Positions 1-64,000 of a stretch of 64,000 bases of DNA are shown here, in pieces; position 1 is the first letter of the stretch; each line of letters starts with the position of its first letter. Source of the DNA: Bacteroidota bacterium (GTDB lineage Bacteria > Bacteroidota > Bacteroidia > Chitinophagales > Chitinophagaceae); contig JACPEA010000002.1 of the NCBI GenBank assembly GCA_016183765.1, positions 1 through 64,000 on the forward strand. The letters run 5' to 3'. The notes beneath the pieces were generated by a model, which made no database searches, was not told the origin of the DNA, and saw nothing but the letters and a program-made list of their open reading frames with translations. The position numbers and the translations under genes are program-made.

Positions 1-2
1 CT

Positions 3-83
3 GATGAAGTGATAGCGGAGTATATAAAGAATCAGGATGACGCATCTGAACCCAATGAGGAATTTACTGTTGTCGACGGTTAA
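3..83 (+). CDS. C-terminal tail of an IS200/IS605-type transposase (5' partial)
   Basis: The frame beginning at base 3 is open from the window edge and ends with TAA at 81-83. It encodes about 26 residues, including DEVIAEYIKNQ and then an acidic tail ending in FTVVDG. The EYIKNQ stretch resembles the last helix of Y1 transposases of the IS200/IS605 group, where a short charged tail follows. Two hairpins lie directly behind the stop codon, as expected for the right end of such an element. The longer open frame that starts at 37 in another phase overlaps this one and is less protein-like. The family call is inference from a very short piece; the catalytic HUH and Tyr motifs lie outside the window. 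Confidence 0.45.
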   Translation, partial: DEVIAEYIKNQDDASEPNEEFTVVDG

Positions 84-84
84 A

Positions 85-131
85 GTCGGCTTCAGACGAC
101 ATACAAAAACCCCTCACCTTTTAGGTGAGGG
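85..131 (+). mobile_element. Right-end hairpins of an IS200/IS605-like element
   Basis: Two stem-loops follow the transposase tail. The first (85-100) pairs GTCG with CGAC around a TTCA loop with one internal mismatch. The second (111-131) is a perfect stem, CCCTCACC against GGTGAGGG, with a TTTTA loop. IS200/IS605-family elements carry subterminal hairpins that the Y1 transposase recognises as single-stranded DNA, so this is a plausible element end. The second hairpin lacks a clear U-run, which argues against a simple terminator. Confidence 0.45.
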
Positions 132-489
132 TAATTTAGTTGAAATTGTCAATACTGCCAAAAAAGACACAGTGATTTGTTATCGTATGGTTACCAATCA
201 TTTCCAGTTCAAGCCATTACGGAACAATATCGCCTCATTTTATTTATTTAAACAGGAATATCAGGACTCACTAAAAATAAAATTCAATTACCAAATTATG
301 GCAGAAAAAACTGAAATTAAACCGTTTGCTGCTACAATTGGGGAATACACCCGTCTTAGCATTTGGTTTAATTTCATAAAAGATAGAAAAGAGATCAGAA
401 TGTCATGTGTTTCGCAATAATAGTATCTGTTAAATAAATGTCCAAATTTAAATAAGAACGCAAAATTCTCCCCCTCATCCGTTCTTTAA
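132..489. other. AT-rich stretch without a convincing gene
   Basis: An open frame runs from 37 to 420, but its first part is a shadow of the transposase tail and the rest resembles no family I know. It has no ribosome-binding site and its composition is unlike the flanking genes. I see no RNA gene here. The stretch lies between the IS end and a possible transposase remnant, so it is most likely decayed mobile DNA. Confidence 0.4.
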
Positions 490-693
490 TATTTATTAAA
501 TAGAGCATTTCATAAAATGCTTTATTCCGGAGGTTTCTTACAAGTTAATTTACAACTGTTGATATGGCTTTTCAATTTTTTGAAGAGAAGCACATGTTTT
601 GAAGAAGCAGCTCAGATTTATAACAATGATATGCTGCATTGGAATTATCACAATATTTACAAAGTTGAAGAAAGGTACTGCTTTGTGGCTTAG
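490..693 (+). pseudogene. Possible remnant of an IS3-type transposase C-terminus
   Basis: The frame from 490 is open to TAG at 691-693. Its last part reads FEEAAQIYNNDMLHWNY and resembles the C-terminal integrase-core segment of IS3-family OrfB proteins, in which a helix carrying FEEA is followed by IYNN..RLHWAL. The expected continuation (YKTP) is not present and the upstream half shows no DDE motif. Seen: the open frame and the motif-like string. Inferred: a degraded insertion sequence. An alternative TTG-started frame at 599-847 overlaps it and is not convincing. Confidence 0.25.
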
Positions 694-870
694 GCTAAAT
701 CTGAGCTATGTCTCCGGTAATGACAGACCGATAATACTCAAAATCAAGACAATACAATTTAAAGCTTATTTTTTCGTTCAACAAGGTATTGGAAGGAAAG
801 GTGTAATAATAATTATTTTAGGGAGACCTAAGTTAGGAGTCTTGTAAAAACAATGTAATCCATTATGCCT

Positions 871-911
871 TCCTCATTCATCTGTTCCTTGTTCATCTGT
901 TCATCTGTTCT
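871..911 (-). repeat. Short tandem array directly behind pdxJ
   Basis: Read on the pdxJ strand, the bases right after the stop codon repeat the 8-bp unit AACAGATG three times with small interruptions (GAACAGATGAACAGATG, then AACAAGGAACAGATGAATGAGG). It resembles in style and position the GAATGAGT arrays elsewhere in the window, which also begin right behind stop codons, but the unit sequence differs. Confidence 0.6.
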
Positions 912-1634
912 TTATTTCCACAACTGTCGTTTGTACAGTTGTACCGCATTCTCATATCCCAGGTAAATGGCATCGCAAACCAATGCATGGCCAATGCTTA
1001 CTTCATCTAGTCCGGGGATATGTTGCGCAAAATATTTCAGGTTATGCAGGTCCAGGTCGTGGCCTGCGTTAAGGCCCAGTCCGAGTTCTTTGGCACGTTT
1101 GGCGGCTGTTATATAAGGTGCAATGGCCTGTTCGGGTTTTCCGGCGGCAAATTCACGCGCATAGGCTTCTGTGTACAGTTCTATACGGTCGGTTCCGGTT
1201 TTTGCGGCGCCCTCTACCATTTCGATTACAGGATCTACAAAAATAGACACGCGTATACCGGCTTTTTTGAATACGCCGATGATGTTTACGAGGTAGTCTT
1301 TGTGTTGGATCGTATCCCAGCCATGATCGCTGGTGAGCTGTCCCAGCGCATCAGGTACCAGCGTCACCTGGTGAGGTTGGGTTTCCAGTACCAGGTCTAC
1401 GAATTTCTGTTCGGTAGGGTTCCCTTCAATATTGAATTCGGTAGTGATGATCTTCCGGATCTGGCGTACATCTTCATAACGGATATGCCGTTCATCCGGC
1501 CTGGGGTGAACGGTTACCCCGTCTGCCCCAAAACGCTGGGCATCGATGGCGGTCTGCAAAACATCCGGATTGTTGCCGCCCCGGCTGTTGCGCAGGGTGG
1601 CAAATTTGTTGATATTCACACTGAGCTTGGTCAT
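912..1634 (-). CDS. pdxJ: Pyridoxine 5'-phosphate synthase
   Basis: PdxJ condenses 1-deoxy-xylulose 5-phosphate with 3-amino-2-oxopropyl phosphate to pyridoxine 5'-phosphate, the last ring-closing step of the DXP-dependent vitamin B6 route, in the cytoplasm. The 240 residues match the family length (about 240). The N-terminal KLSVNINKFATLRNSRGG, the TVHPRPDERHI segment (His43, Arg45, His50), Glu70 in NIEGNPTEQ and His192 in LNAGHDLDLHN correspond to the known active-site and phosphate-binding positions of the TIM barrel. A TATTTTTG promoter box ends only five bases upstream of the ATG, so the transcript leader must be very short. The gene is transcribed alone and away from the ubiD-like gene. 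Confidence 0.97.
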   Translation of the reverse strand: MTKLSVNINKFATLRNSRGGNNPDVLQTAIDAQRFGADGVTVHPRPDERHIRYEDVRQIRKIITTEFNIEGNPTEQKFVDLVLETQPHQVTLVPDALGQLTSDHGWDTIQHKDYLVNIIGVFKKAGIRVSIFVDPVIEMVEGAAKTGTDRIELYTEAYAREFAAGKPEQAIAPYITAAKRAKELGLGLNAGHDLDLHNLKYFAQHIPGLDEVSIGHALVCDAIYLGYENAVQLYKRQLWK

Positions 1635-1638
1635 GCAG

Positions 1639-1646
1639 CAAAAATA
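1639..1646 (-). promoter_or_regulatory. Candidate -7 promoter box of pdxJ
   Basis: On the minus strand the box reads TATTTTTG, a full match to the Bacteroidota sigma-ABfr consensus TAnnTTTG. It lies five bases upstream of the pdxJ start codon, which would make the mRNA leaderless or nearly so. Confidence 0.5.
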
Positions 1647-1874
1647 CAGATAAGTTCAGAGTTCGCCGGGTGATGATTTGTGCACAAGCAGCCTTCTTTA
1701 TTTGGCCGGCTTGGCGTAGCTTCGATGTGCCAACAACGGTTGAATATTGGTTGTTAGGTTGTGGCTCCGGTTAGTACTGGTGATACCGGTTTCTGAACGG
1801 ATAATTGCGTGTTTTTTTGTAGCAGAGAACAGCAGACAGGAACAACATTTGAATCATTTATTTGTTATGAGCAC

Positions 1875-3573
1875 ATGAGTTATGTTTCCTTAGAAGAATG
1901 TTTGAACGATCTGGAAAAGAACGGCCACCTGGTCCGCATCAGGGAAGAAGTGGACCCTTATCTGGAAATGGCTGCCATCCATCTTCGTGTGTATGATGCC
2001 GGTGGTCCGGCCCTGTTGTTTGAAAATGTGAAAGGATCGCGGTTCCGGGCTGCATCGAATATCTTCGGCACTATTGAAAGGAGTAAGTTCATCTTTCGGG
2101 ATACTTTTTCGCAGGTACAGAAACTGATCGCCCTGAAGGGTGACCCCATGCGGGCCATCAAACACCCGATCGATAACCTGCAGACCGGTCTGGCAGCCAT
2201 GAAAGCGTTGCCACTGCGAAACCCTGTTTCGAAACCCGTATTATATGAAGAGATCAGTATCTCCGATCTCCCCTTGATTCAGCACTGGCCCAAAGATGGG
2301 GGCGCATTTGTAACTCTGCCGCAGGTATATAGTGAAGATGTTGACAGTCCGGGTATCATGAAAGCCAACCTGGGTATGTACCGCATACAGCTTACCGGTA
2401 ATGCGTATGAACTGAACAAAGAGATCGGTCTGCATTATCAGTTGCATCGGGGTATTGGCGTGCACCAGACAAAAGCCAATGCTAAAGGGCAGCCTTTAAA
2501 AGTGAGTTGTTTTGTGGGTGGTCCGCCCTCGCATAGTGTATCGGCAGTGATGCCTTTACCGGAAGGCATGAGCGAAATGACTTTTGCCGGTTTACTGGGA
2601 GGCCGGCGGTTCCGGTATACCTACCAGGATGGATTCTGTATCAGTACCGATGCAGATTTTGTGATAACAGGTGAAGTGTACCCCGGCGAGAATAAACCTG
2701 AGGGACCTTTTGGAGACCACCTGGGCTATTACAGTCTCACCCATGATTTCCCATTGATGCGGGTGCATAAAGTCTATGCCCGCAAAAATGCCATCTGGGC
2801 GTTCACGGTGGTGGGGCGCCCGCCGCAGGAAGATACCAGCTTCGGCGAACTGATCCATGAACTTACCGGTAATGCCATACCACAGGAAATACCCGGTTTA
2901 CGGGAAGTGCATGCGGTGGATGCCGCCGGCGTGCATCCGCTGCTGTTGGCCATTGGCAGTGAACGTTACACGCCATACACACCCGCCAAACAACCTGCCG
3001 AGTTGTTAACGATTGCCAACCATGTATTGGGCACCGGACAGCTAAGCCTTGCCAAATTTCTGTTCATCAAGTAAAGTGGTATTTGCTGCATATGGAGAAG
3101 TGAAACGGACTTTGTGTAAGGAAGTGCCATCCATCTTTCAAAACCTCAGGTTATTCCGTAAAGCCAGTCTTGCCATGCCCGGTGTGGTCATATTGGAAGC
3201 AGATGCATTCCAATCATACGAAATGGCGCAGGTGGAGATGGAAGTGCTGAACCAGCAACTGGTATGGAAACCCGAGGAACTGACCGGGGTAGCTATGATC
3301 GTGATCGCGGATGATGCGCCGTTCACGGCGGAGAATATCCGGAACTATGTATGGGTAACCTATACGCGTTGTAACCCCTCGCATGATATCTACGGTATTG
3401 ATCCTTTCATGGAAAACAAACACTGGGGCTGTCGTGGATCCCTGGTGATCGATGCCCGCATCAAACCGCACCATGCACCTCCGCTGGAAAAAGATCCTGT
3501 GGTAGAAAAGAGGATCGACCGCTTGTTTGAGAAGGGGGGGAGTTTATATGAGTGGGGGCGGAGGGTTAATTAA
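1875..3573 (+). pseudogene. UbiD-family decarboxylase, interrupted by an internal deletion and frame change
   Basis: UbiD-type enzymes are prenyl-FMN-dependent (de)carboxylases; in bacteria using the futalosine route a member is proposed to decarboxylate the menaquinone precursor, which fits with mqnA in this window. The first part begins at ATG 1875 (MSYVSLEECLNDLEKNGHL) and runs in one frame to TAA at 3072-3074, after QLSLAKFLFIK. It contains the PEGPFGDHLGYYS active-site segment. The second part continues from about 3070 in the +1 frame (SKVVFAAYGE), and holds WVTYTRCNPSHDIYG and the C-terminal KHWGCRGSLVIDARIKPHHA. Bacteroidota homologues are about 610 residues and, as I recall, carry roughly 50-60 residues between LSLAK(F/Y)LFI and the GSKVV segment; that stretch is missing here and the frame is shifted. 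The ends still look conserved, so the lesion is recent, or is an assembly error. The 22 codons upstream of 1875 are not protein-like. Confidence 0.8.
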
Positions 3574-3590
3574 GAATTATTAATTAACCC
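3563..3590. terminator. Bidirectional palindrome holding both convergent stop codons
   Basis: GGGTTAATTAA (3563-3573) pairs perfectly with TTAATTAACCC (3580-3590) around a six-base loop. The left arm contains the TAA stop of the ubiD-like gene and the right arm contains the stop of the convergent DUF2452 gene. It is AT-rich with only three G-C pairs and has no long T-run, so termination function is inferred from position. Confidence 0.45.
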
Positions 3591-4378
3591 GTCACTTCCA
3601 CCCAGGTATGATCTGCCAGTAATCTTACCGAAGAGACGAATTGTTTGAAGGGGCCAGCACCGCCCCATTCGTTGGGGGCTACCAGTGATAACATATGAGA
3701 GCCATCCTTTCGTTCATACAGATGGTATATATGGCCGATCTGTGGTTTAAAACTGAGACGGGCCTCGTAGATCATCAGGCTCAGTTCTTTTCTTTTCCTG
3801 ATCTCCTGTGCCTGCCTGGCCAGTAATTCTATCTGTTGTTTGATCTGATCAAGCTGCATATTGGTCTGCTCTTCCATGGCAGAAAGCGCTTTGTGCTTGA
3901 TCACACCTTCTTTGGTAGGGCGGATAACAACGCTGCCCACTGCAGAAGCATAGGGTAATACGCTGAGTTGTTTGTGGTAGATCTCAATATTGGTGAAATC
4001 CCCTCCTTCCTTGTTTTTCCCCTTATGTGTCACTTTCAGGTAACCATTGGGCAGAATCTCATGGATCACTTCCAGGAAAGTGGTCTCTTCTTTGATGAAC
4101 AGCATTTGCAGCGTAGACGCGTTCAGGATCACGGCCCGGATACTGTCGGCCAGTTCCTGGTTCTCAAAAGGGCGGATCTCCCCATCGGGGATCACTTCGT
4201 ATTGCGTATAAAAAGCTTCATTGTCAAGGCTCACCCAGTTCATGCTGATACTCAGTGCGTGACCGTTGCGGATGCTCTCGATCTTGTAATTGCCGCTCTT
4301 GGGCGTATGACCGAACTGAAACGTACATTTTTCGGGAAACAGTTGCCAGCTGGCTAAAAAATTATAGGCTTGTACCAT
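3584..4378 (-). CDS. DUF2452 protein with an N-terminal lipocalin-like half
   Basis: The function is unknown. The C-terminal third (from about residue 160) matches the DUF2452 pattern known from Bacteroidota: KALSAMEEQTNMQLDQIKQQ, then a predicted helix QIELLARQAQEIRKRKEL, then FKPQIGHIYHLYERKDG and SLVAPNEWGG. The first 150 residues look like alternating beta strands with GNYKIESI and LSISMNWVSL, reminiscent of a small lipocalin-type barrel, but this is inference. No signal peptide or membrane segment is visible, so it is probably cytoplasmic. It stands alone, convergent with the ubiD-like gene, and 126 bases separate it from the upstream outer-membrane protein gene. Confidence 0.75.
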   Translation of the reverse strand: MVQAYNFLASWQLFPEKCTFQFGHTPKSGNYKIESIRNGHALSISMNWVSLDNEAFYTQYEVIPDGEIRPFENQELADSIRAVILNASTLQMLFIKEETTFLEVIHEILPNGYLKVTHKGKNKEGGDFTNIEIYHKQLSVLPYASAVGSVVIRPTKEGVIKHKALSAMEEQTNMQLDQIKQQIELLARQAQEIRKRKELSLMIYEARLSFKPQIGHIYHLYERKDGSHMLSLVAPNEWGGAGPFKQFVSSVRLLADHTWVEVTG

Positions 4379-4504
4379 GAGGGTGCTCTTCTCTTTTACA
4401 GGCTATTACAAAATACGGCAACAAAGGTTCTTAATTCCGGCAAAATAAAAAAGGGGGAGGTTTTGCAGCAAACTATCGAAGGTGTAAACAGGCATACTAT
4501 CCAA

Positions 4505-6361
4505 TCAATTCACCACTGCAAAATCCGGTCGCTTAATAAGCTGGCTTACGTATTTGAAACGCAGGTTCGTATTAAACGTAATATTCCATTGGCTCATGCT
4601 TCCGGTAACACGAGGGTAGTAATAGGCTTTCAGTTCCATGGTGCCAAAGACCAGGTTCTCGTTCCGGGTTCTGATGCCGGCACCTACAGCCGAATACAGG
4701 TCACCTCGCTCAAAGTACTGGCCAATGGCTTTGAGGTAGGTGAGGTTGGCAAATGTGAAGGGGGCAAAACTGAAACCCACCAGTTTCCAGGTATTGTAAA
4801 AAACAGATTCGCCGTTGAACGTGATCCGTGTAGAGGCCCGTAAACCCGGATTGGTCAACTGCGGAATACCATAATCGCTCTGAAGCCGCAACGGATCGTT
4901 CAGTATCGTTTTGGCCAGCTGGGTGATGCTTCCGCTCAGGAAATGCCTGAGATACCAGCGACTGCTGCCCAGTTTACGCAGTTTGGTAAAATATTCGAGA
5001 CTGGTAAGGAAACTGATATCTTCCAGGTTCCTGTTGCGGTAATAAGTTCCCGCACGCAGCGTATAGTTCAGGTAATTTTTCCGGTTAGAGAAATACCTTC
5101 GGTTGTATTCGAAACCCATATAGGGCCTTTCTATCTGGTTGCGGTTGGTCCAGCCGCCGATCAATGAAAGACTGAAACCTTCCGGTACGTCCTCATTACG
5201 GCCGAAGCCATAGAGGAAATTGGTACGATAATAATCCTGTTCAAAAATGGTGATAGAGGCCAGCACGGTAGAAAGGTTTGAATAGCCGATATTGTACGTC
5301 GATTTATACAGTTCCGGGATATCCTGAAAAGTGCGGTGTACTCCCCGTAAAGAGACCAGTTTTTTAAACCTCGATTTAAAGTTCTGCTTGAGCTGTTTTT
5401 TAGCGCCAATATTGTAACCGAGCCATCCGTCGAAAACCCGGTAACGGTATTTAAAATCTGAAAGATATAAGGAGTCGTTAAGGTAGCCATTCTGGGTATA
5501 GTGTGCAGCCAGTTCAAAAGCGCCGGTCCATACGTGGTAGGGACTTACCAGTGGCAATTCTCCCTGCAGGTACAGGGTTTTTTCATTTCGCCTGCCGCTG
5601 TTAAAGGCGGGCGCTTCATTCCGGTAACCTACGGCCAGGTTAATAAAACTACCCCTCAGGTTCCGTTTCAGGAATTCTACGCCGAAACCATAATGAGGCT
5701 TCCGGTTATTGTCGAACAGGTGACGCATCTGTATCCGGTTCCCCGTGCCGACCAGGTTGTCATTGTTCAGTTCAAAACTGGCCATCGTGCCCGATCCTTC
5801 GTCCATACTACCGCCTATCGGAAACACGTCTTTGAATATCACGGTCACATCTACAGAATCGGCATTTCCGGTATTGGGATTGATGGAAATGCGCGCGTCT
5901 TGCAGATAGGAAAGTTCACGCAGGTATCTTTCGTTATCTGCCATTAAATAAGGGTACAAGGTATCGCCAGGACTAAAAAACAGGTTATTGATAATGGCTT
6001 TCTGCGTAGTACTTCCATGCAGTGCATTGCCAATATCATTGAACAGGTTTTTTATCACTTTGGATGTGTCGTTCAATGACCTTTCGAACCCGATTTTCTT
6101 TACTTCTATCTGCCGGATGATCTTACCCCGGTAGGGATTGAAAGCAAATTCGTTTTTAATGGCTCCATCAGCCGGCAGTAAGGGATCGGGGTTGTTCACC
6201 GACAGGCTTTTGCCCAGTTTTCCCAACAGCCCTTTTTTATGGGCAAGAAAGAATACCGTATCGGTGGAAGTTCTTTCCTGCCCATACAGGCAGATGCCCC
6301 ATCCGCAAAACAGCAGCAGCCATCCTGTCTTTTTTCTGATATGTGCCCACGCCACCTGCAT
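4505..6361 (-). CDS. Outer-membrane protein with POTRA-like domain and beta-barrel (Omp85-related)
   Basis: The 618-residue protein begins with a basic stretch and a hydrophobic segment (WLLLFCGWGICLYG), a likely signal peptide cleaved near residue 27. Residues about 75-185 look like a POTRA domain: GKIIRQIEVKKIGF at the start, LSYLQDARISINP in the middle and a beta strand VDVTVIFKDVF at the end. The rest alternates short aromatic-rich strands, as in a 16-stranded outer-membrane barrel (for example HYGFGVEFLKRNLRGSF, NLVFGTMELKAYYYP). This architecture is that of BamA/TamA-like and two-partner-secretion transporters. With one POTRA and about 430 barrel residues it is shorter than BamA (about 800 or more in Bacteroidota), so it is an accessory Omp85-type protein of unknown cargo. 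The protein is monocistronic. Confidence 0.75.
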   Translation of the reverse strand: MQVAWAHIRKKTGWLLLFCGWGICLYGQERTSTDTVFFLAHKKGLLGKLGKSLSVNNPDPLLPADGAIKNEFAFNPYRGKIIRQIEVKKIGFERSLNDTSKVIKNLFNDIGNALHGSTTQKAIINNLFFSPGDTLYPYLMADNERYLRELSYLQDARISINPNTGNADSVDVTVIFKDVFPIGGSMDEGSGTMASFELNNDNLVGTGNRIQMRHLFDNNRKPHYGFGVEFLKRNLRGSFINLAVGYRNEAPAFNSGRRNEKTLYLQGELPLVSPYHVWTGAFELAAHYTQNGYLNDSLYLSDFKYRYRVFDGWLGYNIGAKKQLKQNFKSRFKKLVSLRGVHRTFQDIPELYKSTYNIGYSNLSTVLASITIFEQDYYRTNFLYGFGRNEDVPEGFSLSLIGGWTNRNQIERPYMGFEYNRRYFSNRKNYLNYTLRAGTYYRNRNLEDISFLTSLEYFTKLRKLGSSRWYLRHFLSGSITQLAKTILNDPLRLQSDYGIPQLTNPGLRASTRITFNGESVFYNTWKLVGFSFAPFTFANLTYLKAIGQYFERGDLYSAVGAGIRTRNENLVFGTMELKAYYYPRVTGSMSQWNITFNTNLRFKYVSQLIKRPDFAVVN

Positions 6362-6473
6362 CTGCTCAATAAAACGGATTTGATCTCTGTTGGAAGTTAC
6401 TTAATAGATCGGTAAAAGGATCAGGACGGTATTGTACAAACTGTTAATTTCAACCTGTCTCCCTGCGCCTGTA

Positions 6474-7010
6474 TCAGGACAGATCTTTTTCCATTACAAT
6501 AAATTCCAGTGCCTGTTTGGGCAGGCCAAATTCCGGATCGGCAGGAAAGGGCTCTGTTTGCCCGGTTTTCCGGAAGCCATGACGTTCATACCAGGCTATC
6601 AGCTCGCTGCGGACGGAGATTACGGTCATCTGTATCGCTGTAGCGTTTACCTGTTCGGCGTAAAATTCTGCAGCGGCCAGCAGCTGTTTGCCAATGCCTC
6701 TTGCCTGTAACTCAGGGTTAACAGTTAACATACCCAGGTATAGTTTCCCGCTTTTATTTTTGAGGTAAACACAGGCCTGGAGCAGATCATTTTCGGGGTC
6801 TGCGTATTTAAGAATCACGGCTTCGGGTTCTTCCATCATTTCCAGCAACAATTTTTCACTGGTGCGCTGGCCATCCAGCAGGTTAGCTTCCGTGGTCCAG
6901 CCTTTTCTGGAGCTATCGCCCCGGTAGGCGCTGTTCACCAACCGGTGTAAATCAGCTACATCCTCTCTGGTGGTGATGGTAATATTCGGGTTGGGAAATT
7001 GCGGTATCAT
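6474..7010 (-). CDS. GNAT-family N-acetyltransferase
   Basis: The 178 residues show the GNAT fold signature: LYLGMLTVNPELQARGIGKQLL, in which the Q-ARGIGKQ segment is the acetyl-CoA pyrophosphate-binding loop (motif A), followed by TAIQMTVISVRSELIAWYERHGF (motif B). The family transfers an acetyl group from acetyl-CoA to an amine; the substrate cannot be told from sequence. The N-terminal part (DLHRLVNSAYRGD) is typical of small-molecule or antibiotic-type GNATs. The gene lies 112 bases downstream of the outer-membrane protein gene start and is separated from the susD terminator by about 60 bases, so it is probably transcribed alone. Confidence 0.88.
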   Translation of the reverse strand: MIPQFPNPNITITTREDVADLHRLVNSAYRGDSSRKGWTTEANLLDGQRTSEKLLLEMMEEPEAVILKYADPENDLLQACVYLKNKSGKLYLGMLTVNPELQARGIGKQLLAAAEFYAEQVNATAIQMTVISVRSELIAWYERHGFRKTGQTEPFPADPEFGLPKQALEFIVMEKDLS

Positions 7011-7070
7011 ATATACAACTGCTTCGCATCGAATGTATTAAAATAAATGGAAGCAGGTAACATAGCGCAT

Positions 7071-7094
7071 AAAAAAAGCCCGCTAAAAGCGGGC
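7071..7094 (-). terminator. Rho-independent terminator of the deoR-susC-susD unit
   Basis: GCCCGC (7078-7083) pairs with GCGGGC (7089-7094) around TAAAA. On the minus strand seven T residues follow (7071-7077). It lies 20 bases beyond the susD stop codon. Confidence 0.85.
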
Positions 7095-7113
7095 CCTTTG
7101 TTGCAATTGGGGA

Positions 7114-8409
7114 TCAAAATGATGGATCAGCAGGTGTGTTGGGGTTGCTGTCTCGCTCACGGAAAGGATAGGGGAACAGGTTCCGCTTTCTTTCTGTGTT
7201 CGGACGCCCAAACCTGCGCATATCTTCCAGTTTCAAACCGGAATGGAATAATTCGACACAACGGTTCTTATAGATCTCTGTCAGCACTTCAGTAGCAGTT
7301 ACCGGGGCAACAGCAGGCAGGTCAGCACCTACACCCAGTGGGTCTGCTGCTGGTTTTTTGGTAACCACTTTATTCAGTTCAGCCGTGGCGTTTACCAGGT
7401 CTGGTGTGGCCTGTCGTGCGTAACATTCTGCTTTGATCAATGTCATCTCTCCTGGAAGGTACAGCGGTATGGCAGTGCTGGCTGCGATCCAGAAACCATT
7501 TAACCGGAACCTGGGCAGGATGGTTGGATTGATCACGGTATAAAACGGGATACGTTTATCTCCCAATGTAGGGGCTATGACTGCAGGCAGTCCCAGGGTT
7601 GAATCTACCGGCTGGTAAACGTTATTGGTAGATGTTACCGTATTGTAAATAGGGTTGGGGTTGGCCGCTTCAAAATTCATGGTCGATTTTTTACTGAGGT
7701 CAACGGCATTGGCGGCTGCCAGAGCCGTTGCATAGTTGCCGGCAAACAATGCGTACCTGGCTTTCAGGGCAGTCAGCGTATTTACAATATCAACACCCGC
7801 CGGAATATCTGCCAGGAAAGCAGTACTGATGGGGTTTGCGCTGATGACAGACAGTGCTTTGTCAATGATGGCAACTGCACGTGTGAAACCGGTGGTCCTG
7901 TCAGAGAACGCAGTATTGCTGGTACCTACCGTATCAGGTACTTTTTCCCAGAAACTGGAGATACAGCCCATTGATAAGGCCTTGTAAATGGTGGCATATC
8001 CGATCAGACCACTGGCGTATCCTTTGTCTGCAACATTGGCGGCACCGTTGATCACATTATTGGCATCGTAGATCACTTTGTGTGCACTGCTCCACAGGTT
8101 ACCCAAAAGAGCATTAGTGCCATCCACCGCGGTCCCCCCGTTGGAAAACTGGAATTCCGATGTGTTACCCGCATTTAGCAGCATGGTTTCACCGGTAATC
8201 AGGCCATTGGCATCCGACATGCCGTAAGCAACGTTTGCTGCATATGTGCGTTGCAGACCAACGGCCACGCCTGCCAGACCCTTTGCAGTAGAGAGAACCT
8301 GCGCAGAAGTTGCGGCGGTAGGGTTATTGAAGTCTTTCTTACAGCCTGTAACCGTCAATAGTACTGCGGCCAGGCTGGTATAGGTGATTGTTTGAAATAT
8401 TCTTTTCAT
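7114..8409 (-). CDS. SusD/RagB-family surface lipoprotein
   Basis: SusD-like proteins are surface-exposed lipoproteins that form the lid over a SusC-type TonB-dependent transporter and bind the incoming nutrient. The N-terminus MKRIFQTITYTSLAAVLLTVTGCKK has a lipobox ending in Cys23. The TPR-like helical scaffold shows in segments such as LKARYALFAGNYATALAAAN, and the C-terminal EIYKNRCVELFHSGLKLEDMRRFGRP is the characteristic family signature. At 431 residues it is shorter than polysaccharide-type SusDs (often 500 or more). The gene lies 20 bases downstream of susC and ends at a strong terminator. The substrate is not deducible; no glycoside hydrolase lies nearby. Confidence 0.92.
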   Translation of the reverse strand: MKRIFQTITYTSLAAVLLTVTGCKKDFNNPTAATSAQVLSTAKGLAGVAVGLQRTYAANVAYGMSDANGLITGETMLLNAGNTSEFQFSNGGTAVDGTNALLGNLWSSAHKVIYDANNVINGAANVADKGYASGLIGYATIYKALSMGCISSFWEKVPDTVGTSNTAFSDRTTGFTRAVAIIDKALSVISANPISTAFLADIPAGVDIVNTLTALKARYALFAGNYATALAAANAVDLSKKSTMNFEAANPNPIYNTVTSTNNVYQPVDSTLGLPAVIAPTLGDKRIPFYTVINPTILPRFRLNGFWIAASTAIPLYLPGEMTLIKAECYARQATPDLVNATAELNKVVTKKPAADPLGVGADLPAVAPVTATEVLTEIYKNRCVELFHSGLKLEDMRRFGRPNTERKRNLFPYPFRERDSNPNTPADPSF

Positions 8410-8429
8410 AAAATCATTTTTTTGTTGAA

Positions 8430-11400
8430 TTAAAATTTAGCCTGGATGCCAAAACTGAAAGTCCTTGGGATAGGAACCGCACCAAAGTCGATGCCGCGCA
8501 GAATTGTGCTTTGTCCGCCGGCATTCACCTCAGGGTCATACCCGTTGTAGTTGTCCCAACTGATCAGGTTGCGTCCGCTGAAGCTGACACTCAGATCACT
8601 GAAACCTTTCACTTTTCCGATGTTATAGGTTAATGATAATTCACGAAGCTTGGTAAATGAACCGTTGTCTATACGCCATTGTTCAATAGCATAAACACCG
8701 GATACATATCCGCGGGGTAATTGTCCGCGCTGCTCCTGTTCTGCAACTTTACCGTTACCCACACCCTGGCGTGTACGGAAATCGGCGTTGAATACATTGC
8801 CGCCTCTTACCGCATCGATCTGCACCCGCAGGCTCAGCTTTTTGTAAGTCACTTCGTTTACCAGACTGGCAGTATAATCAGGATTGGGATTACCAATGAT
8901 CCTTCTCAGGGTACTGCCGCTGGGTAAGCCGGTAGTGCCATTCCTGCCCGGGGTATATACCAGGGCGCTGTTCTGTACACCGGCTTCCTGCTGTGGAATA
9001 CCTGCTGCATTCTTCAGCAGGTTACCAGAGGCATCCGTAGCAAAAAAGGTTCCGTAGAATACCCCGATCGGCTGTCCTTCAATGATGGCTACCGGCGCAC
9101 CGGCATTGGTACTCAGAAGGGTCAGTGCCTGGCCAATACTTACGGCTTTGTTGCGGTTATGGTTGTAGATACCGGTGATCTCCCATTTCAGGTCTTTCCT
9201 GGAAACAGGGGTTCCGGTAAGTACCACTTCGTATCCTTTGTTCTCTAAAGAACCATAGTTGTCGAGCAGACTGGAGAAACCGCTGGTTGGTGCAATAAAG
9301 CGGTTGATCAGCAGGTCTTTTACTTTTTTGTTGTAAATGTTAACGGTCAGTCCGAGGCGATTGTTCAGGAAAGAGAGGTCGAAACCGTATTCGGTTTCCT
9401 GTTGTCTTTCAGGTTTAACGTTCTCATTGGCCAGTGTACCGCTTGAGTTGAGGGAGGTTCTGCCCAGGTACGATGAGGAAGCATAGGTATTGAACCTTGA
9501 ATAGGCACCGATACCGGTCAGGTTACCGCTTTCTCCGTATGCGATACGAACCTTAAACAGGTCCCACCACTTGGACACGCCCATTTTACTCCAGAAATCC
9601 GTTCCTGAAATCACATAGCTACCGCTGGCTTTGTAATAGGTCTGGTTACGCTGGTCCTTACCGAATACAGAGGAACCATCCACACGTACAGCACCTGTTA
9701 CAAAGAACTGATTGCGGTATTTGAAGTTCTGCTGTACGTAGGTGCCTGATACCGAGATCTCGCTTCTGTCATCCACCCCCGGTAAAATGGTGCTGGCGCC
9801 ATTCACTGTTTGCACAAAAGGAGCAAGACCACGTCCCTGCAGCAATGAATAATTGTTCTTCTCATATTGCTGTGAAAAACCTACCTGTGTAACAGAATTG
9901 ATATTGGGGTTGATATCGATATTATAGGTTGCGTTGATATCGTGGTTGATGGCAAAGAAATTGTTGTTGGCTGTACTTGAATAACCGTTCTGGGTTGGGT
10001 CAAGCGTTGGGCCTCCTCCATAAAATGCAGTGCTTACATTGTAGGCAAACGGAGGAATATAGGTGTTGCCGTTCTGGGTATAGTTGTCAATACCCATGGT
10101 ATAATCAATCGTCAGGCGTTTGATGGGTTTCAATTTCAGACCCATATTGGCGATTACCCGGTTGGTGGTTTGTTTCTGCTTGATGTCTTCGATCACAGAT
10201 ACAGGGTTAGCACGTCCCCTTTCGCCGATTGCCTGGATATTACCCAGGGCATCGCGCTGCCAGATATTATGGAAGTTTCCGATGATGGTAACGCTGTTCA
10301 TGGGAGAGAAGAAAGAGTTGCCATCCGGTTTCTCATTGGCAGTGCTGTTCACATAGTTCAGGCCCAGGTTAAAACTGGCCCAGTTATTCAATACCTGGTC
10401 AATATTGCTGCGAAAACTGAAACGCTGGAAATCGGTATTGGGAACAATACCCTGGTTGAACAGGTAAGAACCTGAGAGATAATATTTTGTTTTGTCTGTA
10501 CCTCCGCTGATAGATAGGTTGTTGTCGGTACCATTGGCATTACGGAAAATATAATCCTGGTAGTCGTAACGCGTAACGGCAGTGGTATTGGTAAGCGCCG
10601 GGGAGAGGACGTCCTGTGTTTGTGCACCTGGTCCATCGGTAGGCCCTCCGAATTTAGTGGGCGACTGGTTTACACCCAGTTTTTTACGCAATTTGCTGGA
10701 AGTGTAGTTGGTAGAAAAGCTAATGGTAGGGGCGCCGCTTTTTCCTTTTTTAGTGAAGATCTGAACTACCCCGGCATTGGCACGGCTGCCATAGATAGCA
10801 GCGGCTGCGGCACCATTCAGTACTTCCACCCTTTCAATATCGTTGGGGTTGATATCTACCAAACGGCTTTGTCCGATATTGCCTACAAAACTGCCCCCAT
10901 CATAGTTTCCGGAGGTATTGGTAACACGGTTGGTACCATTGTTTACAATAACACCATCTATGATGTATAAGGGCTCGGAAGAAGATGAAATGGAACTGAT
11001 GCCACGAAGCCTTACAGAAATACCGCCTGCGGGATCTCCTGAGTTCTGAGATATCTGTGCGCCCGCAGTTTTACCCTGTAATGCTGCCAGTACGTTTCCG
11101 GTGGCGCCCTTGTTCAGGTCCTCCGCTTTAACAGAACTGACATAGCTGCCCAGTTGCCTGCGCGTAGTCCCTGCTGAAGTACCGGTAACCACCACTTCAT
11201 CCAGTTTGGATATTTTCTCACTCATCACCACATCCACTGTGTAATTTTTATCTGTGCTTACGGTAAGTACCGTTTCCTGTTGCTGAAATCCGACGCCCGC
11301 AAATACAAGTGTATACTTACCTGCAGTTAGAGGGGCAGTAAAACTGTAAAGTCCGTTGTTGTTGGCCAATCCACCATAATTCGTGCCTTTTACTGTAACG

Positions 11401-11549
11401 GCTACAGATTCCACGGAAGAACCGGTGGTACTGGTAATTTTTCCTGTAATGCGTACCTGCCCATAGGTGTAGGCGGTAAGCAGGGTGATTGTCACAAGCA
11501 AACAGAGCCGCCTCCATTTACCTGTGTTTTTTGTAATAGTTGTGTTCAT
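8430..11549 (-). CDS. SusC/RagA-family TonB-dependent outer-membrane transporter
   Basis: The protein imports a ligand across the outer membrane with TonB energy. The start is placed at ATG 11549 (MNTTITKNTGKWRRL) because a signal peptide (LCLLVTITLLTAYTYGQ) follows; nine further in-frame codons upstream are unlikely. After cleavage comes a carboxypeptidase-D-like domain (VRITGKITSTTGSSVES to about residue 100), then the SusC motif LDEVVVTGT and a plug with LQGKTAGAQISQNSGDPAGG and EPLYIIDGVIVNN. The rest is a 22-stranded barrel ending in IPRTFSFGIQAKF with the terminal Phe expected of outer-membrane proteins. The 1039 residues are normal for the family. It follows the DeoR gene by 23 bases and precedes susD, so all three are likely one transcript. 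Confidence 0.95.
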   Translation of the reverse strand: MNTTITKNTGKWRRLCLLVTITLLTAYTYGQVRITGKITSTTGSSVESVAVTVKGTNYGGLANNNGLYSFTAPLTAGKYTLVFAGVGFQQQETVLTVSTDKNYTVDVVMSEKISKLDEVVVTGTSAGTTRRQLGSYVSSVKAEDLNKGATGNVLAALQGKTAGAQISQNSGDPAGGISVRLRGISSISSSSEPLYIIDGVIVNNGTNRVTNTSGNYDGGSFVGNIGQSRLVDINPNDIERVEVLNGAAAAAIYGSRANAGVVQIFTKKGKSGAPTISFSTNYTSSKLRKKLGVNQSPTKFGGPTDGPGAQTQDVLSPALTNTTAVTRYDYQDYIFRNANGTDNNLSISGGTDKTKYYLSGSYLFNQGIVPNTDFQRFSFRSNIDQVLNNWASFNLGLNYVNSTANEKPDGNSFFSPMNSVTIIGNFHNIWQRDALGNIQAIGERGRANPVSVIEDIKQKQTTNRVIANMGLKLKPIKRLTIDYTMGIDNYTQNGNTYIPPFAYNVSTAFYGGGPTLDPTQNGYSSTANNNFFAINHDINATYNIDINPNINSVTQVGFSQQYEKNNYSLLQGRGLAPFVQTVNGASTILPGVDDRSEISVSGTYVQQNFKYRNQFFVTGAVRVDGSSVFGKDQRNQTYYKASGSYVISGTDFWSKMGVSKWWDLFKVRIAYGESGNLTGIGAYSRFNTYASSSYLGRTSLNSSGTLANENVKPERQQETEYGFDLSFLNNRLGLTVNIYNKKVKDLLINRFIAPTSGFSSLLDNYGSLENKGYEVVLTGTPVSRKDLKWEITGIYNHNRNKAVSIGQALTLLSTNAGAPVAIIEGQPIGVFYGTFFATDASGNLLKNAAGIPQQEAGVQNSALVYTPGRNGTTGLPSGSTLRRIIGNPNPDYTASLVNEVTYKKLSLRVQIDAVRGGNVFNADFRTRQGVGNGKVAEQEQRGQLPRGYVSGVYAIEQWRIDNGSFTKLRELSLTYNIGKVKGFSDLSVSFSGRNLISWDNYNGYDPEVNAGGQSTILRGIDFGAVPIPRTFSFGIQAKF

Positions 11550-11572
11550 TGCGCAGTTTTTATTGTGATAAA

Positions 11573-12319
11573 TCAAAGAATGGTCAGGTCGTTTCTTCTG
11601 AACGGGTCCAGTATTTTATCAGACGGGTCCAGTTCTGTGATCAGAACATCTATCTCCTCCACACCACATACCCTGATGCGTTGGCAGGAGTTCAGTTTTT
11701 CGGAGATGGACATGACCACGGTCCGGTTGGCAGACTCTATCATGGCGCTCTTCAATTGTGCCACTTCCCAGTCATTATCTGTAATGCCATGCTCCCTGTC
11801 TATTGCATTGAGTCCAAGAAAGCAGAGATCGGCCTTGATATGTTTGACCTTGGTGATGGCTTCACCGCCTACGGCTATCTGTGATTTCTTTGAGATCTTA
11901 TCGCCAATGAAAATAACGTCGATATTGGGGTGCTGCGAATATTCATAGGCTGCCGGAATACTGCCTGTCAGAAAAGTGGCTTTCAGGTTCTCAGGAAGCA
12001 ACCTGGCCATTTCAATGATGGTGGTACCACCTCCCGTTAACACAAACATGCCATCCTGTATCAGCGATACCGCTTTCTCGGCAATCATTTTCTTACTGTC
12101 TGCATTATAGACATCTGTTCGGAGGTAAAAACTGTTGAAAGATTTAGATAAGGCTCCTCCGTGTACTTTGATTATTTTGCCACTTTCAGCCAGCTCATTG
12201 AGGTCGCGGCGGATCGTATCTTCCGAAACATTGATCGAGCTGCTCAGGTCGGCAGATAATACACTGTTGTGTAGGCTTACCTGGTGTAAAATGTAAGCCT
12301 GGCGTTCTTTTTTTAGCAT
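11573..12319 (-). CDS. DeoR-family transcriptional regulator
   Basis: The start MLKKERQAYILHQVSLH is preferred at 12319 because the DeoR N-terminal helix-turn-helix normally begins with this KKERQ..IL pattern; the twelve upstream codons are not conserved-looking. The helix-turn-helix spans about residues 5-57 (VSEDTIRRDLNELAESGKIIKVHGGAL), the hallmark of the family. The C-terminal DeoRC sensor domain (from about residue 75) has KAVSLIQDGMFVLTGGGTTIIEMARLLP and binds phosphosugars in characterised members. The gene is divergent from anmK with 109 bases between start codons, and precedes susC by 23 bases. It probably controls its own susCD operon and possibly anmK; the effector is likely an amino-sugar phosphate, which is inference. 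Confidence 0.9.
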   Translation of the reverse strand: MLKKERQAYILHQVSLHNSVLSADLSSSINVSEDTIRRDLNELAESGKIIKVHGGALSKSFNSFYLRTDVYNADSKKMIAEKAVSLIQDGMFVLTGGGTTIIEMARLLPENLKATFLTGSIPAAYEYSQHPNIDVIFIGDKISKKSQIAVGGEAITKVKHIKADLCFLGLNAIDREHGITDNDWEVAQLKSAMIESANRTVVMSISEKLNSCQRIRVCGVEEIDVLITELDPSDKILDPFRRNDLTIL

Positions 12320-12379
12320 TTTCGTTAGATAGTTGCGTTGATAAATATGCAGCAATTATTTCAGAAAACAAATAAAAAG

Positions 12380-12395
12380 CTGCAAATTGTCGCAG
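12380..12395. promoter_or_regulatory. Possible operator in the deoR/anmK divergent region
   Basis: CTGC (12380-12383) and GCAG (12392-12395) form a short inverted repeat in the 109-base divergent region, and a related CTGCAAAATG string occurs at 12422-12431 over the anmK start. Position suggests a binding site for the adjacent DeoR regulator. The repeat is short and could be chance. Confidence 0.25.
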
Positions 12396-12428
12396 TTTTA
12401 TTCTTTTAAATCATTATAATCCTGCAAA

Positions 12429-13628
12429 ATGAATCAGAATATTAGCAGATTATGCGGCATTGCGGATAAACCTGTCCGCATGATCATTGGCTTAATGAGT
12501 GGTACTTCGCTGGATGGACTGGATGTGGCTTTGTGCCGGTTTGCAGGTAGTGGACCGGGTACCCGGATAGAACTGTTACAGTTTCGGACCTGCCCCTATG
12601 ATGCCCGGTTTAAGGAGGAGATCCGTGCTGTTTTTTCGAAACGCCATATTGATCTCGAACAACTCTGCCTGCTTAATGGCTGGGTAGCACAGCAACATGC
12701 GACCATGATACTGCAATGCCTGGATCAGTGGAAAATAAGGCCCGAAGAAGTTGACCTGATAGCCAGTCATGGCCAGACCATTTACCATGCCCCACGGTTA
12801 TTGCACCAGCGACCTGGTTTCGGTAATGCCACTTTACAGATCGGCGATGGCGACCAATTAGCGGTAGCTACCGGTATCATCACGATCAGCGACTTCCGTC
12901 AGAAACATATAGCAGCTGGCGGAGAAGGGGCGCCACTGGCGGTTTACGGCGATTATTTCATCTTCAGCAGGAAAGGAGAGAACCGCATCATGCTGAACAT
13001 CGGCGGCATCGCCAATTTCACCTATCTGCCTGGCCATCTGGATGCAAAAGCCATTTTCAGTACCGATACCGGACCCGGAAACACATTGATGGATGCCTAT
13101 ATGCAGCAACATTTCCAGTTGCCCTACGATAAAGATGCTGCCGTAGCGTCTGCCGGAATCATTCAGGAAGGCTTGCTGGCCGAGTTGCTTAAAAATGATT
13201 TTTTTGAAAAGGGATTTCCCAAAACTACCGGCCCTGAGTTATTCAACCTGTCGTATCTTGATCATACCATGAAAAAAGCCGGTATCACCAAGATCTCACA
13301 CGAGGATATGATGGCCACCCTGAACCGTTTCAGCGCGGTAACCATTGCAGAGTCGATTCGACAGACACTGAAAAGTGAACAGTCATTTGTCATTTACACC
13401 AGCGGTGGCGGCATGCACAATCCTTTGCTGATGCAGCATATACAGGAATTGCTCCCAGCTTTTGTTTTTCATACCACCGATGCACTGGATATCAACCCCG
13501 ATGCCAAGGAAGCCCTGTTATTTGCCGTGCTGGCCAATGAATGTGTTGCAGGCGGTAATACCGCCATCGGTAATGGCAGTAATGATATTCCTTCGGTGAG
13601 TATGGGAAAGATCAGTTTGCCGGGGTGA
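12429..13628 (+). CDS. anmK: Anhydro-N-acetylmuramic acid kinase
   Basis: AnmK cleaves the 1,6-anhydro ring of anhydro-MurNAc and phosphorylates it to MurNAc-6-phosphate, feeding recycled cell-wall sugar into central metabolism. The 399-residue protein has the ATP-binding MSGTSLDGLDVAL motif near residue 23, DLIASHGQTIYH, GEGAPLAVYGDYF, LNIGGIANFTYLP and FSTDTGPGNTLMDAYM, all typical of the family (about 370-390 residues). A conserved C-terminal TSGGGMHNPLLM closes the sugar-kinase fold. The first 17 residues are an extension; MIIGLMSGTS could be an alternative start, but the ATG at 12429 is kept. Its location divergent from a DeoR-susC-susD set suggests joint control of sugar uptake and recycling. 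A repeat array begins right behind the stop codon. Confidence 0.95.
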   Translation: MNQNISRLCGIADKPVRMIIGLMSGTSLDGLDVALCRFAGSGPGTRIELLQFRTCPYDARFKEEIRAVFSKRHIDLEQLCLLNGWVAQQHATMILQCLDQWKIRPEEVDLIASHGQTIYHAPRLLHQRPGFGNATLQIGDGDQLAVATGIITISDFRQKHIAAGGEGAPLAVYGDYFIFSRKGENRIMLNIGGIANFTYLPGHLDAKAIFSTDTGPGNTLMDAYMQQHFQLPYDKDAAVASAGIIQEGLLAELLKNDFFEKGFPKTTGPELFNLSYLDHTMKKAGITKISHEDMMATLNRFSAVTIAESIRQTLKSEQSFVIYTSGGGMHNPLLMQHIQELLPAFVFHTTDALDINPDAKEALLFAVLANECVAGGNTAIGNGSNDIPSVSMGKISLPG

Positions 13629-13872
13629 GGGCAATGATAGAATGAAAGAATGAGTGAATGAGTGAATGAGTGAATAGGCAATCGGGAGTGGTGAGTAGTG
13701 AGTGAAGTTGTTGAATGCTGGCAGCTCACAGCTCGTGGCTCAAAGCCAAAGACCAAAGACAGTTCAATGAGTGAATGGGTAATCGGAGTAGTGAGTCGTC
13801 AGTGAAGTTGTTAAATGCTGGCAGCTCACAGCTCGTGGCTCAAAGCTGGTGGCAGATCAATGAGTGGATGCA
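13629..13872 (+). repeat. Dispersed GAATGAGT repeat element, two tandem copies (100-bp period)
   Basis: Directly behind anmK comes an array of the 8-bp unit GAATGAGT (about 13650-13675), then a module containing GTGAGTAGTGAGTGAAG, TTGAATGCTGGCAGCTCAC and GCTCGTGGCTCAAAGC. The module repeats with a period of exactly 100 bases: AGTGAAGTTG occurs at 13701 and 13801, and GCAGCTCACA at 13721 and 13821. The second copy starts with another CAATGAGTGAATGGGTAATC. It fills the space from the stop codon to the shared terminator. Related copies occur at about 15763, 28091, 28896, 40970 and 58157. Confidence 0.9.
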
Positions 13873-13879
13873 GAATATT

Positions 13880-13910
13880 AAAAAGTCCTCCGGGTGTGGG
13901 GGACTTTTTT
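13880..13910. terminator. Bidirectional Rho-independent terminator
   Basis: AAAAAGTCC and GGACTTTTT form the stem, with C/G-rich CTCCGGGTGTGG closing it. A-run on one side and T-run on the other allow use by both anmK (plus) and the convergent secreted-protein gene (minus). Confidence 0.85.
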
Positions 13911-13932
13911 ATTGATGTATGTGAAAGGGAGC

Positions 13933-14379
13933 TTATTTCCTGTTGCGGGCGAAAACGCTTACGGTACCTCCCTTGGTGATCTCGAGTACAACGGTCTCGT
14001 TTTTCCGGTCCATGGACACATAATAGTTCTTCTCGTTGAAAGCCGTAGTGAATTCAATACAATCTTTTAACTGGTACTCGGGGTACAGGTATTTGCTGGT
14101 GATGTTTTCCAGGGCAGATTTGGGCAATTTGTCAAATGCCATGGTCTTGCTGGTACCGATCAGTTCACCGTCGGTGTCATAGAAAGCAAATACTTTTTCG
14201 TTGTTCAGCAGAAAGCTTACTTTGTCAAATCTTTCGCTGGAGTTCCAGGAAACATTTTTGGCTTTACTGAAAGAGGCGGTGAAATGTTCACTTACTTTAC
14301 TGCTGATAGAGGCAGGGTTGGCAAAAGCGCTGCTTCCGATGGCGATGGCCGCTAAGGCCAGGATGAATAATTTTTTCAT
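13933..14379 (-). CDS. Small secreted PepSY/BLIP-like protein
   Basis: The start is ATG 14379, where MKKLFILALAAIAIGSSAFAN gives a clear signal peptide cleaved near residue 20; the longer frame upstream lacks protein character. The mature 128 residues begin with ISSKVSEHFTASFSKAKNVSW and contain FYDTDGELIGTSKTMAFDKLP and ALENITSKYLYPEYQLKDCIEF. This pattern (SFPNA..V.W, then F..DGE..G, then LP..V...I...YP) is that of the periplasmic PepSY-like, beta-lactamase-inhibitor-like proteins common in Bacteroidota. The role is unknown; inhibitor or sensor functions are guesses. It ends at the bidirectional terminator shared with anmK. Confidence 0.7.
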   Translation of the reverse strand: MKKLFILALAAIAIGSSAFANPASISSKVSEHFTASFSKAKNVSWNSSERFDKVSFLLNNEKVFAFYDTDGELIGTSKTMAFDKLPKSALENITSKYLYPEYQLKDCIEFTTAFNEKNYYVSMDRKNETVVLEITKGGTVSVFARNRK

Positions 14380-14742
14380 GTTTGTTTCTTTAGTCTTATT
14401 AGGAATGTGGTTTGTTTTACTGCTGTTTGACAAGTCAAAAGTAGAAACACATGCTAAGTAGACGAAGCACATTGTGATTAGTTACATCCCTGTGATGAGC
14501 GTTATTATGAGCGGTGTTAACACAAATGTTAATGCAGGTGAATGATTGGTTCAGATATAATGCCAGCTTATGTTTCAGACGATTTCTTAAAGCTTTCTTA
14601 AAGGCCGTTCTGGCGTGATGAATGAACTGTATCGACTGTCCGCTTTGGGACGAACGGTTGTTTGCACCGGCAAAAATGCCCGGTAATCGGTCAATTGGCT
14701 GTTTGTCTGCGGTTCCGTCTTTTTTTCCGGGAGGATATTTAT

Positions 14743-14779
14743 AAAAAAAGCCCCTTTTTCTTGAAAAAAGAGGCTTTTT
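14743..14779 (-). terminator. Terminator of the deacetylase gene
   Basis: AAAAAGCC (14745-14752) pairs with GGCTTTTT (14772-14779), and the inner C/T and A/G runs extend the stem around CTTG. A- and T-runs flank both sides. It lies 21 bases past the stop codon. Confidence 0.75.
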
Positions 14780-14799
14780 GGATATTATTATGCAAATTT

Positions 14800-15651
14800 T
14801 TATTTCTGCGGCGTGCTCACCGGGTAGTGGTCCAGGGTTTCAAATACGATCCTTTTGTCCTGTTTCAGGACAGAGATGAATTTCTTCAGCGAATCTGCAT
14901 ATTGTTTTTTCTCGAACAGGCGGTCGTGTGAAAGTATGACTATTGCATTCTGCTGGTTGGTGGTGCCATCCTCAAATTTCTGGTTCACGCGCCGGATCAT
15001 TTCATCCACGCTTTCTTTAGGCGCTTTGGCTTTTGCCTGCTGAGTCCACTCCAGGTCCCATCCAAAGATCTTATAGCCCATGGAATCCAGTTTCTTTACC
15101 AACACTGTATTGGCTTTCTGGCCGTGTATTTCTCCGTTGGCCGCCCAACCGTTATTACCCGGTAGCCGGATGATTTTGACAGGGATATTCAACGTTTTCT
15201 CATTCCTGAGAAAATCATTCAGCGCACTGTCTGTCATCGCCGGAGAGTAGAACTTTCCATATTTGTCGTTGAACCCGTGGCTGAAACTATGGTTGGCCAG
15301 CAGGAACTGTGGGTATTCATTCCGGATAGAATCGATCAGGCGTTTTTTATAGGGACCTACCTGGTTAAATCCAACCGAGAAAAAAGTGGCTTTGATACCT
15401 TCTTCCCGGAATACGGCTTTTGAATTCACAGTTCCCGGAGGCTGCGGTGAATCATCCCAGGTAAGGAAGATATATCTCTTGGTATTATCCAGCTGTATGG
15501 GGGTACCAGGCACCATTTTGGTCGTTGCGGCTGTTTTGGCAGAATCGGCAGATTTGGTTTCTGCATTGCCGTTATTATTCTTACAACTACTCACAGTTGC
15601 CAGGGCCAGTAGGCCCAGGCCGGTTCGGGTCATCAGTTTCAATAAATTCAT
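14800..15651 (-). CDS. NodB-type polysaccharide deacetylase lipoprotein
   Basis: The start is MNLLKLMTRTGLGLL at 15651, since this gives a signal peptide with lipobox ATVSSC (Cys23). The NodB homology domain runs from about residue 58. TWDDSPQ (Asp66, Asp67) replaces the usual TFDDGP; His121 and His125 in NHSFSHG complete the metal triad; RLPGNNGW is the third motif and IVILSHD the last. The family removes N- or O-acetyl groups from chitin, peptidoglycan or exopolysaccharide through a zinc-like metal. All metal ligands are present, so the enzyme is probably active. It is likely anchored to the outer or inner membrane by its lipid, facing the periplasm. The polar Ala/Ser/Lys-rich stretch at 25-47 is a linker. 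Confidence 0.9.
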   Translation of the reverse strand: MNLLKLMTRTGLGLLALATVSSCKNNNGNAETKSADSAKTAATTKMVPGTPIQLDNTKRYIFLTWDDSPQPPGTVNSKAVFREEGIKATFFSVGFNQVGPYKKRLIDSIRNEYPQFLLANHSFSHGFNDKYGKFYSPAMTDSALNDFLRNEKTLNIPVKIIRLPGNNGWAANGEIHGQKANTVLVKKLDSMGYKIFGWDLEWTQQAKAKAPKESVDEMIRRVNQKFEDGTTNQQNAIVILSHDRLFEKKQYADSLKKFISVLKQDKRIVFETLDHYPVSTPQK

Positions 15652-15762
15652 GGTTAAAGCTTTGATTCCTATCAAAGATAGGAAGGCCGACACGCCACCC
15701 GCGGCCTAACTTATCCTCACATGTGAACAGCCGCCCTATATTTCTCCGATTTTCCACATTCA

Positions 15763-15844
15763 CTCATTGTTTGCCGCGAGCTTCCAGCATTCACACTCAC
15801 CACTGCCCATTCACTCATCCACTCATCCACTCATTCACTCATTG
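15763..15844 (-). repeat. GAATGAGT repeat element behind the 15845 gene
   Basis: Read on the minus strand, the stop codon TAG (15847-15845) is followed at once by CAATGAGTGAATGAGTGG and further units (GGATGAGT, GAATGGGC), then GTGGTGAGTGTGAATGC and AGCTCGCGGCAAACAATG. It is a shortened copy of the element found behind anmK, with no other base between the stop codon and the first unit. Confidence 0.85.
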
Positions 15845-16453
15845 CTATCGAAACCTCTCCGACACTGTATAACAAACTTTGTCGTTGATACGGTGAAACA
15901 CATCATCATTTATTTTTCTGAGTTTGCGTTGCCTGCGGGTAGCGAGTAATCTTCCATCGCTGTCGAAATATTGCGGTTGCGAATAGAAGGTGAGGATATA
16001 ATATTTTTCGATCGTGAACGGAATGGTAAATGCTGCCGGTTTTATGGAAAGATACACCAGCGACCGTTGCTGGTTATTGCTGTAATAATCCAGCGTATTG
16101 ATCCAGATACAGCGGATGGCCCTCATCTGGTTGATCAGCTCCGTTACAGCGGTTGCCGGTAACCCGTATCTATCGAGCGTATCCTGTAACCTGGGCTCCC
16201 TGATCCCGAATTCGTAGATGAGTTTGATGGAATCGGTAATGATCTCCAGCGAGATCTCATTGAATGACCTGTCTGAAAAACCTACCGAGAAAGGTTTTTG
16301 TTCATACAGGGTCTTGTACGATTGTTCAATATCGGTCAGGCTCTTCTCATGCAGGTAATAGTAATTCGTTGAAAAATTCCTGGTGCTGGCGCAGGAGAAT
16401 AACAGGCTGCTCAGTCCGATCATGCATACTATGTGAAGGCGGTTATTGCTCAT
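15845..16453 (-). CDS. Hypothetical lipoprotein paired with the upstream secreted protein
   Basis: I do not recognise this 202-residue protein. From ATG 16453 it reads MSNNRLHIVCMIGLSSLLFSC, a signal peptide with lipobox LLFSC (Cys21). The mature part has no family motif I know; it contains TNYYYLHEKSLTDIEQSY, an Arg/Trp-containing helix MRAIRCIWINTLDYY, and a basic tail TRRQRKLRKIND. Its start codon overlaps the end of the upstream gene by 11 bases, so the two are translated together and probably work as a pair in the envelope. Earlier in-frame ATG at 16480 would place the lipobox too far from the N-terminus. Confidence 0.65.
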   Translation of the reverse strand: MSNNRLHIVCMIGLSSLLFSCASTRNFSTNYYYLHEKSLTDIEQSYKTLYEQKPFSVGFSDRSFNEISLEIITDSIKLIYEFGIREPRLQDTLDRYGLPATAVTELINQMRAIRCIWINTLDYYSNNQQRSLVYLSIKPAAFTIPFTIEKYYILTFYSQPQYFDSDGRLLATRRQRKLRKINDDVFHRINDKVCYTVSERFR

Positions 16454-17435
16454 CTGCTTTTTTAAGTGTGATATGTGCAATGCCGAATATCAGCTGTTTC
16501 AGGAATTTTTCCGATAACAATTGCCTGGTCCTGAATCCATAATCCCAGTAAGTGATAGCGATCTTGTCGCCTACTTCTTCCATGTTCATCAGTATGATGA
16601 AATGCGTCGGTATCCCGATCCGCAGGTGGGTATGGTTCTTTTTATAGAGGTCCATATTATTGACGAACAATGCCACGGTTCCGGTTCGTAACCGTTCGGA
16701 CAGGTATTCATACATATCCCTGATCCCGGGTTTGAACAGGTCGGAACCCACTGCCTTTATCCGGAAATTGAACAGCCGCCGGATCATGCGGTTGAACTTG
16801 GCGAAGTTCACAGAAGCCCATAAACGGTTTTCATCACCGGCATTGTAATGTTTATCGAACAGGTTGAGATAACCTTTGAAATGGTCGGCCAGGCTCAGGA
16901 ACCAGAGCTGGTCGGCAGGACGTATGTCCAGCTCCCCCTTAAAACTGAGGGTGCCGGCTGCCAGCCTGACTTCACGCGAGGGTTCAAAATATTCTTTTCC
17001 GTAGAGGGCTTTACCATCGCGGTATAGTTTTATCATGAAACTGACATAACCCAGTGGGTCAAAATGCAGGGGCAGGTACGACATGGCCGCATAGGCGCAG
17101 AAATTGGTGTTCAATCCCTCATGTATGCTTAAGGGCTCTTCCACATTATTGCGCAGGTTCTGGAGGAAAATGACCGGGTTTACATTGGGCCAGTAATTGC
17201 TGGGTGATAGTTCGGCCTGCTTTTCCAGAAATGCAATGGCTTGTTGGCTGTTGGAAACAGGGGTGGTGTCTTTTCTTACAGAAGCTGTTGCAGGCAAACA
17301 GCCCAACAAAAGGATGAACAATAAGCATCGGATAACTGGATCAATATGTTGTTTGCGTATTTTCAAATGTGCACTCCGATGACTAAAATTAAATGGTAAA
17401 CGGGAAATGACCAATTCGCTGATACCGCCGTACAA
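16443..17435 (-). CDS. Secreted protein with possible papain-like Cys-His-Asp triad
   Basis: I do not recognise a named family. After about 30 residues comes a hydrophobic signal-like segment (CLLFILLLGCLPATAS), so the true start may be a non-ATG codon closer to it. The mature protein has GLNTNFCAYAAMSYLPL (a Cys at the head of a hydrophobic helix), later THFIILMNMEE and then ITYWDYGFRTRQL. Cys on a helix, His starting a strand and Asp on the next strand, in that order, is the layout of papain-fold peptidases such as C39-like and transglutaminase-like enzymes. That is inference from pattern only. It overlaps the lipoprotein gene downstream by 11 bases. Confidence 0.6.
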   Translation of the reverse strand: MYGGISELVISRLPFNFSHRSAHLKIRKQHIDPVIRCLLFILLLGCLPATASVRKDTTPVSNSQQAIAFLEKQAELSPSNYWPNVNPVIFLQNLRNNVEEPLSIHEGLNTNFCAYAAMSYLPLHFDPLGYVSFMIKLYRDGKALYGKEYFEPSREVRLAAGTLSFKGELDIRPADQLWFLSLADHFKGYLNLFDKHYNAGDENRLWASVNFAKFNRMIRRLFNFRIKAVGSDLFKPGIRDMYEYLSERLRTGTVALFVNNMDLYKKNHTHLRIGIPTHFIILMNMEEVGDKIAITYWDYGFRTRQLLSEKFLKQLIFGIAHITLKKADEQ

Positions 17436-17480
17436 TTTACCGGATATTCTGCAAAGACTTTGCCGCGATTCGGATGCCCG

Positions 17481-17510
17481 AAAAAAAAGCCCGCTTCCGG
17501 AGAAGCGGGC
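17481..17510 (-). terminator. Rho-independent terminator of ahcY
   Basis: GCCCGCTTC (17489-17497) pairs with GAAGCGGGC (17502-17510) around CGGA. On the minus strand eight T residues follow. Confidence 0.9.
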
Positions 17511-17548
17511 CTATATGTAAGCGGTTCATTTTGCAGAACGCGGCTTGA

Positions 17549-18868
17549 TTAATACCTGTAGTGGTCTGCTTTGAAAGGACCGGCTTTGGGAATACCCAGG
17601 TACTCAGCCTGTGCATCGGTCAGCTCATCCAGTACGGCGCCAACTTTTGCCAGGTGTAAACGGGCCACTTTCTCATCCAGGTGTTTGGGTAACACGTACA
17701 CTTTGTTCTCGTAGTTCTTGTGGTTGTTCCACAGTTCCACCTGTGCCAGTGTCTGGTTGGAGAATGAGTTACTCATCACGAAACTTGGGTGACCGGTAGC
17801 GCAACCCAGGTTTACCAGGCGGCCTTCAGCCAGCAGGATGATGTCTCTGCCTTCGATATTGTACAGGTCAACCTGTGGTTTGATGGTGTCTTTGGTATGA
17901 CCGTAGTTCTTGTTAAGCCAGGCCACATCAATTTCAATATCAAAGTGACCGATATTACAAACGATCGCTTTGTCTTTCATCAGGCGGAAATGTTTTTCGG
18001 TTATCAGGTCGCGGCAACCGGAAGCGGTAACGATGATATCGGCTTCTTTCACGGCTTCAATCATGGGTTTTACTTCAAAACCTTCCATAGCGGCCTGTAA
18101 AGCACAGATAGGATCGATCTCGGTAACGATCACACGGCAACCGGCTCCTTTCAGCGACAGGGCAGAACCTTTACCTACATCACCATAACCACCTACTACG
18201 GCGATCTTACCGGCCATCATCACATCTGTGGCACGACGGATCGCATCCACCAGTGATTCCTGGCAACCGTATTTGTTGTCGAATTTAGATTTGGTAACAG
18301 AGTCGTTCACATTGATCGCCGGGATCGGTAAAGTACCTTTTGCCATGCGCTCATACAAACGGTGAACACCGGTAGTGGTCTCTTCAGATAAACCTTTGAT
18401 ATTGGCCACCAGTTCCGGATATACATCGAATACCATATTGGTCAGGTCGCCACCATCGTCCAGGATCATGTTCAGCGGACGGTCTGCGCCACCAAAGAAC
18501 AGGGTCTGTTCAATACACCAGTCAGCTTCTTCCTGTGTCTGACCTTTCCAGGCAAATACGCCAATACCGGCAGCAGCAATAGCAGCAGCGGCCTGGTCCT
18601 GCGTAGAGAAGATATTACAAGAACTCCATTTTACTTCGGCACCCAATGCCACCAGCGTTTCGATCAACACAGCGGTCTGGATGGTCATGTGCAAACAACC
18701 GGCGATACGCGCACCTTTCAGGGGCTGGCCGGGACCGTATTCGGCACGGATAGACATAAGACCGGGCATTTCAGCTTCGGCCAAGCGGATCTCTTTGCGA
18801 CCCCAATCGGCTAAACTCATATCAGCCACTTTGTAAGGCAGGCTGAAATCGATGTTTTTTAATGACAT
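17549..18868 (-). CDS. ahcY: Adenosylhomocysteinase (S-adenosylhomocysteine hydrolase)
   Basis: AhcY reversibly splits S-adenosylhomocysteine into adenosine and homocysteine, relieving product inhibition of methyltransferases; NAD is a tightly bound cofactor. The start [23 protein letters not shown] at 18868 is chosen over an upstream ATG because the leader before it is poor and a TACATTTG promoter box lies 21 bases upstream. Diagnostic segments are [36 protein letters not shown], the NAD-binding [23 protein letters not shown] and the C-terminal [10 protein letters not shown]. The length, 439 residues, is usual for the family. An Lrp-type regulator gene is divergent, which suggests amino-acid-responsive control of the methyl cycle. 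Confidence 0.97.
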
Positions 18869-18888
18869 ATGGTTTGTTTTATAAGGCA

Positions 18889-18896
18889 CAAATGTA
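18889..18896 (-). promoter_or_regulatory. Candidate -7 promoter box of ahcY
   Basis: On the minus strand this reads TACATTTG, a full match to TAnnTTTG, 20 bases upstream of the ahcY ATG. An AT-rich inverted repeat (AAAATA at 18909-18914, TATTTT at 18925-18930) lies just upstream and could be a regulator site. Confidence 0.6.
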
Positions 18897-18987
18897 AATT
18901 GATAGAATAAAATACTATAATTATTATTTTGTTTGGAATAAATATGCTGTTTTTATAGCTTTATGAAGAATAAAAATCATTTTTACC

Positions 18988-19488
18988 ATGTCAAAAGCTT
19001 CCAAAAAAGTGGAATCCACTAACCATAGTTTTTCACTCGATGAAAAGGATATGGCCATCCTGCGGGAGCTGCAGCAGAATGCCCGTGCAACGGTAAAGGA
19101 GATCGCCGATAAAGTGCATTTGAGTACCACCCCGGTGCATGAGCGTATCAAACGTATGGAAGAGACCGGTGTGATCCGGCAATACGCTACCCTGGTGGAT
19201 CATTCCATGGTAAAAAAGGGATTGATGGTGATCTGTTATGTATCCCTCAAACAACATAACCGCAATGCCGGCGCCAAATTCATCAGGAGCATTTACGAGA
19301 TGAATGAAGTGATCGAATGCTACAATATCTCTGGCGAGTTCGACTTCATGCTGAAAGTGGTGGCAGAAAACATGGATGCCTATTACGATTTCCATGTAAA
19401 CAAGTTAAGCCAGGCCGAGAACCTGGGTCATGTACAGAGCGTGTTCGTGATGGGCGTAATCAAACAGACGCACGTATTAGTCTATTGA
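18988..19488 (+). CDS. Lrp/AsnC-family transcriptional regulator
   Basis: The 166 residues have the Lrp layout: an N-terminal winged helix-turn-helix at about residues 18-70 (LDEKDMAILRELQQNARATVKEIADKV, then LSTTPVHERIKRMEETGVI) and a C-terminal RAM ligand-binding domain from about residue 80 (GLMVICYVSLK, VIECYNISGEFDFMLKV, AYYDFHVNKLSQAENLGHVQS). Family members sense amino acids and form octamers. The gene is divergent from ahcY with 119 bases between start codons, so control of the methionine/methyl cycle is a reasonable guess. The stop codon is followed by another kind of simple repeat. Confidence 0.93.
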   Translation: MSKASKKVESTNHSFSLDEKDMAILRELQQNARATVKEIADKVHLSTTPVHERIKRMEETGVIRQYATLVDHSMVKKGLMVICYVSLKQHNRNAGAKFIRSIYEMNEVIECYNISGEFDFMLKVVAENMDAYYDFHVNKLSQAENLGHVQSVFVMGVIKQTHVLVY

Positions 19489-19507
19489 AAAGTCGTGAAT
19501 ACAAAAG

Positions 19508-19600
19508 GTATCAAGAATCAAGTGTCAAGTATCAAGCATCAAGTAAGGCGTATTGGCGCATTGGCGCATTGGCTTTGAGCTGTGAGCATCCAGTATCCAG
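19508..19600 (+). repeat. Simple repeat with ATCAAG units plus an inverted AGCTCACAGCTC-type module
   Basis: Shortly behind the Lrp gene the 7-bp unit GTATCAA varies five times (GTATCAAGAATCAAGTGTC and so on). It is followed by GGCGCATTGGCGCATTGG and GGCTTTGAGCTGTGAGC. The last string is the reverse complement of the GCTCACAGCTCAAAGCC style sequence in the GAATGAGT elements, so this looks like a mosaic that shares one module with them. Confidence 0.65.
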
Positions 19601-19605
19601 CCCCC

Positions 19606-20235
19606 TTACCTCCGGACCACTCTTTTTCTATTCCCCAACAATAATTTGTTCTGTAACCAGCGACTGGTATAGGCCCCGGCAATACCTACTGCCACGCCGG
19701 CGATAACATCTGAGGGGTAATGTTCACCAAGGTATAACCGGGAATAACCTACTCCCGTTGCCCAAACAAAAGCGGGTACGGTCACGTACCATTTATGGTA
19801 GGTCAGGGCAAGCGAAGTGGCCGTTGCAAAAGCCAGCGAAACGTGCGCGGAAGGCATGGATTTCCCGTTTTCAGAAGCGTCGTTGGGAAATACTTCCAGG
19901 GGATATTTCCGGTAGGGACGTTCCCGGTTGACGGCGATCTTGATGGCTTCTGTGGCTACGGTGGTCAATACCACACTGCCCAGTATTTCAAGTGACCTGC
20001 TTTTGAGAAGGCTGTCCCTGCTGAGCATAGCGGTAGCCAGCATCACGGCAGGTAGTCCTACCGAAACAGGTTTGGCTGTTGAAGAAAAACCTTTCCATAC
20101 GCTGCTGCCGGGTTGTGAGGGATTGATCTGTTTGAGCAGGTTTATATCCCAGTTCTGGGCCTTGCTGCTGCCCGGGGTCAGGAGTGCAACACAAAAACAG
20201 ATCAGCGGAAGGCAATATTTTACAACGTTTCTCAT
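19606..20235 (-). CDS. Membrane-associated PAP2-type phosphatase
   Basis: PAP2 enzymes dephosphorylate lipid phosphates such as phosphatidic acid or undecaprenyl pyrophosphate. The signature is complete: KIAVNRERP (KxxxxxxRP), MPSAHVS (PSGH-type, with Ala for Gly) and SRLYLGEHYPSDVIAG (SRxxxxxHxxxD). The N-terminus (YCLPLICFCVALLTPGSSKAQ) looks like a signal peptide, and hydrophobic stretches follow at about residues 60-95 and 130-190. The start codon overlaps the valS stop by four bases (ATGA), so it is translationally coupled to valS. The 209-residue length is normal for periplasmic-facing PAP2 proteins. Confidence 0.9.
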   Translation of the reverse strand: MRNVVKYCLPLICFCVALLTPGSSKAQNWDINLLKQINPSQPGSSVWKGFSSTAKPVSVGLPAVMLATAMLSRDSLLKSRSLEILGSVVLTTVATEAIKIAVNRERPYRKYPLEVFPNDASENGKSMPSAHVSLAFATATSLALTYHKWYVTVPAFVWATGVGYSRLYLGEHYPSDVIAGVAVGIAGAYTSRWLQNKLLLGNRKRVVRR

Positions 20236-22928
20236 GACAGATTCTCTAAACTTTCCTGTATGGTTCTGATACGGGCTTCCGCATCTGATTGTTTCTTTTT
20301 TTCCAGCTCCACCACTTCCGGTTTGGCATTTTGCACAAAACGCTCATTGCCGAGTTTTTTGATAACGCTTTCCAGGAACTTCTGCTGGTGTTCCAGGTCT
20401 TTCAGCAATTCTGCTTTCAGGTTGCCTGCATCCAGCTGCCGTTCTGTTTCGATGAAGAATTTATCTTTCTCCACCGCCACCACGATACTGTTGGCAATGG
20501 TTCCATCTGTGTAAGCAATACTTTCTGCATTCACCTGTTTCAAGAGAATATTCTCTATGGCTCGGTATCCTGCATCAGCCCCTGTCTGAATGAACAGTTT
20601 GATGGGGTCCTTGGGTTTTAACTGGTTTTTGTTCCTGGCATCACGCAGGGCAGAGATCACTTTTTTCAGTAATTCGCCTGATTCCAGCACGCTTGAATTG
20701 AATGGCTGTAAGGCAGTTTCCTGTTTTACGCAAAGATCGTCCGCCTGTTCTTTCAGCAGATGGTAGATCTCTTCTGTAATGAAAGGCATGAAAGGGTGCA
20801 GCAGCTGCATCAGTTCTTCAAAATAACCGATGGTTGTATCATAAACGCCTTTGTCTATGGGCTGTTCAAAACCGGGTTTGATCCACTCCAGGTACCAGCT
20901 GCAGAAATCATCCCAGATCAGTGAATAGATCGTTTTCAAAGCTTCACTTAAACGGAACTGGTTCATCAGTCCGTTTACTTCAGCTTTTACCTCGTTCAGG
21001 CGATGGCCGAACCAGTTCACTGCAAAGTGGTGAGTGGTGAGTGGGGAGTGATGGGCTTGGTTTTCCAACTCACTACTCACGACTGACGACTGACGGCCCT
21101 CCCACATTTTGATCAGCTTCAGCGCATTCCAGAGTTTGTTGTTAAAATTGCGTCCCTGTTCCAGCGCCGATTCATCAAAAAGGATATCATTACCGGCAGG
21201 TGAGGCGATCATGATGCCAAAACGGGTGGCATCAGCGCCGTAAGTGTCGATCAATCCCAGCAGGTCGGGACTGTTGCCCAACTGTTTGCTCATTTTCCGG
21301 CCCTGTTTATCCCTTACCATACCGGTGAAATACACATCTGTAAAAGGCTGCTGGCCTTTGAATGCATAACCGGCCATGATCATACGGGCTACCCAGAAAA
21401 AGATGATATCCTGCCCGGTAACCAGCGTAGTGGTTGGATAATAATACTGGTAATCGGCATTGCCCGGATTGCTGATGCCCTTGAATACTTCCATGGGCCA
21501 TAACCAGGAGGAGAACCAGGTATCCAGGCAGTCTTCATCCTGCCTGATATCTGCCAGGGTAATTGTTGTTCCGTTGCCCTGCTTGCTGAATTGTTCCAGC
21601 GCCTCTTCTTTGGATGCGGCTACCACAAAACTTCCGTCGGGGGCATAATAGGCAGGGATCTGCTGTCCCCACCAGAGCTGACGGCTGATACACCAGTCCT
21701 TGATATTTTCCATCCAGTAACTGTAGGTGTTCTTTAGTTTGGAAGGATGGAACTGGATGGTATCATTCATCACAGATGTTACGATCTCAGGGTTCTGACC
21801 AATGAGTTTCTTCATGTCGATGAACCATTGCAGCGATAACCGGCTTTCGATCACCGCACCCGTTCTTTCACTGGTGCCTACCTGTCCCTTGTAGTCTTCT
21901 ATCTTTTGTACCTGGTCAATAGCAGCAATATCTTCCACAATTTTCTTCCTGAGCACAAAGCGGTCCAGACCCTGGTACGACAATACCAGGTCGGATGGAT
22001 GATCCTCCTGCAGGTCTTCTGCCGTAAATTTACCTTCTGCGTCCAGGGTATTCAGGGCTTTCAGGTTATGTTTTCTTCCCAGCTCGTTGTCATTTTTATC
22101 GTGGGCCGGTGTGATCTTTAAAGCACCTGTGCCGAAACCGGCATCCACGTACTCGTCTGCTATCACAGGGATCTTCCGGTTGATCAGCGGCACGGTCACT
22201 TGTTTGCCCACCAGGTTCCTGTACCGCTCATCGGTTGGATTTACACAAATGGCCACATCACCCAAAATGGTTTCCGGCCTGGTGGTTGCCACGGTAATGC
22301 TGCCGCTGTTATCGGTCAGGGGGTAGCTGATATAGTATAATTTAGAATCTACCTCCTTAAAAATCACTTCTTCATCACTCAACGCCGTTTTACCGGCAGG
22401 ATCCCAGTTCACCATTCGCAGTCCCCGGTAAATAATCCCTTCCTGGTGCAGCCTGATGAAAATGCTGATCACCGCTTTGTAATAATCCGGGTCCATGGTA
22501 AAGGAAGTGCGGTTCCAGTCGAGACTGCAGCCCATTTTCTTCAGCTGCTGCAAAATGATGCCGCCGTATTTTTCCTTCCATTCCCAGGCATATGCCAGGA
22601 ACTCATCACGACTGAGTGAAGATTTTACAATTCCCCTTTCGCGGAGCATGGCCACTACTTTGGCTTCGGTAGCAATGGATGCATGGTCGGTTCCGGGAAC
22701 CCAGCAGGCATTTTTTCCCTGCATACGTGCCCGGCGCACCAGGATGTCCTGGATGCTGTTATTGAGGCAGTGCCCCATATGCAATACACCGGTAACATTG
22801 GGCGGGGGGATCACCACGGTATAGGGCTCCCTGCCATCGGGCCGGCTGCTGAAATAATCTTTGTTGAGCCAATGCTGGTACCACCTGGCTTCTACTTCAT
22901 TGGGAAGGTAATTCTTGCTCAGTTCCAT
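20232..22928 (-). CDS. valS: Valyl-tRNA synthetase, with a repeat-derived in-frame insertion
   Basis: ValS attaches valine to tRNA-Val and edits threonine mischarging. The class I motifs are intact: HMGH at residues 50-53 in PPPNVTGVLHMGH and KMSKQLGNSPDLL near residue 540. The editing domain (TTRPETILGDVAICVNP) and the C-terminal coiled coil with VVELEKKKQSDAEARI are present, giving 898 residues. Residues about 610-635, between KMWEG and NWFGHRLNEV, are low-complexity (RQSSVVSSELENQ, then HHSPLTTHH) and are encoded by DNA resembling the intergenic GTGAGTAGTGAG repeats. They fall in the linker between the catalytic core and the anticodon-binding domain, a place likely to tolerate an insertion. 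A TACTTTTG promoter box lies upstream. The downstream PAP2 gene overlaps by four bases. Confidence 0.97.
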   Translation of the reverse strand: MELSKNYLPNEVEARWYQHWLNKDYFSSRPDGREPYTVVIPPPNVTGVLHMGHCLNNSIQDILVRRARMQGKNACWVPGTDHASIATEAKVVAMLRERGIVKSSLSRDEFLAYAWEWKEKYGGIILQQLKKMGCSLDWNRTSFTMDPDYYKAVISIFIRLHQEGIIYRGLRMVNWDPAGKTALSDEEVIFKEVDSKLYYISYPLTDNSGSITVATTRPETILGDVAICVNPTDERYRNLVGKQVTVPLINRKIPVIADEYVDAGFGTGALKITPAHDKNDNELGRKHNLKALNTLDAEGKFTAEDLQEDHPSDLVLSYQGLDRFVLRKKIVEDIAAIDQVQKIEDYKGQVGTSERTGAVIESRLSLQWFIDMKKLIGQNPEIVTSVMNDTIQFHPSKLKNTYSYWMENIKDWCISRQLWWGQQIPAYYAPDGSFVVAASKEEALEQFSKQGNGTTITLADIRQDEDCLDTWFSSWLWPMEVFKGISNPGNADYQYYYPTTTLVTGQDIIFFWVARMIMAGYAFKGQQPFTDVYFTGMVRDKQGRKMSKQLGNSPDLLGLIDTYGADATRFGIMIASPAGNDILFDESALEQGRNFNNKLWNALKLIKMWEGRQSSVVSSELENQAHHSPLTTHHFAVNWFGHRLNEVKAEVNGLMNQFRLSEALKTIYSLIWDDFCSWYLEWIKPGFEQPIDKGVYDTTIGYFEELMQLLHPFMPFITEEIYHLLKEQADDLCVKQETALQPFNSSVLESGELLKKVISALRDARNKNQLKPKDPIKLFIQTGADAGYRAIENILLKQVNAESIAYTDGTIANSIVVAVEKDKFFIETERQLDAGNLKAELLKDLEHQQKFLESVIKKLGNERFVQNAKPEVVELEKKKQSDAEARIRTIQESLENLS
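21025..21097 (-). repeat. GTGAGTAGTGAG-type repeat inside the valS coding region
   Basis: On the coding strand the segment reads GTCAGTCGTCAGTCGTGAG then TAGTGAGTTGG, a short spacer, and CACTCCCCACTCACCACTC. The first half matches the GTAGTGAGTCGTCAGTGAAG module of the element behind anmK; the second half is its rough inverse. It keeps the valS frame open and adds about 25 residues of Ser/His/Thr-rich sequence. Confidence 0.8.
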
Positions 22929-23043
22929 TTTATATGCTTAACACTGAATGCTTAACGCAGAACGCAGCGGTTTGCCGGGTGAACCCCAAATGTTTGTACA
23001 ATTGTCCGGTGTTCAGCCTTATCGTTCGGCATTTTCAGGTCTG

Positions 23044-23051
23044 CAAAAGTA
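23044..23051 (-). promoter_or_regulatory. Candidate -7 promoter box of valS
   Basis: On the minus strand this reads TACTTTTG, a full TAnnTTTG match, about 115 bases upstream of the valS ATG. The leader between them contains short repeats of ATGCTTAAC and GCAGAACGCAG. Confidence 0.5.
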
Positions 23052-23081
23052 AGGAAAAGCAGGCTAGGGGCGGGCCCCCTG

Positions 23082-23300
23082 TTACCAGGTGGGGATAATC
23101 GGGTTGTTTGCCTCAAAAATGGCCGAGGGAAATGGTGCCAGGGGAGCCGGCATGATCTGTGTGGGCAGGAGGTTTTTTTTGAGGGAAAGGGAGCGGCAAC
23201 ATTCTTTTACTGTATTACCAATACCTTTCACCGCATACCCCGCGGGATTACTGCAGGCAGCCAGTAACAGGATCAGCAAAAAAGACAGCAGGTATTTCAT
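23082..23300 (-). CDS. Small hypothetical lipoprotein (72 aa)
   Basis: The short protein begins MKYLLSFLLILLLAACSNPAG, a clear lipoprotein signal with lipobox LLAAC (Cys16). The mature part has VKGIGNTVKECCRSLSLKKN and a proline-rich tail; no family is recognised. A TAATTTTG promoter box lies 18 bases upstream of the ATG, which supports a real gene. Entericidin-type small lipoproteins have a similar size, but no specific link can be shown. Confidence 0.5.
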   Translation of the reverse strand: MKYLLSFLLILLLAACSNPAGYAVKGIGNTVKECCRSLSLKKNLLPTQIMPAPLAPFPSAIFEANNPIIPTW

Positions 23301-23317
23301 AACAATTGAATACAGGT

Positions 23318-23325
23318 CAAAATTA
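23318..23325 (-). promoter_or_regulatory. Candidate -7 promoter box of the 72-aa lipoprotein gene
   Basis: On the minus strand this reads TAATTTTG, a full TAnnTTTG match 18 bases upstream of the start codon. Confidence 0.45.
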
Positions 23326-23535
23326 AATAACTTATCAACCCGGTATGTTTAACCAGGGTTAATTATGGCAAACGTTTGGTTAAAAAAAAAGTTACAGTTG
23401 CCGGAATTTATTTTGTTGGTCGCGGTACTGTACCGAACCTTACAGTGCGGACCGTTATTTTTTGAGACAAATATTCCCCATCCGCCCGGAATAACGGGAG
23501 GCAAGCAATGGGCGGTGCGGGTAAGTAAAGATTCT

Positions 23536-23661
23536 TTAGTAAACTCTTCTGCCTGTCCATTCAAGGTAAGATATCACTACGATCACAATGAAAATAATGA
23601 TACCGCCGATGATCAGGAGTTTTTTTTCGTTTACAGGAGAATGTTGTTCAGATTGCTCCAT
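23536..23661 (-). CDS. Small single-pass membrane protein (41 aa)
   Basis: The frame starts at ATG 23661 and ends at TAA (23538-23536). It encodes a polar N-terminus MEQSEQHSPVNEKK, a hydrophobic helix of about 18 residues (LLIIGGIIIFIVIVVIS) and a short tail YLEWTGRRVY. This charge pattern (basic flank, helix, then Arg-rich tail) is typical of a small inner-membrane protein. No homologue is known to me. It lies alone between the small lipoprotein gene and the exonuclease gene; the longer plus-strand frame through the region is its antisense shadow. Confidence 0.5.
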   Translation of the reverse strand: MEQSEQHSPVNEKKLLIIGGIIIFIVIVVISYLEWTGRRVY

Positions 23662-23833
23662 AGCATTCGTTTTTAACGGGTGAATCAATCAACAGGAATT
23701 GGATCAGGAACGATGCCTTTGCTGTACTAAAGACGCTCTGAGGATAAATGCCTTGTTAAGGACAGAGGATTTTAAAAAATAGTACCGGTAAAGTACGCAG
23801 TAAATCCCAAATTTGCAAGGCTAACTTGTGCAC

Positions 23834-25147
23834 ATGCAATTCGCAATTGTTGATATAGAAACTACGGGAGGTTTTCCCCAGCAACACGGGATCACCGAGA
23901 TCGCTATCGTATTACATAACGGGAATGAGGTGGAAGGCCGGTATGAGACCCTGGTAAACCCGCACCAGCCCATCCCGCCCTTTATCGCCAATATGACGGG
24001 CATTTCGGATGCCATGGTTGCAGTTGCCCCCTCCTTTGAAAAAGTGGCGCCTTATATCTTTAACCTGTTGAAAGACAGGATATTCGTTGCACATAACGTC
24101 AACTTTGATTTCTCATTTGTGAAATACCACCTGCAGGAAGCCGGCTTTCATTTGCAGACGCCCAAACTCTGTACCATCCGTTTAAGCCGGAAAGTATTTC
24201 CGGGCTACCGCAAGTATGGGCTGGGACATTTATGCCGCGAACTGGGTATCAGCATCGAAAACCGCCACCGTGCCGGGGGTGATGCGCTGGCAACGGCCCA
24301 GGTACTGGATATGGTGATCAGGAACAATGGGGGGATGCTGATCAAGGAAATGCTGAAAAAGGAGAACAAAGGGCAGTTACTGCCGCCCAATCTGCCCGAA
24401 CAGTTCGTGCTGGACCTGCCCGACCAGCCCGGGGTATATTATTTCCACGATGCCAAAGGCAAGGTTGTATACGTGGGAAAGGCCAAGAATATCAAAAAAA
24501 GGGTGGTGAGTCATTTCACCGGACTGGATATCTCCCAAAAACGCCAGGATTTTTTGCGAAGTATCTATTCGGTCAGTCATGCGCCCTGTCCGACCGAATT
24601 CATCGCTTCTTTGCTCGAAAGTGTGGAGATCAAACGCCTCTGGCCCGCTTTCAACAAAAGCCAGAAAAGGTATGAGCAGTTATGGGGCATCTATCATTTT
24701 GAGGACAGCAGGGGCTACCGTCGTCTGGCCATTGATAAAAAACAGAAACATACCACGCCCATCGCCAGTTTTTCGATGCTGGTAGATGCGCATCGTTTGT
24801 TGTGGAAACTGGTGAAGGAATTCGAGCTGCACCCTGTACTTTGTTTCCTGGATGCGACGGCTGCTGCTGATCTGCCGGAGATGGCCAGCTATAACCGATC
24901 GGTTACAGCAGCGCTGGACTGGCTGGAAGCACAGAAAGAGACCTTCCTGATCCGCGATAAGGAAGCCTGTGTGCTGGTGGAAGAAGGAAAATTTTATGGG
25001 ATGGGAAAGATCGGGAAAGATACGGATATCACCCGTATAGAACATATCAAACCACAACTGGTGCCTTACCCGGAGAATGAAGTGTTGCGTTCCATGATCC
25101 GGAATTTTGCAGAACGCTATCCCCATAAAGTGGTGAAGATCGCCTGA
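23834..25147 (+). CDS. DEDDh exonuclease fused to a GIY-YIG endonuclease domain
   Basis: The N-terminal domain (residues 1-165) is a DnaQ-like 3'-5' exonuclease: FAIVDIETTGG with Asp7 and Glu9, FVAHNVNFDFSF for the second Asp and HRAGGDALAT with the final His and Asp. From about residue 190 a UvrC-type GIY-YIG domain follows: LPDQPGVYYFHDAKGK, then VVYVGKAKNIKKRV and ASLLESVEIKRLWPAFN with the catalytic Glu. About 140 further residues show no family. The fusion resembles the epsilon-Cho type proteins seen in actinobacteria and Bacteroidota and is thought to act in DNA repair. ATG 23834 is preferred to the GTG six bases earlier. The gene is followed by tex 128 bases later. Confidence 0.9.
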   Translation: MQFAIVDIETTGGFPQQHGITEIAIVLHNGNEVEGRYETLVNPHQPIPPFIANMTGISDAMVAVAPSFEKVAPYIFNLLKDRIFVAHNVNFDFSFVKYHLQEAGFHLQTPKLCTIRLSRKVFPGYRKYGLGHLCRELGISIENRHRAGGDALATAQVLDMVIRNNGGMLIKEMLKKENKGQLLPPNLPEQFVLDLPDQPGVYYFHDAKGKVVYVGKAKNIKKRVVSHFTGLDISQKRQDFLRSIYSVSHAPCPTEFIASLLESVEIKRLWPAFNKSQKRYEQLWGIYHFEDSRGYRRLAIDKKQKHTTPIASFSMLVDAHRLLWKLVKEFELHPVLCFLDATAAADLPEMASYNRSVTAALDWLEAQKETFLIRDKEACVLVEEGKFYGMGKIGKDTDITRIEHIKPQLVPYPENEVLRSMIRNFAERYPHKVVKIA

Positions 25148-25275
25148 TGAGCCCGTGGTAATAAGTGAATAATTTTTCTTTTTTTCTTTCAGGCCTGCCA
25201 CCTACATTCGCCTCCCAAAAAATCATTTCAAAATAAGCCTGCCAATGGCGGGTGTTAACATTTTAACATAAGTGC

Positions 25276-27516
25276 ATGTCATCTTTCGCATCGTTAATTG
25301 CCGCTAAACTCAATATCAGGGCCGCGCAGGCAGAAGTTGTTCTGGAATTATTCGCTGAGGGCGCTACGGTTCCCTTCATCGCCCGTTACCGGAAAGACCG
25401 TACCGGCGGACTGGATGAAGTGCAGATACTGCAGGTACAGGATGAGGCCAAATTCCTGAAAGAGTTTACGGAAAGAAAGGCTTTTATCGAGAAGTCGATC
25501 ACCGAGCAGGGTAAGATGACCGAATACCTGCAGGGAAAGATCGATGCGGCCACCACCATGGCGGAACTGGAAGATATTTACCTGCCGTATAAATCAAAAA
25601 GGAAGACAAAAGCACAGACCGCACGCGAGAATGGCCTGGAACCGCTGGCACAACTGATGCTGGAGCAGACAGCGGCAGATATCAGCGTTGAAGCAGCGAA
25701 ATACATCACTGAAAAGGTAAAGACCGCAGATGAAGCGTTGCAGGGCGCCCGTGATATCATTGCAGAAATGATCAATGAAGATGTGAACCTGCGCGCCAAA
25801 CTGCGTAAACTGTTTGAAGATACCGCCACCTTGCAGAGTAAAGTGCTTGCCGATAAGGAAACGGAGGGTATCAAATACAAAGACTATTTTGATTTTTCGG
25901 AACCCATCTTCAAAGTGCCTTCTCACCGCATACTGGCGGTACTGCGTGGTTTTATGGAAGGGTTTCTGCGCATGTCCATTGCACCCCTGGAAGAAGATGC
26001 CCTGGTTTTGCTGGAGAAAGACCATGTAAAAGCCCTGACGCCTTCCACTGAGCACGTGAAAAAAGCGATCCGCGATGCCTACCGCAGGCTGATGCAGCCG
26101 AGCCTGGAAACAGAATTCCGTACGGCATTGAAACAGAAAGCCGATGAAGAAGCGATCAATGTGTTTGCAGAGAACCTTCGCCAGTTATTACTGAGTGCGC
26201 CGCTGGGCAGTAAACGCATCCTGGCCATCGATCCCGGTTATCGTACCGGTTGCAAAGTGGTTTGCCTGGATGAGAAAGGAGAGTTGCAGAAAACGGACCT
26301 GATCTATGTGCATGAGCCGAACCGGATCTACGATAGTGAATACAAGATCAAAGAGCTGGTAGCTAAATACCGGATCGAGTGTTTTGCGATCGGCGACGGA
26401 ACAGCGGGAAGGGAAACAGAACAGTTCATCAAGAACCTGGATCTTGGCCTGCCGGTCTTCCTGGTGAACGAAGACGGTGCTTCCGTGTATTCCGCTTCGG
26501 AAACGGCAAGGGAGGAATTCCCGGAGGAAGACATTACTGTGAGAGGTTCGGTGAGCATTGGCCGTCGTTTGATGGACCCGCTGGCGGAACTGGTGAAGAT
26601 CGATCCGAAAAGTATCGGGGTAGGACAGTACCAGCATGATGTGAATCCGTTCCGTTTAAAAGAAAGGCTCGACCAGACCGTTGTCAGTTGTGTGAACAGC
26701 GTAGGTGTGAACCTTAATACGGCCAGCAAACACCTGCTGGGTTATGTGAGTGGTATTGGTGGATCGTTAGCCGAAAATATTGTCCGGTATAGAAATGAGA
26801 TCGGAAAGTTTACCAGTCGCGACCAGTTACTGAAAGTGCCCAGGCTTGGCGGAAAAGCATATGAACAGTGTGCAGGGTTCTTACGGATCAAGGAAGGCAC
26901 CAATCCGCTGGATGCCAGTGCCGTTCACCCCGAAACCTACCCGTTGGTAGAAGCCATTGCGGCGGATGCGGGCATAGAAGTGCGTTCGATCATCGGTAAT
27001 GAGCATGCGCTGAAGAAAGTGGACGTGAAGAAATATGTATCGGAACAGTTCGGAGAACTGACCATCCGCGATATCCTGAATGAACTGCAGAAACCGGGAC
27101 TGGATCCGCGCAGTGAACTGGAACAGTTCTCTTTTGCCAATATCTATAAACTGGAAGAGGTACAGGTGGGAATGATCGTGCCGGGCTCTGTGACCAACCT
27201 GACCCGTTTCGGGGCTTTTGTGGATATCGGCGTAAAACAGGATGGATTGGTACATGTAAGCGAGATCGCTAACCGTTATATCGGGGACCCTTCTGAGGCG
27301 CTGAAACTGGGGCAGAAAGTGACTGTAAAAGTATTAGAGGTAGACCTGGTGAGAAAACGTATTGCATTGTCGATCAAACAAACAGAAGAAGCCCCGGCAA
27401 GAAGCCAGCGACCGGCAGGTGGCCGTAATCCGCAGGAACGTCACCAACAGAAACCGGCAGCAGAAATGAGCGTGGAAGATGCCTTGAGCCTGTTAAAGAA
27501 GAAATTTGGAAAATAA
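25276..27516 (+). CDS. tex: Tex-family RNA-binding transcription accessory protein
   Basis: Tex proteins bind nucleic acid and associate with the transcription machinery. The 746 residues show the full domain order: N-terminal helical Tex domain (ELFAEGATVPFIARYRKDRTGGLDE, about residues 25-50), YqgF/RNase-H-like domain from about 310 (KRILAIDPGYRTGCKVVCLDE), helix-hairpin-helix segment near 480-540 (VGVNLNTASKHLLGYVSGIG) and a C-terminal S1 domain near 635-705 (GMIVPGSVTNLTRFGAFVDI, DGLVHVSEI). A polar Arg/Pro/Gln-rich linker and a final helix close the protein. It overlaps nothing and precedes the DsrE-like gene by about 40 bases. Confidence 0.96.
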   Translation: MSSFASLIAAKLNIRAAQAEVVLELFAEGATVPFIARYRKDRTGGLDEVQILQVQDEAKFLKEFTERKAFIEKSITEQGKMTEYLQGKIDAATTMAELEDIYLPYKSKRKTKAQTARENGLEPLAQLMLEQTAADISVEAAKYITEKVKTADEALQGARDIIAEMINEDVNLRAKLRKLFEDTATLQSKVLADKETEGIKYKDYFDFSEPIFKVPSHRILAVLRGFMEGFLRMSIAPLEEDALVLLEKDHVKALTPSTEHVKKAIRDAYRRLMQPSLETEFRTALKQKADEEAINVFAENLRQLLLSAPLGSKRILAIDPGYRTGCKVVCLDEKGELQKTDLIYVHEPNRIYDSEYKIKELVAKYRIECFAIGDGTAGRETEQFIKNLDLGLPVFLVNEDGASVYSASETAREEFPEEDITVRGSVSIGRRLMDPLAELVKIDPKSIGVGQYQHDVNPFRLKERLDQTVVSCVNSVGVNLNTASKHLLGYVSGIGGSLAENIVRYRNEIGKFTSRDQLLKVPRLGGKAYEQCAGFLRIKEGTNPLDASAVHPETYPLVEAIAADAGIEVRSIIGNEHALKKVDVKKYVSEQFGELTIRDILNELQKPGLDPRSELEQFSFANIYKLEEVQVGMIVPGSVTNLTRFGAFVDIGVKQDGLVHVSEIANRYIGDPSEALKLGQKVTVKVLEVDLVRKRIALSIKQTEEAPARSQRPAGGRNPQERHQQKPAAEMSVEDALSLLKKKFGK

Positions 27517-27556
27517 CCTGGCAAAATCAGTATTTTGTTTGTCTAATATTTTTTCC

Positions 27557-28090
27557 ATGAAACAGTTTCTCTGTGTGATCCTTTTTTCCGGTTTGTATTT
27601 TAGCGTTGCTGCCCAGACAAAAGTGAACCCGGTGATCAAGCAATTCGGAACGGTAACAGAAGTGCCTTATTCTGTAGAAAACCCGGATCCCAGGATGAAT
27701 TACAAAGTGGTGGTGGAAGTGAGTTCCGATAATCCCAAACCCGAAAATGTTCATGAATTCTTTGAGAAAGTAGGCGCCGTAGTGAACCTGCATGCATTGG
27801 GTGGCATTCCTTCCAAAAACCTGCATGTGGTAATGGTCATTCATGGCCCAGCCGCACAATACGTGGTGAATAATGAAGAATACCAAAAGAAATTCCATAC
27901 CGATAACCCCAATATCCCCCTCTTTAAAGAACTGGAAGCCGCAGGGGTGAAGATCTTTGTTTGTGGACAATCACTTAACAAAAGGCAAGTGCCTCCCGCT
28001 GCTGTAACGCCGGAAGTGAAACCCGCATTATCTGCCATTACCACGTTGACAACGTACCAGTTGAAGGGGTACGCATTTTTGAAGTATTAA
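27557..28090 (+). CDS. Secreted DsrE/DsrF-like protein
   Basis: The start is ATG 27557, where MKQFLCVILFSGLYFSVAAQ forms a signal peptide; the frame continues upstream into tex without a better start. The mature domain has the DsrE fold pattern: NYKVVVEVSSDNPKP, VVNLHALGGIP, LHVVMVIHGPAAQYV, then LFKELEAAGVKIFVCGQSLNKRQV. The Cys in VCGQSL corresponds to the sulfur-handling position in cytoplasmic DsrE/TusD proteins, though periplasmic versions have unknown roles. The gene follows tex closely and may share its transcript. A repeat element starts immediately behind the stop codon. Confidence 0.82.
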   Translation: MKQFLCVILFSGLYFSVAAQTKVNPVIKQFGTVTEVPYSVENPDPRMNYKVVVEVSSDNPKPENVHEFFEKVGAVVNLHALGGIPSKNLHVVMVIHGPAAQYVVNNEEYQKKFHTDNPNIPLFKELEAAGVKIFVCGQSLNKRQVPPAAVTPEVKPALSAITTLTTYQLKGYAFLKY

Positions 28091-28218
28091 TGAGTGGATG
28101 AGTGAATGAGTGAATGGGCAATCGGGAGTGGTGAGTAGTGAATGAAGTTATAGGATTCCGGGAGCTCATAGCTCGCAGCTGGTGGCTCACAGCTGATGGT
28201 AAATCAATGAGTGAATGT
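28091..28218. repeat. GAATGAGT repeat element filling a convergent stop-to-stop gap
   Basis: The element begins on the base after the TAA of the DsrE-like gene (TGAGTGGATGAGTGAATGAG), continues through GGGCAATCGGGAGTGGTGAG, TAGTGAATGAAGTT and a core with GAGCTCATAGCTCGCAGC and GGCTCACAGCTGATGG, and ends with AATCAATGAGTGAATGT at the stop codon of the convergent SDR-like gene. Nothing else fits in the gap; there is no separate terminator. The core can form hairpins (GAGC with GCTC; CAGCTG with CAGCTG). Confidence 0.88.
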
Positions 28219-28881
28219 TCACTCGGCGAGTAGTTGTTTGATGTTCTTGTTTTCGTAAATGATCTTATCTCCGCCTTCGAAGCCGGCTTTTATCATAGCA
28301 TTAGCCAGTTGGATGGAAGTGAGCCCAATGTTGGGGTATAGTTTGCTCAGAACAGGTTTGTACAGTATTCTGGATATCCTGTAAAAAAAAATGGGTTCCA
28401 CCCTGGGGCTTACCGGGTAAATATAACCCGGTCTGAAAATAAACAGCCGCCCGAAATCTGAACTTTCCAGTATTCCCTCTGCCATACCCTTGTCATGGGC
28501 GAACATGAGTTTGCTTTTGCCTGTCCTGTCGGCTCCCTGGCCGCTTAAAAAACAGAATGTTGCGTTGGGACTTTGTCGTTTGAGTGTTTCCGCAAATACC
28601 CTGGTATATGCTATCGTAATGGTTCTGAAAGCCTCTCTTGCAACAGCGCCTGTATAAACACCGAGACAGTAAAAACAAATATCCTGCCCGTTAAAATACG
28701 CTTCAATGGCTGCCAGGTCCAGGAAATCATTGTGTATGATCTCCTGCAGTTTCGGGTGTGAAAATCCCAGGGGTTTACGGGTGATGGAAGTAACTTTTGC
28801 TACATCCGGCCTTTGTAAACAGGAATCCAGTATCAATTTACCCATCATCCCATTGGTCCCGGCAATTAAAATTTGTTGCAT
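28219..28881 (-). CDS. NAD(P)-binding SDR-like oxidoreductase
   Basis: The Rossmann start MQQILIAGTNGMMGKLIL (G-x-x-G-x-x-G type) binds NAD(P). VTSITRKPLG gives the second beta strand and basic residue favouring NADP, and DICFYCLGVYTGAV is the third strand. The expected YxxxK is replaced by FAHDKGMAE, so classical dehydrogenase activity is doubtful. The tail IIYENKNIKQLL is typical of HTATIP2-like atypical SDRs of Bacteroidota. Function is unknown. Repeat elements flank the gene on both sides (28091-28218 and 28896-28926). Confidence 0.8.
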   Translation of the reverse strand: MQQILIAGTNGMMGKLILDSCLQRPDVAKVTSITRKPLGFSHPKLQEIIHNDFLDLAAIEAYFNGQDICFYCLGVYTGAVAREAFRTITIAYTRVFAETLKRQSPNATFCFLSGQGADRTGKSKLMFAHDKGMAEGILESSDFGRLFIFRPGYIYPVSPRVEPIFFYRISRILYKPVLSKLYPNIGLTSIQLANAMIKAGFEGGDKIIYENKNIKQLLAE

Positions 28882-28895
28882 ACAAAACTGTTATG

Positions 28896-28926
28896 CCATT
28901 CACTCATCCACTCATTCACTCATTGC
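28896..28926 (-). repeat. Minimal GAATGAGT array directly behind purB
   Basis: On the minus strand the purB TGA is followed by GCAATGAGTGAATGAGTGG and ATGAGTGAATGG. Only the 8-bp unit array is present; the longer module is missing. It occupies most of the gap up to the SDR-like gene start. Confidence 0.85.
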
Positions 28927-30273
28927 TCAATACTCCGGATTCACCCCCACATAATTATGCGGCGTGATGGCTTTGAGTTCTTTTTTGATGGCGGCACTCA
29001 CTTTCAGTGCCCCGATAAAATCATGGATGGCTTTTTTATCGATCTTATGATTGCCGCGGGTAAGGTCTTTCAGCGCCTCGTATGGATTGGGGTAATTCTC
29101 CCTGCGCAAAATGGTCTGGATGGCTTCTGCCACCACGGCCCAGTTATTGTCAAGGTCTTCCTTTAATTTGGCCTCATTCAGCACCAGTTTGTTCAAACCT
29201 TTTTCCAGTGATTTGAGGGCGATCGTCACATGTGCTACCGGCACCCCGATGTTCCTGAGAACGGTGGAATCGGTCAGGTCGCGCTGCAGGCGGCTGATGG
29301 GCAGTTTGGCCGACAAATGTTCCAGCAGGGCATTGGCCAGTCCCAGGTTACCTTCCGCATTTTCGAAGTCGATCGGGTTTACTTTATGCGGCATGGCGGA
29401 AGACCCCACTTCCCCTTTTTTGGTTTTCTGTTTAAAATAATCTACGCTGATATAAGTCCAGATATCGCGGCAAAGATCCAGCAGGATATTGTTGATGCGT
29501 TTGATGGCATCAAAATGGGCCGCGAGACTGTCGTAATGTTCGATCTGCGTGGTGAACTGCATACGCTGTAATCCCAGGGTGTCTTCTACGAACGCATTGC
29601 CCAGCAATACCCATTTTTTCCTGGGGAAGGCAACATAATGGGCGTTGAAATTACCGGTGGCACCGCCAAATTTGGCTGCATAGGGAATACTGCTGAACAA
29701 TTCGATCTGGTTGTTCAATCGTTCTACAAATACCATGATCTCTTTTCCCAAACGGGTGGGAGATGCGGGCTGTCCGTGCGTACGTGCCAGTAACGGAACC
29801 TGTTTCCATTGGGCGGCCAACTGGTACAGGTGATTCTGCAGGTTGATCAGGGCCGGCAGGTATTCATGCTCCATACAGTGTTTCCAGCTGAGGGGTATGG
29901 CGGTATTGTTGATATCCTGCGAAGTAAGTCCAAAATGAACCCATTCCTTTAACTGGGGGATACCGGCTTTGTCGAACTGTTCTTTCAGGAAATATTCTAC
30001 CGCTTTCACATCATGGTTGGTGATGGATTCGATCTGTTTGATCTGATGGGCATCGTCGAGACTGAATTCGTCCAGTACTTTTTTCAAAGCGAGCCTTGCT
30101 TTGGGCGTGAGTTTGAAGAATTTCTGGTCGGCCAGGAAGAAGAAATATTCCACTTCCACCAAAACGCGGTATTTGATGAGGGCATATTCGGAAAAGTACT
30201 CGTCGAGGTGGTGAACCTGCTTTCGGTAACGGCCATCGATAGGTGAAACTGCGGTAAGCGAAGAAAGCTCCAT
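28927..30273 (-). CDS. purB: Adenylosuccinate lyase
   Basis: PurB catalyses two fumarate-releasing steps of purine synthesis, SAICAR to AICAR and adenylosuccinate to AMP. The 448 residues start MELSSLTAVSPIDGRYRKQV, the family N-terminus, and contain TSQDINNTAIPL, LARTHGQPASPTRLGKE, and the flexible signature loop SSAMPHKVNPIDFENAEGN with the catalytic Ser. The length and motif order match the E. coli-type enzyme (about 456 residues). It is transcribed divergently from mqnA with 112 bases between the start codons. Confidence 0.97.
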   Translation of the reverse strand: MELSSLTAVSPIDGRYRKQVHHLDEYFSEYALIKYRVLVEVEYFFFLADQKFFKLTPKARLALKKVLDEFSLDDAHQIKQIESITNHDVKAVEYFLKEQFDKAGIPQLKEWVHFGLTSQDINNTAIPLSWKHCMEHEYLPALINLQNHLYQLAAQWKQVPLLARTHGQPASPTRLGKEIMVFVERLNNQIELFSSIPYAAKFGGATGNFNAHYVAFPRKKWVLLGNAFVEDTLGLQRMQFTTQIEHYDSLAAHFDAIKRINNILLDLCRDIWTYISVDYFKQKTKKGEVGSSAMPHKVNPIDFENAEGNLGLANALLEHLSAKLPISRLQRDLTDSTVLRNIGVPVAHVTIALKSLEKGLNKLVLNEAKLKEDLDNNWAVVAEAIQTILRRENYPNPYEALKDLTRGNHKIDKKAIHDFIGALKVSAAIKKELKAITPHNYVGVNPEY

Positions 30274-30385
30274 GGTTGGGTATTATAGGTAATTAAAAAT
30301 TAGGGATTAATAATGAGTCATTGAGGTTACGAATAAGGAAAAAACCTTGTTTTAGCAATTTATTCATCACTAATTAAGTTTCTTT

Positions 30386-31150
30386 GTGACAAAATTAGCC
30401 GAATTGGACAAGAGAATACGCATTGGGGCCGTAAGTTATTTAAATACACGGCCATTATTGTACGGATTGAGACGCTCGGGGTTGATAGACCGGGTAGATG
30501 TAATAGAAGCTTACCCGTCACGGGTGGCGGCCATGTTGCTGAATGATGAAGTGGATGTGGGACTGGTGCCGGTAGCCATTATTCCCCTGCTGAAAGAATC
30601 GCATATTATTACGGACTATTGTATCGGTACGGAAGGAGAAGTGGCTTCTGTGGCTATTTTCAGTGAAGTACCATTGGAGCAGGTGGAAAAGGTTTTACTG
30701 GATTACCAGAGCCGAACTTCGGTGAACCTGGCCAGGGTATTGCTGAAAGAGTACTGGAAACAAAGCCCGGTACTGGAAGATGCCAGCGAAGATTTCCGCT
30801 CGCATATCAAAGGAACCACAGCCGGGGTGGTGATCGGCGACAGGGCGCTGGAACAATTACAGGTTTCCCCATACTGTTATGACCTGGGAACTGCCTGGAA
30901 ACAGCATACGGGACTGCCCTTTGTATTTGCGGCCTGGGTGGCCAATAAGGCATTACCTGAGGATTTTCAGGATGCGTTTAACCGGGCCAATGCCTATGGT
31001 ATTTTGCATATGGAAGAAGTGGTGGCATCGGAAGAACCCTATCCGGTATATGATCTGATGGATTATTATACCCGTAATATCAGCTACAGGCTGGATGACA
31101 GGAAGCGGCAGGGACTGGCATTGTTCCTTAAAAAACTGAAAGAACTGTAA
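30386..31150 (+). CDS. mqnA: Chorismate dehydratase of the futalosine menaquinone pathway
   Basis: MqnA converts chorismate to 3-[(1-carboxyvinyl)oxy]benzoate, the first committed step of the futalosine route to menaquinone. The protein has the periplasmic-binding-protein fold: IRIGAVSYLNTRPLLYGL at the start, YPSRVAAMLLNDEVDVGLVPVAIIP, GEVASVAIFS, LDYQSRTSVNLARVLLKEYW, AGVVIGDRAL and GLPFVFAAWVAN. The 254-residue length matches. The start is GTG at 30386; it has short spacing to CTTT upstream and no better ATG. The interrupted UbiD-family decarboxylase at 1875 could belong to the same pathway. Confidence 0.94.
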   Translation: MTKLAELDKRIRIGAVSYLNTRPLLYGLRRSGLIDRVDVIEAYPSRVAAMLLNDEVDVGLVPVAIIPLLKESHIITDYCIGTEGEVASVAIFSEVPLEQVEKVLLDYQSRTSVNLARVLLKEYWKQSPVLEDASEDFRSHIKGTTAGVVIGDRALEQLQVSPYCYDLGTAWKQHTGLPFVFAAWVANKALPEDFQDAFNRANAYGILHMEEVVASEEPYPVYDLMDYYTRNISYRLDDRKRQGLALFLKKLKEL

Positions 31151-31219
31151 CGAAAGGTATCTTGGGGTAAGAAAGAAGGTATTGTTCAAGTATATGTACA
31201 GTATGCAATATTTATTTTG

Positions 31220-31294
31220 ATGACAACCCTTTCAGTTATCACCGTTTGTTTCAATAATCTTGCAGAACTGCAGAAGACCTGCGCCATAGAATGA
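31220..31294 (+). pseudogene. N-terminal fragment of a family 2 glycosyltransferase
   Basis: ATG 31220 opens MTTLSVITVCFNNLAELQKTC, the classic N-terminal beta strand and loop of a GT2 glycosyltransferase, and then meets TGA after 25 codons. No continuation of the GT fold (DGGSTD, DxD) is found downstream in any frame up to 31489. This 195-base remainder is AT-rich without a gene. It marks the left edge of the glycosyltransferase block and is probably a truncated relic of it. Confidence 0.65.
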
Positions 31295-31489
31295 ATGGTA
31301 TTTAGGTAAACAGATATTGACGGGGCGAGAATAAAGGATAATGTATATACGGGGGTGCTTATCTAAAAAATCGAAAAATACATCATTGATATTGGCTGAC
31401 ATTATTTTCAGGTATCGATCACTGCCTCATGCTGCCCGCTTCCGGATTGAAAAATGGTAGCATTCAGAGATACGGAGGTCATACCATCT

Positions 31490-32494
31490 TTAAAACATCT
31501 TGTAAAAATGAGGCTTGTTTGCAACGATTTTAGGCATTAAGCTCCATAGGATGAAAACATTTTTTGAAAGCCCTGTAATCTGCTTGTACTCTGTAAACGG
31601 GTTTTTGAATTGGAGCAGGTGTTTCAACAGGCTGCATACAACGAAGAACAAGAGGCCCCAGGTATAATTCAGTAACTGAAAAAAGAACCAGCCTAAACCA
31701 TATTGTTTTCTTATACGCAAATGGTTAGACATGATGAGTTGCAGGCCTTTTTTGTCAAAAATATTTTCATAACTCTTATCAACGCTGTTGGTTGCCCTGG
31801 TTATGGATTCTCCCATCAAATGAATGATCCTGATATTTCCGTAGAGAAAAATCTCGCCATGTTTTTGCAAACGACTGCACCATTCCACTTCTTCAGCATA
31901 TAGGAAAAAATCTTCATCCATCATCCCTGCTTTTGAAAGAATCTGTTTTTTAACCATCAGGAAGGCCCCGCTGACCCAATCGACTTTCACGCTATCTGCT
32001 GCACGCGCTACTCCTGGTTTTCGGGCATGCATTTTTTTAGCTATCCAGCTTAAGAGACTTCCCCAATAAGGAATGGGCATGATATGATTCACTCCTCCCT
32101 TTACAAAATAAGAGCCGGAAATCTGTGGCCTAAAATCTTCATACAACAATTGTACCCCACATGCTGCATGATTTGTGTTAATAAATTGCGCAAAACATTT
32201 TTGTATGGCATCCTCCAAAATCAGGGTGTCCGGATTGAGCAGCAGGAAAACATCTCCCTTTGCCAGCCTTATTCCCTGGTTGTTAGCCCGCGCAAAACCA
32301 GCATTATAGCCCATTTCCACCCAATGTACAAATGGGAATTCGGAACAAATCCGTTCTTTGCTGTCATCTCCGGATTGATTGTCTACAACGATCCATTCAA
32401 ACCCGGTTCCAGACGAAAATGCCATGGCGGACCGAATGCAATCAATGATATGCGTTGCAGACCGGTAATTGACAATGATGACGGATACTTGCAT
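31490..32494 (-). CDS. Family 2 glycosyltransferase (rhamnosyltransferase-like)
   Basis: The protein transfers a sugar from a nucleotide donor, probably in surface glycan assembly. QVSVIIVNYRSATHIIDCI opens the GT-A fold; WIVVDNQSGDDS follows; GYNAGFARANNQGI and FLLLNPDTLI contain the DxD-type metal site; VSGAFLMVKKQIL and FFLYAEEVEWCSRLQKHGE are the acceptor-side motifs of the WbbL/RfbF rhamnosyltransferase subgroup. The C-terminus has a hydrophobic segment (WFFFQLLNYTWGLLFFVVC) that may anchor it to the inner membrane. The 334 residues are usual. It lies 17 bases downstream of the next glycosyltransferase gene, as one operon. Confidence 0.9.
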   Translation of the reverse strand: MQVSVIIVNYRSATHIIDCIRSAMAFSSGTGFEWIVVDNQSGDDSKERICSEFPFVHWVEMGYNAGFARANNQGIRLAKGDVFLLLNPDTLILEDAIQKCFAQFINTNHAACGVQLLYEDFRPQISGSYFVKGGVNHIMPIPYWGSLLSWIAKKMHARKPGVARAADSVKVDWVSGAFLMVKKQILSKAGMMDEDFFLYAEEVEWCSRLQKHGEIFLYGNIRIIHLMGESITRATNSVDKSYENIFDKKGLQLIMSNHLRIRKQYGLGWFFFQLLNYTWGLLFFVVCSLLKHLLQFKNPFTEYKQITGLSKNVFILWSLMPKIVANKPHFYKMF

Positions 32495-32511
32495 GAATTG
32501 CGGATAGATTT

Positions 32512-33450
32512 TTATCTGGTTATATAACTATACACCATCATCAGTTTGGAAAAGACGCCAGATCTGAGCCTTTTCAAACTGAATCGTTGCTGTAATTGAA
32601 GCATATGCCGAATTACCGGCAGTATTCTTTGTTCTTCAATGCCACTGTTTACAATATCGCTTATATTTCTGATTGCATGATTACGTAACAGTCGCCAATA
32701 GTAATCGTAGATAAGAATATCCTTAAATGCTTTCTCGCCAATTTTGGAGGCAAATAGGATATTTTCTTTTAGGATAATACTGTCATTGTTTCGAACATAA
32801 ACAGTAGTCTGATCCTCATGTAATCCGATGTTTACCAGGTGTTCATCCAGGTATACATAATCAAAACCCTTTTTTAGCAATCGAACATAATAGTCTACAT
32901 CTACCAGCCAGATCATTTCCTCATCATATAGAACCTGATCACGTGCTGATGTCCGCAACATGGTATTACTCGGAGGACCGATTACCTGGGCCAATAACAG
33001 ATGCAGAGGCTTTTTGCGAAGTTGGTGCAACAAAGATGGGATATGCTGCAAAATGGTATGATGACCAGCTTCGTCTACGCCGGTATTTCTGCAGAATACG
33101 AATTCTGCTTCCGGCCTGGTTTCAAATGCTTTCAGGTATTTGGACAATGCCTCCCGATCCTCGAGCCAATCATCCTGATGAAATAAAATAAAAAAATCTC
33201 CTCGTGCCATGGTGATGGCATTATTCCAGTTCATAGGACTTCGGAGTGCCGGCGTATTTTGCGTATAACTGATGTTTAATGCTGTTTTATAAGGCTCAAT
33301 AGCTATTTTTACAGTATTGTCCATTGTGTCGTCAGATATGATCACTTCCACATTCCGGTAGGTCTGTTGAAGAATTGAATCCAGCAAACGAGTTACATAT
33401 GCTGGTTTTTTGTAAGCAGGAATACAGATACTGATCAGTGGCTTCGACAT
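32512..33450 (-). CDS. Family 2 glycosyltransferase
   Basis: The GT-A fold begins LISICIPAYKKPAYVTRLLDS with QTYRNVEVIISDDT; the DxD-type motif is in FILFHQDDWLED. MNWNNAITMARGDF precedes it, as in capsular and O-antigen GT2 enzymes. The C-terminal half is helical and basic. No membrane helix is evident, so it is likely cytoplasmic and peripheral. Its start codon is only 15 bases from the divergent FkbM gene, leaving no space for two separate promoters outside coding DNA. Confidence 0.88.
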   Translation of the reverse strand: MSKPLISICIPAYKKPAYVTRLLDSILQQTYRNVEVIISDDTMDNTVKIAIEPYKTALNISYTQNTPALRSPMNWNNAITMARGDFFILFHQDDWLEDREALSKYLKAFETRPEAEFVFCRNTGVDEAGHHTILQHIPSLLHQLRKKPLHLLLAQVIGPPSNTMLRTSARDQVLYDEEMIWLVDVDYYVRLLKKGFDYVYLDEHLVNIGLHEDQTTVYVRNNDSIILKENILFASKIGEKAFKDILIYDYYWRLLRNHAIRNISDIVNSGIEEQRILPVIRHMLQLQQRFSLKRLRSGVFSKLMMVYSYITR

Positions 33451-33465
33451 ATTTAAAATAAATCT

Positions 33466-34293
33466 ATGAGTAGTTTGTTAGCAAATATAGCTAAAAGCAT
33501 TATTGCTAAGTTTAGCCCCAAAAAGGCCGGGAACAGGTTTACTGACATCGGATGGTTTTTAGAAAAGATTCTCAAACATGAGGATGATCAAAGCATTAAA
33601 GTAAGATCATTGGAACCCGGGAAAGTCTTTTATCAAAGGCCCTATGAATTATTGCATACTTACCGGGATATTTTTGTGAATGAAATCTATCTTTTTAATG
33701 CCAAACAAGCGGATCCCGTTATTTTGGATTGTGGTTCTAATATTGGTCTGAGTGTGCTGTATTTTAAGACTATTTATCCCAATGCCTTAGTCTGGGCATT
33801 TGAGCCGGATAAAAGTAATTTTGAATTATTGGAGAAAAACATACAGCAAAATCAGCTAAAGATGGTCAATGCAGCCTCAAAAGCTGTCTGGATACAAGAT
33901 GGATTTATTTCTTTTTCGGGTAAGGGGTCGGAAGCCAGCAGAATCGATGCTCATAACGAGGACGAGGGAGCTCATCAGGTACCATGTATACGCCTCAAAA
34001 CGTTTATGCAGGATTTTGCAACGATCGATTTTTTAAAAATGGATATCGAAGGTGGTGAATATGCTGTTTTGAAAGATATAGCAGATGAACTTCATAGGGT
34101 TCAGCATTTTTTTCTGGAATATCATGGTAAGACCACCGAAACCAACCAGTTAAATGAGCTGTTAGAAATAATCAACCGGCAAGGATTTCAGGTCTATATC
34201 CGCAATGCGGCTGATAAGCTGAAAAATCCGTTTATCGAAAAAAGTACCGGAACCCAATTTGATGTTCAGCTGAATATTTTTTGTTATAAATAA
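33466..34293 (+). CDS. FkbM-family SAM-dependent methyltransferase
   Basis: FkbM-type enzymes O-methylate sugars or polyketides. The SAM-binding motif I is VILDCGSNIGLSVLYF (about residue 85), followed by ALVWAFEPDKSNFELLEKNI and LKTFMQDFATIDFLKMDIEGGEYAVL, in which the DxEG motif is the family signature. QHFFLEYHGK is the last conserved strand. Length 275 residues, close to the usual range. Context among glycosyltransferases suggests methylation of a surface sugar. The downstream GT2 gene starts five bases after its stop codon. Confidence 0.92.
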   Translation: MSSLLANIAKSIIAKFSPKKAGNRFTDIGWFLEKILKHEDDQSIKVRSLEPGKVFYQRPYELLHTYRDIFVNEIYLFNAKQADPVILDCGSNIGLSVLYFKTIYPNALVWAFEPDKSNFELLEKNIQQNQLKMVNAASKAVWIQDGFISFSGKGSEASRIDAHNEDEGAHQVPCIRLKTFMQDFATIDFLKMDIEGGEYAVLKDIADELHRVQHFFLEYHGKTTETNQLNELLEIINRQGFQVYIRNAADKLKNPFIEKSTGTQFDVQLNIFCYK

Positions 34294-34298
34294 AAGGG

Positions 34299-35102
34299 AT
34301 GTTGCAAAAAACATTTATATCTGTGGTAATCCCCTGTTTTAATGACGGGGAATACTTGCCTGAAACCATCAGTAGGTTGATGAAGCAGACTTATCCCCAT
34401 TTTGAGATCATCGTGGTTAATGACGGATCAACAGATTTGCATACGCTTGAGGTATTGACTCAGATCAGTGCCCAGGGGGTTACAGTGCTGCACAAGGAAA
34501 ACGGAAGAATGTCTTCTGCCAGGAATTATGGCGTTAAACATGCAAAGGGAAGTATTATAGCGGCCCTGGATGCAGATGATTATTACGAGAATAGTTTTTT
34601 CGAAAAAGCCATCGAGCGCTTCAGCAATAAACCGGAAGTTGCCGTGGTTACCAGTCATATTCAGCTTTTCGGCGATTTCAACAAAGTTGCCAGGCCAAGA
34701 GGTGGTAATGAATTCAATTTTCTGTTTAACAGCGAATGTCCGGCATGTGCTATGGTCCGAAAATCATGTTGGGATGAAGTGGGCGGATATGATGAAAATA
34801 TGAAAATGGGCTATGAGGATTGGGAATTTTATATACGCATTACCAAAAAAGGCTGGATCGTGGAAGTGATTCCGGAAAAGTTATTATTCTACCGTCAGAC
34901 ACAAAGCTCCACACATAAAAACGATACCATTCCGAACCGGCAGGCTATTATCAATTATATTGTGGACAAACATAGCGACTGGTATCTGGCGAATCTTAAA
35001 AAACTGATTGCATCAAAACAAGTGCTTTATACGGAAAGCAGGGTCTCATTACCTGTTATTTTTAGAATGATCCTGAACAGGATAAGAAAAAAATATACCT
35101 GA
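34299..35102 (+). CDS. Family 2 glycosyltransferase
   Basis: The protein starts MLQKTFISVVIPCFNDGEYLPE with FEIIVVNDGSTD (nucleotide binding), ARNYGVKHAKGSIIAALDADDYY (DxD metal motif) and GGYDENMKMGYEDWEFYIRITKKGW (acceptor side, catalytic ED). These are the complete GT2 motifs. Length 267 residues. It is linked to the FkbM gene and most likely acts in the same glycan pathway. About 160 bases without a gene separate it from the next convergent glycosyltransferase gene. Confidence 0.92.
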   Translation: MLQKTFISVVIPCFNDGEYLPETISRLMKQTYPHFEIIVVNDGSTDLHTLEVLTQISAQGVTVLHKENGRMSSARNYGVKHAKGSIIAALDADDYYENSFFEKAIERFSNKPEVAVVTSHIQLFGDFNKVARPRGGNEFNFLFNSECPACAMVRKSCWDEVGGYDENMKMGYEDWEFYIRITKKGWIVEVIPEKLLFYRQTQSSTHKNDTIPNRQAIINYIVDKHSDWYLANLKKLIASKQVLYTESRVSLPVIFRMILNRIRKKYT

Positions 35103-35263
35103 TGGGTACATAGGTATTATTCAGGAAAATCTATATTCCATGATATCTGCATTGTATTTTAATTGGTTCGATTAAAATACTTGTGTTGCTCCTGAGGTTC
35201 TTAGTCCGGGGGGAGTTCGGATTTGATCAGGGGGGATGATCGGATTTTTTATACTTTCTTTTA

Positions 35264-36181
35264 TCAATGATTCAATAATCCCTTGAGTGCATCTATCCGG
35301 AATCGGATCACCGGTAAGGCTTTGGCGGGTTTACCCTGCAATGTATAATAGATCGCAAGGATCATTGAAGCGCCCAGTTTAAAGAGGTACTCGAATATTT
35401 TTTTATAAAAGGTCCATTTGCCTTTTTGCAGGGTTCTCACTCTTTCGCCCCTGCCAATACCGCTGGCAACCCGGTACATATATTCCCGTGTTAGTTTGAT
35501 GGTTTCAACCACATGGTGGACCCTTATGGATGGATCATAATAAATGGTACGTCCCAGCTCTTTCAGGCGAAAGAAAAAATCCTTGCCTTCGCCACCGATG
35601 CGTAAAGTGCCTACCACACCGGGCAAAGCTTCATTGAAACCGCCGATCTCATCAAAATCTGCCTTGCGGATGATCATGTTAGACTCCAACGGGTATTTAT
35701 TGGGGGCAAAAACAGTGGTGTGTGTGCTGTAATGAAAATGTCCCACCAGTGATGACACATAATGGCTCATCCATACCGGTTCATTGGGTATGTAGCGGGG
35801 GATGATGCGGCCACCCAATCCACCTGCGTCGGGGTATGTGTCGAAAAAACGTACAATGCGTTCCAGGTAATCCTTGTCTGCAATGGCATCATCATCCATA
35901 AAACAGAGCAGGGGTGACCTGGCATAGGATGCACCGGTATTTCGGGCAAACGATGCCCCCTGTTTTGCCTCGTTGTAATAGGAAAAGTTGGCATCGCCAT
36001 GACTGGCGATAAAATGCTCACATACCTGTTGTGTATGATCGGTGGAGTTGTTGTTGACGATGATCACTTCATAAGCCTCTTTTGCCAGGGTCTGGTTGTA
36101 CAGGCTCTCCATGGCATCCCTGATGTACACGCAACGGTTATAGGTACAAATAACGACAGATATCTTGAGGGTTTCGCTCAT
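35264..36181 (-). CDS. Family 2 glycosyltransferase
   Basis: From ATG 36181, MSETLKISVVICTYNRCVYIRD opens the GT-A fold with YEVIIVNNNSTD, GASFARNTGASYARSPLLCFMDDDA (DxD) and RIGGEGKDFFFRLKELGR. The start overlaps the stop codon of the upstream GT4 gene by four bases (ATGA); the longer frame to 36226 would overlap it further without motif gain. The C-terminal region has a hydrophobic stretch (LFKLGASMILAIYYTL). It is co-transcribed with the GT4 and YfhO-like genes. Confidence 0.9.
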   Translation of the reverse strand: MSETLKISVVICTYNRCVYIRDAMESLYNQTLAKEAYEVIIVNNNSTDHTQQVCEHFIASHGDANFSYYNEAKQGASFARNTGASYARSPLLCFMDDDAIADKDYLERIVRFFDTYPDAGGLGGRIIPRYIPNEPVWMSHYVSSLVGHFHYSTHTTVFAPNKYPLESNMIIRKADFDEIGGFNEALPGVVGTLRIGGEGKDFFFRLKELGRTIYYDPSIRVHHVVETIKLTREYMYRVASGIGRGERVRTLQKGKWTFYKKIFEYLFKLGASMILAIYYTLQGKPAKALPVIRFRIDALKGLLNH

Positions 36182-37305
36182 ACAGTTTGCAAAGATAACA
36201 GGGCTTTCTGTACAATCTGGCCCCAATTGAAGAATTGATAAAAGCTGTCAGGAATGGGGGTGGGGGATTGATTAGCCTGCCGGAACATCTGTTTCACAAA
36301 TGCCGGCCAGTCATAATCATCTACTATCTGCAGTGTATCTCCTGTGAGCGAAACATCAATTCCCCTGGCACCACTGCGTGTAGAAACGGAAGCCAGGTTA
36401 TGGGCAAGCGCATCTACCTGTTTGATTTTGATGCCGCTGCCAAGGGTTACCGGGTTGATAAAACAATCGGCTCCTTTTAAGTACAGGTCAATATCAGGTA
36501 CAAAATCCTTGAAAATAATATCGGGATAGGCTTGCAATACTTCTTTCCACTGCTTACTGATACGGCTTCCGCAGATCAGTATGCGGAAGGGTAACTGGTA
36601 GCCATGCAGCAAAGGCAGTAATTCGCTTACGATAATGCGCAGTGCATCGGTATTGGGCAGGTAATCGAGGGTGCCATTAAAGAGAAACAGGCGGGTATTG
36701 GCTGCGAGCCTGTTTTCTTGCAGCAACCGCCCCCTTGCAACCAGTTTGTCTTCCTGGGGTACAGGCTGGGTAATATCCGTTCCGTACGTGAGCACGCTGC
36801 ATTTTTTCTCGTCCAGCTTCCACTGGGTAATAGCCCAGTCATGGTCTTCCTGTGTAATGAAAAAATTAAAATCTGCTTTCCGGTGCACTTGTTTCTCGTA
36901 CCATTGGTACAGGGGCCACCAGGGTTTTTGCATATCGCGGAAACGATGGGCCTCAATATTATGAGAACGGATCACAAAGGGTTTGCGGGTTATCCGGCGA
37001 AGCAGGATACCCAGCCATCCCAGGTAGGAATGTTCGATACAGAACAGGTCTATTTGCTGTGTTTTGATGAGTTTGCGTAACCGGAACAACACCAGCAGGT
37101 TGGCCGGCCCTTTTTTATGGTGGTACAGGATGGGGTAGACCGGTTGATCCCAGTTGGGTTTTACCGGGTTGTCTTTTGCGATGGCCAGTACTACCGGGGT
37201 TAATCGGGCGAGCTGCCTGTAAAATTCAATTACACATTTCTGGCCACCCATCTGTGCAGGGAACACTTTATAGGAAACGATGCCCAGTACAGAAATAGAC
37301 CGCAT
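36178..37305 (-). CDS. GT4/GT1-type glycosyltransferase (GT-B fold)
   Basis: The N-terminal domain has GIVSYKVFPAQMGGQKCVIEFY, a Gly-rich donor loop as in GT-B enzymes, and IEHSYLGWLGILLRRITRKPFVIRSHNIEA. The C-terminal Rossmann domain has LFLFNGTLDYLPNTDAL, FRILICGSR, VPDIDLYLKGADCFINPVTLGSGIKIKQVDALA, in which G-S-G-I-K-x-K replaces the E-x7-E nucleotide-sugar motif. Length 375 residues, within the family range. It lies two bases from the stop codon of the YfhO-like gene upstream and overlaps the next GT2 start. Confidence 0.9.
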   Translation of the reverse strand: MRSISVLGIVSYKVFPAQMGGQKCVIEFYRQLARLTPVVLAIAKDNPVKPNWDQPVYPILYHHKKGPANLLVLFRLRKLIKTQQIDLFCIEHSYLGWLGILLRRITRKPFVIRSHNIEAHRFRDMQKPWWPLYQWYEKQVHRKADFNFFITQEDHDWAITQWKLDEKKCSVLTYGTDITQPVPQEDKLVARGRLLQENRLAANTRLFLFNGTLDYLPNTDALRIIVSELLPLLHGYQLPFRILICGSRISKQWKEVLQAYPDIIFKDFVPDIDLYLKGADCFINPVTLGSGIKIKQVDALAHNLASVSTRSGARGIDVSLTGDTLQIVDDYDWPAFVKQMFRQANQSPTPIPDSFYQFFNWGQIVQKALLSLQTV

Positions 37306-37306
37306 A

Positions 37307-39817
37307 TCAGGCGATTACTTTAGGTTTTCGCAAAGTAATGATCACTGCCCCAATCAACATCAGCCAGATAAATGCCGAGGCGCCAATAGCGGCACGGTTA
37401 CTGGTGTGAAAAGAAGCAGGTTTGAACTCGAATACGATCCTGTGCTCTCCCGCCGGAACCTGTAATCCGCGCAGCACATAATTGGTCCTTACGATCGGCG
37501 TTTCCTTACCATCAATGGTTGCTATCCAGCCACCATCGTAAAAGATTTCGCTGAATACGGCGAATTCGGTGTTTTTGGAAGAGGATTTGTATTCGATAAT
37601 GTCATTGTCGTTGTACACCAGCTTGATAAAAGCGCTACTGTCTCTGGTGGCATTGGCTACCAGGTTTTTGCGGTCAGCTTCATCCAGGATGGCTGTATCT
37701 TTCGGATTGAAATTGGTCAGTTCCTTCATGACTTCGGCTGGCCCTTTTTTGTAAGTAAGGGTACTCACGAACCAGGTGGCACCCAATGCTTCCGGGTTTT
37801 GTTGTGCCATCAGTTGCTGCCCGTTCTGCTGTGCAGAAGTGATGATGTATTTAGTGTTCAGCATATCCAGCACCGGCAGGCAGTTCGGGAATTGATACAG
37901 CTGTTTCTCGATCAGGTCCTGGTAAATGCTGAGTTTGGCAGGATGATAACCTCCGATCGAGTTATGGAAATAGGCAGTTAACGGACCTCCATTGAATGCT
38001 GCAGCAATACCTTGCGATACATCCAGCACACGGTAATAACCGGTGTCCTTTGTTATTTGCTGGTCAACCTGGCCGGGTTTGAACCTGTCTTCATAATCGG
38101 AAGCTTCTGTATAATTATCTGCATTCAGGTATTTGGTATCGATCACCATTACATCAATGAACGCAAACAGACCCACTGCCAGCGTTACTGTCAGTGCCGT
38201 TATTTTCTTTTTGATAAAGAGGAAGATGGCCAGTGCCGGTACCAGTATGAAAAGCAGGGAACGCAGCAGGTCGCCCATGAACAGGTTTTGCCTGTCCTGT
38301 TTCAGCCCGTTCAGGAAAGCCCGGATAGGCGGTTCTATGGCTGCTTTCTGTTGTGCATCAGTGATTGTATTGATGTTCTGTAACAGCACTTTATCAGGCT
38401 CACCCGAAAAATCGGCAGTGACATATACCAGCAATGCCACCGCAAATACAGCTGCTACGGCCAGTAACCCTTTTTTGTATTTCCGGAAAAGTTCTTCCCG
38501 GTTGTGCTGTTCCAGTATGTGGTTCAACGACATGACTGATAACATGCTCAGCAATAAAGTCGGTATCACCAATATCATACTGGGCGCCCTGAACTTGTTG
38601 TACAGGGGCAGGTAGTTCAGCAGGAAACTGTTGAAGCCTTCCAGGTATTTGCCGGCGCTCATCAGGAAAGTGAGAACGCAGGCAGTGAGGATCCACCATT
38701 TGTGTTTGCCGTCCAGCAGTACAAAACCCAGTATGGCCAGGAAACACACGATGGCACCGAGGTAGGGTGGACCGGCAGTACCGCCTGCACCATCAATACC
38801 TCCCCAGTAGAACTGGAGAAAACCCTGTAACTGCTGGCCCAGTTGTTGCGGCATCTGCTGCAAGGCTTCGATCGCCTTTGATTTGTCCTCCGCCAGTTCC
38901 AGGTGATGGCTGCTGCCGCCATACATTCTGGGGAACATCATCACCAGAGGTTCGGTCTTAAACATGCTGTAGCTAAGTGCATAGTCTTTGCTAAGGCCTG
39001 TTTTGGTAACCGTTGCCGTTGAATCCGCACCTGCCAGCTCACTGCCGCCGCGGATGGTCCTCTTGGAATATTCGTAGGTGGTGAACAGGGTTATGGCATT
39101 TACCATCACACCCAATAAAGTGGCAAAGATGACGAGCCCCGCAGCACGGAACAGGTGTTTGAAATCTTTTTCTTTGATCCAGCGGATACCCAGGCTTACA
39201 CTCATGATCAGTGCTATGAGTGCACCATAATAGGTGATCTGTAAGTGGTTGGCAGAAATGAGTAACCCGGTGAACAGAGCGGTAAGGGTAGTACCCCAGA
39301 GATAACGCTTATCGTATAATAACAGGAGGGAACCGATAAACGCAGGTAAATAAGCAATGGCCTGCATTTTGGTATCGTGCCCTACTGAAATAATGATGGG
39401 GTTATAGGTGGCATAGGCATAGGAGAGTGCACCAAAAATGCCGATATACGGGTTGATGCGCAATACCTGGCTCAGGAAATAGAAACACACACAGGCCAGG
39501 AAGAAGAAACTAACGGGTTTGGGAAGGTTCAGCGTAAGCAGATTGGCGGCATATATGATGGAAACAGGGTTACTGCCCGGACTGACGATCTGGAAAGCCG
39601 GCATACCACTGAAAACGCCGTTTGACCATAGCGGGAAATGACCGTGTTTTTCCTGGTATTCAAAAGAGTTCTGGGCAGAAGCTTTCCATAAGGAAACATC
39701 CGATTGCTGCAATACCTTGCCCTGGAGCGAAGGTTTACAGTATACCAGTGCCACCACTAAAAACACCACAACTGCGATTGCGTGTGGCAGCAGATTCTTC
39801 CATTGAATTTTTTTCAT
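37307..39817 (-). CDS. YfhO-like multi-pass membrane protein
   Basis: The 836-residue protein has about a dozen predicted transmembrane helices in its first 560 residues (for example HAIAVVVFLVVALVYC, FFFLACVCFYFLSQVL, LLSMLSVMSL, LFILVPALAIFLF), an early periplasmic loop with LQQSDVSLWKASAQNSFEYQ and a C-terminal soluble region ending in helix AAIGASAFIWLMLIGAVIITL. This layout is that of YfhO-type membrane proteins of Bacteroidota and Firmicutes, GT-C-like and linked to teichoic-acid or glycolipid glycosylation in Bacillus. Substrate unknown. It is the first gene of a three-gene operon with the GT4 and GT2 genes. Confidence 0.85.
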   Translation of the reverse strand: MKKIQWKNLLPHAIAVVVFLVVALVYCKPSLQGKVLQQSDVSLWKASAQNSFEYQEKHGHFPLWSNGVFSGMPAFQIVSPGSNPVSIIYAANLLTLNLPKPVSFFFLACVCFYFLSQVLRINPYIGIFGALSYAYATYNPIIISVGHDTKMQAIAYLPAFIGSLLLLYDKRYLWGTTLTALFTGLLISANHLQITYYGALIALIMSVSLGIRWIKEKDFKHLFRAAGLVIFATLLGVMVNAITLFTTYEYSKRTIRGGSELAGADSTATVTKTGLSKDYALSYSMFKTEPLVMMFPRMYGGSSHHLELAEDKSKAIEALQQMPQQLGQQLQGFLQFYWGGIDGAGGTAGPPYLGAIVCFLAILGFVLLDGKHKWWILTACVLTFLMSAGKYLEGFNSFLLNYLPLYNKFRAPSMILVIPTLLLSMLSVMSLNHILEQHNREELFRKYKKGLLAVAAVFAVALLVYVTADFSGEPDKVLLQNINTITDAQQKAAIEPPIRAFLNGLKQDRQNLFMGDLLRSLLFILVPALAIFLFIKKKITALTVTLAVGLFAFIDVMVIDTKYLNADNYTEASDYEDRFKPGQVDQQITKDTGYYRVLDVSQGIAAAFNGGPLTAYFHNSIGGYHPAKLSIYQDLIEKQLYQFPNCLPVLDMLNTKYIITSAQQNGQQLMAQQNPEALGATWFVSTLTYKKGPAEVMKELTNFNPKDTAILDEADRKNLVANATRDSSAFIKLVYNDNDIIEYKSSSKNTEFAVFSEIFYDGGWIATIDGKETPIVRTNYVLRGLQVPAGEHRIVFEFKPASFHTSNRAAIGASAFIWLMLIGAVIITLRKPKVIA

Positions 39818-39868
39818 TGTTTCCCACTTAAGTGCAGCAAATTAATGGTATTTTGAACGAAATTTTTT

Positions 39869-40156
39869 ATGAAGGGGCTTTTATTTTTGGCAAGACTGGC
39901 GCTGATCTGCAATGGATTGTTCCTGTTCTGTCTGGTGATGCAGCGGATGGATGATTTTATGCCCCAGGGCAGCGTAAAAAGTACGATCATCGTACTGGGC
40001 TGGTTCGTGGCCCCTTTTGTGAACCTGGCAGCCAGTCTTTGGTTTTTATCGGTGAGGGTGCTGGGTAAGCCCCTGCCGCTTCCCGGCTGGCTGGCAATCA
40101 GTAACCTGTTATTCCTGGTATTGCAATTCTTTGTGTACTTTATACTTGCTTCATGA
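39869..40156 (+). CDS. Small hypothetical membrane protein coupled to the queuosine transporter
   Basis: The 95 residues consist almost wholly of three hydrophobic segments (LLFLARLALICNGLFLFCL, STIIVLGWFVAPFVNLAASL and ISNLLFLVLQFFVYFIL). No family is recognised. The stop codon overlaps the start of the next gene by four bases (ATGA), indicating translational coupling with the queuosine-precursor transporter. The long minus-strand frame through this region is an antisense shadow. Confidence 0.7.
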   Translation: MKGLLFLARLALICNGLFLFCLVMQRMDDFMPQGSVKSTIIVLGWFVAPFVNLAASLWFLSVRVLGKPLPLPGWLAISNLLFLVLQFFVYFILAS

Positions 40157-40962
40157 TACATAGCATCCTGAAAGACAAACCCACCAAACTGTTCCTGGGC
40201 ATCACCGCATTTTTTGTGGCCAATGCCCTCATCGCCGAATGTATTGGCGGGAAGATATTCTCGCTCGAAAAACTGCTGGGCGCCGATCCTTCCAATTTTA
40301 CCATTTTCGGGCAGTCGGGACTGGCATTCAACCTTACCTGCGGGGTGCTGCTCTGGCCGCTTGAGTTTGTGATCACTGATATCGTGAACGAATACTATGG
40401 CCCCAGAGCGGTGCGGAGGATCAGTTATACAGCGGTCATACTGATCACTTATGCATTCCTCATGTTCTATGCTGCCATGAAGATACCACCGGCGGATTTC
40501 TGGATCGGTTCCAAACAGGAAGCCGGTATCCCTAATATGCAGGATGCTTTCGGCGGAATTTTCGGACAGGGTATGTGGATCATATTGGGCAGCCTGACCG
40601 CATTCCTGGTTAGCCAGATCGTGGATGTAACGGTATTTCACCGCATCAAAAAAGTTACCGGCGAAAAATGGATCTGGCTGCGGGCCACCGGCTCTACGCT
40701 GGTATCACAGCTGGTAGACAGCTTCGTGGTTCTGTTCATCGCTTTCAAGATCGGGAATGGCTGGAGCTGGCAATTGGTACTGGCCATCTGCCTGGTGAAT
40801 TATATGTACAAGTTTACCATGGCCATCGTATTGACACCGGTCATCTATCTGATTGAAGTGCAGATAGAAAAATACCTGGGACATGAAACCGCCCGCAAAA
40901 TGAAACAGGCGGCCATGGGCAGACAGGAAGAACCTTTTACCAATTTACCGGCAGCGGGGTAG
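40153..40962 (+). CDS. Queuosine precursor transporter (YhhQ/VUT family)
   Basis: YhhQ proteins import preQ0 or preQ1 for queuosine modification of tRNA. The 269 residues have six or so helices: LFLGITAFFVANALIAECIG, NLTCGVLLWPLEFVITDIVNEYYG (the family signature WP..F...DI..E.YG), AVILITYAFLMFYAAM, LGSLTAFLVSQIVDVTVFH and SQLVDSFVVLFIAFKIG. The VNYMYKF segment near the end is also conserved. The Bacteroidota version is longer than E. coli YhhQ (about 220). The stop codon is followed directly by the repeat element. Confidence 0.92.
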   Translation: MIHSILKDKPTKLFLGITAFFVANALIAECIGGKIFSLEKLLGADPSNFTIFGQSGLAFNLTCGVLLWPLEFVITDIVNEYYGPRAVRRISYTAVILITYAFLMFYAAMKIPPADFWIGSKQEAGIPNMQDAFGGIFGQGMWIILGSLTAFLVSQIVDVTVFHRIKKVTGEKWIWLRATGSTLVSQLVDSFVVLFIAFKIGNGWSWQLVLAICLVNYMYKFTMAIVLTPVIYLIEVQIEKYLGHETARKMKQAAMGRQEEPFTNLPAAG

Positions 40963-40969
40963 GGATGAA

Positions 40970-41291
40970 TTAATGAGTGAATGAGTGAATGATAGAATGA
41001 GTGAATGGGTAATCGGGAGTGGTGAGTGGAGTTGTTGGATGCTCACAGCTCGCGGCTCACAGCTAAATGCTAACCGCCAATGCGCAACCTGCCTTATCAA
41101 TCAATAAGCTGCTTTTCTCAACTACTCCTGATAAACCAAAGACCAAAAGCCAAAAACCAAAGACAGCTCAATGAGTGAATGAGCAATCGTGAGTGGTGAG
41201 TCGGGAGTAGAATTGTTAAATGCTGGCAGCTCACAGCTCGCGGCTCAAAGCCAAATGCCAACCGCCCAAAAGCCAAAGACAGCTCAATGAG
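40970..41291. repeat. GAATGAGT repeat element, two diverged copies in a convergent gap
   Basis: The element starts seven bases behind the transporter stop with TTAATGAGTGAATGAGTG and continues into AATCGGGAGTGGTGAGTGG, GCTCACAGCTCGCGGCTC, then AACCAAAGACCAAAAGCC. A second copy begins CAATGAGTGAATGAGCAATC near 41168, again with GGCAGCTCACAGCTCGCGG and a run of GCCAAA/ACCAAA units. It ends CAATGAGT at the stop codon of the convergent NUDIX gene. No classical terminator is seen in this 329-base gap and no gene fits in it. Confidence 0.88.
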
Positions 41292-41771
41292 TTAAGGGGT
41301 CTTGAATATGAGCTGAGGTTGTTGTTTCAGTAAGCGGATGACCACTTTGTCGATGGGGAGGGTAACGGATTCTTCGGTTAAGGAGTTCCAGTCCAGCCAG
41401 CGGAATACTTCGCTTTCACCATTGGGGTCGGCAATCTGGTCGGGACTGAAATGAAAAGGGGTGGGTTGCGTAATGATATTGATATGCTGTTCGGCTTTTA
41501 CCTTGTAATAAATGGAAATGATCTGGTCTTTGTTGTTAAAGGCTGAGATCTGGAAGAAGTCGGTGGTATAAATATGCTCCAGTACCTCCACTTCAATGCC
41601 GGTCTCTTCCAGGAATTCTCTTTGTAAGCAGTCGCGTGTGCCTTCGCCGATCTCCAATCCGCCGCCGGGCAATTTGGTGATGTACATTCCGCGGATAAAC
41701 TCATCGCTCACCAGTAAGCGGTTATTGTCGTCGAACAGCAATCCATACACGCGTACATTGAACAAAGCCAT
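41292..41771 (-). CDS. NUDIX hydrolase
   Basis: The NUDIX box is complete: GGGLEIGEGTRDCLQREF followed by LEETGIEVEV, matching Gx5Ex7REUxEExGU. These enzymes hydrolyse nucleoside diphosphates linked to another moiety; the substrate cannot be predicted. The 159 residues start MALFNVRVYGLLFDDNNRLL and contain the later strand QIISIYYKVKAE. It begins one base after the end of corA, so both are likely in one transcript. Confidence 0.93.
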   Translation of the reverse strand: MALFNVRVYGLLFDDNNRLLVSDEFIRGMYITKLPGGGLEIGEGTRDCLQREFLEETGIEVEVLEHIYTTDFFQISAFNNKDQIISIYYKVKAEQHINIITQPTPFHFSPDQIADPNGESEVFRWLDWNSLTEESVTLPIDKVVIRLLKQQPQLIFKTP

Positions 41772-41772
41772 G

Positions 41773-42711
41773 TTAAAACCATTTTTTCTTCATGAAATAC
41801 CAGCTGATCACGAGCGAAACAATGAGTGAGATCACTACCGGTATGTAAAATGCATGGTTGGAGTGCTGGAAAGGGATGTCTACGTTCATGCCGTAGATAC
41901 TGGTCACCAGGATGGGCAGGGAAAGGATGATGGTAATGGATGTCAGCCTTTTCATCACACTGTTCAGGTTATTGCTGATGATGCTGGCAAATGCATCCAT
42001 GGTACTGCTGAGGATATTGGTGTAAATATTGGCCATCTCCAGGGCCTGGCTGGTATCTACGATCAGGTCCTGCAGAAACTCACGCTCTTCTTCGTTCAGG
42101 CCCAGGAAGTTGGTGCGCTCCAGTTTCATCATCAGCATTTCATTGCTGCGAAGGGCCGTTACAAAGTAAACCAGGCTTTTCTGTATCCGCATCAGGTTCA
42201 GCAGGTCTTCATTGCTGTTGCTGTTGTACAGGCTGCTCTCGTACTGGTTCCTGCGGTGATTGATCTCTTTCAGGAATTCCATGAAGTTCTGCACCACTTT
42301 CTCAAACACTTTCAGGATCATCATGTTCTTCTTGTCGGGATGCCTTTTCTGGAACGAGTTCAGGAATTTTTTGATGGCGCCGTTGTCGAACGAGTTCACT
42401 GTTACGATCTGTGTATGCGTTAAAATGATACAGATGGGAATGGTGATATAAAACGCATCACTATCGTTGAAGGAATTGTTCTCGGTAGGTGTTTTGATGA
42501 CCACGAAGCGGACATTGTCTTCCATTTCGTAACGGGGCCGCTCATCAATATCCAGTGAGTCGCGCAGGAATTCGATGGGGATCTCCAGGTCTTCACTCAG
42601 TTCAATGAATTCCTCCTCCTTGAACGGGGGTACCAGGTTTACCCATACACCCATATCCGGTTTGTCGATCTCGAGGGTCTGGCCATTGATATTTTTGAAG
42701 TACTGGATCAT
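41773..42711 (-). CDS. corA: CorA-type divalent cation transporter
   Basis: CorA forms pentameric Mg2+ (or Co2+/Ni2+) channels. The hallmark YGMN is in ILVTSIYGMNVDIPF, after the first transmembrane helix (TIILSLPILVTSIYG), and the second helix is FYIPVVISLIVSLVISWYF with a basic tail MKKKWF. The N-terminal cytoplasmic domain has WVNLVPPFKEEE and DSLDIDERPRYEMEDN. Length 312 residues. A CATCTTTG string 23 bases upstream (minus strand) is a near match to the -7 box. Confidence 0.94.
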   Translation of the reverse strand: MIQYFKNINGQTLEIDKPDMGVWVNLVPPFKEEEFIELSEDLEIPIEFLRDSLDIDERPRYEMEDNVRFVVIKTPTENNSFNDSDAFYITIPICIILTHTQIVTVNSFDNGAIKKFLNSFQKRHPDKKNMMILKVFEKVVQNFMEFLKEINHRRNQYESSLYNSNSNEDLLNLMRIQKSLVYFVTALRSNEMLMMKLERTNFLGLNEEEREFLQDLIVDTSQALEMANIYTNILSSTMDAFASIISNNLNSVMKRLTSITIILSLPILVTSIYGMNVDIPFQHSNHAFYIPVVISLIVSLVISWYFMKKKWF

Positions 42712-42775
42712 GGAAGCGGAGCTTTTGGGAATGCAAAGATGCGGTTTATCCGGCTAACAGCCCCCGGCTTTCTTA

Positions 42776-43558
42776 TCAGTCATCCAGGGTGATCTCTCCC
42801 TTGAACACAAAAACCGCCGGCCCGCAAAGCCAGATATTACGGAAGCTCTGTTCTCCCGTTTTTTCAAACTCAACCGCCAGGTGGCCTCCTTTTGTCTGCA
42901 CTTCTATCCGGTTAAACCCGTTCTCGTTGTGGGCGAATACCAGTGCCGATGCCGTTACCCCTGTTCCGCAGCTATAGGTCTCGTCTTCCACACCCCGTTC
43001 ATAGGTACGTACCATGATGCATTTCTCGTCTGGCTCCACAAAATTCACGTTGATCCCTTTTTCTGCAAAGTCCTTACTGTAGCGGATGTCTTTGCCTTCT
43101 TCATAGACATCCAGGTTTTTGACATCGTTCGATTGTTTCACATAATGCGGGGAGCCGGTGTCCAGTATAAAATCACCATGATGATCTGTAACGGTGTTTA
43201 CATCTTTCATCTTGAGATGGATCCAGCCATTATCGCCGAGTGAAGCCTTATGGTCACCATCCACGGCGGTAAAGAGGAAACTGGTTTTGTGGATCCCCAT
43301 GTCGTAGGCAAAACGGGTAAGACAACGGCCGCCATTTCCGCACATGCTTCCTTCCCGGCCATCTGCGTTGTAATAGACCATCGAAAAATCATATCCTTCC
43401 GCAGATTCCAGCAGCATCAGGCCGTCTGCGCCGATGCCAAAACGCCTGTCGCAGATCCGGCTGACCTGTTCGGTACTGAGCCGGATCTTCCCGTTACGGT
43501 TATCCATGATCACAAAATCGTTTCCGGTTCCCTGGTATTTGTAAAATGGTAGTGTCAT
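42776..43558 (-). CDS. dapF: Diaminopimelate epimerase
   Basis: DapF interconverts LL- and meso-diaminopimelate for lysine and peptidoglycan synthesis, using two cysteines. The start is ATG 43558 (MTLPFYKYQGTGNDFVIMDN), the family N-terminus; the longer frame to 43741 is not conserved. The active-site Cys pair lies in GSMCGNGGRCLTRFA and TYSCGTGVTASALV. Length 260 residues matches. The gene lies 64 bases upstream of corA in the same direction and may share its transcript. Confidence 0.97.
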   Translation of the reverse strand: MTLPFYKYQGTGNDFVIMDNRNGKIRLSTEQVSRICDRRFGIGADGLMLLESAEGYDFSMVYYNADGREGSMCGNGGRCLTRFAYDMGIHKTSFLFTAVDGDHKASLGDNGWIHLKMKDVNTVTDHHGDFILDTGSPHYVKQSNDVKNLDVYEEGKDIRYSKDFAEKGINVNFVEPDEKCIMVRTYERGVEDETYSCGTGVTASALVFAHNENGFNRIEVQTKGGHLAVEFEKTGEQSFRNIWLCGPAVFVFKGEITLDD

Positions 43559-43623
43559 CAATATTTGTATTGACTGTTTTTTGGTTGACTGGTTTACTGG
43601 TCGCTTTATCTTCCCAGAACTGA

Positions 43624-44496
43624 TCAGATATTGGACAGGATACCCAGTGTTTTTTGTATCAGGTTCTCCACTGCTGCTGCGCCGTCTTTGCTGAAGGTCT
43701 TTTCTACCCGGTTGGCAACGATGGCACTTAAACTGAGACATTGGTGCCCCAGTAAGCGGCTCAATCCGTACATGGCGCTTGTTTCCATTTCAAAGTTCGT
43801 AATGCGGTGGTTGCCATAACGGAAACTGGTTAACTGGTCTATCAGTTCCGGGTTGGTAAGGCCCAGTCGCAATACACGTCCCTGAGGACCATAAAAACCC
43901 GGGCAGGTGACCGTAATGCCATGGAAGAACCCTTCCACAAAATATTTATGGATACCTGCGCCGGAAGAACTGATATAAGGCGTGGTTATGTTCTCCATAG
44001 GCGTATGTGCTCCAAATGCCTGTAATAGCTGGCGTTCTTCCTCGTTGTTGTCGCGACGGTAAAAGTTCAGCAGGTTGTCTATGCCCAGTCCATGGGTACT
44101 GGCTACGGCACTGTCAACCGGTATGTCGGACTGGAGCGCACCGGATGTACCAACCCTTACAATGGTCAGTTGTGAGAGGGTGGGTTTGATGGTACGGGTA
44201 GTGAAATCGATATTCGCCAGTGCATCCAGTTCGTTGAAAACGATATCAATATTGTCTGGCCCGATACCGGTAGATACCACCGACAGTCTTTTTTTTCCGA
44301 TGAACCCGGTATGGGTAATGAATTCGCGATGTTGGCTTTTGTATTCAATGCTGTCAAAATGTTTACTTACTTCTGCTACACGGTCGGGGTCGCCAACGGT
44401 AATGACGGTAGTGGCCAGTTCTTCCGGCCTGAGATCGAGGTGGTACACGGCCCCCCGGTTATTGATGATCAACTCGCTATCAGCAATTCTGTTCAT
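43624..44496 (-). CDS. Nucleoside phosphorylase (uridine phosphorylase-like)
   Basis: The family splits nucleosides with phosphate into base and ribose-1-phosphate. VITVGDPDRVAEVSKHFDSI gives the N-terminal phosphate site (GDPxR), VVSTGIGPDNIDIVFNEL the second, LTIVRVGTSGALQSDIPVDS the third, and ITNFEMETSAMYGLSRLLGH the sugar-contacting E-M-E. The 290 residues are longer than E. coli Udp (253) but usual for Bacteroidota. Futalosine hydrolase belongs to the same superfamily, but the motifs here are closer to uridine phosphorylase. It precedes dapF by 65 bases. Confidence 0.9.
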   Translation of the reverse strand: MNRIADSELIINNRGAVYHLDLRPEELATTVITVGDPDRVAEVSKHFDSIEYKSQHREFITHTGFIGKKRLSVVSTGIGPDNIDIVFNELDALANIDFTTRTIKPTLSQLTIVRVGTSGALQSDIPVDSAVASTHGLGIDNLLNFYRRDNNEEERQLLQAFGAHTPMENITTPYISSSGAGIHKYFVEGFFHGITVTCPGFYGPQGRVLRLGLTNPELIDQLTSFRYGNHRITNFEMETSAMYGLSRLLGHQCLSLSAIVANRVEKTFSKDGAAAVENLIQKTLGILSNI

Positions 44497-44647
44497 ATAA
44501 ATGGTACATTAGCTGCCAAATTTCGGCTTTTCAGATTTAGAATTTTAAAATTCCTTTGATTGCTTTATTTTCGCAGCGCTGTCACTGAGAGGATGCAGCA
44601 GAAAAACTGATTGTAGTTAAATAACTACAAGTTTATCGATAAAAAAA

Positions 44648-44718
44648 GGTCCTGTGGCCGAGTGGCTAGGCAGAGCTCTGCAAAAGCTTCCACAGCGGTT
44701 CGAATCCGCTCGGGACCT
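44648..44718 (+). tRNA. tRNA-Cys (GCA)
   Basis: The acceptor arm pairs GGTCCTG with CGGGACC (one G-T pair) and the discriminator base is T, as usual for cysteine tRNA. The anticodon loop CTGCAAA carries GCA between GAGCT and AGCTT. The T arm is GCGGTTCGAATCCGC. CCA is not encoded. A terminator follows 15 bases later. Confidence 0.95.
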
Positions 44719-44732
44719 CTGGAACCAGAATG

Positions 44733-44760
44733 AAAAAGCCCGCTATTTGGCGGGTTTTTT
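44733..44760 (+). terminator. Terminator of tRNA-Cys
   Basis: GCCCGC pairs with GCGGG(T) around TATTT, with an A-run before and a T-run after. It lies directly behind the tRNA. Confidence 0.85.
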
Positions 44761-44913
44761 CATTGATAATCGTTGATATATACATTATGTAAGCGGCTTT
44801 GTCCATTTCTCCCTCCCTTTTCTATACGCATCAGTGGCATTTCTCAGCCCAGCAGATGTGGAAATCTTTTTGCGAAAAAATTAACTTTTTCGTCAAAAAA
44901 TAGAGTTTTTACT

Positions 44914-44966
44914 TACATTTGTAGTGTAATCTTTACAAATAAATCGTTGTTTTAACGAAAGATTAC
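44914..44966 (+). promoter_or_regulatory. Promoter box and leader hairpin of the giant secreted-protein gene
   Basis: TACATTTG (44914-44921) is a perfect match to TAnnTTTG. Right behind it GTAATCTTT (44926-44934) pairs with AAAGATTAC (44958-44966), and CGTT (44945-44948) pairs with AACG (44954-44957) inside it. The transcript would begin within or just before this stem-loop, which is followed by about 90 bases of leader before the ATG at 45060. The structure could stabilise the mRNA or regulate translation; this is inference. Confidence 0.6.
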
Positions 44967-45059
44967 GGCCAAAAGCACAGATTCTGAGGCGGTTGTGCTT
45001 TCAAAATCCAAATCCTGCACGATCCGTACAATCGTATTCTTCCAAAAGAATATAGCAAG

Positions 45060-48000
45060 ATGTTAAAAATGGAGCCAAAACTTTACACCAAAACTAGTTT
45101 ACGCTTACGGGCATTTGCCAAAGCATTTTTTCTATGTTTGGTAACATTCGTCCTATCTACCTCAGTAGCATGGGCTCAACCTGCATCGGGGTTGAATTTT
45201 GATGGTCTGAATGATAATGTGAGCATTCCTGTCCAGCCTGCCCTAAACATCAGTGCTGCAATTACAATAGAAACCTGGATCAAACCCATCAAGCCTAATG
45301 GGGTTCAGGATATTGTTTCCAAATCACAGTCGGGAACTGAAAGCGGTTATATGCTAAGGACCATTTCCGGCTGGATCACTATCGACTTCTGGGCCTACAT
45401 GAATGGATATGGTTGGAAAAGACTGTCGGTTCCTTTCGGGGCTGGTAAATTGGGCCAATGGCACCATATTGCAGCCACCTATGATGGTAAAGTAATGCGG
45501 GTATTTATTGATGCGGTGCAGGCTGGTCAGTTAAATTTTTCCGGATCATTGATTACGAACAACAACCCCCTGACCATTGGGGTACAGCCAGGGTATACCA
45601 GTTATTTCGGCGGATCACTTGATGAGACCAGGATCTGGAACAGGGCCCTGTCTCAGTGCGAGATTGCCCAGCACATGAACTGTGAACTTACTGGTACTGA
45701 AGAGGGTCTTGCTGCATATTATCAATATAACCAGGGTGTTTCAGATGCGGCCAATCCGGCTGAAACGCAGTTGCTGGATGCCGGTGCAAATGCGGTCAAT
45801 GGCACATTGAAAAATTTTGGACTGGCATCTGCCACTTCCAACTGGACTTCCGGCATTGTTAGACCCGGTGTTAGCTGCCAACCTTTTACAGCTCCTTTGG
45901 CTACCGCAACCTGTGAGCAGTCGGCTGTTCCGGTAGGGGGTGCCATCCGTTTGTTTGCAACAGGGGTGGGAACTTTTAAGTGGGGGGGGCCTAACGGCTT
46001 TATCTCAACAGAACAAAATCCCGTCATAGATGGGGTGGGTACCAATACCAGCGGTACTTATACGGTTACGGTAGATAATAACAGTTGTGGTGTTACTGCG
46101 AGTACCGTTGTTACCGTAGCCCCTTCGGCCAGTGGTTTGAACTTTGACGGATCCAACGATAATGTAGTTGTGGCCGACAAACCAGAGTTCAACAGCAGTA
46201 CCTTCACAATTGAATCATGGATCTATCCTACGGGCGGTTCTACCATTATCCAGAATGTACTGACCAAATCAAGTGGGTTCGGGACTACCGGTTATAAATT
46301 TCCCAAGACCAACGACCGCTGGAGCACTTTCACATTCGAATTATCGGTAGATGGTCAATGGCAGATACTTTCTGCCCCGATACCCGGCGGCGCCCTGAAC
46401 AAATGGAACCATGTTGCGGCTACTTACGATGGTTATTTCATGCGTATCTATCTCAATGGAAACCTGGCGGGCACTCAGGAAGTAAACGGAACTTACACTA
46501 CCAACTCGGAAGATATTATAATCGGCGGCCAGAAGGGCAGGGCAGAGTTCTTTGGTGGCGGGTTGGATGAGCTGAGGGTATGGAGCCGTGCATTATCACA
46601 GTGTGAGATCATCAACAATATGAAGAACTGTGAGTTGAATGGCGACAATGATGGTATCTCAAAACAACTCGGACTGGCTGCCTACTACCGCCTGAACCAG
46701 GGATTATTAAACCTGAACAACGCATCTACTAACATACTTGCCGATTCGAGCGGGCATGGTAACCATGGCGTACTTACCAATTTTGCATTGACCGGAACAG
46801 CGTCGAACTGGGTGGAAGGTAAAGTGTATGGCATGTGTGATTACTTTATACCGCCAGGACTGGCCGCTTCAGCCAATGGTTCTACCTTCCAGATCGGTAG
46901 TATGGTGAACCTGTTTGCGGCCAATGGTAATGGAACCGATATGTGGGAAGGTCCTAACGGGTTTGCCGCAGCTGTCTCCAATCCTGTCATCAACGATGTT
47001 CAGCTGAACCAGGCGGGTATCTATACTGTCATCAATTCTTATGTGAACTGCGTGGTGAATGCCAGTACGCGGATCAAAGTATCAAACCTGCCACAGATCA
47101 TTGCCAACGGACCTACGGAGATCTGTCCCTCTACATCTGTAACACTGTCTTCTGCCAATACAGGTACTGCTTACCAGTGGTACAGGAATGGCGTGGCGAT
47201 CGCAGGTGCCGCTGCACATGATCTTGCAGCTGACCAGACAGGCGATTATACGGTTAAAGTAACCAATGGTGCGGAAGTGATCATTTCTGCTTCGCTAAGA
47301 GTAACCGTTATTCCCGATGTTACGGCGCCGGTACCCGTTGTAGCAACCCTGCCTGTATTGAACCTGGTTGCACCGGCTACGGTAACCACCATTCCAACGG
47401 CCAATGACAATTGTCGCGGCCTCATCAATGGTACAGCAGATATTCCGCTGCGTTTTACCAAACCCGGTAGTTACCTGATCACCTGGAGTTATAACGACCA
47501 GAATGGCAATATCACTCCACAAACACAAACCGTGGTTGTGGCCGATGTGATGCCGCCGGTGATCACGGTTCCTTCAACAATCACATTGAATGCTGACGTT
47601 ACTGTATGTGGGGCTGTTGCCAATTTTACAGCTACTGCAACAGACGATTCAGAACTGCCTGTCAGCATCAGTTATAGCCCAACACCCGGATCTGTATTCC
47701 CTGTAGGACAAACCCTGGTTATGGTCACCGCATCCGATGCCAGCAATAATACTAGCACCGCTACATTTACCGTGAATGTATTACCAACAGTGGTTACACC
47801 GGTTACCGGCAATGCTTCTATCTGTGTAGGAAATACCACGGTACTTTCTACCAATGCCAGCAATGGCGGTACCTGGAGTTCCGATAATAACCTGGTGGCT
47901 GTTGTTGATGCGGCTGGTATTGTTACTGGTTTGTCCGTCGGTACGGCCAACATCAGGTATACCAATGCCTGTGGCGTTTCTGCCAGCAAATGGGTTACTG

Positions 48001-50912
48001 TAACGGGGCTGCCTGTTGCTTCCATCACTGCCTATGGCGCTACCGCATTCTGTGCCGGTGGTTCTGTGCAGCTTTCCGCTGTTGCAGGAACAGGTTATAC
48101 CTATCAATGGAACCTGGACGGTAACCCGATTGCGGGGGCCGCAACAGATATTTATTCAGCCGCCGTGTCGGGTAACTACACGGTAACCGTTAACAACGCG
48201 GTATGCGCTGTTACTTCTGCTGCTATTGCCGTTACTGCCAATCCCATGCCGGTTGCTGCTGTTACGGCTGCTTCGGCCACTGCCTTTTGTACCGGTAGTT
48301 CTGTGGTATTGACCGCTACGGGTTCCGGAACCTACCAGTGGTTGAAAGATGGCGTGGCACTGAGTGGCATTACCACACAAAACTATACAGCTGCTGTTAG
48401 TGGAGATTACAGTGTGATAGTAACTGGTCAGACCGGTTGTACCTCTGCTTCAAACATTATCAGCGTAACAGTGAACCAGGCACCTGTTGCTTCTGTAACA
48501 GCCCAGGGTACTACTGTTTTCTGTGCCGGTGGTTCAGTAATACTTTCTGCCAATACGGGTGCAGGTTATACCTATCAATGGAATAACAATGGTGCGCCCA
48601 TCGCAAATGCCAATACAGTAAACTATACAGCTTCTGCCAACGGAAACTATTCTGTGACCATCAGTAACGGCTACTGTTCTGCTGTTTCTGCGGAATTGCC
48701 GGTTCTGGTGAATGAAGTTCCTGTTGCAACCATTACAGCCGCTTCGGCTGCTACTTTCTGTGCCGGTGGTTCTGTATTACTCACAGCAAGTGCCGGAACA
48801 TCTTATAACTGGAAAAGAAACGGGGTAGGACTGGGTGTTACTACAGCAACTTATACCGCTACTGTCTCAGGAAACTATTCGGTTGAACTTACTAATGCAA
48901 ACGGTTGTGCATCTACGTCTGCCGCTATCAACATTACGGTGAATGAAGTGCCGGTTGCTTCTGTAACAGCCGGGGGGGCTACTACCTTCTGTACCGGTGG
49001 TTCAGTACTACTTTCAGCCAGTACGGGAACAGGTTATATGTATCAATGGAATAACAATGGTACGCTTATAGCGGGCAGCAATACCGCCAATTATACGGCT
49101 TCTGCCAGTGGAAATTATGCGGTTGTTGTAACCAATGCATCTGGTTGCACTATGCAATCTCCTGCCATGACTGTTACCGTTGATGCTAAACCGGTAGTAG
49201 CTAATATTACAGGTAATACAACCGTGAATGCCGGATCTTCTGTACAACTGGCCTGTGCTACCACGGGTGGTGTGTGGAGCAGTAATAATGGTAATGCAAC
49301 AGTCAACACTAACGGGCAGGTTACGGGTATTGCAGCCGGTACATCCATTATTACGTATACAATAACCAATACATCCGGTTGCACAGTTTCGGTAACCACT
49401 ACGGTTACAGTTACCGATATACCTCTTTGTAATGTACTGCCCGTGGCTACCGTTACGACAGGTGGGGCAGATATATTCTGTAACAAACTTATTTTAACAG
49501 GTACTGCCAATGCGGCAAACGCTACTTACCAGTGGGTGACAGGTAATCAGGTACCTGTGGGCAACTCACCGGAAATTGTGTTGACACAAGCCAGTGCAGA
49601 TGGTGATTATCAATTGTATGTTACTGCCGGAGGCTGTACCAGTCTGCCAGCCGTGTATACATTCCGTAAACAGAACCTGGCGGCCAGTTATACAATACTT
49701 GCCTATGATAAAGTGCAATTAGGTGCCAATAATGTGATCGCTTCGGGTAGTGTGGGTGTTATATCAACCAAAGGTGAAGCCACATTCCATAACAATAGTT
49801 CTGTGGATGCTCCTGGTTCATTTGTTAAAGCAAGAAAGATCGATAGGGATGGTAAAAACATCACCATCGCTAACCCAATCTACAGTGCCGCTACCGGTAT
49901 CCAGTTGCCTGTTATGTTCTATAATACCACAAGTGCCTGGAACCTGTCCAAAGCCAGTGTTGCGCCATCTGCCACTGCCAGTTTGCAGGGAAATTATAAA
50001 GATCTTACTATCCGGAAAGGTGCAACAGTGACATTGAATGGTACCATCTTCGGAACCATTCGTATAGAACAGGGTGCACAGGTAACATTTACAGCACCGT
50101 TGATTCATATTGAAAAACTGGATGTGGTAAAAGGACCCCGCTACGGATACAGTTATATTCGTTTCATGCAGGATGCCAAAATACTGGTTCGTAAATCGGT
50201 AAGTATTGGTAGCCAGGTGTTCGTGAATCCTGATAACCGAAGCGTAACTTTTTACCTGGGTGAGGCAGGCAAGGATAATGCTAAGAATAAATACGGCGAC
50301 TGGGATGACGAGGGGGATGGTGCCAGATTCAGTGTGAAAGGCGGCGATACCCGCATCAATGCCAATATCTATATTCCCGGAGGTAAATTAAAAGTTACCG
50401 GCGGATATGCTTACGGCGATTATGGAAGCGGCCAGGGCAATTGCGACCGCGATGATGACGAGGATAAGTATTATGAAAAGGGTAATAGTTATGTGTATAT
50501 GACCGGTTTCTTCATTGCCGGAGAAGTGGAAAGCAATGGAAAAAATGTAAACTGGAATAGTTTTGATTGTGGCGCTGCCGCTGTACCTGTGCTGAATGCT
50601 GTTACGGCTGTTATCAACCAATCAACTGCGGCCGAAGAGAAATCAGAACAGATCACTACAGAAGCAGCGCTGAAAGTGACCGTGATGCCTAATCCGACGA
50701 CAACATATTTTACTTTGAAATTTGAAAGCAAGTACCAGGCACCGGTTACTCTCCGGGTGATGGACGCTAATGGCAGGGTAGTGGATGCCAGGTCAAAGAT
50801 CGAGCCCAACAGTAGTTTCCAGATAGGCGCCAACTACCAGAGCGGTACTTATTTTGCAGAAATGATACAGGGATCCCAGAGAAAAGTGGTGCAACTGATC
50901 AAACTGCGTTAA
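45060..50912 (+). CDS. Giant secreted multidomain protein with T9SS sorting domain
   Basis: The 1950-residue protein is a cell-surface or released cargo of the type IX secretion system. A signal peptide (FLCLVTFVLSTSVAWAQ) ends near residue 40. Two LamG/concanavalin-type domains follow at about 42-230 (LNFDGLNDNVSIPVQPALNI, WHHIAATYDGKVMRVFID) and 360-560, each followed by an Ig-like domain. A HYR domain lies near 830-920 (PPVITVPSTITLNADVTVCG). Two BIG2-like domains with GTWSSDNN and GVWSSNNG bracket a run of five Ig-like repeats at about 985-1380, each containing FC.GGSV and YQW. A stretch of about 350 residues without a known domain (DWDDEGDGARFSVKG) comes before the C-terminal sorting domain at 1870-1950 (KVTVMPNPTTTYFTLKF, GTYFAEMIQG). 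Likely roles are adhesion or glycan binding; no catalytic domain is seen. ATG 45069 is an alternative start. Confidence 0.9.
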   Translation: MLKMEPKLYTKTSLRLRAFAKAFFLCLVTFVLSTSVAWAQPASGLNFDGLNDNVSIPVQPALNISAAITIETWIKPIKPNGVQDIVSKSQSGTESGYMLRTISGWITIDFWAYMNGYGWKRLSVPFGAGKLGQWHHIAATYDGKVMRVFIDAVQAGQLNFSGSLITNNNPLTIGVQPGYTSYFGGSLDETRIWNRALSQCEIAQHMNCELTGTEEGLAAYYQYNQGVSDAANPAETQLLDAGANAVNGTLKNFGLASATSNWTSGIVRPGVSCQPFTAPLATATCEQSAVPVGGAIRLFATGVGTFKWGGPNGFISTEQNPVIDGVGTNTSGTYTVTVDNNSCGVTASTVVTVAPSASGLNFDGSNDNVVVADKPEFNSSTFTIESWIYPTGGSTIIQNVLTKSSGFGTTGYKFPKTNDRWSTFTFELSVDGQWQILSAPIPGGALNKWNHVAATYDGYFMRIYLNGNLAGTQEVNGTYTTNSEDIIIGGQKGRAEFFGGGLDELRVWSRALSQCEIINNMKNCELNGDNDGISKQLGLAAYYRLNQGLLNLNNASTNILADSSGHGNHGVLTNFALTGTASNWVEGKVYGMCDYFIPPGLAASANGSTFQIGSMVNLFAANGNGTDMWEGPNGFAAAVSNPVINDVQLNQAGIYTVINSYVNCVVNASTRIKVSNLPQIIANGPTEICPSTSVTLSSANTGTAYQWYRNGVAIAGAAAHDLAADQTGDYTVKVTNGAEVIISASLRVTVIPDVTAPVPVVATLPVLNLVAPATVTTIPTANDNCRGLINGTADIPLRFTKPGSYLITWSYNDQNGNITPQTQTVVVADVMPPVITVPSTITLNADVTVCGAVANFTATATDDSELPVSISYSPTPGSVFPVGQTLVMVTASDASNNTSTATFTVNVLPTVVTPVTGNASICVGNTTVLSTNASNGGTWSSDNNLVAVVDAAGIVTGLSVGTANIRYTNACGVSASKWVTVTGLPVASITAYGATAFCAGGSVQLSAVAGTGYTYQWNLDGNPIAGAATDIYSAAVSGNYTVTVNNAVCAVTSAAIAVTANPMPVAAVTAASATAFCTGSSVVLTATGSGTYQWLKDGVALSGITTQNYTAAVSGDYSVIVTGQTGCTSASNIISVTVNQAPVASVTAQGTTVFCAGGSVILSANTGAGYTYQWNNNGAPIANANTVNYTASANGNYSVTISNGYCSAVSAELPVLVNEVPVATITAASAATFCAGGSVLLTASAGTSYNWKRNGVGLGVTTATYTATVSGNYSVELTNANGCASTSAAINITVNEVPVASVTAGGATTFCTGGSVLLSASTGTGYMYQWNNNGTLIAGSNTANYTASASGNYAVVVTNASGCTMQSPAMTVTVDAKPVVANITGNTTVNAGSSVQLACATTGGVWSSNNGNATVNTNGQVTGIAAGTSIITYTITNTSGCTVSVTTTVTVTDIPLCNVLPVATVTTGGADIFCNKLILTGTANAANATYQWVTGNQVPVGNSPEIVLTQASADGDYQLYVTAGGCTSLPAVYTFRKQNLAASYTILAYDKVQLGANNVIASGSVGVISTKGEATFHNNSSVDAPGSFVKARKIDRDGKNITIANPIYSAATGIQLPVMFYNTTSAWNLSKASVAPSATASLQGNYKDLTIRKGATVTLNGTIFGTIRIEQGAQVTFTAPLIHIEKLDVVKGPRYGYSYIRFMQDAKILVRKSVSIGSQVFVNPDNRSVTFYLGEAGKDNAKNKYGDWDDEGDGARFSVKGGDTRINANIYIPGGKLKVTGGYAYGDYGSGQGNCDRDDDEDKYYEKGNSYVYMTGFFIAGEVESNGKNVNWNSFDCGAAAVPVLNAVTAVINQSTAAEEKSEQITTEAALKVTVMPNPTTTYFTLKFESKYQAPVTLRVMDANGRVVDARSKIEPNSSFQIGANYQSGTYFAEMIQGSQRKVVQLIKLR
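48030..49170 (+). repeat. Five tandem Ig-like repeats in the giant protein gene
   Basis: A TTCTGTGCCGGTGGTTCTGT-like segment recurs at about 48050, 48285, 48520, 48760 and 48990, roughly every 235-240 bases, followed each time by YQW codons and AACTATACAGC-like strings. The copies differ at many third positions, so the duplication is not recent, but high identity in places may allow recombination between copies. Confidence 0.8.
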
Positions 50913-50934
50913 CCATTCACTATGATATCTTAGT

Positions 50935-50966
50935 AAAGAGGCGTACATGTTGCGCCTCTTTTTTTG
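50935..50966 (+). terminator. Terminator of the giant secreted-protein gene
   Basis: AAAGAGGCG (50935-50943) pairs with CGCCTCTTT (50953-50961), followed by a T-run. A perfect GTAGTC-GAAA-GACTAC hairpin follows at 50974-50989, without a T-run. Confidence 0.88.
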
Positions 50967-51179
50967 TCAAGCTGTAGTCGAAAGACTACCTCTCTGCTAT
51001 CCGCCTTACCACAGACAATTTCGAACTTGACTATTTGTGGGCGAACTGCTTCGTCGTTCCTTTACACCGAAATTGATAAGATCAGAATTGAAAATTAACA
51101 GGTTAGTGTATCCCAGCCGGTTTGTGTATCAATGGAACACCATAGGGTAAGCTAAGGCAGTTAAAAAGTGGAGGTAATT

Positions 51180-51809
51180 ATGCGGGTTTTATTAGCAGAT
51201 GATCATACGATCGTTAGAGACGGCATCAGGCATGTATTGATGGAATCGCATCCGAACATCTCTATTGTAGATGTGTCCAGCTCTGAAGAACTGATCCAGC
51301 ACGCCAAAAAAGAAAAATGGGATGTGATCGTTACCGATATTTCCATGCCACCGGGTAAATCCGGCCTGGAAGCCATCCAGGAGATCAAAAAAGCAAAACC
51401 GGATACCCCCATCCTGGTACTCAGTATGCATGCCCCTGCCCAATACGCTTTGCAGGCCATTAAATCCGGCGCCTCAGGTTATCTTACCAAAGGAGTGGCA
51501 ACGCTGGAACTGGTGAAAGCCCTGGAAACAGTGGCTTCCGGAAAGAAATACCTGAGTCCCGAAGTTGTTTACCTGATAGCTGATTTTATAGAACATACGC
51601 AGCGAAGCGTTTTAATTAGTAAATTGTCCGACAGGGAAAAAGAGGTTTTCCGGATGCTGGCAACCGGGATGACCACAACTGAGATCGCAAAATCTTTATC
51701 GCTCAGTCATAATACTATCAGTACATTCAGAGGAAGGATTTTTGAAAAAATGGGTTTTCATTCCAATGTAGAACTGATCAAATATGCAATTGCCAATAAA
51801 ATAATTTGA
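51180..51809 (+). CDS. NarL/FixJ-family response regulator
   Basis: From ATG 51180 (MRVLLADDHTIVRDGI) the receiver domain has the acidic pair Asp7/Asp8, phosphate-accepting Asp53 in VIVTDISMPPGKSG and Lys in GYLTKG. The LuxR-type helix-turn-helix lies at about 140-205 (LSDREKEVFRMLATGMTTTEIAKSLSLS). GGAGG seven bases upstream of this ATG is a good ribosome-binding site and decides against the earlier in-frame ATG at 51168. It is close in sequence to the regulator at 53469 and flanks the sensor kinase with it. Confidence 0.93.
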   Translation: MRVLLADDHTIVRDGIRHVLMESHPNISIVDVSSSEELIQHAKKEKWDVIVTDISMPPGKSGLEAIQEIKKAKPDTPILVLSMHAPAQYALQAIKSGASGYLTKGVATLELVKALETVASGKKYLSPEVVYLIADFIEHTQRSVLISKLSDREKEVFRMLATGMTTTEIAKSLSLSHNTISTFRGRIFEKMGFHSNVELIKYAIANKII

Positions 51810-51873
51810 TGCTGTTCCGCTGTTTTTCCCTGCGGCTGGAACAGATAGCAGGCAGGTAATTTTCGGATAAAAT

Positions 51874-53472
51874 ATGAAAACAGGCGTTAAGGGTGGTGGT
51901 ATATTCTCTATTTTTGGTAAGCTCTCGCTGCAGGCAATTTTACTCACCCTTCAGATACTGCTGCTTCTCTTTTTTCAATGGTGGAATACCGATGGAACTT
52001 TTACCTGGGTGATCTATCTCCTGGGATTCTCCAGCCTGGTGACCATCCTGTTTGTTTTTCCTTCGCAACGGCTTGCACAAACTAATGGCCAGGTGGTAGA
52101 GGTATTGGAAAATATACCTGATGGATACCTGGCTTTGAATGCAGACGGAACCATTACAGAAATGAACCGCTTAGCCCTACAGGTGCTGGAACGTTCCGGC
52201 GAAGGGCTGTATGGGAAACCGATCACCGGAATCTTCAGTGAAACGGCCTGTAAGCCTTTTTACCGGTCTCTGGAAAAATTGCATGCAGAACAAACCAATC
52301 AGCACCTCGATCTCTATGTGCCTGTTTTGCAGAAATGGCTGGTAGTGTACCTGCACCTGTCCGATAAGGGTGTGCTCGTGTTTTTCAGGGATATTACCGG
52401 GAAGAAAAAACAACAGGTATTGCTGAAACTTTTTGAGTCTGTCATAACCCGGAGCTCCGACAGCATCCTGATCACCGAAGCAGAACCCATCGATCTGCCC
52501 GGACCGCGGATCCTGTATGCAAATGAGGCTTTTGTACGGATGACCGGTTATTCGCTGGAAGAAGTGTTAGGACAAACGCCCCGGATACTGCAGAGAGCAG
52601 ATACCGACCGCAAACAGCTTGACAGGATACGCCAGGCTTTGGAGAAATGGCAGCCTGTAGAGGCGGAATTATTGAATTATAAAAAGAATGGAGAGCCTTT
52701 CTGGGTAAGTACGTCCATTGTCCCCATTGCCAATGAAAAAGGCTGGTATACCAATTGGATAGCCATACAAAGGGATATCACGGAACGGAAAAAAAACGAA
52801 GAGGAATTGTGCACCAAGAATAAGGAGTTGAAGAATCTTTCTTCCTACCTGCAGAATGTGCGCGAAAAAGAACGGAAATCAGTTGCCCGGGAAGTGCATG
52901 ATGAACTGGGACAACTGGCATCGGCCCTGAAAATGGATATCGACTGGTTGTCCATACGCCTGGCGGCTGGGGAGGAATCCAGTAAAAAAAGGATCAGCCA
53001 TGCCACCCGTACGCTGGAAATTATGCTGGCCTATATCCATAAGATAGCCGCGGACCTCCGGCCCAGTATTCTGGACGACTTCGGACTCAATGTTACCCTG
53101 CAATGGCATTGTAGTGAGTTTCACAATATGAACGGGATTGAGTGTATCTTTGAGTCGACATTGGACGACAGGGGATTGCCGGGTAATGTGAAGACGGAAT
53201 TGTTCAGGATCGCACAGGAATCGCTGAATAATGTATGGCGTCATGCCGATGCCAGTTATGTGAACGTGGTACTGCTGGAAGAAGGAGAGCGGATCTGTTT
53301 ATCTGTAATGGATAACGGGAAGGGGTTTGAAACATCAGAAAAACGTAATACATTGGGGTTGATAGGATTAAGGGAAAGAGCCCTGTCGGTAGGAGGAGAA
53401 CTGAAGATCAAAAGTGAACCCGGAAAAGGAACAACCGTTATTGCATATATACCTAAAAAACTGAGCTTATGA
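51874..53472 (+). CDS. NarX-type PAS histidine kinase
   Basis: The membrane sensor phosphorylates the adjacent regulators. It has two transmembrane helices (about residues 17-36 and 43-62), two PAS domains at about 75-180 (ENIPDGYLALNADGTI) and 185-305 (ILYANEAFVRMTGYSLEEVLGQ, with PAC motif YTNWIAIQRDITERK), a HisKA_3 dimerisation domain with His342 in SVAREVHDELGQL and a C-terminal HATPase_c (ESLNNVWRHADASY, VMDNGKGFE, LGLIGLRERAL). This is the NarX/DegS subfamily that pairs with NarL-type regulators. Its last codons overlap the downstream regulator start by four bases. The signal is unknown; no periplasmic loop of size is present, so sensing is probably cytoplasmic through PAS. Confidence 0.94.
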   Translation: MKTGVKGGGIFSIFGKLSLQAILLTLQILLLLFFQWWNTDGTFTWVIYLLGFSSLVTILFVFPSQRLAQTNGQVVEVLENIPDGYLALNADGTITEMNRLALQVLERSGEGLYGKPITGIFSETACKPFYRSLEKLHAEQTNQHLDLYVPVLQKWLVVYLHLSDKGVLVFFRDITGKKKQQVLLKLFESVITRSSDSILITEAEPIDLPGPRILYANEAFVRMTGYSLEEVLGQTPRILQRADTDRKQLDRIRQALEKWQPVEAELLNYKKNGEPFWVSTSIVPIANEKGWYTNWIAIQRDITERKKNEEELCTKNKELKNLSSYLQNVREKERKSVAREVHDELGQLASALKMDIDWLSIRLAAGEESSKKRISHATRTLEIMLAYIHKIAADLRPSILDDFGLNVTLQWHCSEFHNMNGIECIFESTLDDRGLPGNVKTELFRIAQESLNNVWRHADASYVNVVLLEEGERICLSVMDNGKGFETSEKRNTLGLIGLRERALSVGGELKIKSEPGKGTTVIAYIPKKLSL

Positions 53473-54098
53473 GAATTCTGATCGCCGATGACCATACCAT
53501 AGTTAGGGAAGGTATTAAAATGTTGCTTACAGAAGCCTATCCACTGGCAGAGATCGTAGATGTGTCTGATGCCGTAGACCTGATGAAACAGGTGTATAAA
53601 GAAAAATGGGATGTGATCATCTGCGACATCTCCATGCCCCCCGGTGATTCGGGCCTGGAAGCAGTGAAAAAGATCAAGGAACATTCACCCAAAACACCTG
53701 TGATCATTTTGAGCATGCACTCACCCGATCAGTATGCCGTTCGTTCCATAAAAGCGGGCGCCATGGGGTATCTTACCAAGGGAGCCGCAACACTGGAACT
53801 GGTAAAAGCCGTGAACCAGGTCTTATCCGGCCGTAAATACCTGAGTCCGGATGTGGCCGATGCACTGGCAGACGCTTTTGAACATATCAATAGCGCAAAA
53901 ACGGTGGAAAGCCTTTCAGACAGGGAATTTGAAGTATTCAAATTGCTGGCTTCCGGCCATTCCATTTCTGATATTGCCAAAGAACTCGTATTAAGCAGCA
54001 ACACAGTGAGTACTTTCCGTGCTCGTATCTTCGAAAAAATGGGTTTCCACAATAACCTGGAACTGATCCGTTATGCAGTTGACAATAAGCTGATCTGA
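53469..54098 (+). CDS. NarL/FixJ-family response regulator, cognate of the kinase
   Basis: MRILIADDHTIVREGIKMLL begins the receiver domain; Asp53 lies in VIICDISMPPGDSG. The DNA-binding domain is LSDREFEVFKLLASGHSISDIAKELVLSSNT. It shares clear similarity along its full length with the regulator at 51180 (for example DISMPPG, RIFEKMGFH and ELIRYA near the end), so the two arose by duplication around the kinase gene. Its ATG overlaps the kinase stop (ATGA), so this copy is the most likely direct partner. Confidence 0.93.
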   Translation: MRILIADDHTIVREGIKMLLTEAYPLAEIVDVSDAVDLMKQVYKEKWDVIICDISMPPGDSGLEAVKKIKEHSPKTPVIILSMHSPDQYAVRSIKAGAMGYLTKGAATLELVKAVNQVLSGRKYLSPDVADALADAFEHINSAKTVESLSDREFEVFKLLASGHSISDIAKELVLSSNTVSTFRARIFEKMGFHNNLELIRYAVDNKLI

Positions 54099-54183
54099 TC
54101 CTTTTTATGTAAATCATTCGTTGAAAACAGCATCTTATCCGAATCCAATTCCCTTTCTGCAGTAACTCCACCTATTCCCGGGA

Positions 54184-54568
54184 ATGATGGAACGTTTACA
54201 AAAGTTCTCGGAGCTTGATGTAAACTATACAGAAATGCAGGAAACCTTAAAGGGATTTTCAGAACTGGCAGCAAAAGTATCCGTAACACCCATATCACTG
54301 ATCAATCTGATTGATGCATTTACATTGCAGGGGGAAAGAACTGTTGATATGGGTCAAGGATAGGGCCAAGGGCATGGATGCCGGCCAGATAGCCGATATA
54401 TTCAAAAATGGGACAACCTTTTCAGCTGCAGGTACAAAAGGAGAAATGGGATATGGTATGGGTTTGCGCCTTGTAAAAAGGCTTGTAGACGAGCTGAAAG
54501 GACAGATAGCTGTTCATGCTAGTCCCGGTGAAGGCACTGCTTTTGAAGTGCGTATCCCGAAACTGTAA
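54184..54568 (+). pseudogene. Frame-broken fragment of a histidine kinase
   Basis: Two frames overlap. The first (54184-54363) encodes MMERLQKFSELDVNYTEMQ, of dimerisation-helix type, and stops at TAG. The second (to 54568) encodes KELLIWVKDRAKGMDAGQ, then GTKGEMGYGMGLRLVKRLV and VHASPGEGTAFEVRIP, the D-box, G-box and last strand of a HATPase_c domain. The N-box Asn and the phospho-accepting His are missing, so this cannot be an active kinase. It was probably part of an orthodox HisKA-type kinase, not a copy of the NarX-type one upstream. The lesion is a deletion plus a +1 frame change. Confidence 0.75.
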
Positions 54569-54609
54569 ACCGGTATATACCGATTGTTGTAAAATGACCA
54601 ATACTTGAT

Positions 54610-54640
54610 AAAGCCTGTTCGGTGCCGAACAGGCTTTTTT
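54610..54640 (+). terminator. Terminator behind the two-component locus
   Basis: AAAGCCTGTTC pairs with GAACAGGCTTT around GGTGCC and a T-run follows. It would end transcription from the regulator-kinase-regulator set and the pseudogene. Confidence 0.88.
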
Positions 54641-54953
54641 ATGGAAAAATCGTCAAAATGTTATTTTATTAACATATTGATTATCAATATATTATAATTA
54701 ATTTGGTTTTTCGGAAGTTCATTTCATAGACTTTTTACTACGCTTTATATTCCATAGAGCTACGATTGGACGGATGCTACGGTTACCGATCTGCTTTCTT
54801 GAAGTCTATCCGCTCAGGAGGCATACTGTTACTCTTTTCGCAAACGCTCATCTACCGTTTTTTCACAACACGGTCTATTTCCCAGGAGGCTGATTCTGAG
54901 TCACTTTGTACTGTGATTGTAACACATCATTCACCTCAGGAAAAACGGATTTT
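54641..54953 (+). promoter_or_regulatory. Long upstream region of the susE-like gene with a 17-bp palindrome
   Basis: No gene is seen in these 313 bases. ATATTGAT (54674-54681) and ATCAATAT (54683-54690) form a near-perfect palindrome around one base, within a very AT-rich tract, a likely regulator-binding site. About 260 bases lie between it and the susE-like ATG, which suggests a long 5' leader, but no known riboswitch is recognised. Confidence 0.35.
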
Positions 54954-56084
54954 ATGAAACAGCAGATCACCAAAACCGACAAAATGCAGACTCCGGGAAG
55001 AGCCGGGTTACTCTTTATTGGAACTGCTCTTTTACTGCTGACAGCCTGTCAGAAAGGAGTTGAAACTCCCGTAACTGCTACTTATAATATAGTAACCGAA
55101 AGCGCTACGGCTATTACTGGTTTTCGTGTTTCTGAGAGTAATGTGGTGTTACGCCAGGGTAATGCGGATATTACCGCTGTCAACTTCAGCTGGAGCCGTA
55201 CGGCCAACGATAACCTGAGAAACTATACAGTAGAAGCTGCCGCAGAAGGAACCCGTTTTGAAGCGCCTGTTGAACTGGGTACTACAGATGGTGCCCAGGT
55301 AGGATTTCTGGTAAAAGACCTGAACCAGAAAATGTGTAAACTGGTAAATGGTGGTAGCAGCGGTAAAGTGGAACTGAGGGTAAAAGCAACCCCACTTTAC
55401 GGGAAAGCCGGTGTGGTATACAGCGATGCGGTAGCATTGAACGTAACCACTTTCCAACCCTACACCGAGTATGAATATCCCAGATACCTGAAACTGCCGG
55501 GTAATTTCCAGAACTGGAACCTGGCTACCGCTCCCCAGATCGTTAGTGCTGCAAACAATGGGGAATATGAGGGATATGTGAATTTTACCAATACATACGC
55601 CCAGTTCATGTTTGTGAAAGGGAACCAGTGGGAAAATACCAATACCTACACCCATATCGGTAATAACAAATTCGGTTTCGGCGGTGGTGTTCTGGCCATC
55701 TTTGGAGGGGCAGGTACTTACCTGGTAAAAGCCAGCACCAATACCAATATTTGGAGTTATACCAAAATCAACAGCTGGGGTATCCACGGAACTGCGGTTG
55801 CTGCCAGCACCGATCCGGTTATGAGTTATGACGAGACCAAAAACGCCTACGTGGTTACCTGTAACCTGCAGGCCGGTGAATTCAGGTTCAGGGCCAATAA
55901 CAGCGATGCGGTGACTTTGGGCAAACAGGTAAAAGACGGATACGATGTACCTGCTGCCGGTGGCGAAAACTTTACAGTGACCACTCCCGGATATTACACC
56001 ATTTACCTGAATGTGAAAACAGCTGGTAACTACGGCTGTACCGTGGTAAAACAACCCAATGTGGCTGTGAATGGCAATGGGTAA
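54954..56084 (+). CDS. SusE-like outer-membrane lipoprotein
   Basis: The start at 54954 (MKQQITKTDKM) is followed by a hydrophobic signal region AGLLFIGTALLLLTACQKG with lipobox LLTAC (Cys33). The mature part has an N-terminal SusE-type Ig-like domain (FRVSESNVVLRQGNADITAVNFSWS, about residues 55-150) and two C-terminal carbohydrate-module-like strands groups (YLKLPGNFQNWN near 180, YDETKNAYVVTCNLQAGEFRFR near 290). SusE/SusF proteins bind glycans at the surface and normally lie beside susCD; here none is adjacent, and the gene stands alone between terminators. The protein ends in a short polar tail. Confidence 0.85.
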   Translation: MKQQITKTDKMQTPGRAGLLFIGTALLLLTACQKGVETPVTATYNIVTESATAITGFRVSESNVVLRQGNADITAVNFSWSRTANDNLRNYTVEAAAEGTRFEAPVELGTTDGAQVGFLVKDLNQKMCKLVNGGSSGKVELRVKATPLYGKAGVVYSDAVALNVTTFQPYTEYEYPRYLKLPGNFQNWNLATAPQIVSAANNGEYEGYVNFTNTYAQFMFVKGNQWENTNTYTHIGNNKFGFGGGVLAIFGGAGTYLVKASTNTNIWSYTKINSWGIHGTAVAASTDPVMSYDETKNAYVVTCNLQAGEFRFRANNSDAVTLGKQVKDGYDVPAAGGENFTVTTPGYYTIYLNVKTAGNYGCTVVKQPNVAVNGNG

Positions 56085-56130
56085 CGGGAAAATGACCAAA
56101 GGAATAAAGCTTGAAGATAGAAAATGAAGG

Positions 56131-56164
56131 AAAGGTGCTATTCACAAGGAATAGTACCTTTTTC
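56131..56164 (+). terminator. Terminator of the susE-like gene
   Basis: AAAGGTGCTATTC (56131-56143) pairs with GAATAGTACCTTT (56149-56161), with one G-T pair, and T residues follow. Confidence 0.85.
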
Positions 56165-56236
56165 TTTTGAAGGCTTTTCCCGGAAAGCGGTTCCTCCTCT
56201 GGAAAATGTTATAGGTTTGCGATAAGTTTTTGAAGT

Positions 56237-56626
56237 ATGAAACATTCCCAAACGATCGGCATCATTGCCACCCTTGCCCTGGTGGCCATCTGTTTTCTAC
56301 CCTGGAGTTATATAGCCAGCCGGCAGATCACCATTACCGGTTTCCAGGCCGTGGGTACCCATTTCGGTAAACCCGGTTTGTTAACTGTGATCCTTTCCGG
56401 GGTTATGCTGGTCATGTTTGCAGTGCCTGCCATCTGGTCAAAAAGAACCAACGTTCTTATTGCCGCATTGAACCTGGCATGGTCATTCCGGAATTATCTC
56501 ATGATCTCTACCTGTTTAATGGGCGAGTGCCCCGAAAAGAAGCCGGCTTTGTATGCCCAGGTGGCTTTATCGGCCGTGATACTGCTGATGACATTACTGC
56601 CCAGACTGGATCTGAAAGGCAAATAA
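56237..56626 (+). CDS. Hypothetical four-helix membrane protein
   Basis: The 129 residues have four hydrophobic segments: TIGIIATLALVAICFLPW, GLLTVILSGVMLVMFAVPAI, NVLIAALNLAWSF and YAQVALSAVILLMTLLPRL. A Cys-containing loop STCLMGECPEKKPALYA lies between the third and fourth. I recognise no named family; similar small membrane proteins are common in Chitinophagaceae. It is convergent with rocD, and a terminator lies between. Confidence 0.75.
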   Translation: MKHSQTIGIIATLALVAICFLPWSYIASRQITITGFQAVGTHFGKPGLLTVILSGVMLVMFAVPAIWSKRTNVLIAALNLAWSFRNYLMISTCLMGECPEKKPALYAQVALSAVILLMTLLPRLDLKGK

Positions 56627-56655
56627 ACCCTGTTATTTGCAGGAACCTGTTTGAT

Positions 56656-56693
56656 AAAAAAAGGAGCACAGTAACCAATACTATGCTCCTTTC
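56656..56693 (-). terminator. Terminator of rocD
   Basis: AAAGGAGCA...AGTA pairs with TACT...TGCTCCTTT with one-base bulges, and on the minus strand a run of T residues follows. Confidence 0.8.
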
Positions 56694-56710
56694 TGTTTAG
56701 GGATCGGGTT

Positions 56711-57940
56711 TTAAGCCAATGTTTCTAAGGATTTTCTGATGATCTCCACACATTCCAGCACCTGCTCCCGGGTGATCAGCAGGGGCGGGGCAAAACGGAT
56801 CTTATCGCCATGGGTCGGTTTGGCCAGCAGGCCATTTTCTTTTAATGCCAGGCAAAGGTCCCAGGAAGCATCCGGGTTCTCGTGTTTGATCACGATGGCG
56901 TTGAGCAAACCTTTCCCGCGGATGGTGGTGATCAGGGGTGAGTTCAGTTTGGCCAGTTCAGAACGTAACAGTTGTCCCATCCCTTCTGCATTCTCTGCCA
57001 TATTCTCTTCTTTCAGAACGGTCAGTGCGGTCATGGCTACCGCGCAGGCGAGGGGATTGCCCCCATACGTAGACCCATGCTCGCCCGGGTGGATATTCAG
57101 CATCACCGCATCATCGGCCAGCACCGCCGAAACGGGTAATACACCTCCACTCAGCGCCTTACCCAATATCAGGATATCGGGGCGGACCTGCTCATGATCG
57201 CAGGCCAGCATTTTGCCCGTACGTGCCAGTCCTGTCTGTATTTCGTCGGCAATCAGTAACACCTGGTATTTCGTGCATAACTCCCGCACTTTTTTCAGGT
57301 AGCCTTCATCCGGCAAAACCACGCCTGCTTCTCCCTGGATGGGTTCTACCATAAATGCGGCCACATGGGGGTTCTGTAAGGCTTTCTCCAACGCGTCGGT
57401 ATCGTTATAGGGAATGATATCAAAACCGGGCATAAAGGGTCCGAAGCCTTTGTAGCTGCTGGGATCTGTAGAGGCAGAAATGGCTGCCAGCGTTCTTCCC
57501 CAGAAATTACCTTCGGCAAATACGATCCTTGCCTGGTTCTCTTCAATGCCCTTTTTGTCATAAGCCCAGCGTCGGGCCAGTTTTATGGCTGTTTCGCCGC
57601 CCTCAACGCCGGTATTCATCGGTAACACTTTATCATAACCGAAATAGGTCGTAATGAACTGCTCGTATTGCCCCAGCAGGTTATTGTGGAAAGCGCGCGA
57701 GGTAAGTGTGAGCTTTCGGGCTTGTTCAACCAGGGTATCAATGATGCGGGGATGGCAATGCCCCTGGTTCACCGCAGAGTACCCGCTCAGGAAATCATAA
57801 TATCTTTTACCGTCAACATCCCACAAAAAAACGCCTTCCCCTCTCTCCAGCACCACAGGAAGCGGGTGGTAATTATGGGCGCCGTATTTGTCTTCTAATG
57901 CCAGGTAAGCTGCAGATCTTGCAGATAAGGTAGTAACCAT
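56711..57940 (-). CDS. rocD: Ornithine aminotransferase
   Basis: RocD transfers the delta-amino group of ornithine to 2-oxoglutarate, giving glutamate-semialdehyde, with pyridoxal phosphate. The 409 residues fit the class III aminotransferase family: [27 protein letters not shown] at the N-terminus, [64 protein letters not shown], and the PLP-binding lysine in [16 protein letters not shown], followed by [26 protein letters not shown] and YHPLP separate it from acetylornithine aminotransferase. It is transcribed alone. Confidence 0.96.
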
Positions 57941-58156
57941 AGTAATGCGTAATTAGCAATGAAAAAATAATCAAAAAAAAGACTGGAACAGACAGGCTGG
58001 CCCATGCAGATGCGCACATGATCATGCACGGATCAGGGGTTCCGCCTTCAGCAGGAACATGGATGGTCGAGAAAATCTAAATTCAGGTGCAGGAAACGCA
58101 TAACAGGTATTTCATCTGCAAGATACTGGGAAAGGGTTGTTTGGGCAAGAAGAATA

Positions 58157-58252
58157 TAATGAGTGAATGAGTGAATGAGTGGATGAGTGGATGAGTGGAT
58201 GAGTGAATGGCTTGAACACATCCACTCATCCACTCATTCACTCATTCTATCA
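58157..58252. repeat. GAATGAGT element arranged as a perfect 29-bp inverted repeat
   Basis: The left arm (58165-58193) consists of GAATGAGTGAATGAGTGG and further GGATGAGT units; the right arm (58219-58247) is its exact reverse complement. The 25 bases between them contain two further units and CTTGAACACA. This is the only copy in both orientations. It lies in the gap of about 350 bases between the divergent rocD and glycosyltransferase starts; the rest of the gap (57941-58156) shows no gene or clear signal. Confidence 0.9.
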
Positions 58253-58291
58253 TTGAATTACCCTAATACACCTATTTTCGCAAAAAAAAAC

Positions 58292-59320
58292 TTGTCACTA
58301 CCCTCAGTAGCAGTAGTCATACTCAACTATAACGGCCGGCAGCACCTGGAGAACTTTTTGCCTTCTGTGCTGGCGTCTACCTATGGCAACCTGCGGGTGG
58401 TGGTGGCGGATAATGCCTCTACGGATGATTCGCTGGCCTTTCTGCTTGAAGCGTATCCCACGGTAGAAGTGCTGACACATCCCAGGAACGAAGGTTTTGC
58501 CGGCGGGTATAACTGGGCATTGAAACGGGTAACCGCTGATTATTATGTGCTGCTGAATTCGGATGTACAGGTAACGCCGGGTTGGATAGAACCGGTGGTC
58601 ACACTGATGGAGGCCGATACCCTCATTGCCGCCGCACAGCCCAAGCTGCTCTCATATCGTCAACCCGAACTGTTTGAATATGCCGGCGCCGCCGGTGGCT
58701 GGATCGATCATCTCGGGTATCCCTTCTCCCGCGGAAGGATCTTTGATGTATGCGAAACAGATACACACCAGTATGATGCCGCCGAACCCATTTTCTGGGC
58801 CTCGGGAGCCGCCATGTTCATAAAAGCCGCCGTGTACCATGAAATGGGGGGACTGGATGGCAGCTTTTTTGCCCACCAGGAAGAGATCGATCTCTGCTGG
58901 CGTATGCAGCTGGCAGGGTATAAGATCTGGTCATGCCCTCAATCGGTGGTGTACCATGTGGGTGCGGGTACCTTACCCCGGGGCGGACGAAAAGTATTCC
59001 TCAATTTCCGGAATAACCTGCTCATGTTGTGTAAAAACCTTCCCTGGCAGGAAAAGATCTGGAAATTGCCCTTTCGGATCGGCCTGGATGCCTTATCGGC
59101 CTGGAAAGGACTGTTCGCCGGGGATATTTACTTTTTTACCGCCATCGCCAAGGCGCACCTGGCTGTGATGGGCCGTTTTTTAACAGGAGCTATCCGAAGC
59201 TCGGCCCCCCGTAAACCCATGCGGTTACTGGATGGCGTATACGGCGGATCGGTGGTATGGCATTATTTTATCAAACAACATACCCGTTTCAGGGAAATTA
59301 TTCAAAAGAAGGCTTTTTAA
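58292..59320 (+). CDS. Family 2 glycosyltransferase
   Basis: The GT-A domain starts SLPSVAVVILNYNGRQHLENF with LRVVVADNASTDDS, RNEGFAGGYNWAL and YYVLLNSDVQVTP (DxD type), and ends with FFAHQEEIDLCWRMQLAGY. It resembles the rhamnosyltransferase-like subgroup, with a hydrophobic C-terminal stretch. The open frame extends upstream to 58187, but those 35 codons are translated repeat sequence (MDEWMSEW, HSSTHSLI). TTG at 58292 is preferred: it follows a TATTTTCG near-match to the -7 box at 58273 and a run of nine A residues. Length from there is about 342 residues. Confidence 0.85.
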   Translation: MSLPSVAVVILNYNGRQHLENFLPSVLASTYGNLRVVVADNASTDDSLAFLLEAYPTVEVLTHPRNEGFAGGYNWALKRVTADYYVLLNSDVQVTPGWIEPVVTLMEADTLIAAAQPKLLSYRQPELFEYAGAAGGWIDHLGYPFSRGRIFDVCETDTHQYDAAEPIFWASGAAMFIKAAVYHEMGGLDGSFFAHQEEIDLCWRMQLAGYKIWSCPQSVVYHVGAGTLPRGGRKVFLNFRNNLLMLCKNLPWQEKIWKLPFRIGLDALSAWKGLFAGDIYFFTAIAKAHLAVMGRFLTGAIRSSAPRKPMRLLDGVYGGSVVWHYFIKQHTRFREIIQKKAF

Positions 59321-59335
59321 TTTGCGGCTGACCCT

Positions 59336-59343
59336 TATTTTTG
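59336..59343 (+). promoter_or_regulatory. Candidate -7 promoter box of the 67-aa membrane protein gene
   Basis: TATTTTTG is a full TAnnTTTG match 17 bases upstream of the ATG at 59361, overlapping the end of the intergenic space behind the glycosyltransferase gene. Confidence 0.5.
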
Positions 59344-59360
59344 CAAAGTAACTAACCACT

Positions 59361-59564
59361 ATGTCACACGAGATCAACGAAACACAAGAAAAAGATTTTA
59401 CCAAGAACTGGGTAAATTCATCAAGGTACCTTTTTTACCTGAAGGTATTCTGTATCCTGGCATTTGTACTGGGCGGATGTTACCGTTTATACAACCAGCG
59501 TTACAAGGGCAAGCCCGATGTAGAAGTACAGAAGAGCAGCCAGTACAAACCTGAGTACAAATAA
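59361..59564 (+). CDS. Small single-pass membrane protein (67 aa)
   Basis: MSHEINETQEKDFTKNW is a polar N-terminus, YLFYLKVFCILAFVLGGCYRLY the single helix, and the tail is KGKPDVEVQKSSQYKPEYK. No family is recognised. A TATTTTTG promoter box (59336-59343) lies 17 bases upstream of the ATG, which supports independent expression. Confidence 0.7.
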   Translation: MSHEINETQEKDFTKNWVNSSRYLFYLKVFCILAFVLGGCYRLYNQRYKGKPDVEVQKSSQYKPEYK

Positions 59565-59582
59565 AAAAAGTCAATAAAAAAT

Positions 59583-59612
59583 TTTGTCAGGAACCCGGGA
59601 TGACTATTTTTG
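59583..59612 (+). promoter_or_regulatory. Promoter of the tRNA-Gly gene
   Basis: TTTG (59583-59586) and TATTTTTG (59605-59612) with 18 bases between match the Bacteroidota -33/-7 arrangement. The tRNA begins 29 bases later. Confidence 0.7.
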
Positions 59613-59641
59613 CACTCCCAAAACAAGTTCTTACAAATAAC

Positions 59642-59714
<73 letters not shown>

Positions 59715-59717
59715 CAG

Positions 59718-59756
59718 AAGTCCCGTCCGCCTGAGGCGGTTACGGGACTTTTTTTT
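59718..59756 (+). terminator. Strong hairpin with T-run between two tRNA genes
   Basis: AAGTCCCGT with CCGCC pairs with GGCGG and ACGGGACTT around TGAG, and eight or more T residues follow. It lies behind tRNA-Gly and only about 24 bases before tRNA-Leu. Confidence 0.85.
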
Positions 59757-59779
59757 GGGAGTTCACTCCCCGAAGGGAA

Positions 59780-59865
59780 GCCCTGGTGGTGGAACTGGTA
59801 GACACGCAGGACTTAAAATCCTGTTCGCCGCAACGCGAGTGCGGGTTCAATTCCCGCCTGGGGCA
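59780..59865 (+). tRNA. tRNA-Leu (TAA)
   Basis: The 86-base class II tRNA has GCCCTGG paired with CTGGGGC in the acceptor arm (two G-T pairs), discriminator A, anticodon loop CTTAAAA with TAA, a long variable arm TTCGCCGCAACGCGAG, and T arm GCGGGTTCAATTCCCGC. Its 3' end borders the foreign-looking island and could be the integration site. Confidence 0.96.
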
Positions 59866-59878
59866 CACAGTAAATCTT

Positions 59879-59917
59879 GAAACCCCTGACAGCATTAGCT
59901 TTCAGGGGTTTCTTGTT
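59879..59917 (+). terminator. Terminator of tRNA-Leu
   Basis: GAAACCCCTGA (59879-59889) pairs with TCAGGGGTTTC (59902-59912) and TTGTTTT follows. Confidence 0.85.
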
Positions 59918-59971
59918 TTAAGAGGGGACGTTTCAGGGGACGGATTAAATAATTTGTTTGCTGAATGATTT

Positions 59972-60913
59972 TTAAATTGAAATGAGCCATTGAATAAGCG
60001 ATACTAACTGATCATCATTTGTCAAATTTGCTGCACCAGTTAATTTTCCTGCATTTAACTCTTGATATATCTCGTCCGCCATGCTTTTTTCAATTGCGGC
60101 TCCAACAAAAAATAATGATGGATAGAGATCTTGTTTTGTAAATGCGTCTCTAATTCTATGGAAAGCTTTGTTTGCAGTTTTCCAATGTTCATCAGCGCCC
60201 GCTGGATCAATTCCACCTTTTAATTCGCCGAATGCTAAATAACGTGGATTTTCACCAAGTATCGAAGTCTTTCCTGTTAGGCTTTCTGTATGTTTTGCAG
60301 CCATAAGTACCAAGTCCACATTCTTTCCAACTACGGGGATCGACTTATTGAAAAGGAGCATTCTATCAGCTCCTTCTTTTTGCCAATATAAACTGGCAAT
60401 TCTACTTTCTATTTCAACATCATCGACTTTTTTATCGTACCAGTTTACTGATTCGGAGTCTTTCCATTTATAATGTATTCCTGATAAGTTTAAGACTGAA
60501 ACTAATGTTCGCAATAATTTTCTTGAAGCTAATGCACCAGCTAAATTTCGAGCTTTGCCTCCTAATGCATCGCCTTTTATTAATAGGAATCTATATACTA
60601 GTTCGTCAGCAAAACTTGGCCCTGCGGGTTCAAGAAATTTTTCGATTAAGCCTTCAATTGCTGTCGTTTGATCTTCCGCATTCAAATATCCCAAAGCTTT
60701 ATCTGAAAGCCCAGAGGCAGTTAAAAGTCCAAACCTGATTTCTTGAATAGCTAATAGTTCCTGTGGTGATTTAACTCTTGCCGCAATCGACCTTAACGCT
60801 TTGGCTTCTTCTATAAAAGGGATAGCCATATAATTTTTTTCAAGTGCCATAGAAATGAAACCGGCTCTTGTTTGATCTCTTGATGTAACTAAATCAGAGG
60901 CTGCAGATATCAT
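59972..60913 (-). CDS. BsoBI/AvaI-family type II restriction endonuclease
   Basis: From ATG 60913 (MISAASDLVTSRDQTRAGF) the 313 residues match the BsoBI/AvaI family in length (BsoBI 323). The sequence ends of the active site agree: NVDLVLMAA supplies the first Asp, and GELKGGIDPAGADEHWKTA supplies Glu, Lys and a His placed 13 residues after the Glu, the same spacing as Glu240, Lys242 and His253 of BsoBI. The known enzymes cut CYCGRG. The specificity here is inferred from family membership only. The longer frame to 61021 overlaps the methyltransferase gene and lacks family similarity. The gene lies ten bases downstream of the methyltransferase gene, the usual partner layout. Confidence 0.85.
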   Translation of the reverse strand: MISAASDLVTSRDQTRAGFISMALEKNYMAIPFIEEAKALRSIAARVKSPQELLAIQEIRFGLLTASGLSDKALGYLNAEDQTTAIEGLIEKFLEPAGPSFADELVYRFLLIKGDALGGKARNLAGALASRKLLRTLVSVLNLSGIHYKWKDSESVNWYDKKVDDVEIESRIASLYWQKEGADRMLLFNKSIPVVGKNVDLVLMAAKHTESLTGKTSILGENPRYLAFGELKGGIDPAGADEHWKTANKAFHRIRDAFTKQDLYPSLFFVGAAIEKSMADEIYQELNAGKLTGAANLTNDDQLVSLIQWLISI

Positions 60914-60923
60914 ATTTGTCGTT

Positions 60924-62348
60924 TTATTTTTTTTGCCACAGGTAAACGCATTTTCGCACCTCAGTACGACCAAAACTTCCCATTTGTTGACTACTATTTC
61001 CTTTGCCTTTTGGTAAAACAAAAATCTTCTTTATTTCAAATCCGAAGTTTTCAGCAAAATCAGATAAAATTAAATCAACAGGAATTTCTTCTCCACCATA
61101 TCTAACATTATCATTTACCATAACACAATAACCAGTGCTTTTAGTTACACGAGCCATTTCTGAAATGACGAAGCACATTTCTAAAAAATAATTCTTCACC
61201 ATTCGAGCAATATTGCTATTATTTAATTTCTCAAGTCTATTAAGTTCGTCAAGCATATAATTTACTTCAGTCATGGCCAATGAATTATTGTAAACACGCA
61301 TGACTTTCTCAAATTGGTCAATTTTGCCAATTTTTGTATAGGTGTTCTTCAAATAATCTACTTTTTCTTTATTCTCAACCGTACAGGAGAGCATTGTTTG
61401 ACGAAGATTTCTTACTTGATCATTATTATTACCCAGATAAACTAATTCTAACGCATAGGTTCTTGTATAGTCGTAACGATTGCAATAAGGTGGGGATGTT
61501 ATAATAAAATCAAAGTAATTAGACTTCATTTTTGGTAATTCATCAAGGCATGATCCAGAGATTATTTTTACTGGTTTCTTTTTTCGATTTGGGTTTTCAA
61601 ATTGTTCAAATAATGAAATATTTTGATTAGGAGAGAGATCGTCAATGATCTGTTGTAATTTATGTGTGACCGCATCTACAAATGATAAGATTTTTCCTTT
61701 ATCAAATTGTTTGCCAGACAAATCTCTTTTGGATCGATAATCCCAACGTAAATATTGCCCATCTTTCCTTGTGTAGCTTATTTGTTCAAGAATAGTGAAT
61801 GCAGCAAATTTTAAAACAGTTTGGATCTTAATATCTTTAATCTTTTTACAATAGGTTAAATATTTATTTAATAAAATTTCGGTCTCTTCAGGAAATGCAT
61901 CTTTTGTAATTGAAATATGCACTATCTCGTTTTTGTATTTTTTTATTTTATCTACTTCTTTCCATAAGTTTTTTGCAACTTGTTTTAATTTTTCAATTTC
62001 AATATCATTAATTGCATCCCTTGTTTCCATAACAAAAGAACCAACTGGTAATAGTTCGATTCCTTCGGCCTGCCACCCAAGTTCTTGGCCTGCAAATAAT
62101 GTTGTACCCGCTCCGGCAAAAGGATCGAGAAGTTTACCGGGTTTCGGTGCATATTCAGAAAGAAAATATTTTACGAGAGTTGAAGAAAAGCCTTCCTTGT
62201 ATTTAAACCAACGGTACAGAGGTTCCTCTTTATTTGCTTGAAAGCTAACAACTTTACGATTTAAGTTAAACGCAGTTTCTAATTTATTGTTAAGTCGATC
62301 AAAAAGCAGCTGTCGTTCAGTTGGAAAAATTTCTAGTGTTTCTATCAT
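60924..62348 (-). CDS. DNA methyltransferase (probably N4-cytosine) of the restriction-modification pair
   Basis: The enzyme protects host DNA from the adjacent endonuclease. SAM-binding motif I is LLDPFAGAGTTLFAGQELG (near residue 78) and the catalytic motif IV is FIITSPPYCNRYDYTRTYALEL (near residue 283); TSPPY is typical of N4-cytosine or some N6-adenine enzymes. Motif I comes before motif IV, with a long helical insertion between, and the end has GYCVMVNDNVRYGG. Length 474 residues fits M.AvaI-like enzymes. It is upstream of the endonuclease gene and downstream of a long palindrome, which may be its control region. Confidence 0.88.
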   Translation of the reverse strand: MIETLEIFPTERQLLFDRLNNKLETAFNLNRKVVSFQANKEEPLYRWFKYKEGFSSTLVKYFLSEYAPKPGKLLDPFAGAGTTLFAGQELGWQAEGIELLPVGSFVMETRDAINDIEIEKLKQVAKNLWKEVDKIKKYKNEIVHISITKDAFPEETEILLNKYLTYCKKIKDIKIQTVLKFAAFTILEQISYTRKDGQYLRWDYRSKRDLSGKQFDKGKILSFVDAVTHKLQQIIDDLSPNQNISLFEQFENPNRKKKPVKIISGSCLDELPKMKSNYFDFIITSPPYCNRYDYTRTYALELVYLGNNNDQVRNLRQTMLSCTVENKEKVDYLKNTYTKIGKIDQFEKVMRVYNNSLAMTEVNYMLDELNRLEKLNNSNIARMVKNYFLEMCFVISEMARVTKSTGYCVMVNDNVRYGGEEIPVDLILSDFAENFGFEIKKIFVLPKGKGNSSQQMGSFGRTEVRKCVYLWQKK

Positions 62349-62412
62349 CTATCAAATTTAGTATTTTGTTAGCTCTAAATATGCCAAAATATTTAGCCAA
62401 ACCCAGCTAATA

Positions 62413-62458
62413 CTAATGCTCATATATGTATATAATTATATACGTATATGAGCATTAG
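62413..62458. promoter_or_regulatory. 46-bp near-perfect palindrome upstream of the methyltransferase gene
   Basis: Both halves of 23 bases (CTAATGCTCATATATGTATA and its complement) pair at every position except one T-G pair at 62427/62444. It lies between the small zinc-ribbon gene and the methyltransferase start. The lack of a T-run argues against a terminator. A dyad of this size could be an operator, a cruciform-forming replication or nicking site, or a recombination site. Confidence 0.8.
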
Positions 62459-62469
62459 ATTTGTGCAAA

Positions 62470-62673
62470 CTATTTATAAAGGTGTAATCCTTGTGAACCA
62501 CATTTAGAACATCGGACAACAAGGTATTTTAATCTGTTTGTTAGCAATAGCTTTACATAATCGAAAGGCAATTGATTTAAAGGAATTTTTATCTCTTTCA
62601 TCAGTTCTTCGCATTTATCGCAAATTGATGTTTTTAGAAGATTGTCTATGTGTTGTTTTTCAGCTTGATTCAT
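62470..62673 (-). CDS. Small protein with two CxxC motifs
   Basis: From ATG 62673 (MNQAEKQHIDNLLKTS) the 67 residues contain CDKCEEL at position 18 and VRCSKCGSQGLHLY near the end. Two CxxC pairs suggest a zinc-binding fold, but the family is unknown. It could be a small regulator or an element-specific protein. It follows the 97-residue gene by ten bases. Confidence 0.6.
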   Translation of the reverse strand: MNQAEKQHIDNLLKTSICDKCEELMKEIKIPLNQLPFDYVKLLLTNRLKYLVVRCSKCGSQGLHLYK

Positions 62674-62683
62674 AATAATGATT

Positions 62684-62977
62684 TTAAAAATTTGTTTCTT
62701 TAAGTTTTTTAGCACGATTTAATAAGTCTTCGAAGAATTCCATTATTGTATAGCTTCTGCATAGAAATCCGGCAAAAATGGTTTTGTCTTCTTCATTTAA
62801 TGGATCAAATAAGATACTTGCAACGTTTTCAGTTGAAACGCTTAGCGCGATAAGATGCGCAGAGCTTTTATATCCCTCAAGCACTTCTAAAAATCGAGAT
62901 GGGATAATTTTTTCAAAATGGATAGCAGAAACTAATTTTCCATCCCTTGTTAGAGGTTGTTCGGCAATGTATTCCAT
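62684..62977 (-). CDS. Hypothetical protein of the island (97 aa)
   Basis: No family is recognised. The 97-residue protein begins MEYIAEQPLTRDGKLV and has helical segments FLEVLEGYKSSAHLIALS and TIMEFFEDLLNRAKKLK. Its start overlaps the end of the rep-like gene by 28 bases, and it precedes the CxxC gene, so all three are in one operon. Confidence 0.55.
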   Translation of the reverse strand: MEYIAEQPLTRDGKLVSAIHFEKIIPSRFLEVLEGYKSSAHLIALSVSTENVASILFDPLNEEDKTIFAGFLCRSYTIMEFFEDLLNRAKKLKETNF

Positions 62978-63822
62978 GTGTCTTTATTTTTTTGATGTAA
63001 CCGGTCGTAAAACCGAATAGTTGTTTTTGTTAGCGGGTAGAACATGAGATTGCAGTATTCTTCTTTAACCCGCTTTATGGTAATCTCTTTGGCTTCTTCC
63101 AAACGCTCGATCTCTTTGATAAATGAGAAGTCTGTATAGAAGTCGGTATATAGTTGAGAAATGCGTTTTGAACAATTCCAAACCTGGCATTTGAAAGCCT
63201 CGTTATTCTTCGTAACATATTTGGTCAGGTATATGCCTATTGACTTAACACTATTTCCTCCAATAGCCTTAACGTCAAATGCCGAAGTGGGAGAGAAGTT
63301 TTGATTTCGTGGGACTATCCCATGTTTCTTTTGCAGGGAGAGCCAATATTTCCAAACCTTGTCAATCTTCCAATATTTGTTGGTGATTAAATGAAAATGG
63401 ATATTTCCCTTGAAAGTTTCGTTTTTGTTCTGCCTTTCGGCCACCCATAGAAACTCGAACTTTTTATCCTGTTTTCTGATATTCTCCAAAAAACGGGCTA
63501 AGACTTTGACTCCTAATTCATCCGTGACCTCGTTTACAAAAGTCAAAGTGAGAAAAGTGAGCTTTTTGTATAACCCGAAAAAGGCATAAAGCTTTTTCCT
63601 GATCTTGCTCTTTGTCCGGGAGGACAGAGACCGGAGCTTTTTTTCAGTTCTTACCTGATCAATGCTCTCAGTCTCTTCCTGTTCCGGGGTGGAAGATTCG
63701 GGTTTAGCCTTTTCTTCTTTTTTGCGGTTAAGCGATGAGCCAGCGAACTCACCTATTTTGCTCGTATCTGTAAATTTTGGGTTCGGAACTACGCTGATGC
63801 CGAATGAATTTTTGACTAACAT
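62950..63822 (-). CDS. HUH-type replication initiator (Rep-like)
   Basis: The 290-residue protein carries the three rolling-circle motifs in order: motif I LTFLTLTFVN (near residue 95), motif II GNIHFHLIT with the His-hydrophobic-His metal site, and motif III IGIYLTKYVTK with two Tyr spaced four apart, as in catalytic Tyr positions. The N-terminal 60 residues are polar and probably disordered. Such Reps start rolling-circle replication of plasmids, mobilisable elements and some small phages of Bacteroidota by nicking the origin. It is the first gene of the island operon on the minus strand; an AT-rich region with short direct repeats lies upstream. Confidence 0.75.
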   Translation of the reverse strand: MLVKNSFGISVVPNPKFTDTSKIGEFAGSSLNRKKEEKAKPESSTPEQEETESIDQVRTEKKLRSLSSRTKSKIRKKLYAFFGLYKKLTFLTLTFVNEVTDELGVKVLARFLENIRKQDKKFEFLWVAERQNKNETFKGNIHFHLITNKYWKIDKVWKYWLSLQKKHGIVPRNQNFSPTSAFDVKAIGGNSVKSIGIYLTKYVTKNNEAFKCQVWNCSKRISQLYTDFYTDFSFIKEIERLEEAKEITIKRVKEEYCNLMFYPLTKTTIRFYDRLHQKNKDTWNTLPNNL

Positions 63823-63855
63823 AAATTCGGAATCGTTGCAGTTTTATAAATACCA

Positions 63856-63908
63856 TTAATAAAGGTTGAGCAAAACGAATTATTAAGGGTTAGTTTATTA
63901 AAGGTTAA
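63856..63908. repeat. Possible iteron-like direct repeats upstream of rep
   Basis: Three imperfect copies of TATTAAAGGTTA occur at about 63856 (TTAATAAAGGTTG), 63881 (TATTAAGGGTTAG) and 63896 (TATTAAAGGTTAA), with GGTT spacings of 24 and 15 bases. They sit in the AT-rich DNA upstream of the replication initiator gene, where an origin could be. The repeats are short and the spacing uneven, so the call is tentative. The remaining bases to the window end show no gene. Confidence 0.3.
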
Positions 63909-64000
63909 AAAAAAGAAAGGACTGAGAAGAAAGCCCATGAGTCCGAGAAACTCTGGTACCAAATTACCCTGATAGAATCGTTTGAGGTACTTTCTTGTCT

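Follow-up and report, generated by a model that had tools for sequence, protein, structure and literature searches.

Results

Gene content behind tRNA-Leu

The stretch of DNA analyzed here, referred to as the window, comprises positions 1-64,000 of contig JACPEA010000002.1 from the Bacteroidota bacterium (Chitinophagaceae) assembly GCA_016183765.1. At its right end, a tRNA-Leu gene is followed by a compact set of genes that continues past the window edge on the same contig. The features assigned are as follows.

59780..59866, plus strand: tRNA-Leu(taa), integration target, kept whole after insertion (tRNA call)
59852..59866, plus strand: attL core TCCCGCCTGGGGCAC, the tRNA-Leu 3' end; identical attR copy at 66014-66028, beyond the window
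59852..64000, no strand: left 4.15 kb of the element, including attL (element flanked on both sides by an exact 15-bp direct repeat; empty site in relative G082)
59923-59929 and 59935-59941, minus strand: two putative integrase arm-type sites AGGGGAC, 12 bp apart
59972..60913, minus strand: AvaI/BsoBI-type restriction endonuclease, 313 aa (PF09194 Endonuc-BsobI, 1.9e-128)
60924..62348, minus strand: cognate DNA methyltransferase, 474 aa, DPFAGAGT and TSPPY motifs (PF01555, 8.4e-9; PADLOC MTase_II, 2.3e-142)
62413..62458, no strand: 46-bp near-perfect palindrome (self-complementary match 96%), 64 bp upstream of the methylase start
62470..62673, minus strand: o67, 67-aa CxxC...CxxC zinc-ribbon-like backbone protein (own profile)
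62684..62977, minus strand: o97, small backbone protein whose gene follows Rep downstream and overlaps it
62950..63822, minus strand: Rep, HUH rolling-circle initiator, 290 aa (PF23343 REP_ORF2-G2P, 1.5e-10; PHROG 3419, 1.9e-15)
63829..63914, minus strand: putative double-strand origin just upstream of Rep, with T8, AACCTTTAAT-type repeats, ATGGTATTTA and TGCAACGATTC
63816..64148, minus strand: o112, small backbone protein between Xis and Rep, crossing the window edge (profile relatives)
64138-64449, beyond the window: Xis, excisionase-like HTH protein
~64511-64572, beyond the window: six 10-bp tandem repeats
64610-65836, beyond the window: Int, tyrosine recombinase (PF00589, 2.2e-12; PF13102, 5.8e-17)

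The original prediction had described a shift in composition behind tRNA-Leu, and indeed the GC content falls from ~0.47 to 0.29-0.39 behind it (0.348 for the whole element). The minus-strand genes are also those that had been claimed: a Rep (PF23343), two small ORFs and a BsoBI/AvaI-type pair (PF09194 and PF01555). Moreover, an integrase and a right attachment site had been placed outside the window, and both were found on the same contig, the former as the tyrosine recombinase at 64610-65836 and the latter as an exact 15-bp repeat of the tRNA-Leu end at 66014-66028. The two cores are identical and in direct orientation, giving an element of 6,162 bp (59,867-66,028), with the Int gene 177 bp from attR.

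Unoccupied site in a relative

An unoccupied site is present in the relative G082, where the sequence from the right of attR lies directly behind a tRNA-Leu (L037) that is 98.9% identical to that of the element; the alignment scores 53.5, vs 13.5 for the best of 200 shuffles. Such a base-by-base empty site was seen in only 1 of the 12 relatives scored, and most of the others differ from the element's right flank behind the tRNA. In G073 and G091 the right-flank genes lie behind the tRNA and the element is absent. Within the genus, a Rep match occurs in 2 of 121 genomes, including the element's own; the second carrier, G091 (L034), has a Rep only 48% identical, on another contig and with other cargo. 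The relatives thus do not all hold the same genes at the same place, nor is a repeat of the tRNA end lacking, and a fixed chromosomal locus is ruled out by the rarity of Rep in the genus and the empty site in G082.

Related elements across Bacteroidota

Although the original prediction made no mention of it, the element belongs to a wide family with exchangeable cargo, often defence genes. A contig scan picked up a Rep relative at 28 other loci, almost all of them in Bacteroidota; named carriers include Ginsengibacter hankyongi and Flavobacterium plurextorum. This number is a lower bound, since the scan requires exact peptide patterns; loci matching over the same backbone (L060/L067, L061/L071, L062/L072, L063/L077, L064/L075 and L034/L076) were counted once. 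One locus, L073, lies in a metagenome-assembled genome labelled Bacillota that we suspect to be mis-binned, because its Rep shares 89% identity with the one in L072, from a Bacteroidota metagenome-assembled genome. The full order Int-(orfA)-Xis-o112-Rep is collinear in 18 of the 28 loci and was not seen in the other 10, and 20 of the 28 have a tRNA behind Rep. Twelve elements carry a repeat of 13-24 bp at the tRNA 3' end, with copies 5.8-7.8 kb apart. These correspond to 12 of the 19 loci with an upstream Int; of the other seven, L087 has a repeat without a called tRNA, three are cut by contig ends and three are unexplained. The family is sparse, with 10 of 394 genomes in the taxonomic family and 3 of 395 in a draw from the phylum (own genome and partial matches counted in both). 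Searches of the open-licence PMC literature listed no article describing such a family in its title or the start of its abstract, which is weak evidence given that restriction.

The AGGGGAC sites near attL have Int-side counterparts at 65875-65881 and 65887-65893. Among the 13 bounded elements (those with a usable repeat, L087 included), GTCCCCT repeats lie near both ends at similar offsets in 12; the end zones hold 45 copies, compared with a single one in 80,108 bp of interior sequence. Since defence genes frequently cluster close to tRNAs, the locus might instead be an ordinary chromosomal defence island in which Rep and integrase are present by chance. However, a collinear backbone in many genera, repeats of the tRNA end and end-specific arm sites all argue against such an island, and the empty site in G082 contradicts it, leaving it with hardly any probability. 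A chance grouping of tRNA, Rep and restriction genes is ruled out by the recurrence of the architecture, the tRNA-end repeats and the arm sites across loci.

The element does differ from most of its relatives in one respect: orfA, present in 17 of 19 full backbones, is absent. This absence, together with a Rep match in just 1 other of the 120 genus genomes searched, could be read as the mark of an immobile remnant, an old insertion retained only for its restriction system. Against this, the backbone frames are all unbroken, the att cores are identical and the arm sites are intact at the offsets of the family; moreover, 10-bp repeats fill the position of orfA here, as they do in L083, which also lacks the gene. 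We therefore regard a remnant as quite improbable.

Relatives of the integrase extend beyond this family: 86 plasmid records and 82 phage records contain one, in every case at less than 60% identity. Two gut-virome records among the top integrase relatives gave no match to Xis, o112, Rep, o97, o67 or orfA at E 0.1.

Rep and its upstream region

Rep carries the motifs FLTLTF, HFH (residues 142-144) and YLTKY (Tyr198 and Tyr202), and H142, H144, Y198 and Y202 are invariant in an alignment of 21 sequences, taken from 21 of the 29 loci. The Rep profile found no match among PDB sequences. A structural model (pLDDT 75) fits HUH folds, best 2x3g (Z 9.6, rmsd 2.9, 111 aligned), and reaches Z ~6 with the AAV Rep domains; in two of five Rep models the mean pLDDT is below 50. 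Immediately upstream, overlapping the o112 reading frame at its 3' end, is a block that looks like a replication origin. In the 22 loci with a full-length Rep and enough upstream sequence for comparison, a T-run motif recurs in 18 and ATGRTWTTWA followed by YAACNATT in 20.

The affinities of Rep bear on whether the element could be a satellite of a single-stranded DNA phage, with a helper packaging the strand that Rep displaces. The protein matches phage-initiator profiles (PF23343 REP_ORF2-G2P, PHROG 3419 and also PHROG 3584), and its model has 104 matches in BFVD at E <= 0.001, of which the 50 listed include two named microvirus replication initiators; the TM-scores are 0.54 or less, and the best match carries no name. 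In Flavobacterium, moreover, a temperate ssDNA phage has been reported (PMC9719478). However, no capsid, packaging or Zot-like gene was recognised among the element's proteins, its own genome has no Zot match, a tblastn search of 50,697 phage records with Rep gave no match, and none of 282 candidates from viral contigs was confirmed by alignment. A phage satellite is thus unlikely. Because tblastn of the plasmid collection likewise found no Rep relative, no free form of the element was seen in the plasmid, phage or viral-contig sets.

Small backbone proteins

Conservation of o112 is limited to its first ~75 aa (alignment of 18 loci). Its model (pLDDT 92.6) has a beta-beta-alpha-beta-beta order, for which a comparison with the PDB gave nothing convincing (best Foldseek E 1.2, best Z 4.8). 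No Pfam match was found for o97, which has profile relatives in L067, L072, L073, L075, L076, L080 and L092. The o67 profile matches its own locus, L067, L075 and L077, and weakly L074; in some other elements its relatives come after Rep. The palindrome at 62413-62458 is possibly an operator or terminator dividing cargo from backbone.

Restriction-modification pair and cargo slot

The endonuclease aligns with the BsoBI structure 1dc1 (1.3e-91), its D200, E230, K232 and H243 falling on BsoBI D212, E240, K242 and H253, which we take to be active-site residues. Its start is most likely the ATG at 60913, where the family alignment begins, and not the upstream TTG that had been proposed. The methylase lies 10 bp upstream on the same strand; it has no match among PDB sequences. 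In the draw from the phylum, a methylase relative is directly upstream of the endonuclease in all six other full-length PF09194 matches, so that the two genes travel together elsewhere too, and no Rep match is present near those copies in the ~3.9-kb loci examined. The recognition site is presumably CYCGRG, which occurs once in the element and 21 times in the 59.9 kb of the window outside it. The pair is predicted to addict its host as well as defend it.

In the family as a whole, the stretch from Rep to the tRNA holds variable cargo. In 12 of the 29 loci this cargo includes a gene that can be recognised as belonging to a restriction or other defence system: the AvaI/BsoBI pair here and, elsewhere, Type ISP/IIG, GmrSD, Mrr, McrBC, Shedu and a retron. 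The other 17 have no clear defence cargo. These counts come from proteins picked by size and interest rather than exhaustively, 30 scanned with Pfam and 22 with PADLOC; L073 and L081 are included as defence loci though their element ends were not found. Left out of the clear cases were L079 (PADLOC candidate PDC-M36A), L087 (weak LmuA/MBL-like), L093 (AAA_21, many weak matches) and L088 (retron-type RT downstream, element end not found). At E 1e-5, PADLOC matched 12 of 22 cargo proteins vs 0 of 8 flanking control proteins (from 12 listed), a comparison that is not a fair enrichment test. Two comparisons bear on cargo turnover. L079 and L083 match at ~91% identity along the backbone and at 95% in the 102 bp closest to the tRNA, and the stretch between does not align; conversely, the cargo of L073 and L086 is 70-79% identical and their Rep proteins 53%. 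Like backbones with unlike cargo, and like cargo on diverged backbones, indicate that cargo is exchanged.

Discussion

We interpret the locus as a member of a Bacteroidota family of integrative elements that would be excised by Int, replicated as a rolling circle by Rep and transferred with outside help, carrying restriction-based defence in a slot that is refilled over time. From sequence and models, we put the probability of this explanation as a whole at roughly 0.86; excision and rolling-circle replication are likely. With the HTH protein serving as its directionality factor, Int would cut the element out as a circle, and Rep would nick the block upstream of its gene and drive rolling-circle replication, maintaining the element while it is off the chromosome. 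Outside help would next bring the circle, or its single-stranded form, into a new cell, where Int would reinsert it at a tRNA end. Once established, the restriction pair would cut incoming unmethylated DNA such as that of phages, and the need for ongoing methylation would penalise loss of the element. The slot would be refilled, often by other defence systems, as the backbone persists.

Searched against Pfam at E 0.1, the element's eight proteins show no domain of a canonical relaxase, a coupling protein or a capsid, nor a TcpA/FtsK-like or FtsK/TraB-like translocase. As a sub-hypothesis on transfer, compatible with the main explanation, Rep may act as a non-canonical relaxase: after nicking the origin-like block, it would guide the single strand into the type IV secretion machinery of a conjugative element resident in the cell. 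Candidate helper genes lie in the same genome, at ~524-531 kb of C16, where there are CTnDOT-type genes (CtnDOT_TraJ, a TraG P-loop protein and a DUF4138 gene that we take to be TraN). In addition, streptococcal elements of like build use Rep-like proposed relaxases, and 35 of 118 lack a coupling protein (PMC5704250 and PMC5357655). However, the element yielded neither an oriT nor a coupling protein, and we place conjugative hitchhiking somewhat short of an even chance. More tentative still is a joint reading: that an undescribed family of 6-8 kb Bacteroidota elements carries anti-phage systems one at a time and exchanges them. The HUH Rep would be both initiator and non-canonical relaxase, so that the element replicates once excised and rides resident conjugative machinery; o112, o97 and o67 would be new accessory factors of replication or transfer, and cargo genes without an assignment would be enriched in undiscovered defence.

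Small integrative elements play an important part in the movement of bacterial immune systems. The set described here is a clean one, with a single backbone, defined ends, a Rep with an origin candidate and a slot that varies between near-identical backbones, and it makes testable the intercellular route of a 6-kb element without canonical relaxase or capsid. Cargo genes in the set that have no assignment may include new defence systems.

Among known systems, the restriction pair shares with AvaI/BsoBI (BsoBI, 1dc1) the endonuclease family, the aligned active-site residues and an adjacent methylase, but here it is the cargo of an integrative element, unlike the six other copies in the phylum draw, whose ~3.9-kb loci hold no Rep match. 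Actinomycete integrative elements of the pSAM2 kind combine Int, Xis and a rolling-circle Rep in a tRNA gene, as this element does, and have in addition an FtsK/TraB-like translocase, of which none was found among the eight proteins here. Phage satellites are likewise small hitchhikers that integrate, and they frequently bring defence genes along (PMC11389934); the present element differs in having an HUH initiator, no recognised capsid-hijacking or packaging gene and no known helper. NBU1, NBU2 and MTnPi4 likewise pair a tyrosine integrase that enters a tRNA 3' end with Bacteroidetes hosts, and the target of NBU1 and MTnPi4 is tRNA-Leu (PMC5704250). In the sections of that source used here, the few Bacteroidetes IMEs covered carry canonical relaxases, with these three grouped accordingly (MobP for NBU1 and NBU2), and no rolling-circle Rep is named for them. 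A further likeness is to streptococcal IMEs whose relaxases resemble rolling-circle initiators, of the MobT, Rep_2 and PHA00330 classes (PMC5357655, PMC5704250). They share a tyrosine integrase often at tRNA 3' ends, direct repeats, a directionality factor, a Rep-related protein and a modular build with variable content. Unlike them, the elements described here belong to another phylum, have a Rep of the REP_ORF2-G2P family and no TcpA that we found, and combine conserved o112, o97 and o67 genes with cargo that is often a restriction system.

Borders and gene content of the element

Directly behind tRNA-Leu(taa), which serves as the integration target, GC content falls from about 0.47 to 0.29-0.39. 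The original prediction had read this composition shift, together with a minus-strand group of Rep, two small ORFs and a BsoBI-type restriction pair, as an island at the tRNA, with its integrase and right attachment site expected beyond the window edge. Gene calls, GC content and family matches agree on the shift and on the genes. The window comprises bases 1-64000 of a 542-kb contig, and rightward extension on that contig located the expected parts: Xis and Int, both less than 2 kb beyond the window end, followed by a repeat of the tRNA-Leu 3' end. The observation was thereby confirmed, and its interpretation largely so.

59866, 3' end of tRNA-Leu(taa)
59972-60913, minus, BsoBI-family endonuclease, the gene nearest the tRNA
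60924-62348, minus, DNA methylase, second from the tRNA
62470-62673 and 62684-62977, minus, two small ORFs between methylase and Rep
62950-63822, minus, REP_ORF2-G2P initiator (Rep), farthest from the tRNA among window genes
63829-63914, conserved block upstream of Rep
64138-64449, excisionase-like HTH protein (Xis; PF12728, 2.7e-6; TIGR01764, 4e-7), past the window end
64610-65836, tyrosine recombinase (Int; PF00589, PF13102, PF17293), past the window end
66014-66028, attR, exact copy of the 15-base tRNA-Leu 3' end, just past the Int gene

The element spans 59867-66028 (6,162 bp, one att copy counted in); on its right side, GC content is back at 0.43-0.53 within some 1 kb, and the genes there are chromosomal. 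A near-perfect 46-bp palindrome at 62413-62458, between the methylase start and the backbone gene o67, may act as the operator of the restriction pair, which has no recognised controller gene beside it, or as a terminator that isolates the cargo from the backbone. Nearly all 113 genome-wide matches of the query stem from an interspersed repeat elsewhere in the window (58150-58280), TGGATGAATGAGTG-type, about 40-100 bp long and matching on both strands.

The empty site in congeners

The same genes do not recur at the same place in all relatives: Rep matches in 2 of 121 genus genomes, own genome counted, and the congener G082 has an empty site. The tRNA flank query matched in 115 of the 121. Among 17 stretches fetched from behind tRNA-Leu, a script placed the tRNA end in 12 (L045, L046, L047, L049 and L050 were left out). 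Rep is present in 0 of these 12 congener stretches, and distant Int and Xis genes in one. The noncoding DNA that borders our attR on the right directly adjoins the tRNA in G082, with a score of 53.5 vs at most 13.5 in 200 shuffles and 12.5 for the inside of attL. In two further congeners, also without the element, a right-hand gene lies at most about 0.5 kb behind the tRNA (G073) or right-flank homology resumes about 2.2 kb behind it (G091, left flank 93% identical). Because the other nine scored stretches do not have our right flank beside the tRNA (in one, L043, a right-flank gene is about 14.5 kb away), support for the empty site comprises one sequence-level case and two by gene synteny.

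The distant pair belongs to congener G117 (L044, 1707-5347), where it lies about 11-13 kb beyond the equivalent tRNA-Leu. It consists of an Int relative (35%) and a Xis relative, with a different 428-aa protein at the next position.

A sparse family across Bacteroidota

A family survey gave Rep matches in 10 of 394 genomes, own genome and partial matches counted. An alignment built from these Reps was used to scan 84,980 species genomes and yielded 28 loci with a Rep relative, in Ginsengibacter, Rufibacter, Pontibacter, Cnuella, Ferruginibacter, Flavobacterium, Flagellimonas, Aestuariivivens, Allomuricauda, Mucilaginibacter, Daejeonella, Paludibacter and other MAGs, one labelled Bacillota. By backbone-gene profiles, the full order Int-(orfA)-Xis-o112-Rep is present in 18 of the 28 and in our element; in the remaining 10, a contig end interrupts the locus, or the backbone or Rep is incomplete. 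Behind Rep, o97 and o67 follow in part of the loci. Since a phylum draw gave a match in 3 of 395 genomes, own counted, the family is wide but sparse. No Rep relatives were found in the plasmids, phages or viral contigs searched.

Of 29 loci, own counted, 21 have an oppositely oriented tRNA (Leu, Met, Glu, Arg, Ser or Lys) on the downstream side of Rep. In 12 of the 19 loci with an upstream integrase, a direct repeat of 13-24 bases, starting at most 10 bases from the tRNA 3' end, recurs 5.8-7.8 kb away. L087 has the repeat with no tRNA called, contig ends truncate L071, L076 and L083, and no repeat was obtained in L075, L088 and L089. L084 has no Int at the expected place and only an orfA fragment; the 398-aa ORF at the Int position (L084:7883-9079) is, judged by its sequence, a putative transposase.

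Near the ends lies the heptamer GTCCCCT, usually as two copies 12 bases apart. On the integrase side these are 132-148 bases inside the repeat (up to 167 in L080; third copy at 157 in L077), and on the tRNA side 62-76 bases (54-66 in L080; one copy at 44 in L090). At one of the two ends, L067, L070, L087 and L090 show just one copy. Over 13 bounded elements, 45 copies fall in the end zones vs 1 in 80,108 internal bases; the heptamer is present at both ends in 12 of the 13 and missing in L086. The layout is that expected of putative integrase arm-type sites, and PF17293, matched by Int, is an arm-binding domain.

Rep, its upstream block and o112

Rep carries the motifs FLTLTF, HFH and YLTKY, and H142, H144, Y198 and Y202 are invariant in all 21 aligned sequences. 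The Rep model has a mean pLDDT of 75 (of five models, two fell below 50) and matches HUH proteins, with SIRV1 ORF119 ranking first at Z 9.6 and AAV Rep domains scoring about 6. Upstream of Rep, the DNA is conserved even across the overlap with the o112 frame: a T-run plus RACCTTYA occurs in 18 of 22 sequences, and ATGRTWTTWA then YAACNATT in 20 of 22. We read this block, 63829-63914 in our element, as a candidate double-strand origin.

The o112 gene is present in all 19 full backbones; some 75 residues of its product are conserved, and structure comparison found no clear relative for the confidently modelled beta-beta-alpha-beta-beta fold. Only two full backbones, our own and L083, lack orfA. 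In both, the region upstream of Xis contains 10-base tandem repeats with a periodic identity of 0.9; the other 19 upstream regions reach 0.63 at most. In ours, six 10-bp CAAAGTGYGC-type repeats (L009:7512-7573, contig position about 64511-64572) lie between Int and Xis, at the relatives' orfA position.

Exchange of cargo

What lies between backbone and tRNA differs from locus to locus, with clear restriction or defence genes in 12 of 29.

Cargo by locus (L-numbers are relatives' loci)
Own element: AvaI/BsoBI
L067, L084: Type ISP (split into two frames in L067)
L082: Type IIG
L070: GmrSD
L073 and its relative L086: EcoRI-type methylase plus GmrSD-HNH (HNH shown in L073)
L075: Shedu
L081, L085: Mrr (L085 also an EVE-HNH protein)
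L083: retron III-A RT plus PRTase-CE
L090: McrBC
L068: EamA transporter, no defence match
L072: DUF4236, no defence match
L069: BRCT protein, no defence match

Defence cargo is possible in L079, L087, L088 and L093; the remaining loci have genes without a defence match or no cargo in view. At E 1e-5, PADLOC matched 12 of 22 cargo proteins vs 0 of 8 flanking controls, a figure that describes the sample but does not test for enrichment, since the cargo proteins were hand-picked by size and interest.

Four Flavobacterium elements at tRNA-Met have Reps 83-97% identical and carry a PADLOC candidate (L079), Type IIG (L082), a retron (L083) and a methylase-GmrSD pair (L086). L079 and L083 align on both sides of the cargo, at about 91% across Rep with its neighbour and at 95% over the 102 bases nearest the tRNA; what lies between does not align. 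The opposite case is L073 and L086, which have the same cargo pair (identities of 79% over 291 aa and 70% over 360 aa) and Reps 53% identical.

In L088 (10993-19679), where no element end was found, the region behind Rep encodes a 2,276-aa protein that PADLOC did not match and, in addition, a reverse transcriptase of retron III-A type. The three-gene cargo at L077:11322-13633, whose 467- and 183-aa proteins have no Pfam or PADLOC match, is a candidate undescribed defence system.

Our endonuclease aligns with BsoBI (1dc1) over nearly its whole length (1.3e-91); D200, E230, K232 and H243 correspond to D212, E240, K242 and H253, which are active-site residues of BsoBI. PF09194 occurs in 8 of 395 phylum genomes, own counted. 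In all six other full-length copies, the gene directly upstream is a methylase relative (57-73% identical); the one partial copy has such a relative nearby. By this gene order, the pair moves as a unit elsewhere too.

Mechanism, transfer and relation to known elements

At the level of sequence, the integration module is intact, the ends match, an empty site exists, the initiator is of the HUH type with a conserved origin-like block, and the restriction pair is complete. The element would excise as a circle, the circle would be replicated by rolling circle, and the restriction pair would protect the host and retain the element.

None of the element's proteins had a recognisable canonical relaxase, coupling-protein or capsid domain. 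Carriage between cells by a conjugative helper is plausible because our contig also encodes CTnDOT-type TraJ, TraG and DUF4138 (TraN), at about 524-531 kb (L113/L114). Near these, L114:16066-17406 encodes a protein with a Peptidase_M91 (effector protein) domain. Less probably, the element might be an ssDNA-phage satellite. For streptococcal elements of similar design, Rep-type relaxases are proposed (PMC5704250, PMC5357655).

The open-licence literature searched gave no description of a Bacteroidota family with a REP_ORF2-G2P initiator, o112 and exchangeable cargo. The class to which the element belongs, small integrative elements with rolling-circle proteins, is already conceived.
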